Part shown: positions 1-25,656 of the stretch, piece after piece
Numbering within the stretch: position 1 is the stretch's first letter
Layout of the letters: the number at the start of each line of letters is the position of its first letter
Virus record (IMG/VR): IMGVR_UViG_3300017743_000105
Location: 1 to 25,656 of that record
Length of the DNA stretch: 25,656 nt
Origin: a virus
Direction: 5' to 3' (one strand)
Made by a program: the position numbers and the translations under genes
Notes under the pieces: model-generated
Told to the model about the DNA's origin: nothing
What the model saw: the letters and a program-made list of their open reading frames with translations, nothing else
The model's database searches: none

Positions 1-718
1 GTGTACCTGTCAAGCCATCTAATGAGCCTGTCACCCATGTTGCGTCATCCCAAACAACTTCAAGCTTTGGTGGAAATACTGTATGTGTATCGGAAGAAAA
101 GAACTTAAACATTCCAGATCCAGAAGTGCTCACCTCTTCACCATCAGTTCTCTTTAATAAGAACCCACTATTTTCTTTAATACTTCCGCTTATCCAACCG
201 TTGACAATTTCTGTTACGTCAAATCTTGGATCTATCTTTGTATTTTTATTAAATGTGTAAGAGCTAGATGATGCTTCATAATATGTACCACCTAAACTTG
301 AATTGGCAGAAGCCCACGTAGATGCAGTACTAGCATTTCTATATTTCCAGCTTGCACCATTTGTTGACTGTGGAAAGTCAGTAAATTTTCCTGTTCCTTC
401 TGTCCAGCTTTGTGATACTGCATAAGCATGCATTACTGTATCATCTTCTATCTCAATTGCTCCTGCATCATATAAGTTTAAATAAAATTTAGCATCTGTT
501 CCAATAGAGCCATCAACAACAGATGAAGATAGTTCAGATATATCAAAATAAACTAGAGATCTTGCAATGCTATTAAATGCAGTAGAATTTTCTTGGAAGT
601 TCTTGCCTACTTCTAAGATCTCGTCTTTACCAAGATTCTTAGCACTTCCTGTTCCAGCAATATCATTGCCTCTAATTAGTGTAGTATCTTTTTCTGCAAA
701 TATAAAATGATGAGCCAT
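1..718 (-). CDS. DNRLRE-like structural protein, 3' end outside window
   Basis: This gene starts with ATG at 718, overlapping the stop of gp6 as TAATG, and stays open to position 1, so about 239 N-terminal residues are visible. Seen: a beta-rich sequence with LVYFDIS near residue 66, a WTEGTGKF stretch, WKYRN, a VTEIVNGWISG segment, and PPKLEVVWDD near residue 215. This pattern of a conserved aromatic strand, a W-x-x-G-x turn and a closing LEV strand is typical of DNRLRE / disaggregatase-related beta-sandwich domains used in secreted or surface structures. Position directly after gp6 in the baseplate module suggests a virion component, perhaps baseplate or fibre associated. T4 has gp7 and gp8 near here, but I see no clear similarity to them. 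The family call is from memory of the fold pattern and is moderate; structural status is inferred from context. Confidence 0.6.
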   Translation of the reverse strand, partial: MAHHFIFAEKDTTLIRGNDIAGTGSAKNLGKDEILEVGKNFQENSTAFNSIARSLVYFDISELSSSVVDGSIGTDAKFYLNLYDAGAIEIEDDTVMHAYAVSQSWTEGTGKFTDFPQSTNGASWKYRNASTASTWASANSSLGGTYYEASSSSYTFNKNTKIDPRFDVTEIVNGWISGSIKENSGFLLKRTDGEEVSTSGSGMFKFFSSDTHTVFPPKLEVVWDDATWVTGSLDGLTGT

Positions 719-2718
719 TAATAATCTCCTAGCACTTTACCAATAATATCTGAATCAGGAAGACGTACTTCAAAAATAGAAGGATCTAGTGAAGGATAGA
801 TAATATCTTTAACAGTTGCCGCTTGTATGTCATAAACATTCCCTGAATATCCTAATTCTTCTTTAAATTTATTTTGAATTATTATTGTATCTTTATTTGG
901 ATTGTTGTCAATTGGAGGCACAACATTATTAACACCCTCTACCAATGATATTTGATAAGCAACGTCTTGTAAAATTATTGGCTGATTGATTTGCCATTTA
1001 TCTATATCAAAATGATCTTTTACTTTTTGAATACAATTTAATAATACCTCGTTTTTATTGTATCCCTTCTTCGCGTAGATAGCAAACCTAACCGATATAT
1101 TGATCATGTATGCATCTTTAAGATTTATAGCATCAGTCAAGATTCTGTAAGGACCTAAGTAAGTCCTAATATTTCTCTTGGTTGCTTCATTTACCTTGAC
1201 TAGTTTTTTATCACTGTCATATCCTAGTACGTAGAAATTAAGTGCCATTGGATTCCGCACCCTATCACCTTCACCTAATAATTCTGCAATAGAAACTTCT
1301 CCACCTAATTTTTCTAATGTTTCCATGTTGATAATACCGTCTTGTATTATTCCTTCGCCAGTTTGTAGCTGGTCATCTTGATTAATATAAATCTTTTGCA
1401 CATTACCATATTTTGCAGGTAAGTTATATACTCTTGTAATATAGTCTTCTTTTGATACAGATCTATTTTGTGCTTGAAAATATGCTTTTGTATTTTCTTT
1501 TATTTCTGTTAAAGATTCTTCTCCTCTTCCACCTGTTGCAGGTATAGGATTTGTAACTGCTATAGAATCTTTTGTTTCAGACAATATTGATGCATCTAAT
1601 GCTGAAGATGCTATTGATAGTTCTAAACCTCTTTTTGAAGTTATTGTGCCAGCAGGTACGTTTGCCTCAACACCGCCACCATAAGAATATTTTATAGTCA
1701 GTGTTGTATTTGCAGGTGCTTGACCATAGACTGCTGTATTTAAAAAGTTGGCAGGGTCTAATGCACTATTGTTATTTAAAAAGTTTGTATTGGTAAAATT
1801 ATTTCCTACTGTGGAGGGATTAGGAATTATCTCTTCATCTGGTTGCGAAGAAGTTCCTGAACCAAAACACAATTCTAACTTACCATCAGTATTAACTTTT
1901 GTCTTGAATCTTTTTTGTGTCCTCAAAACTTTTAATATGTAAGGTGTAGTTTCATTAAATCCTGCAAGATTAGGATCAAATTCTGCAGTGTTTGCTACAT
2001 CATCAAATACTAAATCTTGTGCAAGTGATTCAACTTCATAGTATTTCCCGTTATCAGAATCTAATACGCTGATAACTTCTAAAACACCTTTTTGTCCTAA
2101 AGTAACTTTATCATAAGCAACTGCATTTGTAAATGTAAATTTTTCTGTTGTTATTGTACCACTTACAGCTTTGCAAGATTTTTTAAGTAAAAATTTTGTT
2201 GGTGCACCGTTATTGTTTACTTCATAAATTTCTGATGTTGTTGGGTCCATAGAACTAGAATGGCTAAAGTCTACATCATCTAATGTCCTAAATGTTTTTC
2301 CATAGTCCGATGCTTCTACAACACTTCCAGCCTTCACTGTATAAGCATAATTGTAATTTGGTGCTACGTTATCTCCTGCTCCTGTCGCTGGTACAGTCTG
2401 ATAAACATCTAAATTTGCAGTTGAAGGTGTTGCTATTGTTGGTTTGTATCCGTAAGATTGTGCTATATCAAATACTGTTTTTCTTTCTTCTGCATAGGCA
2501 AGTAGTGATTCACGAAATTGTTCATCTATATAAAATGATAGAACATCACCTACGTAAGATGCCATCTCAATAAACATCATTCCAGGAGATGCTTCATTAA
2601 AGTCTGCATAACTTTGAGGAAAGTATGTCTTTGCATACTCAATTAAATCTGCTTTAAAGTTATTAAAGTTTTTATTGAGATAATTTACCGGTTTTGGCAT
2701 TATTTTAGTGCTAGCCAT
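718..2718 (-). CDS. gp6: baseplate wedge protein gp6
   Basis: Homologue of T4 gp6 (baseplate J family), which forms the dimeric wedge ring around the central hub. The 666 residues are close to T4 gp6 (about 660). Seen: the N-terminal hallmark around residues 30-90, with FNEASPGMMFIEMASYVGDV followed by LSFYID and an AEERKTVFDIAQSYGY helix; a central beta-rich region with FGSG near 286; and the conserved core ENTKAYFQAQNRSVSKEDYI near 410, followed by RVYNLP. The C-terminal third (FAIYAKKGYNKNEV, then DHFDIDKWQINQPI) matches the J-like domain that packs in the ring. It lies 2 nt downstream of gp25, the T4-like marine phage order 25-6, and its stop overlaps the next start. A late structural gene; no late promoter immediately upstream could be identified. 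Confidence 0.96.
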   Translation of the reverse strand: MASTKIMPKPVNYLNKNFNNFKADLIEYAKTYFPQSYADFNEASPGMMFIEMASYVGDVLSFYIDEQFRESLLAYAEERKTVFDIAQSYGYKPTIATPSTANLDVYQTVPATGAGDNVAPNYNYAYTVKAGSVVEASDYGKTFRTLDDVDFSHSSSMDPTTSEIYEVNNNGAPTKFLLKKSCKAVSGTITTEKFTFTNAVAYDKVTLGQKGVLEVISVLDSDNGKYYEVESLAQDLVFDDVANTAEFDPNLAGFNETTPYILKVLRTQKRFKTKVNTDGKLELCFGSGTSSQPDEEIIPNPSTVGNNFTNTNFLNNNSALDPANFLNTAVYGQAPANTTLTIKYSYGGGVEANVPAGTITSKRGLELSIASSALDASILSETKDSIAVTNPIPATGGRGEESLTEIKENTKAYFQAQNRSVSKEDYITRVYNLPAKYGNVQKIYINQDDQLQTGEGIIQDGIINMETLEKLGGEVSIAELLGEGDRVRNPMALNFYVLGYDSDKKLVKVNEATKRNIRTYLGPYRILTDAINLKDAYMINISVRFAIYAKKGYNKNEVLLNCIQKVKDHFDIDKWQINQPIILQDVAYQISLVEGVNNVVPPIDNNPNKDTIIIQNKFKEELGYSGNVYDIQAATVKDIIYPSLDPSIFEVRLPDSDIIGKVLGDY

Positions 2719-2720
2719 TC

Positions 2721-3155
2721 TTATCCTCCTCTTGCTAGTGTCAATGACACAGATTCTGTAGAATTAGGATCTGTCTTAACAGCAAACCCTATAGATATTC
2801 CAACAGTATTTTGATCGTCTTGAGCATCAATAATAAGTGTCTTTATAATTACATGTGGCAACCAGTGTGCAACAGTTGACTTTATGCTTTCTTCTAATTT
2901 CTTTTCAAGACCAGGCTCAAAGTTTTCAAACAATAAATTAAATATATTGCTTCCAAATTCTGGCTGAGCTAATCTCTCACCCTTAACAGTTAACAATAAA
3001 TTTTTTAAGTTAGTCTTTGTTTGCTCTAACAACGTAGAAGAGGATTTAAAAAATCCATTTTGTCCACTTCTAATCGGCAGTGTTAAACCAATCCTAGCAT
3101 CAGGATCATTATCTCTTGATCTTGCTGAGGCGTTTCTGTAATCTTCGATTGCCAT
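2721..3155 (-). CDS. gp25: baseplate wedge protein gp25
   Basis: GPW/gp25 family protein, the small wedge subunit that contacts the sheath-proximal face of the baseplate and starts sheath assembly. At 144 aa it is slightly longer than T4 gp25 (132 aa). Seen: the entry strand GLTLPI at 23-28, the helix LLEQTKTNLKNLLLTVKGER at about 42-61, the diagnostic QPEFGSNIFNLLFENF at about 64-79, the alpha-helical EKKLEESIKSTVAHWLPHV, and C-terminal strands. No lysozyme catalytic residues are expected in this family despite its old name. It sits between the unknown 174-aa protein (1-nt overlap) and gp6. Confidence 0.96.
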   Translation of the reverse strand: MAIEDYRNASARSRDNDPDARIGLTLPIRSGQNGFFKSSSTLLEQTKTNLKNLLLTVKGERLAQPEFGSNIFNLLFENFEPGLEKKLEESIKSTVAHWLPHVIIKTLIIDAQDDQNTVGISIGFAVKTDPNSTESVSLTLARGG

Positions 3156-3679
3156 TATTTTAATCTACCTTTGCCTGCATTCTTTTTTAATTCTTTAGCC
3201 AAGTTATCTGATACTGGCTGAAAGGAGCCACCAAGCTGAGATGCTCTTCTCCTTGTAGTTAAATATCGTATTCCTGCATTTGTAGTCACAATACCAAGCT
3301 CTAATCCTTGTTTCATATTATCTAGAGCAGCTTGTTGCTGAATGGTCGGTGCTAATATTCCTAACAATTGTTGTATATCATCTGCAATCCATTGAAGACT
3401 ATTTTTTTCAATGAGCGGAGTTATTTTTAGAGAGTTCCTATTACCAGGTTGAGGAATTCTTATTCCTCCAGGGAGAGTTTTAAATCCTCCATCACCTACT
3501 TGTTCAACTTCTGCTCTGGCGACATAATCGTGTATTGCATTGGCCAACTTTGAAGCTTCTTCTACGTTCTCTTTCATCTCCTGAATTTTAGGCTTTGTCT
3601 TGAGAAACGTATTTTTCGCTGTCTTATCGTTCTCTATCTTTGCAATATTTCTTACTAATCGTTTTTTATCTAGAGCCAT
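3155..3679 (-). CDS. unknown baseplate-module protein, 174 aa
   Basis: I do not recognise a named family. The first 60 residues are strongly helical and charged (LVRNIAKIENDKTAKNTFLK, then a KIQEMKENVEEASKLANAI helix). A Gly/Pro segment (LPGGIRIPQPGNRNSLKITP) follows, then a helical core with LQWIADDIQQLLGILAPTIQ, and a basic tail ending GKGRLK. It is translated within the baseplate block: its start lies inside the 3' end of the previous gene (14-nt overlap) and its stop overlaps the gp25 start. Proteins at this place in marine T4-like phages are usually annotated as hypothetical structural proteins. A virion or assembly role is inferred from context only. Confidence 0.75.
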   Translation of the reverse strand: MALDKKRLVRNIAKIENDKTAKNTFLKTKPKIQEMKENVEEASKLANAIHDYVARAEVEQVGDGGFKTLPGGIRIPQPGNRNSLKITPLIEKNSLQWIADDIQQLLGILAPTIQQQAALDNMKQGLELGIVTTNAGIRYLTTRRRASQLGGSFQPVSDNLAKELKKNAGKGRLK

Positions 3680-4079
3680 GTTTCTTTTCTATTGCTTTAA
3701 CAACTTTTGCTGAATGACCACTCATTGCTTTTTGCATAAAATCTGGCATAGCACCTGTAGGTTGTCCTGCTGGTGTAACACCTGCGACTTCTGTCATTCT
3801 ATCAGAAGTATAAGCACCTCCACCCATTGTTGGATATGCTTCTTGACCGCCACCGATTCCGCCTTCTGTCTCATTTAATATCTTATTAAGAACGGGATCT
3901 TTTACATTTAAGTTAGTCTTTGGCCCTGAACTAATTTCATCTGCCATGAGTTCACTTACAGTATTCTTTACTGGTGGGTTTGTTATTTCTGATATTACAA
4001 TTTGCATTTGTTTAGCAACTTCTTTAGACACCATTTCTTTTATCAATTTTTTTAGTGTCGTTATTTGTTTTTTATTCAT
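3666..4079 (-). CDS. unknown baseplate-module protein, 137 aa
   Basis: Unrecognised. Seen: an N-terminal amphipathic helix (NKKQITTLKKLIKEMVSKEV) of the kind found at the start of many virion proteins of marine T4-like phages, a low-complexity middle rich in Gly/Thr/Pro (residues about 70-115, with GGIGGGQEAYPTMGGGAYT), and a basic C-terminal helix. It could be a small adaptor or chaperone for the neighbouring baseplate parts; nothing in the sequence proves this. It is separated by 11 nt from the 488-aa gene upstream and overlaps the 174-aa gene downstream. Confidence 0.72.
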   Translation of the reverse strand: MNKKQITTLKKLIKEMVSKEVAKQMQIVISEITNPPVKNTVSELMADEISSGPKTNLNVKDPVLNKILNETEGGIGGGQEAYPTMGGGAYTSDRMTEVAGVTPAGQPTGAMPDFMQKAMSGHSAKVVKAIEKKHGSR

Positions 4080-4090
4080 TTTGCTTACCT

Positions 4091-5557
4091 TTATCTATAG
4101 CTTGTTGTTTTTAACATATCATCTAATTCTGTCATACATTCTGACAGATCTAAAATTTGTGAGTCTAATATTGCATCAATTTCTTCTTCACTAAGTATTC
4201 CATTTTCAGAAACTCCTGCACCTCCATCTTCTCCCATCACCCAGTTACCAGTTGCTGGTACTGTTGCTGGAGCTTGTAAAGTTTCTCCTCCATCTCCTAA
4301 AGCAATTCCATCAATTAGTGTATCACCAGGATTAAGGCCCATATTAGGAGGGAAGTATAAATTGTCTCCATCATCTCCTTCATTTAAATCATCTAGTAAA
4401 TTGTCTAAGTCTGCATTTGGATCAGGCAAACCAGGTGCTCCGTCTAGCGAACCAGCATCACCTAAATCTCCTAGTGCTCTATCAACATAAACACCACCAA
4501 GCTTTTCACACTGCTCTTTAGATAGGCCTGCTTCTGCACCTCTATTCATTGCGCACTGTGCAACTATCTTTTGCAAAAGTGCAATTAACTGTGGTAGTAC
4601 TTTTTGTGTCATTGTCATATTCTTTACAGCAGCATCAATCATTATTGGAATGCCTTCTATCATCTGTATCATAAACAAGATTGCTTGTACTACTCTTAGA
4701 GGTTTTATGAGTTTTAAAATTAACTTTACTACTTTTTTAATTTTCTTAATTGTCTTGTTTATTTTCTTTAAAATTTTATTAATCTTGCTAATAGTCTTTA
4801 AGACCTTGTTCATAATCTTAACTAGCTTGTTAACATCTGGTATGAGATCACAAGCCTTATCAGGCTCCATCTCCATAAGTGTAATTAGGTTTTGTGTCTT
4901 TGAAAGAAACTTCCCCTGCATCATTGTAAGTGCATTTATCTTTTTCTGTATCTTCACCCACCAGTCACCAGATAGACCAGGAATGTTAACGTCAAAATCT
5001 AGTTTTGCTGCAAGATCATCTAACCTATCACCTTTTTGTGGCTTTCCTGCCAACTCTTGAAGACTGCAATAAGCATCATCAGAATCAGCACCACCAGGTG
5101 TAACAATTCCTCCGCCTTCTCCAATCTTGTAACCTTCTCTATCTATAGAGACAGGAGCATCTAAAATATTACCATCAGGATCTATTACTTTTCCATTAAC
5201 TACAATATCTCCTACATCTAATGAAGTTCCTTCAGCAAATATTCTTGCATCACCTCCATATCCAGAGTGGATGACCTCAATACCATTAGGCCCCGCTATA
5301 AAACCTTCTTCTGTTATATAATCTCCAGCTCCTAATGTATCACCTGTATTGAAAGCTGAGGTAGTTGTAAGCTCGATGTCATAAACTTCAGCAGCAGCTT
5401 GATTTTGTAATAATTCTTCTTCACTCACTCCAGTAGTGCTAGACTCTCCGCCTTGAAAAATAGCATCACCATCTACAATCTGATCGCCTAGTAATAATGT
5501 TGCCCCTGGTGAGAGATTTCTTTTTAGTGATGTAATGTTGTTACAGTCTAGTGCCAT
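4091..5557 (-). CDS. large structural-type protein with Lys/Ile helix between acidic beta regions
   Basis: A 488-aa protein with no family I can name. Three regions are visible. Residues about 1-165 are acidic, Gly-rich and beta-like, with recurring G-D-x-(I/T/L) turns (LLLGDQIVDGDAIFQGG, TGDTLGAGDYITEEG, SLDVGDIVVNGKVIDPDG). Residues about 195-340 are helical, with a striking Lys/Ile/Leu run near 245-300 (NKILKKINKTIKKIKKVVKL) giving a long basic amphipathic helix, followed by hydrophobic FMIQMIEGIPIMI. Residues about 350-488 are strongly acidic and Gly-rich again (DLDNLLDDLNEGDDGDN), ending in a helix. The start codon overlaps the stop of the gp5-like gene (1 nt), so the two are probably co-translated. 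A tail or baseplate component is inferred from location. Confidence 0.75.
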   Translation of the reverse strand: MALDCNNITSLKRNLSPGATLLLGDQIVDGDAIFQGGESSTTGVSEEELLQNQAAAEVYDIELTTTSAFNTGDTLGAGDYITEEGFIAGPNGIEVIHSGYGGDARIFAEGTSLDVGDIVVNGKVIDPDGNILDAPVSIDREGYKIGEGGGIVTPGGADSDDAYCSLQELAGKPQKGDRLDDLAAKLDFDVNIPGLSGDWWVKIQKKINALTMMQGKFLSKTQNLITLMEMEPDKACDLIPDVNKLVKIMNKVLKTISKINKILKKINKTIKKIKKVVKLILKLIKPLRVVQAILFMIQMIEGIPIMIDAAVKNMTMTQKVLPQLIALLQKIVAQCAMNRGAEAGLSKEQCEKLGGVYVDRALGDLGDAGSLDGAPGLPDPNADLDNLLDDLNEGDDGDNLYFPPNMGLNPGDTLIDGIALGDGGETLQAPATVPATGNWVMGEDGGAGVSENGILSEEEIDAILDSQILDLSECMTELDDMLKTTSYR

Positions 5558-6780
5558 TATAATCCTGTTTTGGGTCTTTTTGATACTTTAACATTTTTAC
5601 TCAATAGTAAGTTTTCTAGTGCTGATTTCTGCCCAGCAGTACCGGCGTATCCTGACATCCCAGCACCTGCTCCCATAATTGCAGGTAGAGGAACTGGTCC
5701 ACCTATATTACCTACACCTGTTGCAGATGATAATTGTGTTGCAAAACTATTTAGCTGCTGAAATAGCTGATGAAGCAGAGTGACTAAATTATCTCCTAAT
5801 ACTGCCGGCTGTAAATTATTTGCTTCTACATCACCTATCAAAACATTCTTACCAACAAGATTCGTATTGTTTTTTGATATTACATTTGCTGTATTTGATG
5901 CGAATAAATTAATCTGTCCTTTATCACCCACACCCTTAGTATTAAAAGTAATCCGTTCAGAATTACCTACTATTTGTGAACCCTTAAGTTCAGAAGGTGT
6001 AAATGTTTCACCTGCACTCGGTGAAATATCAATCTTAACAGTTTCATTTCTAGTCATCCATAAAGAAGCAGGATCCAGGTTGATATTTTCTTTTCTTGGT
6101 AGAAGTGCATTTCTAGAATTTTCTTCTATAGAAGATATTGACATCTTTATTACAGCGTTGTCCGGACTAGGAATACTGTCAGTGTCTGCAATTACATCAG
6201 TTCCTATCCTTATTGACTGGTCATTTCTACCATTAACTGCCCAGTCTCCAGGAAAATTTTTAACTGGTCTATTTACAACTTGTCTTTTAAAATTCTTTAC
6301 ATATTCATTAATATTTTTTGTTGTTGCTTTTCCGTCTTGTTGTGTTGCCATTGATCCTAGCATTATATTATTGTTAACACTATTTCTTATATTAAGCGGC
6401 TGAAAATAATATGTTTGTGCACCATAATTTATAATGGCAACTAATTCACCAGGAACAGGATAGCATTTTACTTGAGAGTCTAATGGAAATACCCAGCCAC
6501 TATCGTCTTTAGGGAGTATAGGAAACGGTACATTTCCTGTGTTTACTTTTATACAGCCAATGTGAAGTGGTGTTACGTCATCATCTAAATCATTTTCATC
6601 CATAACAACATCAACAACTTCAGCAATTATTGATTGAACTGTTACTATCTTTTCATTTTGAACAATGGCATCAACGATTTCTCTTACACGCTTTTCGTCA
6701 GGAAGATCATTTGTTGGATCTATGCTGATTTGTGAGTTGTGTAATTTATCGATGAGGACTGTTTCGTGAGAATCACTCAT
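5557..6780 (-). CDS. gp5: gp5-like baseplate hub protein without lysozyme domain
   Basis: Resembles the N-terminal OB-fold of T4 gp5, the hub that carries the cell-puncturing spike, in the form seen in marine T4-like phages. Seen: at about residues 67-130 the OB-fold signature HIGCIKVNTGNVPFPILPKD, then WVFPLDSQVKCYPVPGELVA and YYFQPLNIRNSVN. The middle contains ERITFNTKGVGDKGQINLFA, which could extend the strands towards a spike-like beta structure. The C-terminus is a helix (VTLLHQLFQQLNSFATQLSS) followed by a Gly/Ala/Pro segment. No glycosidase catalytic triad region is visible between the OB fold and the C-terminus, and 407 aa leaves no room for a 160-aa T4-lysozyme domain. The start has a GAGG-type Shine-Dalgarno. 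It is 9 nt downstream of the 124-aa gene. Confidence 0.85.
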   Translation of the reverse strand: MSDSHETVLIDKLHNSQISIDPTNDLPDEKRVREIVDAIVQNEKIVTVQSIIAEVVDVVMDENDLDDDVTPLHIGCIKVNTGNVPFPILPKDDSGWVFPLDSQVKCYPVPGELVAIINYGAQTYYFQPLNIRNSVNNNIMLGSMATQQDGKATTKNINEYVKNFKRQVVNRPVKNFPGDWAVNGRNDQSIRIGTDVIADTDSIPSPDNAVIKMSISSIEENSRNALLPRKENINLDPASLWMTRNETVKIDISPSAGETFTPSELKGSQIVGNSERITFNTKGVGDKGQINLFASNTANVISKNNTNLVGKNVLIGDVEANNLQPAVLGDNLVTLLHQLFQQLNSFATQLSSATGVGNIGGPVPLPAIMGAGAGMSGYAGTAGQKSALENLLLSKNVKVSKRPKTGL

Positions 6781-6789
6781 ATTTATCCT

Positions 6790-7164
6790 CTATGTTATAT
6801 CAAGTGCGATATCGTCTACTTCTTTCTGTATACCAGCAGTAGCTTCTTCTAGCTTACTAATAATATCTTCTTTTTCTTTGTCAGATAAACCGAAATCACT
6901 TTCTACAGATTTTGTTTCTGTTTGCATAACTCTTTGTACTACTGCTGCTAGCTTAACTAACAATTCATCATTTCTTACATTTGCTTCCATGAAATCACTT
7001 ATCATAGGAAACAAAGTTTGTGCACTTTGAGGATCTTTGATGAATGTCATCATTTCCTGTATAAGTGACTCTATCTGAATCTTATTTCGCTTTGAATTAT
7101 CGTCTATCTTTTTAAATAGATCTGATACTGTTGTCCCTTTGAATATTTCATAGTCAGCTGACAT
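6790..7164 (-). CDS. unknown helical protein between gp55 and gp5, 124 aa
   Basis: A mostly helical acidic protein: YEIFKGTTVSDLFKKIDDN, then KIQIESLIQEMMTFIKDPQS, then a NDELLVKLAAVVQRVMQTET helix and a charged C-terminal helix with GLSDKEKEDIISKLEEATAG. From memory, similar helical proteins occur next to gp5 in cyanophages, always without an assigned function. Spacing from gp55 is 36 nt, the largest gap in this block, so a promoter could lie there, but I see no T4-type late consensus on the minus strand in it. Possible roles are baseplate assembly or a gp55-associated factor; both are guesses. Confidence 0.75.
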   Translation of the reverse strand: MSADYEIFKGTTVSDLFKKIDDNSKRNKIQIESLIQEMMTFIKDPQSAQTLFPMISDFMEANVRNDELLVKLAAVVQRVMQTETKSVESDFGLSDKEKEDIISKLEEATAGIQKEVDDIALDIT

Positions 7165-7200
7165 TAGAACGTCCTTTGACTATAAATATACTAGAACTTA

Positions 7201-7920
7201 CTAAATAGTACGTTTTGTAACAGGAGGATGTGCAATGTCTCCTTCTTTGTCCCATTTAGTATAGAGGTTCTTATAATGGCTTCTCATAACATTAAGTACT
7301 CTAGTAATATGTTGTGTACTATGTCCTGATATTTCCCTTAATAAAATATACAGTGCCTTCTTGTTAAAGATTTCAATTGCATCGACACGAGACATAAGCT
7401 CTATAATGGACCACGCAATTTTAATATCACGCTCTTTTTTAAATACTTTTGTAATATTTTCTTCCCAGTAATCAATAACAGACTTAAAAAATTCTCTCTC
7501 TTCTTGAGATCTAACTGTGTTGTCATCGTAAGAAGTATTCTTTACATCTTTGTGTTTAAGGTCTAAGACATCGTTATGAGTCTTCATCTTTTTATAATTG
7601 TTATTATTGTGGCAAATCAACCAGTTCTTAACAACAACACTAAAATAACTAAATGCCTTGCCTTTTCCTTGCTTATACTTGTCAAGCCTTGTTATCATAA
7701 AAGATATAACATCATGCTTAACACTTTCAATAGGATAATCAAAGTAATAAAACTTAAAAGTGTGGATTATGTTTTCAACTAATTTTTCAAAAGGCTGTCT
7801 AAGAGACTCATTATAAATTATATTTCTTTCTCTATGCGAATCAGTTGCATTATAAGCTACAATTGCTGCTTCGGTTTCTTCTGTAAAATACATTCTTGTT
7901 TTTGATTTCTTGCGTGGCAT
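7201..7920 (-). CDS. gp55: late-transcription sigma factor gp55
   Basis: Homologue of T4 gp55, the small sigma-70-family factor that directs host RNA polymerase to phage late promoters together with gp33 and the sliding clamp gp45. Seen: the marine-phage N-terminus PRKKSKTRMYFTEETEAAIV, a region-2-like core (LVENIIHTFKFYYFDYPIES, then HDVISFMITRLDKYKQGKGK and AFSYFSVVVKNWLICHN) that corresponds to core-binding and -10-recognition helices, and a C-terminal helical section with REISGHSTQHITRVLNVMRS. Length is 239 aa against 185 for T4 gp55. It is the last gene of the unit beginning at promoter copy A and immediately precedes the late baseplate genes, which makes sense for an early-to-late switch. 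Confidence 0.9.
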   Translation of the reverse strand: MPRKKSKTRMYFTEETEAAIVAYNATDSHRERNIIYNESLRQPFEKLVENIIHTFKFYYFDYPIESVKHDVISFMITRLDKYKQGKGKAFSYFSVVVKNWLICHNNNNYKKMKTHNDVLDLKHKDVKNTSYDDNTVRSQEEREFFKSVIDYWEENITKVFKKERDIKIAWSIIELMSRVDAIEIFNKKALYILLREISGHSTQHITRVLNVMRSHYKNLYTKWDKEGDIAHPPVTKRTI

Positions 7921-7923
7921 GTT

Positions 7924-8181
7924 TTAATTTTCCTCTGTTATTTTTTCTAAATGGTTTATTGTTTCTTTCATCTGTTCAAATATCGCACCTATCTCATCAT
8001 CAGACTCAAAGTGACCTGTAGAATCGATTTTTCTAAAGTCAGCTAATGTGCCCTGTATCATTTGATAAGTTGCATCCGTCCACAGTTCTAGTTTGTCACA
8101 TTTCTTATATAAATTAACTACTATATAGATTGATACTATTGTAGTGAATATAAATGTACACAACATTATTTCTAGCATCAT
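7924..8181 (-). CDS. small single-pass membrane protein, 85 aa
   Basis: Unrecognised. An N-terminal hydrophobic segment covers residues 2-25 (LEIMLCTFIFTTIVSIYIVV), followed by YKKCDKLELWTD and an acidic soluble tail with a helix ending EQMKETINHLEKITEEN. The pattern fits an inner-membrane anchor with a cytoplasmic acidic domain (basic YKK after the helix). The start is fixed by an ATGA overlap with the HD-domain gene upstream. It lies 3 nt before gp55. Confidence 0.7.
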   Translation of the reverse strand: MMLEIMLCTFIFTTIVSIYIVVNLYKKCDKLELWTDATYQMIQGTLADFRKIDSTGHFESDDEIGAIFEQMKETINHLEKITEEN

Positions 8182-8924
8182 GAGAACAGATCCTTTAATT
8201 TGTCAGTGTCTAAATTCTTTACTAGCTCTTCTTCTTTAGTCTCACCTTTCATATACTTCGGAAAGTCTATACGAGATTCACCAGATAACATAAATTCTTC
8301 TTTCTCTTGTCTTGCTGCTGACATATCAGCCATAGATACAATGTGTGGTAAGTTTGTTTTCATTGCCTTCCATTCAGCACCTTCAAAAAAGTAAGATGTG
8401 TTTTGTTCATTATATAAACCATCTGCAAGCCTCATACCAATATACTCTGATTCTGTCATTGAAATCTGAAATTGGTTTAGAATCCAAACAGCTCTATCAG
8501 TAACTGTCATATAATGAATTGCAGGATTATGGTTGTAGTGCTCTTGTAATTTCTTTGCACGCCATTCGTCAGTATTTGTGACGTAATAGTCATCTTCCAT
8601 ATTTCCTATCTTGCCAAGATCATGAAACATTGCAGCAAATGTAACCGATTCTTCTGTAATATCGTCTAAGAACATTCCCTGATCTTTAAATAAATTATAG
8701 TATTTGTGAGCCCATTGCATTATGTTTAAGACATGTGCAACATAACCACCTGGAAAAGCATTGTGATAATAAGCTCTGCCAGATGCTGGTGCTAGTGTCA
8801 TTCTTTCTTCAAAATGATCATGAAGTGCATTAATCTTTTCTAATCTCTCACCTTCAAATGTGTCATTTATTATTTTACGTAACTCAGACCAATTTGATTC
8901 GATCTGTTCTGCACTTATTCTCAT
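8178..8924 (-). CDS. HD-domain phosphohydrolase
   Basis: Metal-dependent HD-superfamily hydrolase. Seen: first metal histidine in GGYVAHVLNIM (H64), the HD doublet in AAMFHDLGKIGNM (H101, D102), additional histidines in LQEHYNHNPAIHY (about 129-137), and the last aspartate in HIVSMADMSAA (about D200). This is the H...HD...H...D order of YfbR/YhaM-like HD enzymes acting on nucleotides or RNA ends. Substrate cannot be told from sequence: dNMP, cyclic or oligonucleotide, or RNA 3' ends are all possible. It is in the promoter-A unit: SD AAGGAG is inside the end of the 3D-domain gene, the start overlaps its stop (ATGA), and the next gene overlaps in the same way. Confidence 0.88.
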   Translation of the reverse strand: MRISAEQIESNWSELRKIINDTFEGERLEKINALHDHFEERMTLAPASGRAYYHNAFPGGYVAHVLNIMQWAHKYYNLFKDQGMFLDDITEESVTFAAMFHDLGKIGNMEDDYYVTNTDEWRAKKLQEHYNHNPAIHYMTVTDRAVWILNQFQISMTESEYIGMRLADGLYNEQNTSYFFEGAEWKAMKTNLPHIVSMADMSAARQEKEEFMLSGESRIDFPKYMKGETKEEELVKNLDTDKLKDLFS

Positions 8925-9436
8925 GCATTCTCCTTTGTCCAGTTTAATTTAAAAATGTCTACGTCTGTAAATTTATACGGTTTGACATGTTCAGACTCTA
9001 ATATGTCTACAACATTAACCCACTTTGCATTCATTGTATCTCTTACTTGATAAACGCCGTCTTTTCCATCTGTACCTTTCAATAATACAAAATCACCATA
9101 ATTAAAAGGTCCTCCCCATCTTGCGAGTAAGTTACGAGAAAGAGCAACAAATTTATATCTAGATGCATGATGTATCCTTATTTTAGTGCCATCAGCTGTT
9201 ATATCTGGTGTGTCATCACATTGTATTGTATTTGGCTGATACATTGTTACATCAACTTTTATTCCGTGTTGATAAAATTCTGATAATCTATCAGATAGCT
9301 CTTTGTTCTGATTTGCAAGAAACTCGTAATGTTCGTGATACGTGTCTTTGTTTGCTTTCATAAACTTAGTTGCAACATAACCATTCATAGTTGTTATGAA
9401 CGCTATTCCAATTAGATATTTGCTAAGGTTTTGCAT
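8921..9436 (-). CDS. membrane-anchored 3D / double-psi barrel domain protein
   Basis: A 171-aa protein with an N-terminal hydrophobic helix (residues about 5-22, YLIGIAFITTMNGYVATKF) acting as signal anchor, then a charged linker helix, then a 3D-like (MltA/RlpA-type double-psi beta-barrel) domain from about 59: VDVTMYQPN, DDTPDITADGTKI, KFVALSRNLL, FNYGDFVLLKG, VYQVRDTMNAKWVNVVDIL. The three aspartates that name the 3D domain have plausible counterparts in TPDITADGT, YQVRDTMN and VVDIL. Family members cut or bind peptidoglycan glycan strands, so a periplasmic cell-wall role is likely but enzymatic activity is unproven. It is the first gene after promoter copy A, with SD AGGAG before its ATG. 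Confidence 0.8.
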   Translation of the reverse strand: MQNLSKYLIGIAFITTMNGYVATKFMKANKDTYHEHYEFLANQNKELSDRLSEFYQHGIKVDVTMYQPNTIQCDDTPDITADGTKIRIHHASRYKFVALSRNLLARWGGPFNYGDFVLLKGTDGKDGVYQVRDTMNAKWVNVVDILESEHVKPYKFTDVDIFKLNWTKENA

Positions 9437-9461
9437 ATTATAGTCTCCTATTTAATACTTA

Positions 9462-9521
9462 AATCTAACACTTTTTTGCGTAAAAGTAAAGGACTTTTTT
9501 TGCTTTTTTGTAACTTTTTTT
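9462..9521 (-). promoter_or_regulatory. promoter copy A of the repeated phage promoter cassette
   Basis: On the minus strand: an A-tract from the stop of the 44-aa gene, then CCTTTACTTTTACGC, with -35 TTTACT (9490-9485), a 17-nt spacer and -10 TAGATT (9467-9462). Expected start of transcription is about 9455, giving a short leader with an AGGAG Shine-Dalgarno before the ATG at 9436. The A-tract plus TTTACT block is nearly identical over about 40 nt to copy B at 20664-20722. Confidence 0.75.
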
Positions 9522-9654
9522 AATCAATACTAAGATTGTAATTTTTAGATAATTCTATTTTCTCTTGTTGTCTTGATTTTTTCTTTTTTGTCTTGTGAAT
9601 CTTTGTTGTAGGAATCGGAAAATCAGACATCTTTGGTTTTTGTAGCCTTTTCAT
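9520..9654 (-). CDS. small basic protein, 44 aa
   Basis: A short gene that begins MKRLQKPKMSDFPIP and ends SKNYNLSID. The middle is very basic (HKTKKKKSRQQEK), as in nucleic-acid-binding peptides. Its ATG at 9654 overlaps the stop of the upstream 80-aa gene as TAATG, which is the standard junction in this genome and is the main support for it being real. Its stop codon begins the A-tract of promoter copy A. Function unknown. Confidence 0.6.
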   Translation of the reverse strand: MKRLQKPKMSDFPIPTTKIHKTKKKKSRQQEKIELSKNYNLSID

Positions 9655-9896
9655 TAGTCATCCCAGGTCATTGACCATTGATCGATTTCTTCTTCCGAAG
9701 CTCTCAAGTCTTGTAATAATAAGTCAACAGCATCCCAATCTTTTTCTTCATATGCTGCTTCTAATCTCATAATAATCTCTTCAATAGACATTGTCTTTGC
9801 TCCACTAGTTGATACTATATATGGATAAGTTTCGTATTGCAAAGAAGAAATATTCATTGTTTCTTCATTAAATTTAAATGGCAAATTAAGCTGCAT
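9654..9896 (-). CDS. hypothetical acidic protein, 80 aa
   Basis: Unrecognised. N-terminal strand-like residues (QLNLPFKFNEETMNI), then SIEEIIMRLEAAYEEKDWDA followed by VDLLLQDLRASEEEIDQW: two acidic amphipathic helices that look like a helical hairpin. Its start overlaps the stop of the 83-aa gene and its stop overlaps the 44-aa gene. Part of the promoter-C unit of small genes. Confidence 0.65.
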   Translation of the reverse strand: MQLNLPFKFNEETMNISSLQYETYPYIVSTSGAKTMSIEEIIMRLEAAYEEKDWDAVDLLLQDLRASEEEIDQWSMTWDD

Positions 9897-10147
9897 TATG
9901 CCTCCGCTATTGTGTAGTTTAACATTGTACCTTCCGGCTTGTCCTTAAATTCTGCATAGTCTGTAATTAACTTATAGAAAACTTCTTGTGCTGCTTCTTT
10001 AACACTTAAGTCTTCACCGTGTGTAAGCTGATCAAAAAGCTTTTTGTTATTATGATAAAAATTTTCTATTTCTAGTCTAAGACACTCCCAGTCTAATACT
10101 GGCAAGTCTGTCTTAAATTCGTTTTGTGATAAATAACCTTTGTTCAT
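9896..10147 (-). CDS. hypothetical protein, 83 aa
   Basis: Unrecognised, soluble, mixed helix: CLRLEIENFYHNNKKLFDQL then SVKEAAQEVFYKLITDYAEF. One-nucleotide overlaps with both neighbours (TAATG) show translational coupling. No motif with known catalytic or binding residues is visible. Confidence 0.65.
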   Translation of the reverse strand: MNKGYLSQNEFKTDLPVLDWECLRLEIENFYHNNKKLFDQLTHGEDLSVKEAAQEVFYKLITDYAEFKDKPEGTMLNYTIAEA

Positions 10148-10350
10148 TAGCCCATTTCGCCTAATATGTTGTCTATTGCTTTGTCTCTTTGTTCTCTTGG
10201 CATTTCTGTAGGACGGAATTTTACTATTCCTCTTCCATTTATTGTAGGCATTCCATACTCATCTTTACCTATTGACTTAACAACAACTTTTTTATTTTTA
10301 AATTTACCCATTAAAACTGTATCACCTACGCTTATGTCTATCTTAATCAT
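10147..10350 (-). CDS. small SH3/KOW-like barrel protein, 67 aa
   Basis: Seen: SVGDTVLMGKFKNKKVVVKS, IGKDEYGMPTING, then GIVKFRP. A G-D-x-V-x-x-G-x-F strand, a K-rich second strand and a G-x-P turn describe a small five-strand barrel like KOW/SH3-like domains. From memory, similar short proteins beginning with a K-V-G-D-x-V-x-x-G motif are common in marine T4-like phages without a known role. Overlaps both neighbours. Confidence 0.68.
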   Translation of the reverse strand: MIKIDISVGDTVLMGKFKNKKVVVKSIGKDEYGMPTINGRGIVKFRPTEMPREQRDKAIDNILGEMG

Positions 10351-10700
10351 TTTAAATTCCTCTTTAGATCTTTATAAAGCTCTTCCTGATTTTTTCTAAT
10401 CTCAGCAAAGTCTTTATCAATTTGTTTTATGTCATTGTCCAAGACTGTTATCTCTGCTGACTTATTGACTGTGTATGCGAGTTTTTTATCTGCCTTCTTT
10501 GACCCGTAAATATAACTAGCAACTGGAAAGTCTACTTGAATATATTCTAATGAGTCAAACCATTGCTCTGGCTTACCGTTACCATAACCAAGAGTTCTTG
10601 CATCACCTCCCGGAAGCCAACCTGTATCAGGTTCTCCTGCATCTGCAGAATATCCACCTGTATTGCTGGAGACTTCTTGAATGTGTTTCTTAAACTTCAT
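10347..10700 (-). CDS. hypothetical protein, 117 aa
   Basis: Unrecognised. I place the start at ATG 10700 (MKFKKHIQEV), 4 nt beyond the stop of the upstream gene, rather than at an in-frame GTG at 10715 inside that gene; the MKFKKHIQE-type opening is frequent in T4-like phage proteins. Then a Gly/Asp-rich loop (TGGYSADAGEPDTGWLPGGD, ARTLGYG), a short core (DFPVASYIYGSKKADKK) and a long acidic coiled-coil-like tail (NDIKQIDKDFAEIRKNQEEL). No Shine-Dalgarno precedes either start; see the 17-nt sequence shared with 25410-25426. Confidence 0.62.
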   Translation of the reverse strand: MKFKKHIQEVSSNTGGYSADAGEPDTGWLPGGDARTLGYGNGKPEQWFDSLEYIQVDFPVASYIYGSKKADKKLAYTVNKSAEITVLDNDIKQIDKDFAEIRKNQEELYKDLKRNLK

Positions 10701-10704
10701 ATTA

Positions 10705-10941
10705 TTAAATATCACTATCGTTGTGTTGGTGTTCAGGTAATTTATCTGACATCTTTATTATGTTAATTTTCATTTCTTCTAATTGTTTAATCCAGTCAGT
10801 GAGCAAAGTCAGTATCTTAGTCTTTGTTACTTCTGAATCATCATCATCGAGTATCTTATCAACCCACTTTTTATACATAGACAGATAACCTGTTAGCCAA
10901 ATGGCTATTTCACTTCTTTCTTCTGGCCATGATTTTCTCAT
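10705..10941 (-). CDS. hypothetical helical protein, 78 aa
   Basis: Unrecognised, helical: SEIAIWLTGYLSMYKKWVDK, then LLTDWIKQLEEMKINIIKMS, with an acidic DDDDSE turn between the helices. It could be a small four-helix or helix-hairpin protein. Located 12 nt after the 143-aa gene. Nothing indicates function. Confidence 0.62.
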   Translation of the reverse strand: MRKSWPEERSEIAIWLTGYLSMYKKWVDKILDDDDSEVTKTKILTLLTDWIKQLEEMKINIIKMSDKLPEHQHNDSDI

Positions 10942-10953
10942 TTTATCGCTCCG

Positions 10954-11385
10954 TTACTTGTTCAAAAAGAACAGCTTATACTTCATTCCCTTAATAGTAT
11001 AATGTATGTTAATAAATAGACTTAAAATATTATCAAGCCACTTATTTTTTGTTGTGAACTCTAAAGTCTCTGTTATCTCTGTATGTGTAGACTTATCAAT
11101 AACAGATATTCTTGTGCTAAAAAACTTTAAATTAAACGGGCCATCTTCAGCATTTACTATATGCAAATAATATTTTTGCTTAGTTGAGCTGTACATTGCT
11201 ACTTTAAACTTATACATTTTTGATCCAGCCCATATTCTTAAAACAGCTCTTCTTCTAAGTCCTTTGTATTTATCAAGGCCCCATCCAAAAGGAAGCATTT
11301 TCTGAACCAGCTCTCCGCTAATATCAGAATATGCAGACTTTACTACACTGTAATCGCTGTTTACTTTATAAGTCTTCTTAGTCAT
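10954..11385 (-). CDS. hypothetical beta-rich protein, 143 aa
   Basis: Unrecognised. I take ATG 11385 (MTKKTYKVNS), whose codon overlaps the stop of the 57-aa gene in the string ATGACTAA, over an in-frame TTG at 11415. The protein has alternating strands (RRRAVLRIWAGSKMYKFKVA; QKYYLHIVNAEDGPFNLKFF) and an aromatic/basic C-terminus (INIHYTIKGMKYKLFFL). The overall pattern resembles a compact beta sandwich or nucleic-acid-binding barrel but I cannot name a family. Neither candidate start has a good Shine-Dalgarno, so coupling is likely. Confidence 0.62.
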   Translation of the reverse strand: MTKKTYKVNSDYSVVKSAYSDISGELVQKMLPFGWGLDKYKGLRRRAVLRIWAGSKMYKFKVAMYSSTKQKYYLHIVNAEDGPFNLKFFSTRISVIDKSTHTEITETLEFTTKNKWLDNILSLFINIHYTIKGMKYKLFFLNK

Positions 11386-11551
11386 CTCTATACTTGTTAT
11401 TTGGGAAGTCGCCAAGATTTAAATAGTAGCAATCATTTACTATTGCTTTCATAAGATCTGTGGTTATGTTTTCAATTGCAGCAGAAGAGTCTAAATTCAA
11501 CTGCTTGCCTTTATACTTCTTTAATACTTTTCTAATTACATTTTCGAGCAT
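11378..11551 (-). CDS. hypothetical protein, 57 aa
   Basis: A short gene: MLENVIRKVLKKYKGKQLNL, then a helical segment IENITTDLMKAIVNDCYY, ending NKYRDD. It has one of the better Shine-Dalgarno sequences of the cluster (AGGAG, 6 nt before the ATG at 11551). Its start lies within the end of the 45-aa gene and its stop overlaps the start of the 143-aa gene. Function unknown. Confidence 0.62.
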   Translation of the reverse strand: MLENVIRKVLKKYKGKQLNLDSSAAIENITTDLMKAIVNDCYYLNLGDFPNNKYRDD

Positions 11552-11673
11552 GGTTTTCTCCTGTTAGGTCTTTTGCCAAAAATCTTTTCCCAGTTTTCAT
11601 CAAACTTCTCTTTGTCAGTAACCCTACTTTTATCTCCTTTTCCTGCGTCGGAGTATTCCTTCTTTTTAGGCAC
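11536..11673 (-). CDS. small GKGDKSRVTDKEKF-motif protein, 45 aa
   Basis: GTG start at 11673, overlapping the stop of the 61-aa gene in GTGCCTAA. The peptide opens PKKKEYSDAGKGDKSRVTD and continues KEKFDENWEKIFGKR. From memory, the G-x-G-(D/S)-K-(S/N)-R-x-T-D followed by F-x-x-N-(W/F)-x-x-I pattern recurs in a widespread family of tiny phage proteins, usually annotated as hypothetical. That recurrence is the main evidence that this short, GTG-started frame is real. Function unknown. Confidence 0.68.
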   Translation of the reverse strand: MPKKKEYSDAGKGDKSRVTDKEKFDENWEKIFGKRPNRRKPCSKM

Positions 11674-11851
11674 TAACTTTTTTTAAGTCTGTTGGTTTCA
11701 TCCAAGATGTTGCTCCAACCTTATTAATATAAAGCTGTGCATCTTCATCATCACGTGCTAAAAATTTTACAGGCTTTGCATCTTTTCCGCTGCCTTCTAA
11801 GTAGGTATAGTTTTTATACCCATTCCATTCTATTTTACTTTTCTTTGCCAT
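11666..11851 (-). CDS. hypothetical protein, 61 aa
   Basis: Unrecognised small basic protein: KKSKIEWNGYKNYTYLEGSG, then KPVKFLARDDEDAQLYINKV and GATSWMKPTDLKKVSA. The middle looks like two strands and a helix, as in small single-strand or ribosome-interacting domains, but there is no diagnostic motif. Its start lies inside the end of the preceding gene, and the 45-aa gene begins in its stop. Confidence 0.62.
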   Translation of the reverse strand: MAKKSKIEWNGYKNYTYLEGSGKDAKPVKFLARDDEDAQLYINKVGATSWMKPTDLKKVSA

Positions 11852-12017
11852 TTTTCATGACCTCCTTGTATAACTCATTGATTGATTTTGTGTCACCACC
11901 CTGTGCGATGAGTGCATCTTTTCTTTTCATTATTGTTAGAGGAACATCAGCCAAACTTGGCGGACGACCCCATTCATCACACATAACTTTTTCTTCTAAC
12001 CATTTTGCTTTAGTCAT
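11835..12017 (-). CDS. hypothetical protein, 60 aa
   Basis: Start taken at ATG 12017 (MTKAKWLEEK), overlapping the upstream stop as TAATG; an ATG three codons earlier (12026) has an AAGG too close to serve as a ribosome binding site. Sequence: CDEWGRPPSLADVPLTIMKR then a SINELYKEVMKNGKEK helix. Unrecognised. Confidence 0.6.
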   Translation of the reverse strand: MTKAKWLEEKVMCDEWGRPPSLADVPLTIMKRKDALIAQGGDTKSINELYKEVMKNGKEK

Positions 12018-12199
12018 TATTCCCATATCCTTGCTATTCTACGAATGAAACCTAATGTAGCACCAAAGCCCAATGCTATTCCAGCTATTTGAAAGTTACC
12101 CATATACAATGCGATAGAAGATACGAGATATGCCGTAAATCTAAATACACCATAGATTGAGAAATCGCTTTGGTTCTTTAACTGTGTTTTTCTATCCAT
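12017..12199 (-). CDS. small two-helix membrane protein, 60 aa
   Basis: Two hydrophobic segments, about residues 16-33 (YGVFRFTAYLVSSIALYMG) and 37-52 (IAGIALGFGATLGFI), with basic ends (RRIARIWE). This fits a short helical hairpin in the inner membrane with both ends in the cytoplasm. It starts at the stop of the 163-aa gene (TAATG). Function unknown; holin-like size and topology are not enough for a lysis call. Confidence 0.62.
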   Translation of the reverse strand: MDRKTQLKNQSDFSIYGVFRFTAYLVSSIALYMGNFQIAGIALGFGATLGFIRRIARIWE

Positions 12200-12690
12200 T
12201 ACTTACCTGCCTTATGATCTAAGAAATCTTTCTGAGCTTCAATTGCTTTTTTCAATTCCTTCTTTTCTGCTGCCATCTTTAACAAATTCTTGTTATCAGC
12301 AATTTTACGTTTTTCTTTATTTGCTTTTTGTCTAGCTTTAATTGCTGCAACATCTGTTACTGGAAGTGTTCCCTTTAGTTCTGGCATTTCTTTGCCCTTA
12401 ACAAATACATTGCCGTCACTATCAACAAATTCTGCAAGCCATCTCCATCCTCTAGGTCTGGATAAACCTTTGTTTGTTTGAGCTGACCCAAATAAACTTT
12501 TTCTTTCTGTTTCAGAAAGTAAACTTATTGCTTTCATCTGTGTGCATGTTGAGCATGTTAAACCATCACCTTCCGGAACTTTTTCTTCTATGCCACATCC
12601 TTCATTTGAACACATAGTCCAAACTAGTGATTGCGCAAGATCTGGATTGTAATCTCTCTTTTTAACTTTTCTTCTTCTTTTAGTTGCCAT
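12199..12690 (-). CDS. basic zinc-ribbon-like protein, 163 aa
   Basis: First gene after promoter copy C. Seen: a basic N-terminus (KRRRKVKKR), a possible zinc ribbon with C27 and C32 (WTMCSNEGCGIEE) and C46-x-x-C49 (LTCSTCTQ), a middle with GLSRPRGWRWLAEFVDSDGN that pairs aromatic and acidic strands, and a long basic helical tail (AIKARQKANKEKRKIADNKN). The set suggests binding to DNA, RNA or RNA polymerase, but no named family is recognised. As a promoter-proximal early gene it is a candidate host-takeover factor; that is inference. Confidence 0.7.
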   Translation of the reverse strand: MATKRRRKVKKRDYNPDLAQSLVWTMCSNEGCGIEEKVPEGDGLTCSTCTQMKAISLLSETERKSLFGSAQTNKGLSRPRGWRWLAEFVDSDGNVFVKGKEMPELKGTLPVTDVAAIKARQKANKEKRKIADNKNLLKMAAEKKELKKAIEAQKDFLDHKAGK

Positions 12691-12717
12691 TAATATAACC
12701 TCTTTATTTGATACTCT

Positions 12718-12760
12718 AATCTAAACATTTTCTGCGTAAAAGTAAAGGATTATTTTTACT
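12718..12760 (-). promoter_or_regulatory. promoter copy C of the repeated phage promoter cassette
   Basis: Minus strand: CCTTTACTTTTACGC with -35 TTTACT (12746-12741), 17-nt spacer, -10 TAGATT (12723-12718), then AGAGTATCAAATA as in copy B. Its upstream A-tract is formed by the last Lys codons and stop of the 307-aa membrane protein. It leads into the 163-aa gene with GAGG as Shine-Dalgarno. Confidence 0.75.
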
Positions 12761-13679
12761 TTTTTTCGTTTGGAAACACAGCACCCTTCTCCGGTGCTGA
12801 CTTAATAACTGGTGGCTGTTCTTGTTCTTCAATTATTTCAGGTTCCTCAACATCAGGAGTTGGTTCCCTTTTGTCTTTGTAGAATTCCCACCATTTCATT
12901 CCCTTTTTATTTTTAGGTTTTGGATCATCATAAACACCTCCATCAATTATTTCTTTCGGCCTAATAGGTGTAGCTGCTAATTCAAATGCCATGCTTGCTG
13001 CTATTACTAGTGATACAGCTAGTGGATCAAATACAAACACTAATATGAATATAAAGAATTTTACAACTGTGTCTATTTCTGTGTTAAATACCCTTGCTAA
13101 ATAAATCGCTGGCCCGACATCAACACCTGTTTCAACCAATGCAATCTTAAGATCACCTATCTCTTGCTTTAATTCTAGCGATTTAACGTTTAGTTCGTTA
13201 ATCTGTGGTTGATAATCTTCTCTAAGTTTCTTTCTTGCTGTTCTGTAATTATCTGGCAATTCTTTAATAGCATCTTCCATTTCTTGTTTTAGAAAAATCT
13301 GATCATCCTTCACCTGTTGTAATTGGTCTTCTTTGAAGATCAGTGATGTTGATTGCTTTTCGAATCCAGTTGTAGCTCCTTGATATGCATTTGACAGATA
13401 GCCAAATATACCAGCAGAAGTTATCATAATAAGAACAATTGTGCCGACGAGTAAATAGGTTCTCAAGAACGCGGGTACCGTCTTCCAGTATCTGTAAAGA
13501 AACGAGGCAGTTACTAATTTAGCAAATTCAAGGCTTCCAGCCATGATCACCACACTCGTCTGTGCGCCGGCAAATAATTTTGATAATCCGAATACAGAGA
13601 AAAATGCTGCACTGAATGCTACAGCACCAGCAGCAGTTGCTACAATATAAGGAAATATTTTAGAGTTTATAAATTCCAT
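12756..13679 (-). CDS. multi-pass membrane protein with periplasm- or cytoplasm-facing coiled coil, 307 aa
   Basis: Not recognised as a named family. Seen: three hydrophobic helices at about residues 7-33, 38-62 and 69-95, then a roughly 95-residue charged coiled coil (DQIFLKQEMEDAIKELPDNY, then INELNVKSLELKQEIGDLKI), then a fourth hydrophobic region at about 203-236 (VVKFFIFILVFVFDPLAVSL), and an acidic Pro-rich cytoplasmic tail with PEIIEEQEQPPVI. The topology (three helices, coil, helix, tail) resembles DUF4407-like or mechanosensor-like membrane proteins, but that is only a shape comparison. Downstream of hsp20 and the 65-aa gene with 2-nt spacing, so probably one transcript. The segment 13440-13560 is more GC-rich than its surroundings. 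Confidence 0.75.
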   Translation of the reverse strand: MEFINSKIFPYIVATAAGAVAFSAAFFSVFGLSKLFAGAQTSVVIMAGSLEFAKLVTASFLYRYWKTVPAFLRTYLLVGTIVLIMITSAGIFGYLSNAYQGATTGFEKQSTSLIFKEDQLQQVKDDQIFLKQEMEDAIKELPDNYRTARKKLREDYQPQINELNVKSLELKQEIGDLKIALVETGVDVGPAIYLARVFNTEIDTVVKFFIFILVFVFDPLAVSLVIAASMAFELAATPIRPKEIIDGGVYDDPKPKNKKGMKWWEFYKDKREPTPDVEEPEIIEEQEQPPVIKSAPEKGAVFPNEKK

Positions 13680-13681
13680 GA

Positions 13682-13879
13682 TTAATTCACCTTGATGTCT
13701 TGGTGTTCAGCTATAAGTATCTCGTTGCAGAAATAATATGTATCATGATTCTTAAGTACGTGATCTGATCTCCAGCATTTTTTCCAGTATTCGATTCCCT
13801 TCACATCAACGCTGGCCATGCTTTGTGTACCCTTCACATAGTACATAACACCCCCAGCGTTGATGATCCGGTTGCTCAT
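13682..13879 (-). CDS. hypothetical protein, 65 aa
   Basis: Unrecognised. MSNRIINAGGVMYYVKGTQS, then GIEYWKKCWRSDHVLKNHDT and YYFCNEILIAEH. A small beta-type protein with two Cys, Trp and several aromatics. It lies 6 nt after hsp20, with AGG near its ATG, and 2 nt before the 307-aa membrane protein. Confidence 0.62.
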   Translation of the reverse strand: MSNRIINAGGVMYYVKGTQSMASVDVKGIEYWKKCWRSDHVLKNHDTYYFCNEILIAEHQDIKVN

Positions 13880-13885
13880 CGTAAC

Positions 13886-14356
13886 CTAGCTTATTTTAAC
13901 CGACGTTTTTTTAGGTTTCTCTGGCTCAATCTTTGGTATCTCGATTGAGAGAAGCCCGTCTTTAAAATTAGCTTTTATGTTGTCCCCGTCAAGGAACTCG
14001 CCAAGGGTAAACTTTCTTTCGAATGCAGAATGTTTTAATTCTCTTCTAAGAACTGTAGCATTCGAGTCTTCATCGAAACCATGCTTATCCCCTTTAATCG
14101 TGAGAACACCTTCTTCAACATGTATGTTGATATTCTTCTTGTCTATTCCAGGAATCTCTGCCATAACACCAACTTTGTCATCGTACTCGTATACATTTAC
14201 TTTCGGATAAGCAGCGCCTGAAAATGGATTAACTCCTACAGTTTGTGCCACTTCAGGGTAAGTTTCTTCGAACATACTGTCAAACAGTTTATCGAATGGT
14301 GTTAAGAAATTGTCTCTTGATATTCCAGGAAAACTGGTGTATTTTACTAAGCTCAT
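13886..14356 (-). CDS. hsp20: small heat shock protein Hsp20
   Basis: Alpha-crystallin family ATP-independent chaperone. Seen: a variable N-terminus (DNFLTPFDKLFDSMFEE), then the alpha-crystallin domain at about 50-145 with PKVNVYEYDDKVGVMAEIPG, IHVEEGVLTIKGDK, FERKFTLGE and the diagnostic ANFKDGLLSIEIPK (G-x-L near 131-133), and a short C-terminal extension. At 156 aa it has normal length. Phage-encoded Hsp20 is common in marine T4-like myoviruses, where it is thought to assist folding or virion assembly. SD AAGGAG lies 6-7 nt before the ATG. It is the first gene of a unit with a separate control region (14357-14508) unlike the other promoters here. Confidence 0.95.
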   Translation of the reverse strand: MSLVKYTSFPGISRDNFLTPFDKLFDSMFEETYPEVAQTVGVNPFSGAAYPKVNVYEYDDKVGVMAEIPGIDKKNINIHVEEGVLTIKGDKHGFDEDSNATVLRRELKHSAFERKFTLGEFLDGDNIKANFKDGLLSIEIPKIEPEKPKKTSVKIS

Positions 14357-14391
14357 TATTTTTCTCCTTATGTTATTCTTATGAACTAACT

Positions 14392-14418
14392 TGAGAACCT
14401 AACCATTTAGCGTTCTCA
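14392..14418. promoter_or_regulatory. dyad symmetry over the hsp20 -10/+1 region
   Basis: Arms TGAGAAC and GTTCTCA (7 bp) enclose nested arms CTAA and TTAG around a 4-nt loop, with one unpaired base. It overlaps the proposed -10 and start of transcription. It could be a repressor operator, or an RNA hairpin if transcription starts further upstream. There is no T-run after it, so a terminator is unlikely. Confidence 0.55.
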
Positions 14419-14445
14419 TATAGTATAGAGAAAAAAGTGTGCCAA
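14417..14445 (-). promoter_or_regulatory. candidate sigma-70-type promoter for hsp20
   Basis: Minus strand TTGGCA (14445-14440), 17-nt spacer, TATATG (14422-14417). TTGGCA matches the bacterial -35 at five of six positions; the -10 is weaker, and an overlapping TATACT would need a 12-nt spacer. It differs completely from the four-copy phage cassette, suggesting separate timing. Leader of about 55 nt to the ATG. Confidence 0.45.
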
Positions 14446-14455
14446 ACCTCTCCGT

Positions 14456-14470
14456 ATGTCATAATGACAT
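14456..14470. repeat. perfect palindrome ATGTCAT-A-ATGACAT upstream of hsp20 promoter
   Basis: Seven-base arms with a single central base, about 10 bp upstream of the -35. Shares the words TGTCAT and ATGACA with the next dyad 25 bp away, but with the half-sites in reverse order. Best read as a protein-binding site. Confidence 0.55.
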
Positions 14471-14495
14471 CCTTTTTATTTTAATTGGTTTTGAC

Positions 14496-14514
14496 GTATG
14501 ACATTTTGTCATAC
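14496..14514. repeat. perfect dyad GTATGACA-TTT-TGTCATAC at gene end
   Basis: Eight-base arms around a 3-nt centre. It contains the TGA stop of the 95-aa gene (14511-14509). As RNA it would form a short AT-rich stem but no T-run follows, so it is not a standard intrinsic terminator. It may act with the palindrome at 14456-14470. Confidence 0.55.
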
Positions 14515-14796
14515 TCTTAATTCAACATTCATGCGTCTAGCTACAATAAACACACCGCGGTCAAATTTATTCTTTTCTAATTTTGTCATGATTTTTTCTG
14601 CTTCGCCTCGCTTAATAGGCTTTTCTACATCTTTGCCATCCCAGTAAATAGTAGAAGCATCACTCCTTGAACAGAGTTCTAAAATCTTCTCTACCTTCTG
14701 AAATTCTAAATAAGTTGTTAAAGATGCACTTAACCCTCTTGCTTGCTCTGTTAACAGTATGAACTTATCATATCCTGATAATTTATTATATTCCAA
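14509..14796 (-). CDS. hypothetical protein, 95 aa
   Basis: TTG start at 14796, supported by AAGGAG 5 nt upstream and by the absence of any nearby ATG. Helical N-terminus (GYDKFILLTEQARGLSASLT, then TYLEFQKVEKILELC), then STIYWDGKDVEKPIKRGEAE and a basic C-terminus (RGVFIVARRMNVELRV). Unrecognised. Last gene of the long promoter-B unit; its stop lies in a dyad symmetry. Confidence 0.65.
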   Translation of the reverse strand: MEYNKLSGYDKFILLTEQARGLSASLTTYLEFQKVEKILELCSRSDASTIYWDGKDVEKPIKRGEAEKIMTKLEKNKFDRGVFIVARRMNVELRV

Positions 14797-14805
14797 AACT
14801 ACTCC

Positions 14806-15171
14806 TTACTTTATGTTTGCCAGCTGTAACATGATAATTGCTGCAGCTAATACGATTGATATTACAGTATGCCAAGACGGCAACTCTTTTAAAATTAACA
14901 TTGTCATTATTCCAAATACAAGTGTGCCTACACCAAATCCAATAAGTCTAACATTCCAAACTCCACCAAAAATTTCATATGATAGTGTTGCTGATCTCCA
15001 AAAAAGCCACCCGATCGGAAGGCCTAAAACTACAACAGCTAAATCTTTTGAAAATAGCTGCTTAAAAAATGGATTGCTTAGAAACTGTCCCTGTAATTGG
15101 TACCACGCCATAATGTTTCCGAACACTAAGTACGTTATAAGTTTTGTGAATAGATTATATTCTAAGTTCAT
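14806..15171 (-). CDS. four-helix membrane protein (DMT/SMR-like shape), 121 aa
   Basis: Hydrophobic helices at about residues 8-28, 45-62, 74-95 and 100-118, with short charged links. Motifs visible: MAWYQLQGQF, LPIGWLFWRSATLSYEIFGG, RLIGFGVGTLVFGIMTM and a C-terminal IVLAAAIIMLQL. Four short helices and about 120 aa match the size of small multidrug-resistance proteins, and I recall similar MAWYQ-type membrane proteins in marine T4-like phages, but the SMR catalytic glutamate in helix 1 is not obvious. Start overlaps the 2OG oxygenase stop (ATGA); an in-frame ATG at 15111 is an alternative. Confidence 0.7.
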   Translation of the reverse strand: MNLEYNLFTKLITYLVFGNIMAWYQLQGQFLSNPFFKQLFSKDLAVVVLGLPIGWLFWRSATLSYEIFGGVWNVRLIGFGVGTLVFGIMTMLILKELPSWHTVISIVLAAAIIMLQLANIK

Positions 15172-15788
15172 TTTGGAACTCCTACTGTAAACAACATATC
15201 TTTGTTAATGTTATGATGCATATTTCCAGCACAGATATATCGTGGATTTTTAAATTTTTGTGAAGGCACAAAGTGTTGTGCCCAACCTGGAAATAATATC
15301 AACATTCCAGGAAATATGTCATATCTTCTATTGAAACCTGGAAAATGTATTCCTGGATGATCTTTGTCCGCTGTAATGTAATAACAAAAAGAAAGTGCAG
15401 CAGGATAGTGATGATGTTGTATTGCCTCTTCACCAGACAGATATTTTGTACCCCACATGTCAGACATCACAGGATTCTCAAAGTTTGGTGACATCGCATC
15501 AATAGCACATGATAAAACTATCTGTGCTAACTTTCTATAACCTGGTATCTTTCCTCTGTACCACTGAGTCATTTGTGCTTTTACATTGCTTCCATGATTT
15601 TGCCTATCTCCCTGCGCTTCTATATCTTCAATAAGCAGCTTATCCATTTCGGGATCTTTTATTTCACCAATAAATATTTCAGATTCTTGTGTGTATTCTA
15701 GTTTACCTGTTGAATACATTACTATAGGATCATCAATGAAGTGATCGCATACTATTCCACCATCTTCTTTTTTTACTATTTTACTCAT
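15168..15788 (-). CDS. 2OG-Fe(II) oxygenase-like protein
   Basis: Fits the phage-rich 2OG-FeII_Oxy_5-type family, non-haem iron dioxygenases that hydroxylate proteins, nucleic acids or small molecules using 2-oxoglutarate. Seen: EEAIQHHHYPAALSFCYYI (metal histidines about 125-127), a middle HPGIHFPGFNRRYDIFPGML, then LFPGWAQHFVPSQ with the distal iron ligand H172, and the 2OG-binding arginine in PRYICAGNM (R183). The N-terminal 100 residues are helical and specific to this protein. Fold assignment is good; the substrate is unknown. 206 aa is normal for the family. Translationally coupled with the membrane protein downstream and close to a 55-aa ORF upstream. Confidence 0.82.
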   Translation of the reverse strand: MSKIVKKEDGGIVCDHFIDDPIVMYSTGKLEYTQESEIFIGEIKDPEMDKLLIEDIEAQGDRQNHGSNVKAQMTQWYRGKIPGYRKLAQIVLSCAIDAMSPNFENPVMSDMWGTKYLSGEEAIQHHHYPAALSFCYYITADKDHPGIHFPGFNRRYDIFPGMLILFPGWAQHFVPSQKFKNPRYICAGNMHHNINKDMLFTVGVPK

Positions 15789-15789
15789 G

Positions 15790-15957
15790 TTATATTCCCA
15801 AGTGCTCGTCAGGGTCTGGCATTTCTACATCTTCTTCTTTTAAGTCTACGTCAAGTTTTACATCAGTATCCAACACTCCAGTATATAAGCTGCTAAATAT
15901 TGTATATAACAAATCTTTAACTGCTACCCATAGTGATTTAAACGTTGCTTGTCTCAT
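15790..15957 (-). CDS. small acidic-tailed peptide, 55 aa
   Basis: ATG at 15957 overlaps the stop of the 177-aa gene (ATGA), and its own stop ends 1 nt before the oxygenase start codon. N-terminus is amphipathic and hydrophobic (FKSLWVAVKDLLYTIFSSLY), C-terminus acidic (DVDLKEEDVEMPDPDEHLGI). It could attach to a membrane or to a partner protein through the N-terminal helix. Unrecognised. Confidence 0.62.
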   Translation of the reverse strand: MRQATFKSLWVAVKDLLYTIFSSLYTGVLDTDVKLDVDLKEEDVEMPDPDEHLGI

Positions 15958-16487
15958 TTGTGTGTGTGAAAGAATTTCTTTTTATTAAATGTTTTAAGAA
16001 GATCTTTGACTTCATCTAGTTCTTTTTGAATAACATCTAATTGTTTATTAATCTTCTTATCAGACTTATCAGCCTTGTCATCTATGTCTTCTGTAATATC
16101 GTATAGATCGTCAAGGTCTACACCAATTTGTGCCATTCGTGTTTGTGTAAAGTTAACTGATGATGCAAAATCATCTATCGTTACCATTATATTTAATTTT
16201 GCATCTATATCTTTTTTCATTTGTGCTAATGCTTCATCTGCAATCTGACCAGATTCTATAAGTTTACCCAGGAATGTAATATCATCTAGTATTTTTCTCA
16301 ACTGTGTGACATAGCTCTGTATTGTTTTTGGGTTGTTTAAGTCTGTAAACACTGCGACTTTTTCATCAGTCTTCTTGTATTGTTCACCTAATTCTGCTAC
16401 ACGATCATTTGCTTTTTGTACACCAAGATACAGTCCTGACGTAAAGCAAAATAAGCTACATGCAGCTATTGCTATTGCTTGCTTCAT
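15954..16487 (-). CDS. signal-anchored coiled-coil protein, 177 aa
   Basis: N-terminal hydrophobic segment with a possible lipobox-like or signal region (AIAIAACSLFCFTSGLYLGV, residues 4-23), followed by a long acidic/basic coiled coil to the end (AELGEQYKKTDEKV; AQMKKDIDAKLNIMV; DKADKSDKKINKQLDVIQKE) and a KKKFFHTHK tail. It is probably anchored in the inner membrane with the coil in the periplasm or cytoplasm. C9 and C14 do not match a strict lipobox. Its start overlaps the beta-rich secreted protein (ATGA), so the two may work together in the envelope. Confidence 0.68.
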   Translation of the reverse strand: MKQAIAIAACSLFCFTSGLYLGVQKANDRVAELGEQYKKTDEKVAVFTDLNNPKTIQSYVTQLRKILDDITFLGKLIESGQIADEALAQMKKDIDAKLNIMVTIDDFASSVNFTQTRMAQIGVDLDDLYDITEDIDDKADKSDKKINKQLDVIQKELDEVKDLLKTFNKKKFFHTHK

Positions 16488-17077
16488 ATTTTTACCTCAA
16501 TTCCTATTTTAGCTTTATAAAATTCTTTGCCTTGAAGTTTGGATATTTCGCCTACATTATACAACCTAATTTTTTCAGTAAGCTTGTAAGATACTTTAAA
16601 CTTGTCTTCAAATTCAAATGTATCTCTACCGTCTTCTTCACTTGGAGGTAAGTAGCCATCAAAAGAAACATCAACTTCTATTTTATTATTGTAATACGCT
16701 TTCTTTTTAGACACACCAAAAGATATGAATGTTACAAAGTTGCTACTGAATAGATTTTCGTTTGTATTACGGCTGGTAAAGCCGAATGACATGTTTTTGT
16801 AACTTCTTCTTGCATCAATTTTGAGATACCTTACATCTTGGCTTTGCTTGTCCATATACTCAGGTTTAAAATAAATGCCATTGTCAAACTTATACCAAAA
16901 CAAATCATCTATGTAGAACTCACCAAGTTCTCTTTCCCACTGTCTGTTAGCATAAAAATTATCATTGCTTATTCCAATACTAACCTCATAATCATCTGGG
17001 TTTGGCTGTGTATTTGGTGTCCTTGCCGCGAATGAACTAAATAACATTACACCTGCTAATAAACTGTCTAATACCAT
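16484..17077 (-). CDS. secreted beta-rich (barrel-like) protein, 197 aa
   Basis: Unrecognised family. Residues 1-18 (VLDSLLAGVMLFSSFAA) look like a signal peptide with an AxA-type cleavage region, though without the usual basic N-terminus. The rest alternates polar and aromatic residues in regular strands with tight turns: YEVSIGISNDNFYANRQWER, FDNGIYFKPEYMDK, VRYLKIDARRSYKNMSFGFT, FVTFISFGVSKKKAYYNNKI, EVDVSFDGYLPPS, FKVSYKLTEKIRLYNVGEIS, FYKAKIGIEVKI. This periodicity resembles a small outer-membrane beta barrel of perhaps eight strands. The last residue is not the canonical Phe, so insertion by the Bam complex is not certain. Overlaps the thioredoxin gene by one base. Confidence 0.65.
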   Translation of the reverse strand: MVLDSLLAGVMLFSSFAARTPNTQPNPDDYEVSIGISNDNFYANRQWERELGEFYIDDLFWYKFDNGIYFKPEYMDKQSQDVRYLKIDARRSYKNMSFGFTSRNTNENLFSSNFVTFISFGVSKKKAYYNNKIEVDVSFDGYLPPSEEDGRDTFEFEDKFKVSYKLTEKIRLYNVGEISKLQGKEFYKAKIGIEVKI

Positions 17078-17322
17078 TACGATAACTCCTTGATCATTTC
17101 TTCTTTACTTTTAATTCCTACAATACGATTTACTTCTTCGTCACCATCCATAATAAGCGTTGTTGGTACTGAACGAATATTAGCATCAATAGCCATTTGT
17201 CTATTCTCATCACCATCTATGAACTCTATATTATATCCTTCATCTGATAACTCTTGCATTATAGGTTTGAATTGTTTACAAGGTCCACACCACGTAGCAC
17301 TAAAATACTTTGCTGTTTTCAT
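17077..17322 (-). CDS. trx: thioredoxin
   Basis: Short thioredoxin/glutaredoxin-fold protein of 81 aa with the redox motif WCGPC (residues about 12-16) and the cis-proline loop in RSVPTTLIMDG (P53). N-terminal YFSATWCGPCKQFKPIMQEL is typical; the C-terminal helix KSKEEMIKEL closes the fold. It is shorter than bacterial TrxA (about 108 aa) because the first strand/helix is missing, as in archaeal and phage mini-thioredoxins. Likely reduces phage or host proteins such as ribonucleotide reductase; partner unknown. SD AGGAGG lies about 7 nt before the start, inside the 40-aa gene. Confidence 0.93.
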   Translation of the reverse strand: MKTAKYFSATWCGPCKQFKPIMQELSDEGYNIEFIDGDENRQMAIDANIRSVPTTLIMDGDEEVNRIVGIKSKEEMIKELS

Positions 17323-17441
17323 TTTAGCCTCCTGTTAAAAAATTCGTCTATAAAACTCTTACCTGTATACATTACAGCCAGGTAAAGCGAGATCTCCATT
17401 ATCTCAAAATATCCTATTGTGTTAAGTGCATTTAAGTCCAT
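17319..17441 (-). CDS. small peptide upstream of thioredoxin, 40 aa
   Basis: ATG at 17441 preceded by AGGAG at a 6-nt spacing; stop overlaps the thioredoxin start (ATGA). Sequence: MDLNALNTIGYFEIMEISLY then LAVMYTGKSFIDEFFNRRLK, an amphipathic to hydrophobic helix with a basic end. May be a membrane-associated microprotein or a translational-coupling leader. Confidence 0.6.
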   Translation of the reverse strand: MDLNALNTIGYFEIMEISLYLAVMYTGKSFIDEFFNRRLK

Positions 17442-17442
17442 A

Positions 17443-17520
17443 TTATTCTCCTACCTTATAGTATTTTAGTACCCCAAAGATTCCAGCGATACAAATTATA
17501 AAAAAACCTATTAAAATCAT
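17443..17520 (-). CDS. single-pass membrane micropeptide, 25 aa
   Basis: MILIGFFIICIAGIFGVLKY followed by YKVGE: one hydrophobic helix with a short charged tail. The ATG directly follows the stop of the 33-aa ORF (TAA-ATG), and an AGGAGG lies 12 nt upstream. The stop is 1 nt from the next start. Small, but the junction pattern and hydrophobic composition support it. Confidence 0.5.
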   Translation of the reverse strand: MILIGFFIICIAGIFGVLKYYKVGE

Positions 17521-17622
17521 TTAGTATTCTGGCCTCCTGCCAAAGTCATTTTTTTCAAATCTCTTCTTTAAGTGCCTACCATACAAAAAAAGCATAATCG
17601 AAAGTTTTATTCTATCTACCAT
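17521..17622 (-). CDS. small basic peptide, 33 aa
   Basis: MVDRIKLSIMLFLYGRHLKK then RFEKNDFGRRPEY. ATG at 17622 lies in the last codons of uvdE (11-nt overlap). A short hydrophobic patch with a basic tail. Supported only by overlap and by filling the gap to the next ORF. Confidence 0.45.
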   Translation of the reverse strand: MVDRIKLSIMLFLYGRHLKKRFEKNDFGRRPEY

Positions 17623-18553
17623 GTATCTGATGATATTTCTCAACTGCCAACTCCTTGTGTTTCGCTTCGACTACGATATCAACATCGTAACCATAAGTAT
17701 CGATGTACTGATATACGTAGTCAGAATGCGCTTGTGGTTTTATTTTAGGGTCGCCTTTTTCTTCACTCCTAGATTCCGAATAATGGAAACAAGGCTTGAT
17801 GCCTTTCGGCCAAGTCGACGCAGCCAGCTTAACGGCATCGCGCTCGGTAAGATCGCCAGGGCAAAACCTGTGGTGATGATAGTCGAACACGATGGGCAAG
17901 CCAATACGACGGTATACTCCATGATATAGATCCTCCACTGAGTAACATGTTGCCTTATCGTCGTTTTCGACAGTAAGACGGGTTTTAACTGAATCTGGTA
18001 GACGTTCGAAGTTCTTAACGAACCTGTTTAGTGCATTTTCTTTTTCACCATAAACGCCTCCAGCATGAATATTAATTTTATTGTAGGGAGTCCGAGACAA
18101 TCCCATCATATCGAATACTTCGCCGTGGATCGTTAAGTCGTTGATGCAGTTCTGTACTACGTGCTCATGCGGTGATGTAAGAACATTGAATTGTCCCGGA
18201 TGTGTTGTAAGCCTAAGGCCACCTTTAGTCGCTTTCTCTCCGCCAGATTTTAGCCAAAACTTAATTTCCTCTAGGTCTTTAAGTTGGCCCCATTTATATT
18301 CGGACTTCCAAGGGATCATAGAAGATGAGATGCGAAATAACTCATAACCTTGCTCTATGTTCCACTCGATAATCTTGTCCAGATCTCTGACGTTTTTTAG
18401 TATAATCTCAGACGCATAATCTGTACCTTTCGATTCGAAAGTACGTTTGATCATTGTTCGCCCGGTTGTTATCCGTTCTACACCTTTTTCTTTTCCACCG
18501 TACTGTTGCGGATAACTGAGTTGCATATTAATGCATGCATAACCTAGTGCCAT
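17612..18553 (-). CDS. uvdE: UV damage endonuclease UvdE
   Basis: TIM-barrel endonuclease that nicks 5' to UV photoproducts (cyclobutane dimers, 6-4 products) and some other lesions, starting an alternative excision repair. All expected metal and active-site motifs are visible in order: THPGQ (H118), NIHAGG (H163), TVENDDK (E196), VFDYHHHR (D224, H226-228), PCFHYSES (H257), QAHSDYV (H276) and VVEAKHKE (E296, with the nearby lysine that is often modified in this family). At 313 aa it is a complete enzyme of normal length. The ATG at 18553 lies 4 nt after the stop of the glycosylase gene. The DNA is more GC-rich than its neighbours (34 of 60 bases at 17821-17880), suggesting a recent or separate origin. 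Confidence 0.95.
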   Translation of the reverse strand: MALGYACINMQLSYPQQYGGKEKGVERITTGRTMIKRTFESKGTDYASEIILKNVRDLDKIIEWNIEQGYELFRISSSMIPWKSEYKWGQLKDLEEIKFWLKSGGEKATKGGLRLTTHPGQFNVLTSPHEHVVQNCINDLTIHGEVFDMMGLSRTPYNKINIHAGGVYGEKENALNRFVKNFERLPDSVKTRLTVENDDKATCYSVEDLYHGVYRRIGLPIVFDYHHHRFCPGDLTERDAVKLAASTWPKGIKPCFHYSESRSEEKGDPKIKPQAHSDYVYQYIDTYGYDVDIVVEAKHKELAVEKYHQIHGR

Positions 18554-18557
18554 ATTT

Positions 18558-18980
18558 TTAGCTTCTCCCTAATTGTGTTTGTTGTTCTAGTGCAGTTGCC
18601 AAATAAAGATTCAAGACCTTATCATTAGGCTGCACATTAAAATTATTATGCTGAAAGATTTCCCACGAATCTTTTGCATACTTACCAATTCCGTGCAATT
18701 CAGAAGGATCACTAAATCCGTCAAGATACTCTAAGCTAAAACGAATTAGTGTAACTGCTCTCTTATTTTGCATACCCAATGGTGTTAGCATTTTAGAAAG
18801 TTCTGATACAGCTGCGTTAGCCAAGTCTCTAGGATTGGGATATTTTTTAAATAACTTGTGTCGAATTTTATCGACTTGTTTTCTAGTTGTTAAGTTAAGC
18901 ATTATACAACAGACCAACATTTTCCACGGGTCATTTTTATATATATCCTGCAAAAGTCTGAAATTGCGAACTTTTATCAT
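18558..18980 (-). CDS. MBD4-like HhH-GPD DNA glycosylase
   Basis: Resembles the glycosylase domain of MBD4, which excises T or U opposite G. Seen in a 140-aa frame: DPWKMLVCCIMLNLTTRKQ (about 17-35), KYPNPRDLA, LTPLGMQNKRAVTLIRFS, the helix-hairpin-helix LHGIGKYAKDSWEIF (about 95-109), and PNDKVLNLYL where D120 aligns with the catalytic aspartate of MBD4 (PEDHKLNKY in the vertebrate protein). No iron-sulfur cluster cysteines, consistent with MBD4 rather than EndoIII/MutY. Start taken at ATG 18980, which overlaps the upstream stop as ATGA; a TTG at 19025 is less likely. Directly followed by uvdE, making a base-excision plus UV-repair pair. Confidence 0.85.
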   Translation of the reverse strand: MIKVRNFRLLQDIYKNDPWKMLVCCIMLNLTTRKQVDKIRHKLFKKYPNPRDLANAAVSELSKMLTPLGMQNKRAVTLIRFSLEYLDGFSDPSELHGIGKYAKDSWEIFQHNNFNVQPNDKVLNLYLATALEQQTQLGRS

Positions 18981-19192
18981 ATAACGTCTACGATTCTCGA
19001 TTCTCTTACTGAAGTTAATTCCCAATCATTCGGATTTGCAGTCATCATCTCACCGACTTTGTTTTCAACAACTGATACTGATGTTGCTTCACCTACAAGA
19101 ATTTCTTCTTTTAGTTTTTTGATTTTAGTATTGCCTTTGTTGCCAACAGGAATTTCTATTTCCTGTACAACTGTTGCGATGTAGTATTTCAT
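18977..19192 (-). CDS. DUF4494-like small protein, 71 aa
   Basis: Seen: KYYIATVVQEIEIPVGNKGN, then KIKKLKEEILVGEATSVSVV, ENKVGEMM, and NDWELTSVRESRIVDVI. The order of strand, K-x-x-x-E-x-x-L-V-x-x-A-x-S/T-x-x-x-x-E helix, and a final V-x-x-S/T-R-I-x-x-V/I strand resembles DUF4494, a common phage/Bacteroidetes family of unknown function. The assignment is by pattern from memory and tentative. ATGA overlaps on both sides couple it to the 30-aa peptide and the glycosylase. Confidence 0.65.
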   Translation of the reverse strand: MKYYIATVVQEIEIPVGNKGNTKIKKLKEEILVGEATSVSVVENKVGEMMTANPNDWELTSVRESRIVDVI

Positions 19193-19281
19193 TTATTTTC
19201 CTTTTCTTTCATTATTATAAAAATTAAAGTTGTCATTCCGCCAAGCAGCATGAGCATCATCATCACAATTGATTCGATCAT
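19189..19281 (-). CDS. single-pass membrane micropeptide, 30 aa
   Basis: MIESIVMMMLMLLGGMTTLI then FIIMKEKENK: one Met/Leu-rich hydrophobic helix with a charged C-terminus. The ATG overlaps the ligase stop (ATGA) and its TGA overlaps the next ATG. Two exact stop-start overlaps around a 30-codon frame make it likely to be translated. Confidence 0.6.
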   Translation of the reverse strand: MIESIVMMMLMLLGGMTTLIFIIMKEKENK

Positions 19282-20627
19282 ACTTGCCTGCCGTTCTCAT
19301 AAACTGTTTTACAGACAGGGAATCTTAATGAGAATTTACCTGTCTTGTCCTGAGACTCTTCAAAGTACTGAACAGTAATTTCTTTGCCGAGGATTTTGCT
19401 AGGATCATTGAAATAAACCTGTCTATCACCTATTGAGAATCCAGATCCAACAGACACTGGATTTCCTTTGTGCTCGATAATAACATTTGTCATTGTCATG
19501 ATTTCTGTTTCAAGCCCTGTTCCTTTGTCGATAATTCTAAATGGACCAGTCTCAATGTCTTTAACGATATATTCATCATCAATAAATTTCTTACATTTAA
19601 GAATATCATTTGATCTTTTGCCTTTGTAAGTAGTGTTTTTACGAAGCATGATACCTTCCCATCCTGCTTCATCAGCAACATCTAAGATGCTTAGTACATC
19701 TTCTTCATTAATAACTGTATTGTGTGTAACAGGATCGATAGAGAATGCATCATTGATTAAGCATTCTTGTCCGAGTGTTCTCATAAACCATGTCCATCTT
19801 TCCATCATTGTTCTTTCACTAGTGCATGAATCGAACTCTTCAGTAGTCAAGCAATCAAATACTTTAAAACGAGGACTGTTAATTGTGTGATCTTTGCGTC
19901 TGATCTCTTTGATAACTGACTGGAAGTCTTCATCACCGTTTTTATCAACAATACATAACTCGCCATCTAATACAATATTATCAGTAGCTAGTACATGATC
20001 GCTAAGATCTGCAGCAACATTGCTTAGTGTATGAAACTCTTTGCCTTGACGTGAGAAGAATTTAATCTGACGATCTTCAATTCTACAAATAACTCTGACA
20101 CCATCTAGCTTACGTGAGTAGAACCATTCTTCATTGTCCCAGTCAATTCTGTGTGCATGCTTTTCAAATGCAGTTGCCAAAGCAACATCAAATGTAGGGA
20201 TCAGACCAGGAATAACTTTATTAATAAGCTTTGAATCGGCACGAGCTTTAAGACTTCGTTCAAATACAAGAGATAATGGAAAGTCCATGCCGACTCTACG
20301 CCTGTAATTATTAACACAACCTAAAGCTGAGTGACCTGTAATATTTCTTTCACTTAGCATCTTAAGAAGATCAAATATTCTACCATCAAACTCAAAGTCT
20401 AAGTCTTTACGCTTAAGAATATTTTTCCAAGTTACACCGTACTGCATGTAAGGATTGTACATCATTGAAACTAGCTCTTGTAATTCTTTATCTGATACTA
20501 AGAAATCTTTAAGTACTTGAACTTTGTCATTAGTACTATTAGAAGTATTAAGACGATCATGAAGACGTTGAAGTCTGAACAGTAATTCTCTGTCCCTTGG
20601 TGAGTTGATTAGTTTTTTATTATTCAT
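19278..20627 (-). CDS. ATP-dependent DNA ligase
   Basis: Nucleotidyltransferase-superfamily ligase that seals nicks through a lysine-AMP intermediate; functional counterpart of T4 gp30. Seen: helical N-terminal domain (1-140); motif I KLDGVR (K173 nucleophile); motif Ia FFSRQGKE; motif III region with DGELCIV (220-226) and RFKVFDCLT; motif IV GWEGIMLRK (322-330); motif V DILKCKKF (341-348); and an OB domain (350-449) with EITVQYFEESQ and a final KFSLRFPVCK. At 449 aa it is complete and near T4 gp30 (487). It is the first gene after promoter copy B, with a weak AAGG-type Shine-Dalgarno. It probably also closes the gaps made by the glycosylase and UvdE downstream. Confidence 0.92.
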   Translation of the reverse strand: MNNKKLINSPRDRELLFRLQRLHDRLNTSNSTNDKVQVLKDFLVSDKELQELVSMMYNPYMQYGVTWKNILKRKDLDFEFDGRIFDLLKMLSERNITGHSALGCVNNYRRRVGMDFPLSLVFERSLKARADSKLINKVIPGLIPTFDVALATAFEKHAHRIDWDNEEWFYSRKLDGVRVICRIEDRQIKFFSRQGKEFHTLSNVAADLSDHVLATDNIVLDGELCIVDKNGDEDFQSVIKEIRRKDHTINSPRFKVFDCLTTEEFDSCTSERTMMERWTWFMRTLGQECLINDAFSIDPVTHNTVINEEDVLSILDVADEAGWEGIMLRKNTTYKGKRSNDILKCKKFIDDEYIVKDIETGPFRIIDKGTGLETEIMTMTNVIIEHKGNPVSVGSGFSIGDRQVYFNDPSKILGKEITVQYFEESQDKTGKFSLRFPVCKTVYENGRQV

Positions 20628-20663
20628 ATGTAACCTTTATTTTTATCCTATATTTGATGCTCT

Positions 20664-20722
20664 AATCTAATACTTTTCTGCGTAAAAGTAAAGGACTTTT
20701 TTTGCTTTTTTGTAACTTTTTT
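20664..20722 (-). promoter_or_regulatory. promoter copy B of the repeated phage promoter cassette
   Basis: Minus strand: A-tract beginning at the upstream stop, then CCTTTACTTTTACGC with -35 TTTACT (20692-20687), a 17-nt spacer, -10 TAGATT (20669-20664) and AGAGCATCAAATA. Predicted start about 20657, about 30 nt before the ligase ATG. A-tract and -35 block are almost identical to copy A. Confidence 0.75.
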
Positions 20723-20960
20723 ATTTCCCCTCCAAGTATGTTTTAAGTGCAGCGGCTTCAATATCTTTAACATACTGAATATGTGCTTGCTCTACAATAG
20801 CAAAGAATTCCTCTGATGTGAGGTCTTCATATGCACCTGCTAGAGATCTATGATTAAAATGTTCTAAAACTAAATCGATAATAATAGAATCGATCGGTGA
20901 CTTCTGTGAATAGAACGCCGGTATTCTTTTATAAAAATCGATTTCTTTTTCTTCTATCAT
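20721..20960 (-). CDS. hypothetical protein, 79 aa
   Basis: Unrecognised helical protein: KEIDFYKRIPAFYSQKSPID, SIIIDLVLEHFNHRSLAGAY, then LTSEEFFAIVEQAHIQYVKD and an Ala-rich helix. Coupled to the 44-aa gene by ATGA. It ends at the A-tract of promoter B. Confidence 0.65.
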   Translation of the reverse strand: MIEEKEIDFYKRIPAFYSQKSPIDSIIIDLVLEHFNHRSLAGAYEDLTSEEFFAIVEQAHIQYVKDIEAAALKTYLEGK

Positions 20961-21091
20961 ATGTGGACTCCGATAGTGTTTATAAGTGTTGTAGTATCGA
21001 TCCAGACTTTTAACAAAAACCCAACAGCGATACCGATTGCGATTCCTATTAAGACGTAACTAATTTTTTCTTCATCTGTTAAGTTCCTCAT
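20957..21091 (-). CDS. single-pass membrane peptide, 44 aa
   Basis: MRNLTDEEKISYVLIGIAIG then IAVGFLLKVWIDTTTLINTI. One glycine-rich hydrophobic helix (about 12-28). ATG at 21091 lies inside the end of the 58-aa gene, and the stop overlaps the next start (ATGA). Glycine spacing (IGIAIGIAVG) suggests helix-helix packing. Confidence 0.6.
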   Translation of the reverse strand: MRNLTDEEKISYVLIGIAIGIAVGFLLKVWIDTTTLINTIGVHI

Positions 21092-21248
21092 CTTTCTCTT
21101 TCTTCTTACTGTTTTCTTTTAAATACTCCAGAAGTTTAGTAGTTGCAGCTCTATCGTCTCCTTCATGTCTAGGCTGTGATTCTAATTGCATAACACGTTT
21201 TTCTAGATTTTCTATTCTAGTGAGCATGAGCTCTAATATCTTATCCAC
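21072..21248 (-). CDS. small coiled-coil protein, 58 aa
   Basis: GTG start at 21248 overlapping the deformylase stop; an internal ATG at 21227 is an alternative. Sequence: DKILELMLTRIENLEKRVMQ (a heptad-like coil), a polar turn, then TTKLLEYLKENSKKKEKDEE. Could form a small oligomer and partner with the membrane peptide encoded over its 3' end. Function unknown. Confidence 0.55.
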   Translation of the reverse strand: MDKILELMLTRIENLEKRVMQLESQPRHEGDDRAATTKLLEYLKENSKKKEKDEELNR

Positions 21249-21882
21249 TTATTTCCCAACCTTCCTTTAGTAAGTTTTGCACTTTCTTATACTTCATTAC
21301 TTTAACTGCATCGCCTTTTTTTATGGTAACCAAATGATTTCTACCAATCTTCTTTTCTGCACGATAAGTCGTATCTATCCTTCTGTCCATGCAAACGATT
21401 CCGCTTAAATGGTCTACTTCATGTTGCACACATACAGCTTCTAAAAGTCGTATTGCAGTATCTTGCTGATTGGATTTATCTTCCCATACACCTTTGGCAC
21501 CTTCGATACCAGTTGCCTTACCACTAAATATCAACGAACCTTCCTGTTGTGCAGTTTTTACTTCGACTGTTTCGTATCTTTCGGTTCGTATTCCCTTGCC
21601 AGGGTAAGATAAGCAACCCTCATAATAGCTAACCTTGTCAGACTTACTAATGATCTCAGGGTTGATGAGTATAATAGGCTCACGAACATTGAGTACGGCC
21701 ACTTGTGCATCAATTCCCACTTGATTCGCTGCCAAGCCAATCCCGTCTTTTCTTTTGTTAAGTATCTGAAATAGTTTTGTTGCAATTTCCATTCCTTCTT
21801 CAACAGTTACCTCCCTAAGCTTCTTGTTAATCACAGGGTTGTGATTCTTGTTGCAGTTAATTACCTTAAGATTATTCTCCAA
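21241..21882 (-). CDS. def: peptide deformylase with insertion and C-terminal extension
   Basis: Metalloenzyme removing the N-formyl group from nascent proteins; common in marine T4-like phages. Motif I GIGLAANQVG (47-56), motif II EGCLS (88-92, metal ligand C90) and motif III HEVDH (154-158) are all intact. The distance from motif II to III is about 66 residues against roughly 43 in standard enzymes, so there is an insertion at about 118-147 (GKATGIEGAKGVWEDKSNQQ and following). After the catalytic domain comes a basic tail (HLVTIKKGDAVKVMKYKKVQ, then NLLKEGWEISG), a motif I recall at the ends of other marine phage proteins. TTG start at 21882 with GGGG upstream; no nearby ATG. Confidence 0.9.
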   Translation of the reverse strand: MENNLKVINCNKNHNPVINKKLREVTVEEGMEIATKLFQILNKRKDGIGLAANQVGIDAQVAVLNVREPIILINPEIISKSDKVSYYEGCLSYPGKGIRTERYETVEVKTAQQEGSLIFSGKATGIEGAKGVWEDKSNQQDTAIRLLEAVCVQHEVDHLSGIVCMDRRIDTTYRAEKKIGRNHLVTIKKGDAVKVMKYKKVQNLLKEGWEISG

Positions 21883-22198
21883 AATTACCCCACATCATTA
21901 AATTAGTGATAAGCTTTTCATCCATATCTGTCCAGTTTTCGTAAGTCTTGTCCCACCAATACACCTCACCAGAGTCAGCATCTGATATTTCATTTATATT
22001 TAACTCTTCATCTTCCATAGTCCATGATACTTCAAAGTTCTTTGCGTATCCGTCATGAATTGCGTGTTCTGTTATGAAGCCACATTTAAAGATTAGGTCA
22101 AAGAAAGAAACATCTCTGACCCTCCCAAAACCTTCTTTGTCATTATAATCTTCACCAACCATAGAATCACCAGTCACTGTAGTAACGTATTCTTTCAT
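21872..22198 (-). CDS. hypothetical acidic protein, 108 aa
   Basis: Unrecognised. Acidic and aromatic: EDYNDKEGFGRVRDVSFFDL, then GYAKNFEVSWTMEDEELNIN and VYWWDKTYENWTDMDEKLIT. Overlaps the deformylase start by 11 nt. The acidic, Trp-rich surface could mimic nucleic acid or bind a basic partner; this is speculation. Confidence 0.68.
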   Translation of the reverse strand: MKEYVTTVTGDSMVGEDYNDKEGFGRVRDVSFFDLIFKCGFITEHAIHDGYAKNFEVSWTMEDEELNINEISDADSGEVYWWDKTYENWTDMDEKLITNLMMWGNFGE

Positions 22199-22200
22199 TA

Positions 22201-22464
22201 TTAACCTCTAGTTAACATTGTTGCTGGAACATTATATCTCATTGCGCCGTCTAGAATGTCGACTTCAATATATTTTCTCTTTACTTTAAAAACCACACCT
22301 GGCTCTGTTTGACCATTGTTTTCAAAAGTAACTTTATCACCTTTAGCAAATAAGCTAGCAGCCATTGAGCCAAGAACTTGTCTACGTCTTTTGATAACTC
22401 CAATTAGTTCGTTGATTTCTTCAGAATTCATTTTGTTGATTTCATTTACGATTGTATTTTTCAT
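22201..22464 (-). CDS. KOW/SH3-like small protein, 87 aa
   Basis: Helical N-terminus (MNSEEINELIGVIKRRRQVL), then a small barrel: KGDKVTFENNG, EPGVVFKVKRKYIEVDILDG, AMRYNVPATMLTRG. The D-x-V-x-F and G-x-V-x-x-V strands resemble KOW/SH3-like folds of transcription or translation factors. I start it at ATG 22464 because the predicted transcription start of promoter D falls at about 22499, on top of the ATG at 22500; 22464 has AAGGG 11 nt upstream. Using 22500 adds 12 residues and would make the message leaderless. Confidence 0.68.
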   Translation of the reverse strand: MKNTIVNEINKMNSEEINELIGVIKRRRQVLGSMAASLFAKGDKVTFENNGQTEPGVVFKVKRKYIEVDILDGAMRYNVPATMLTRG

Positions 22465-22500
22465 GTTTGTTGTAACCCTTGTTTTTTTGTTATTTGTCAT

Positions 22501-22515
22501 GGCTTAACTTAAGCC
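22501..22515. promoter_or_regulatory. perfect palindrome over the -10 of promoter D
   Basis: GGCTTAA-C-TTAAGCC: seven-base arms around one base, covering the -10 (22511-22506) and reaching to the predicted start point. The other three promoter copies do not have it. Best explained as an operator. Confidence 0.6.
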
Positions 22516-22540
22516 TTTTTCGCGTAAAAGTAAAGGATTA
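22506..22540 (-). promoter_or_regulatory. promoter copy D of the repeated phage promoter cassette
   Basis: Minus strand CCTTTACTTTTACGC with -35 TTTACT (22534-22529), a 17-nt spacer, and -10 TAAGTT (22511-22506) in place of TAGATT. The upstream A-tract consists of the last Lys/Gln codons and stop of the HNH gene. Drives the 87-aa gene and the deformylase unit. Confidence 0.7.
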
Positions 22541-23035
22541 TTTTTGCTTTTTTTCACTTTTTTTTTGACGCTTTATTTCTGCTAAGCGCCCTACGTCCTC
22601 TTTTGTTTTCTTTTTATGGCAGGGTCTACATAAAGTCTGGAGATTTCTTTCATCCCAGTAGCTTAAATCTATTGCATGATTGGGTAGTCCCTTCTGTTCG
22701 TATAACGGCTTTATGTGATCTACTTCGAATCGTGGATCGTAATCACCACATTCACAACACTCACCATAATCTCTCTGCCTAATGTATTTTCTTATTGTTT
22801 TTCCATCGTATAACATCATATACTTTTCAGAACATTCAGGGTGCCAGCTAGCTCTCATATTCCTTCTGCCTTGATTATCATTAATAATGCTACCACACCA
22901 TCTGCACTGGCCTTTTTCTTTTACATCATAATATGAGTCTGGCTTTGGTGGGTAACGATAATCTTTTTCATGATGATCAGTCTTTCTAGTCTTTTTCCCT
23001 AGTGTTCTTTTTGTTCCGCTGCTCCATCTACGCAT
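22538..23035 (-). CDS. HNH endonuclease
   Basis: HNH nuclease of 165 aa. Seen: a basic N-terminus; a first zinc-knuckle-like set C44-x-x-C47 and H65-x-x-C68 (QCRWCG; WHPEC); a second C93-x-x-C96 (ECCECG); the HNH core FEVDHIKPL (D106, H107), ERNLQTLCRPCH (N131, C136, C139, H140) and a basic C-terminal tail with KKKTKED. This is the McrA/T4-like free-standing type, which may be a homing nuclease or an accessory cutter of host DNA. SD GGAGG lies a few bases before the ATG. Its Lys-rich end supplies the A-tract of promoter D. Confidence 0.9.
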   Translation of the reverse strand: MRRWSSGTKRTLGKKTRKTDHHEKDYRYPPKPDSYYDVKEKGQCRWCGSIINDNQGRRNMRASWHPECSEKYMMLYDGKTIRKYIRQRDYGECCECGDYDPRFEVDHIKPLYEQKGLPNHAIDLSYWDERNLQTLCRPCHKKKTKEDVGRLAEIKRQKKSEKKQK

Positions 23036-23118
23036 GTAACCTCCATTTGTCTTTTCTGCAAGTATATAAAATATATTGCAATAACCTTGATTGATAGAAT
23101 AATTATAAAGTATGTCAA
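23036..23118 (-). promoter_or_regulatory. leader of HNH gene with weak promoter-like sequence
   Basis: A 79-nt gap, AT-rich. On the minus strand TTGACA (23118-23113) is followed at 16 nt by TATCAA, and further down TATACT occurs without a good -35. This could be a separate host-type promoter, but the match is partial. No copy of the four-copy cassette is present. Confidence 0.3.
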
Positions 23119-23783
23119 CTAGTACTATCTGCTTTTTTCGATGAGTTAATCAGTGCGTCTGATACCTGTGCGCTGAGTAATGATTGAATTGAAAAGTAAA
23201 GTGAAGGATTACGCTTAAGTAGAGATTTAAACTCAGGCTGTTTCCACACTAAACATTCAGTATCATGTTTTGCAATACAATCAGCAGTTGCCGGTCTTTC
23301 TGTAAGAAAACTCATCTCACCAACAAACTGCCCGTCTTTTAATTCTGTAACTTTCTTTCCCTTTACTGCTATGTCCACAGTGCCGTTATAAATTAATATT
23401 AGTTTCTTTACGTCTGCACCCTCTTTAATCATGTGATGCCCACTCTTAAATTTTTCCCACTTAGCTATCTTGGTGACCTTGAGATATTCTACAGGACTAA
23501 GATCTTTGAATAGAGATTCATATAACTCTTTGTCTTTTGGTTTCATTTTGATCGGACGCTTCTCATAGAATATAATGGCTATGTGATATAGATTGAGTCC
23601 TACAAATACTAGATTCCAACCGATCGGTAACCACATAGGTGTTATAGGAATAAAATAATTATACAGAACAGAGAACAGACTTGCAACTACCGATACTACA
23701 CGTAAATATAATATGTCCTTGACCAGAAAGCTAAATGCTATCAGACCAAATGCTAAGTGTCCTGCTATTGTTGCTAAGTTCAT
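23115..23783 (-). CDS. Popeye-like membrane protein with cyclic-nucleotide-binding domain
   Basis: Three hydrophobic helices (about residues 5-25, 30-50 and 54-77, counted from ATG 23795), then RPIKMKPKDKELYESLFKDL, then a cNMP-binding beta barrel (about 96-200: FKSGHHMIKEGADVKKLILI, YNGTVDIAVKGK, DGQFVGEMSFLTERPATADC) and a final helix. The order of three helices, R-P-(V/I)-K-hinge, L-Y-E/R-x-L/M-F, cNMP domain matches Popeye-domain (POPDC) proteins and their bacterial relatives. The phosphate-binding cassette keeps G-E (159-160) but has R-P-A-T-A, with the arginine one place earlier than in classical CRP, so ligand binding is likely but unproven. ATG 23783 overlaps the upstream stop (TAATG); ATG 23795 adds four residues. 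Confidence 0.82.
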   Translation of the reverse strand: MNLATIAGHLAFGLIAFSFLVKDILYLRVVSVVASLFSVLYNYFIPITPMWLPIGWNLVFVGLNLYHIAIIFYEKRPIKMKPKDKELYESLFKDLSPVEYLKVTKIAKWEKFKSGHHMIKEGADVKKLILIYNGTVDIAVKGKKVTELKDGQFVGEMSFLTERPATADCIAKHDTECLVWKQPEFKSLLKRNPSLYFSIQSLLSAQVSDALINSSKKADSTS

Positions 23784-23923
23784 TACAGATGCCATCCCAT
23801 TATCACAAAATAAAAGTATGCTAGTGCAGCCAATACCCAGACCGCTGTTGAAATATAGAGATTAGTTATATCCTGCTGAGTAGCAGCACTCTTCTTCTTT
23901 TCTACTTTGTCCCATTTGTTCAT
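23783..23923 (-). CDS. single-pass membrane peptide, 46 aa
   Basis: NKWDKVEKKKSAATQQDITN then LYISTAVWVLAALAYFYFVI and MGWHL. A basic cytoplasmic N-terminus and one C-terminal membrane helix (about 22-42). It ends in TAATG with the Popeye-like gene, so it may be a small subunit or partner of it. Start is 1 nt before the stop region of the 54-aa gene upstream. Confidence 0.62.
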   Translation of the reverse strand: MNKWDKVEKKKSAATQQDITNLYISTAVWVLAALAYFYFVIMGWHL

Positions 23924-24088
23924 TTATATTCCCCACAATAACCATCTTGCTAGCTTCCATACCGCATACCAGCTAGTAAAACAGCCTACAGGTATAAGTA
24001 TCAGATAAACAAATAACCTAATTATGTGATCTTTTCTTTTTTGTTTTAGTTCCATCGACATCCCCTCTATCCAGTTGCTGGGTTTCAT
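23924..24088 (-). CDS. small membrane protein, 54 aa
   Basis: ATG at 24088 overlaps the sulfotransferase stop (ATGA) and has AGGAG 10 nt upstream; a longer TTG-started frame (24121) is less likely. Sequence: NWIEGMSMELKQKRKDHIIR then LFVYLILIPVGCFTSWYAVW and KLARWLLWGI. One membrane helix followed by an aromatic amphipathic end. Unrecognised. Confidence 0.65.
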   Translation of the reverse strand: MKPSNWIEGMSMELKQKRKDHIIRLFVYLILIPVGCFTSWYAVWKLARWLLWGI

Positions 24089-24798
24089 ATGTTTAGATCT
24101 CCTATGTTTTCTAAATAACAATTAAAGTCTTCTTCATATGCAGATCTAATTCCTTCAAGTATATCTGGGTCATTGCGAAGGCTAATAATTTCTCTTCTCC
24201 AATTCGGATTAGCATTAATATTGACAGGACTAGCCTCGTCAGATATTTTTGTTATGATCTCATTGTCTATATCTTCAAATTTTAAATACTCATCTATTCC
24301 AAACGGAACACCGTCCAAGCCTTTGTGAAACCAGACCTGAGGTACTATGTGTATATTAAAATACTTTTCTTTCTTTACGTCTTCCAATGTATATAGTAAC
24401 CGATCTTTCCACGTGCCCTCTTCATAATTCTTATCTCTAAAATGGTTGTCCAGTATAGGGCTGTTAAGTGCTGTGGCTGCTGCGCTAAAAAATCTTGTGA
24501 TGGGATTTCTCATTATTGTCAAGAGACGAAACTCACCCCTGTTTGGAATAACATTGTTGTTTAGATTGGTTGGTCCTCCACGCAGAATATGTGATCTGAT
24601 TGTTGTGCTGGCACACTTGGGTGTATGTATTACTATAACTCTCCAGCCTTCGTCCTTCCAAGCTAGGCCGTTCTGTTTGTTCATGTCTAGAAATTTCATT
24701 TCTTTATTTCCCTGTATGTGTTTGGGCTCGTATGGACACATCAAACAACCATGCCCACAACAATAACCTCTATCTATTAAAAATTCTCTAGATAACAT
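24085..24798 (-). CDS. DUF5522-like Cys motif fused to sulfotransferase
   Basis: Residues 1-32 contain REFLIDRGYCCGHGCLMCPY (C13, C14, C18, C21), the hallmark of DUF5522-type short proteins. From about 52 on it is a P-loop-like sulfotransferase: VIVIHTPKCASTTIRSH (5' phosphosulfate loop at 60-67 for PAPS), RLLTIMRNPITRFFSAA (3'-phosphate motif R-N-P-x-x-R at 97-102), then helices with IDEYLKFEDIDNEI and a C-terminal YEEDFNCYLE, as in Sulfotransfer_2-type enzymes acting on glycans or proteins. The frame is open without a stop between the parts. An internal ATG (MKFLDM) could allow a separate sulfotransferase product. The gene overlaps both neighbours. Confidence 0.82.
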   Translation of the reverse strand: MLSREFLIDRGYCCGHGCLMCPYEPKHIQGNKEMKFLDMNKQNGLAWKDEGWRVIVIHTPKCASTTIRSHILRGGPTNLNNNVIPNRGEFRLLTIMRNPITRFFSAAATALNSPILDNHFRDKNYEEGTWKDRLLYTLEDVKKEKYFNIHIVPQVWFHKGLDGVPFGIDEYLKFEDIDNEIITKISDEASPVNINANPNWRREIISLRNDPDILEGIRSAYEEDFNCYLENIGDLNI

Positions 24799-24872
24799 TA
24801 GTCCATGCTTAATATGAGATAGAAAGCACTGATAAAACTTATTAATGCAATTCCGCCTATTATATAAATCAT
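24798..24872 (-). CDS. single-pass membrane micropeptide, 24 aa
   Basis: MIYIIGGIALISFISAFYLI then LSMD. Of two in-frame ATGs (24878, 24872) only the second has AAGGAG at a proper distance (7 nt), so I choose it. Stop overlaps the sulfotransferase start as TAATG. A hydrophobic helix with an acidic end. Function unknown. Confidence 0.58.
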   Translation of the reverse strand: MIYIIGGIALISFISAFYLILSMD

Positions 24873-24883
24873 AGCCATACTCC

Positions 24884-25123
24884 TTAGTTTAATTCTGGTG
24901 TTATCTCATATTCATCCGGTGTTACGAAGAAACTCAGTATCCAACGCTTATCCTCACCCTCATCCCACTCTTCATAACTGACCAACTTACACTGAGGAGT
25001 AGTTAATTTCTCCACAACTTTATCGGTCTGCTTCTCTTCTTTACAGATAACATAAATAAAATTCTCATCCGTCCTAACCATAACTTCATTGTCATGCTTG
25101 TTGTAGGTTATGTTAGGCTTCAC
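24884..25123 (-). CDS. hypothetical protein, 79 aa
   Basis: GTG start at 25123 with GGGGAG 6 nt upstream, overlapping the previous stop in GTGAAGCCTAA; a longer reading to 25225 would overlap the upstream gene by over 100 nt. Strand-rich: KPNITYNKHDNEVMVRTDEN, FIYVICKEEKQTDKVVEKLT, then VSYEEWDEGEDKRWILSFFV. Probably a small alpha-beta protein. Unrecognised. Confidence 0.66.
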   Translation of the reverse strand: MKPNITYNKHDNEVMVRTDENFIYVICKEEKQTDKVVEKLTTPQCKLVSYEEWDEGEDKRWILSFFVTPDEYEITPELN

Positions 25124-25412
25124 CGCGCTCTCCCCAGTTCTCCGCCAACCAGTCTTCCTCGGGGTCATCCCCGGTCTTATCCATTTTAAAGAAGTGCTGT
25201 GCCACACTGGGGTCGGTAGGATCAATCACCAACACTTCCTCGGCATATTCACCCCTCTCATATCTCCTACGCCACTCCACCGCGGCCCTTTCAGATGCGC
25301 GAGCGGATCGCGAGATTTTTTCTGCGCGATGGACGCGCCAGCGGTTCGAGAAATTTCCAATAGCATATCCTAATAAGACGGATCCTATAATGTATATAAT
25401 GAGACTATCCAT
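25113..25412 (-). CDS. membrane-anchored charged protein in a GC-rich patch, 99 aa
   Basis: Start taken at ATG 25412 (MDSLIIYIIG) instead of a TTG at 25427. An N-terminal membrane helix (about 3-20, LIIYIIGSVLLGYAIGNF) is followed by a very basic helix (NRWRVHRAEKISRSARASER, AAVEWRRRYERGEY) and an acidic C-terminus (KTGDDPEEDWLAENWGERGE). GC is well above the surroundings (35 of 60 bases at 25261-25320). Cytoplasmic charged domain on a membrane anchor; no family recognised. Confidence 0.62.
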   Translation of the reverse strand: MDSLIIYIIGSVLLGYAIGNFSNRWRVHRAEKISRSARASERAAVEWRRRYERGEYAEEVLVIDPTDPSVAQHFFKMDKTGDDPEEDWLAENWGERGEA

Positions 25413-25423
25413 ATTATTAAATA

Positions 25424-25656
25424 TCAACTAACATTGCATATGGGTTTATTACCGAACTCGGCTTCATATTGTGATACTAAAGATCGCTCAACAACCTCAG
25501 CCGACACGGAACTAACCGAATCAAACCAGAAGCCGTTGAATTGGACGGAACGTTTAGGAATAAACATAGCATATAAGTGGAAGTGACGTTGACCGGTATT
25601 CAAGACGTTATCCATAACTATCTTATTAGTAGAACACACCTTACCCTCAGCAACAC
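25424..25656 (-). CDS. hypothetical protein, 5' end outside window
   Basis: The frame is open to the right edge (VAEGKVCSTNKIV before the first methionine), so the gene probably starts beyond the window; a GTG at 25639 is inside the frame but lacks support. Visible C-terminal 77 residues: NVLNTGQRHFHLYAMFIPKR, SVQFNGFWFDSVSSVSAEVV, SQYEAEFGNKPICNVS. Unrecognised alpha-beta protein. Confidence 0.62.
   Translation of the reverse strand, partial: VAEGKVCSTNKIVMDNVLNTGQRHFHLYAMFIPKRSVQFNGFWFDSVSSVSAEVVERSLVSQYEAEFGNKPICNVS

Follow-up and report, generated by a model that had tools for sequence, protein, structure and literature searches.

An MBD4-group DNA glycosylase encoded beside UvdE and a DNA ligase in a phage: a candidate base-excision repair set

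The window analyzed here is a 25,656-nucleotide stretch of marine phage DNA (IMG/VR record IMGVR_UViG_3300017743_000105, positions 1 to 25,656). According to the ORF list and the sequence, it contains a chain of five ORFs on the minus strand coding for a ligase, a 30-aa peptide, a DUF4494-like protein, a glycosylase, and UvdE. By sequence and predicted structure, the glycosylase is a member of the MBD4 catalytic-domain group. With somewhat more confidence than doubt, we read the cluster as a small phage-encoded base-excision repair set, in which the glycosylase would be followed by UvdE as the enzyme cutting the abasic site, by fill-in, and by the ligase, the substrate being mostly G:U. The family assignment, the conservation of the catalytic residues, the order of the genes, the purifying selection, and the recurrent partners are observed, and from them we infer activity, substrate, hand-over, and a link to UV light. 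In the proposed pathway, the 140-aa protein would be a monofunctional glycosylase that excises U, and probably T, from mispairs with G. Strand cleavage at the abasic site would fall to UvdE from the next gene, which would also cut UV lesions and perhaps U itself; the gap would be filled by a phage or host polymerase and sealed by the ligase encoded upstream. Cytosine in UV dimers deaminates rapidly, and the G:U substrate may include cytosine deaminated within such dimers during the exposure of the virion in sunlit water. At other loci, where the glycosylase has an Fpg/Nei-like lyase as its partner, abasic sites would be cut by that lyase, and in phages with dCMP-type thymidylate-synthase (TS) homologues G:T or G:5hmU would be the glycosylase substrate. 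The features are as follows:

19278..20627, minus strand: ATP-dependent DNA ligase, 449 aa (PF01068, 1.3e-20; DNA_ligase_OB_2, 1.5e-6; phrog_114, 2.8e-67; closest solved structures, ATP-dependent DNA ligases, 5.8e-23)
19189..19281, minus strand: 30-aa hydrophobic (membrane-like) peptide (ORF only)
18977..19192, minus strand: DUF4494-like protein, 71 aa (PF14902, E 0.0036, below the Pfam cut-off)
18558..18980, minus strand: HhH-GPD DNA glycosylase assigned to the MBD4 group, 140 aa (PF00730; phmmer and profile matches to MBD4; model; Foldseek)
18678..18680, minus strand: Tyr101 codon of the glycosylase, equivalent to human MBD4 Tyr540 (sequence, structural mapping, alignments)
18621..18623, minus strand: Asp120 codon of the glycosylase, equivalent to the catalytic Asp560 of human MBD4 (sequence, structural mapping, alignments)
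17612..18553, minus strand: UvdE/UvsE-family endonuclease, 313 aa (PF03851, 3.9e-60; TIGR00629 above cut-off; solved UVDE 3tc3, 7.9e-38)

The genes are closely joined. ATGA overlaps link ligase to peptide, peptide to DUF4494-like gene, and DUF4494-like gene to glycosylase, and a gap of 4 bases separates the glycosylase stop from the UvdE start, which supports the description of the five genes as one unit. The glycosylase ORF as called by the program begins at an upstream TTG and measures 155 aa; judged from the sequence, the ATG at 18980, which overlaps the stop of the preceding gene, is the likelier start and is preferred here. The gene order given by the initial annotation holds, with all ORFs present at the coordinates listed above. 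Its "promoter B" ahead of the ligase does not, since 16 promoter-like sites were found where 17.3 are expected, none of them immediately upstream of the ligase. Its DUF4494-like protein exists as an ORF, but the domain match behind the label is weak, and the 71-aa product is probably not a repair protein. The synteny suggested as a check is kept in the related locus L004, which has the order ligase, membrane-like protein, DUF4494-like protein, glycosylase, and UvdE, an agreement beyond chance. Herein, a 107-aa membrane-like protein takes the place of the 30-aa peptide, and the DUF4494-like protein is 83% identical to that of the window (dN 0.095). The L004 glycosylase is 79% identical to its counterpart, with a dN of 0.135 against a dS of 1.76; the glycosylase gene is under purifying selection, dN/dS being well below 1.

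The motifs by which the glycosylase had been called MBD4-like were found (NDPWK, LHGIGKYAKDSW, and QPND), and residue 120 of the 140-aa protein starting at ATG 18980, named as catalytic, is Asp and maps to Asp560. The protein matches PF00730 (HhH-GPD) with 29.2 bits (cut-off 26.2) and MBD4 by phmmer with an E of 7e-24. A profile made from 31 phage proteins reaches MBD4 at 6.6e-46 over about 134 columns, the next groups being the G-T enzyme 1kea (2.1e-13) and EndoIII (4.1e-13). For the predicted structure (pLDDT 91.3), Foldseek ranks 1 to 16 are all MBD4, G:T and G:5hmU complexes among them (rmsd 1.1–1.4 Å, TMq 0.85–0.90), and rank 17 is 1kea (TMq 0.66). VIA gives Z 20.3–21.0 with an rmsd of 1.6–1.8 over 131–135 aligned residues against MBD4, compared with Z 14.2 and an rmsd of 5.4 over 134 against 1kea. 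In the tree the glycosylase stands with MBD4, and the cellular Nth/MutY-like rows stand apart. Hence, profile, model, and tree agree on the MBD4 group and on no other HhH-GPD group, from which G:T/G:U activity follows as the natural prediction. Membership in the EndoIII, MutY, or Mig groups was rejected, these being far weaker by profile, Foldseek, and VIA. In a library of viral structures, the model has one strong match, a baculovirus protein.

Y101 and D120 are invariant in both alignments (31 and 42 proteins). Tyr101 stands where bifunctional relatives have their catalytic Lys, and an excerpt of PMC8307549 gives a non-basic residue in place of that Lys as a mark of monofunctional enzymes. 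For human MBD4, an excerpt of PMC5406665 describes the catalytic role of Asp560 and the pushing of Arg468 and Leu508 into the DNA helix. By structural mapping, the latter two positions are L30 and M70 in the phage protein, so recognition may differ from that of human MBD4. The absent intercalating Arg468 is a feature described for the human enzyme and not known to define the group; its place is held by Leu, Gln, or Cys in most aligned phage proteins.

The identities claimed for the two flanking enzymes are borne out by curated profile cut-offs. UvdE scores 203.9 bits with PF03851 (cut-off 24) and 211.5 with TIGR00629 (cut-off 124.45), and the ligase 74.4 bits with PF01068 (cut-off 26.2), with the adenylation-domain motif KLDG of the KxDG type; the ligase could simply serve ordinary replication. 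The UvdE motifs HPGQ, IHAGG, EN, D..HH, FH, and VEAK align with the metal-site motifs of solved UVDE (3tc3), and we take the His, Glu, and Asp residues within them to be the metal-site residues. The role assigned to UvdE, repair of UV damage, fits the family but is too narrow. Excerpts of PMC8307549 and PMC8620282 describe UVDE enzymes as also cutting abasic (AP) sites and U, so UvdE may act after the glycosylase.

Regarding the substrate, the initial annotation proposed deaminated 5-methylcytosine or cytosine. The MBD4 group does predict G:T/G:U, but no source of 5-methylcytosine appeared: neither PF00303 (TS-type) nor PF00145 (C5-methyltransferase) matched in any of the 13 lineage records with the glycosylase, all of them fragments of 15.8–125.6 kb, which makes G:U likelier. 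The usual substrate in the lineage of the window would thus most likely be G:U from deaminated ordinary cytosine. It is rather unlikely that the phage DNA instead carries 5-methyl- or 5-hydroxymethylcytosine and that the glycosylase repairs G:T or G:5hmU arising from deamination, as would suit phage Xp12, in which all cytosines are 5-methylcytosine (PMC9206674). Phage AXL1, a relative of Xp12, encodes gp65, reported there as an EndoIII-like "ENDO3c" protein that AXL1 has in common with Xp12 only; most restriction enzymes are reported not to cut AXL1 DNA. In addition, TS-family genes that have Asp where T4 gp42 has Asp179 score above the Pfam cut-off in 15 of 50 glycosylase records, compared with 4 of the 50 records chosen by UvdE (Fisher 0.0095, with non-independence among related records); once six weaker matches are added, two of them by match alone, the glycosylase records number 21 of 50 (0.00014). 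Among records of at least 100 kb, dCMP-type TS homologues occur in 9 of 15 glycosylase and 1 of 7 UvdE-chosen records (p 0.07), the nine including the weak matches G025 and G027. Against these figures stand, besides the fragmentary lineage records, the large glycosylase records G011, G014, and G019 that lack such enzymes, and four records (G065, G066, G077, and G093) in which UvdE and a divergent TS homologue of the Asp type occur without the glycosylase. By tblastn, many AXL1 relatives likewise carry a TS homologue and no glycosylase (81 TS against 9 glycosylase records). A CpG methylation signature was rejected, as CpG odds are alike with and without the gene (0.62 at 13 lineage loci against 0.64 at 66; p 0.61), and so was a link to C5-methyltransferases, with PF00145 in 2 of 50 records.

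It is also unlikely that the genes are mere neighbors in a DNA-metabolism operon, with UvdE acting only on UV photoproducts, the glycosylase only on mismatches, and host enzymes finishing each task. UvdE is frequent by itself, being found in at least 600 stretches of marine phages, and the glycosylase was not found in 40 of 50 UvdE-chosen records searched. In G059, a lineage mate of 125.6 kb, a distance of 27 kb separates the two. The pairing is hence not obligatory, and the chain itself includes the DUF4494-like gene, which has no known repair role. However, the succession of glycosylase and then UvdE on the same strand is kept in several diverged lineage members (window, L004, L116, L121, L122, L124, L129, L139, and L161; gaps of 1 base to 6.8 kb). 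In G059, dUTPase and MazG genes directly precede UvdE. Furthermore, Fpg-like proteins, another type of AP-cutting enzyme, are found beside the glycosylase in two further gene arrangements. An Fpg/Nei-like gene, assigned by Pfam domains in two representatives, is present at 19 of 85 glycosylase loci and none of 80 UvdE-chosen loci, and in 11 loci it lies within 1 base of the glycosylase or overlaps it, in either order. UvdE itself occurs in 27 of 50 glycosylase records, and in 11 of 15 when only those of 100 kb or more are counted. A control of 25 records chosen by a baseplate gene had the glycosylase in one and UvdE in none, these short fragments having little power. Three loci duplicate the window: L002, L003, and L001, the last of which was omitted from neighbor clustering. 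A counter-defence or host-takeover tool, for example for reversing the cytosine damage done by a host deaminase defence or attacking modified host DNA, is very improbable: the gene is small, accessory, and patchy among related phages, but no defence-related neighbor was noticed, and the recurrent partners read as replication and repair genes.

The repair set thus preferred includes a glycosylase whose relatives are common in phages and hardly found in bacteria: IMG/VR holds at least 331, whereas a search of 84,980 species genomes yielded three loci, from two MAGs. In the tree, mammalian MBD4, represented by two sequences only, falls inside the phage proteins (supports 99/96 and 99/90). The surrounding proteins are those of T4-like phages, and several of these phages encode a homologue of the dCMP hydroxymethylase T4 gp42. 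It is a tentative possibility, on balance doubtful, that the MBD4 catalytic domain has its home among phages as a large, old G:T/G:U glycosylase family, near-absent in bacteria and archaea, from within which eukaryotic MBD4 was taken. A firm claim of phage origin was set aside given the two mammalian sequences and an AU test in which phage proteins as one clade were not rejected (p 0.367); the tree used for it dropped the partial protein L129 and, of six cellular rows in an earlier tree, omitted three. If the origin were true, repair of deaminated modified cytosine may have started in phages and later passed to the 5-methylcytosine system of vertebrates. The MBD4 group gains a widespread phage branch, and the question arises whether a key eukaryotic methylation-repair domain is of phage origin. 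The pairing of the glycosylase with either UvdE or an Fpg-like lyase is concrete enough to be open to in vitro tests with a few small proteins.

Compared with known systems, the glycosylase domain of mouse and human MBD4 shares its fold over the whole phage protein, the equivalents of Gln449, Tyr540, and Asp560, and a similar length. The phage version differs in having Leu for Arg468, in its location in a phage operon, and in comprising the catalytic domain only, the methyl-CpG-binding domain being absent from the 140-aa protein. According to an excerpt of PMC10573277, plant AtMBD4 likewise has the MBD4 catalytic domain without the methyl-binding domain, which hence does not define the catalytic group; unlike the phage protein, AtMBD4 is a nuclear enzyme with a long N-terminal part. 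The Mig-type 1kea, a thymine glycosylase by title, is of the HhH-GPD type as well, with a much weaker match in sequence and structure. 3tc3 and 2j6v, which we take to be the UVDE of Sulfolobus and Thermus, have family and metal-site motifs in common with the phage UvdE, whereas the phage copy adjoins a glycosylase gene. The initial annotation knew of no well-described phage system of this kind, which agrees with the literature search, although the gene itself had already been seen as AXL1 gp65 (PMC9206674). Presented in that paper as EndoIII-like and as lacking a clear active site, gp65 is 40% identical to the glycosylase of the window, and MBD4-group membership is its likely identity. The Xp12 homologue would belong to the same phage MBD4 group, as judged from the text of PMC9206674, Xp12 being absent from the tblastn matches. 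The neighbors of gp65 are a dCMP-type TS homologue, dCMP deaminase, DHFR, and pyrophosphohydrolase, in place of the UvdE and ligase genes that accompany the glycosylase in the window.

The cluster at 17612-20627 is best read as a predicted base-repair set, in which a monofunctional glycosylase of the MBD4 group would have UvdE as its likely AP-cutting partner. It lies in a virus-class record of 25,656 bases with the majority of genes on the minus strand and a baseplate gene whose relatives occur in myophage records. In transcription order, the minus-strand genes encode a ligase, a 30-aa peptide, a 71-aa DUF4494-like protein, the glycosylase, and UvdE, as initially annotated. Neighbouring genes overlap as ATGA at three junctions and stand 4 bases apart at the last, a spacing that makes translational coupling likely. 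The glycosylase ATG at 18980 overlaps the preceding stop and agrees with the start in L004, a relative with the same gene order; an alternative TTG start gives 155 aa. Promoter B, from which the unit was thought to be transcribed, finds no support, since promoter-like sites in the window do not rise above chance level. The genes discussed are as follows.

18558-18980, minus strand, glycosylase
17612-18553, minus strand, UvdE
21241-21882, minus strand, peptide deformylase (Pfam)
17077-17322, minus strand, thioredoxin (Pfam)
15168-15788, minus strand, 2OG-Fe(II) oxygenase (Pfam)
13886-14356, minus strand, Hsp20-like (read by eye)
23115-23795, minus strand, Popeye-type domain (POPDC1-3, E 2.3e-13) and cyclic-nucleotide-binding domain (6.4e-15)

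The Popeye-type protein is unusual for a phage and has a homologue in G059, the longest glycosylase-bearing record of the window's lineage. The deformylase gene lies directly upstream of the glycosylase in locus L010; in G059, one small ORF separates them. G059 also encodes several pseudopilin-like proteins and, at the record end, a TonB-receptor-like fragment (53603-55832 and 2-2311, by eye), possible clues to the host.

Every sequence and structure comparison made places the glycosylase in the MBD4 group, which bears out the MBD4-like identity first proposed. Pfam assigns it to HhH-GPD, its NCBIfam matches (Nth and MutY) are all partial and far below cut-off, and no PHROG profile matches. 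Searched by itself against solved structures, the window protein finds 15 MBD4 sequences (7e-24 to 1.5e-22, the best spanning residues 7-133), followed by the G-T enzyme 1kea at 1.8e-5; a profile from 31 phage proteins gives 6.6e-46 for MBD4 and 2.1e-13 for 1kea. An AlphaFold model built with 42 sequences (pLDDT 91.3, pTM 0.85) retrieves MBD4 at Foldseek ranks 1-16 (39-41% identity, rmsd 1.1-1.4), including G:T and G:5hmU complexes, with 1kea next (TMq 0.66). VIA-align yields Z 20.3-21.0 for MBD4 (131-135 aligned, rmsd 1.6-1.8) versus 14.2 for 1kea (134 aligned, rmsd 5.4). This alignment maps model residues 4-138 onto human 442-578, and with the gaps of the sequence alignment to MBD4, Q11, L30, M70, Y101, and D120 fall on human positions 449, 468, 508, 540, and 560. 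Q11 and Y101 thus take the places of Gln449 and Tyr540, residues with roles in MBD4. Human MBD4 has Asp560 and intercalating Arg468 and Leu508 (PMC5406665, in excerpt). A non-basic residue at the lyase-lysine place marks a monofunctional enzyme (PMC8307549, in excerpt); hence, the tyrosine found there points to a monofunctional glycosylase.

In a 39-row tree, phage proteins and mammalian MBD4 form a group separate from cellular Nth/MutY-like proteins (87/94), with MBD4 inside the phage part beside L034 and L044 (97/93); in an 80-row tree it joins L032, L044, and L034 (99/96). Forcing the 75 phage rows into a single clade costs 3.25 log units (p-AU 0.367), which leaves this nesting unproven. 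The record of L044 (G028) has a T4-gp42-like thymidylate synthase (TS) homologue; those of L032 (G019) and L034 (G020) are without one. A scan with six proteins found at least 331 relatives in IMG/VR, of which the best 80 were retained, and 9 of 50,697 INPHARED records match, including Bosavirus-type phages and cyanophage S-TIM54. A motif also expected to match mouse MBD4 hit 53 stretches in 84,980 species genomes, three of them encoding a relative, in two MAGs. Among 398 genomes of one MAG's phylum, only that MAG itself matched at E 1e-20. L217 and L218 are phage-like contigs binned in a Rickettsiales MAG; L217, the neighbourhood read, carries genes that also occur on phage contigs. As far as these searches reach, the many phage relatives and few cellular loci suggest a phage family.

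Between the window and L004, the glycosylases are 79.3% identical (dN 0.135, dS 1.76) and the UvdE proteins 83.7% (dN 0.107, dS saturated), and the ligases show dN 0.248 and dS 1.41; all three genes are maintained.

A glycosylase without lyase activity depends on another enzyme to cut abasic sites. UVDE reportedly cuts AP sites and uracil besides photoproducts and cleans 3' ends (PMC8307549, in excerpt), and the fission-yeast enzyme helps with AP sites (PMC8620282, in excerpt). Hence, UvdE is plausibly the glycosylase's AP-cutting partner; its annotation as a UV enzyme holds, and a role in UV damage only is too narrow. The synteny recurs, with a same-strand UvdE gene downstream of the glycosylase in the window, L004, and seven further loci (L116, L121, L122, L124, L129, L139, and L161), the gap ranging from 1 base to 6.8 kb; in G059, the two lie 27 kb apart. 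UvdE occurs in 27 of 50 glycosylase records and in 11 of the 15 of at least 100 kb, although a single phage may underlie both G009 and G010; conversely, 10 of 50 UvdE-chosen records carry the glycosylase. An Fpg-like family, two representatives of which have Fapy_DNA_glyco and H2TH domains, is present in 19 of 85 glycosylase loci and in none of the 80 chosen by UvdE (Fisher 1.4e-6, with non-independence among related loci). Eleven of the 19 genes touch or overlap that of the glycosylase, and both gene orders occur among them. Loci with an abutting Fpg/Nei-like lyase gene are L022, L025-L028, L030, L033, L039, and L041-L043; two such proteins, read by eye, have a C-terminal end without most of the usual zinc-finger cysteines.

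Repair of 5-methylcytosine, one of the damage sources first suggested for this phage, is without support here: PF00303 (TS) and PF00145 (C5-methyltransferase) are absent from all 13 glycosylase-bearing lineage records, which are fragments. The window's CpG depletion (odds 0.60) is the same in relatives with or without the glycosylase. In G059, dUTPase and MazG genes directly precede UvdE, which would fit a phage keeping uracil out of its own DNA; this dUTPase, MazG-like, and UvdE cluster spans 41415-43421 (L224).

In other phages carrying this gene, 5-methylcytosine repair is plausible. In the T4 sequence, the dCMP hydroxymethylase gp42 carries Asp179 at the position of an Asn in ThyA. TS homologues over the Pfam cut-off with Asp at this place occur in 15 of 50 glycosylase records (13 identified by motif, and those of G009 and G010 from one sequence read by eye) and Asn-type homologues in nine, some having both; the 50 UvdE-chosen records hold 11 of the Asn type and four of a divergent Asp type, a contrast that is suggestive only. 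The divergent Asp-type homologue, that of the window relatives G093, G065, G066, and G077 (L207-L210), adjoins genes that by eye encode a methyltransferase-like protein and an amidotransferase resembling asparagine synthase, possibly a pyrimidine hypermodification cluster.

Among the papers that searches of open PubMed Central literature listed, no title or abstract opening describes a phage MBD4 enzyme or this cluster. The published homologue, gp65 of phage AXL1, was called EndoIII-like with its active-site motifs absent, in a paper without the words MBD4 and glycosylase (PMC9206674). Its neighbours in AXL1 are genes for a pyrophosphohydrolase, a TS homologue, a dCMP deaminase, and DHFR.

Follow-up and report, generated by a model that had tools for sequence, protein, structure and literature searches.

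Popeye (POPDC) proteins are membrane sensors of cyclic AMP in animal muscle. The animal members POPDC1–3 (BVES, POPDC2, POPDC3; PF04831 plus the Popeye domain) have three membrane helices, a cytoplasmic cyclic-nucleotide-binding (CNB) fold domain and a C-terminal helix, and a published view places the origin of POPDC at the base of animals. The animal proteins change the activity of TREK-1 and adenylyl cyclase 9 (PMC9724675, PMC5872366), and their DSPE and FQVT motifs form a non-canonical cAMP site (PMC6562197, PMC4918794). Other CNB domains neutralise the cyclic phosphate with an arginine of the phosphate-binding cassette, which is R209 in PKA RI-alpha, at +9 from the cassette glutamate (PMC10959531), and R97 in the Pycsar receptor PsPycTIR, at +10 (PMC11224242). 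A trypanosome PKA regulatory subunit that lacks the phosphate arginine binds inosine (PMC10959531), so a pocket without this residue need not be empty.

Here we describe a POPDC gene in a 25,656-nucleotide viral DNA (IMG/VR record IMGVR_UViG_3300017743_000105, positions 1 to 25,656; hereafter the window). An initial annotation made from the sequence had proposed a Popeye-like protein with a small membrane partner that might sense or sequester cyclic nucleotides at the host membrane, in connection with host cAMP or with CBASS or Pycsar defence. Of that interpretation, the part concerning cyclic nucleotides and counter-defence is the less well supported.

Results

Identity and fold of the phage protein

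The gene and the parts of its product are as follows:

23115–23783, minus strand: phage POPDC (Popeye) protein, 222 aa
23553–23783, minus strand: three-helix membrane module with conserved GHLAFGLIAFSFLVKDILYLR and WNxxFxxxN...KRP (AlphaFold2 models, alignments, hhalign)
23127–23540, minus strand: predicted cytoplasmic CNB-fold (Popeye) domain with C-terminal helix
23283–23321, minus strand: degenerate phosphate-binding cassette GEMSFLTERPATA, with Ala at +9, Thr at +10 and a basic residue at +7 (81 viral proteins)

The minus-strand open reading frame at 23115–23795 codes for 226 aa from an in-frame ATG at 23795; because Met5 (23783) is the first residue of every relative in the viral alignment, translation almost certainly begins there and yields a 222-aa protein. 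POPDC1-3 (PF04831) of Pfam matched the membrane part at 2.3e-13 (50.9 bits; curated cut-off 28.1 bits), as it did 68/68 viral and bacterial membrane modules tested, and cNMP_binding (PF00027) matched the soluble part at 6.4e-15, above its cut-off. The Popeye-like layout that had been read from the sequence is borne out by these two matches and by an AlphaFold2 model having three helices, the YEKRPIK linker, LYESLF and a beta-barrel. It is nearly certain that the gene is a true member of the Popeye family. The corresponding stretch of human POPDC1, WNxxFxxxN..H.....YxKRPV, presumably has spacing identical to that in the phage protein. Between the window and a close copy (L002), dN was 0.053 and dS 0.61, and the resulting dN/dS of about 0.09 implies a functional gene. 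For the 46-aa open reading frame that overlaps the POPDC start (see below), the same comparison gave dN 0.047 and dS 0.66. Both genes are under purifying selection.

The whole-protein AlphaFold2 model had a mean pLDDT of 75.6 and a pTM of 0.60; modelling the membrane part alone (pLDDT 80.3) gave the same three helices, at residues 4–24, 29–48 and 55–79. The predicted orientation of the module, from the positive-inside rule only, is N-out/C-in. The cNMP fold expected of the soluble part was present in the predicted structure: a fold search of the PDB (VIA) matched many CNB chains at Z 16–18, among them 3gyd (Z 17.8) and cUMP-bound PycTIR (8jsk; Z 16.6). No experimental Popeye domain structure was among the PDB matches to the window protein, and a 2019 review reported none (PMC6952887).

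For the membrane module, a Foldseek search for a known fold returned no match below E 1. Complex I subunits of the NuoJ/ND6 type were matched in VIA at a Z of about 10, which may reflect merely a common helical arrangement; SWEET and YgjV structures were absent from that list. In one hhalign run with two Vibrio sequences, chosen as the best weak match, a YgjV-type protein aligned to the module with a probability of 96% (E 4e-9), and four unrelated membrane families of these phages scored <1%. Imp-YgjV, MtN3_slv (SWEET) and MPC, which form one superfamily, gave weak Pfam matches in a few POPDC membrane modules. YgjV (Imp-YgjV, PF10688, SWEET-like) shares the three-helix pattern SLxxKDIxxLRxxxxxG...N...N, but has no CNB domain. 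The resemblance between the Popeye module and the YgjV three-helix unit (window 23553–23783; L091:3001–3246; L092:2992–3246) suggests, as a lead rather than proof, the source from which the membrane half of POPDC may have come.

The degenerate ligand pocket

The cassette had been described as atypical, and GEMSFLTERPATAD proved to be real and conserved across the viral family. Gly159-Glu160, the ribose 2'-OH contact, is invariant in the viral alignment, and Ala, Thr and Ala occupy +9, +10 and +11 in 81/81 viral proteins. The residue at +7 is Lys in 74 of these and Arg in the other 7, and is invariantly basic in viruses only. In a set of 61 bacterial POPDC proteins (see below), neither Arg nor Lys occurs at +9 (0/61), while +10 is Arg in 2/61 and Lys in 3/61; the cassette glutamate is kept in about half of this set and lost in a large alphaproteobacterial group. 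The Ruegeria/Roseibium proteins have both lost the glutamate and gained a 3-residue insertion. The window protein has GEMS and ATAD/ATAT at the places corresponding to the animal DSPE and FQVT motifs, both of which are absent; the cAMP site of the animal members has therefore not been conserved.

Because the phosphate arginine is lost, canonical binding of cAMP, cGMP or cUMP is unlikely, and the ligand of phage POPDC is probably none of these bound in the usual way. Lys/Arg167, the basic +7 residue, could in principle provide a shifted phosphate contact. The trypanosome PKA subunit is a CNB domain with the same loss, but its compensating glutamate at +2 is Ser in phage POPDC, and its nucleoside mode is therefore not predicted here.

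These features bear on two alternative roles. One is counter-defence, in which POPDC would act at the host membrane as a sponge for cyclic nucleotides (cAMP, cUMP, cCMP) or as their sensor. The CNB fold is close to that of PycTIR in both sequence and structure, the ribose-contacting Gly-Glu is invariant, and the virus-only basic +7 residue could in principle replace the phosphate contact. PycTM, another Pycsar receptor, likewise joins a CNB domain to membrane helices. Phage POPDC differs from these receptors, however, in lacking the cUMP-binding arginine (Ala/Thr in its place in 81/81 viral proteins), in having a POPDC-type membrane part and in having no cyclase neighbour. Class III cyclase (PF00211) was found in 0 of 16 long POPDC relatives, which are fragments, so that the absence is not absolute; the search detected the family in 5 control genomes. 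No defence or counter-defence gene was recognised beside POPDC in the searches run, and a membrane protein encoded in a single copy would be an odd sponge. Cyclic-nucleotide sensing thus went unsupported by the pocket, and roles in cAMP, CBASS or Pycsar signalling found no backing in the genomic data; we consider such a function improbable.

The other is a scaffold that binds no ligand, the CNB fold having been kept only for dimerisation and interaction. This idea would fit both the arginine missing from viruses and nearly all bacteria and the glutamate missing from the large alphaproteobacterial group, but the invariant Gly-Glu and the A-T-A found throughout the 81 viral proteins suggest a pocket that has been kept, making a pure scaffold distinctly unlikely.

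Distribution in viruses and bacteria

The proposed survey of phage homologues and their neighbours revealed a viral family in IMG/VR, with lysis-type genes beside many members (see below). Relatives occur on at least 105 contigs, with 66 to 100% identity among the best 80. GenBank phage records held no full relative (one match, to the CNB part only, at 26% identity), PHROGs had no family for the window protein, and the best entry in a library of predicted viral structures covered part of the model, with no full-length match. Identity per column of the viral alignment averages 79%, and the longest conserved stretch lies in the membrane helices. The gene is single-copy in 16 long contigs, and it is carried by a single large group of uncultivated, T4-like phages. 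In a tree built from 23 viral and 61 bacterial sequences, the viral members formed one clade with 100/100 support and a long stem. This points to one acquisition, and viral POPDC was probably acquired once.

A genome scan with the viral alignment gave no matches. Bacterial members were found with a degenerate DNA pattern for WNxxFxxxN(10)[KR]RP[VI]. In bacterial and archaeal genomes totalling 257 billion bases, 72 stretches matched it (L093–L164), about 65 of them in a POPDC-type open frame. They come from about ten phyla and include Alpha- and Gammaproteobacteria, Myxococcota, Spirochaetota, Calditrichota/KSB1 and Fidelibacterota, as well as Planctomycetota, Cyanobacteriota, Eremiobacterota, Elusimicrobiota, Nitrospirota and further groups. 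All 49 bacterial membrane modules tested (49/49) matched POPDC1-3. The search pattern itself dictates the W, N, F, N, R and P of these proteins; the L31-R32 pair in the KDIL.LR motif is invariant independently of it. Samples of genomes from the phyla to which the Fidelibacterota and Ruegeria genomes belong contained POPDC in 5/149 and 4/398 cases, respectively. Bacterial POPDC is thus sporadic, with a frequency of about 1 to 3% in these two sampled phyla, and no neighbour recurs across phyla.

Phage and bacterial proteins have length, architecture and signature in common, and the cassette arginine is lost in nearly all bacterial members too. The two differ in that identity in the membrane module is 23–36%, that the invariant K/R at +7 and A-T-A belong to the viral clade, and that the bacterial neighbours have no lysis link. 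Animal POPDC1–3 share the three helices, the CNB-fold domain and the C-terminal helix with phage POPDC, which is prokaryotic and lacks DSPE, FQVT and the variable C-terminal tail. A broad bacterial family is unmentioned in the POPDC literature compared; bacterial proteins may already be listed in Pfam or InterPro.

Genomic context

The window genes adjoining POPDC are as follows:

23783–23923, minus strand: 46-aa single-helix membrane peptide, TAATG-coupled to POPDC (sequence, motif; kept in L001–L003)
23924–24088, minus strand: 54-aa membrane peptide, encoded 5' of the 46-aa frame (from the sequence; also kept in L001 and in L003)
22538–23035, minus strand: HNH endonuclease gene, directly 3' of POPDC (Pfam HNH, 8.1e-7; phrog_11604, 7.9e-26)

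The small coupled membrane partner was confirmed as a gene: the stop of its 46-aa frame overlaps the POPDC start as TAATG, and, as noted, it is under purifying selection. Its N-terminus, KWDKVEKK, is similar to KWDGVERR, found in some of the two-helix proteins that relatives encode upstream of POPDC; this short common motif, KWDxVE(K/R)(K/R), may be due to chance. The 54-aa peptide is a possible third operon member. Neither peptide had a significant holin family match in Pfam or PHROGs, and no recognised lysis gene lies beside POPDC in the window. Pfam gave no support for a lytic (3D-type) domain that visual inspection had suggested in the frame at 8921–9436.

Elsewhere in the window, the region 24085–24798 oddly pairs a DUF5522-like N-terminus with a weak sulfotransferase match. 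By eye, 17612–19025 and 21241–21882 contain a UvdE-like UV endonuclease beside an endonuclease III-like frame, and a peptide deformylase, within a gene set of T4-like character. The frame at 7201–7920 is kept in 36 contigs (viral POPDC loci plus the window); it looks by eye like a late sigma factor and has no PHROG match. Counts of T4-type late promoters (TATAAATA / NATAAATA) in the window did not exceed those in shuffles, and none lies near POPDC. No tRNA was found in the window. The baseplate protein is closest to those of Microcystis and Flavobacterium phages (36–44%). An outer-membrane-like protein of POPDC relatives had 0 matches in 199 genomes of a Fidelibacterota sample.

Many relatives place POPDC beside lysis-type genes, by which we mean a lytic transglycosylase, a GH108 endolysin or a two-helix holin-like protein. 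POPDC lies directly 3' of an SLT transglycosylase, whose N-terminal membrane anchor was seen by eye, in 36/63 SLT contigs; in 3 others a single gene separates the two. The POPDC start in most cases overlaps the stop of SLT, by 4 bases, and otherwise follows it by 1 to 3. Other lineages have a two-helix holin-like protein directly upstream of POPDC (11 loci), the holin label being weak (phrog_689 in 7/19 members, best 4e-4), or a GH108 endolysin directly downstream (4 loci). In 4/7 long contigs carrying GH108, a distance of about 26 to 100 kb separates that gene from POPDC. In the viral POPDC tree, lysis neighbours of both kinds are found in separate parts. Among dereplicated loci, a lysis-type gene occupies the +/-1 position of POPDC in 15/29, against 32/567 for other genes (p 1e-10, which is overstated because the loci are related).

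In the remaining SLT contigs the place of POPDC is taken by, among others, an unrelated membrane protein with three helices and about 100 aa, or by an HNH gene. This HNH gene, which in sister phages directly follows either SLT or the three-helix gene after it, resembles the one directly after POPDC in the window. The three-helix protein belongs to no known family, is mostly SLT-coupled (L256:1935–2234, L275, L276, L279, L281, L285, L286, L291, L300, L303) and is a candidate holin. A short motif had suggested that it and POPDC exclude each other after SLT; a profile found both in several contigs.

It might be supposed that POPDC itself is the holin or pinholin, its three helices forming the lesion and its CNB domain gating it. 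In the SLT lineage it is the only neighbour coupled to the endolysin, which appears to be membrane-anchored, and its helices are its most conserved part. However, separate holin-like genes share the locus in other relatives, and sister phages have the unrelated three-helix protein at that position, or neither, or in some cases both. We give this idea only a slim chance.

Five loci (L005, L011, L083, L084, L087) carry an unusual cassette for a phage, in which tandem type IV pilin-like proteins (N-methylation motif) lie downstream of POPDC and secreted thioredoxin-like, lipoprotein-like, GspE-N-like membrane and 430-aa secreted proteins are encoded in between.

A role apart from lysis would be that of a host-manipulating membrane regulator, which mimics host POPDC and alters a host channel, transporter or energy system. 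Supporting this possibility, animal POPDC acts on a channel and a cyclase (PMC9724675, PMC5872366), the position of the gene varies among phages, and some loci pair it with secreted thioredoxin-like, lipoprotein-like and pilin genes. Bacterial POPDC is sporadic, on the other hand, and the host may have no POPDC to mimic. We consider such a role unlikely.

Discussion

Phage POPDC is best read as a membrane receptor or scaffold that would control a small membrane partner. Our tentative proposal for its task, at well below even chances, is that it times or restrains lysis, or more broadly controls the integrity of the membrane, in response to how the host cell is faring. The gene was probably gained a single time, with bacteria as the likely donors, and was afterwards passed on and moved around in a large uncultivated group of T4-like phages. 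The three-helix module is predicted to anchor the protein in the inner membrane with the CNB-fold domain in the cytoplasm, where its ligand may be a nucleotide-like metabolite of a different kind or else a protein. If phage POPDC behaves like its animal counterpart, it would dimerise via its C-terminal helix and set the activity of its partner. That partner may be the 46-aa peptide in the window and, in relatives, the two-helix holin-like protein or the membrane-anchored lytic transglycosylase coded directly upstream. A more specific version, in which phages made a bacterial Popeye protein into a metabolite-gated lysis timer whose re-tuned CNB pocket frees or restrains a holin-like partner or anchored endolysin, strikes us as unlikely.

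The presence of POPDC in bacteria, widespread though sporadic, and its abundance in one phage group change the origin story of the family. They suggest that the missing phosphate arginine is ancestral and not an animal oddity. The phage and bacterial proteins also offer small soluble Popeye domains for structure work. If the link with lysis holds, POPDC would be a new phage means of tying the moment of lysis to host physiology.
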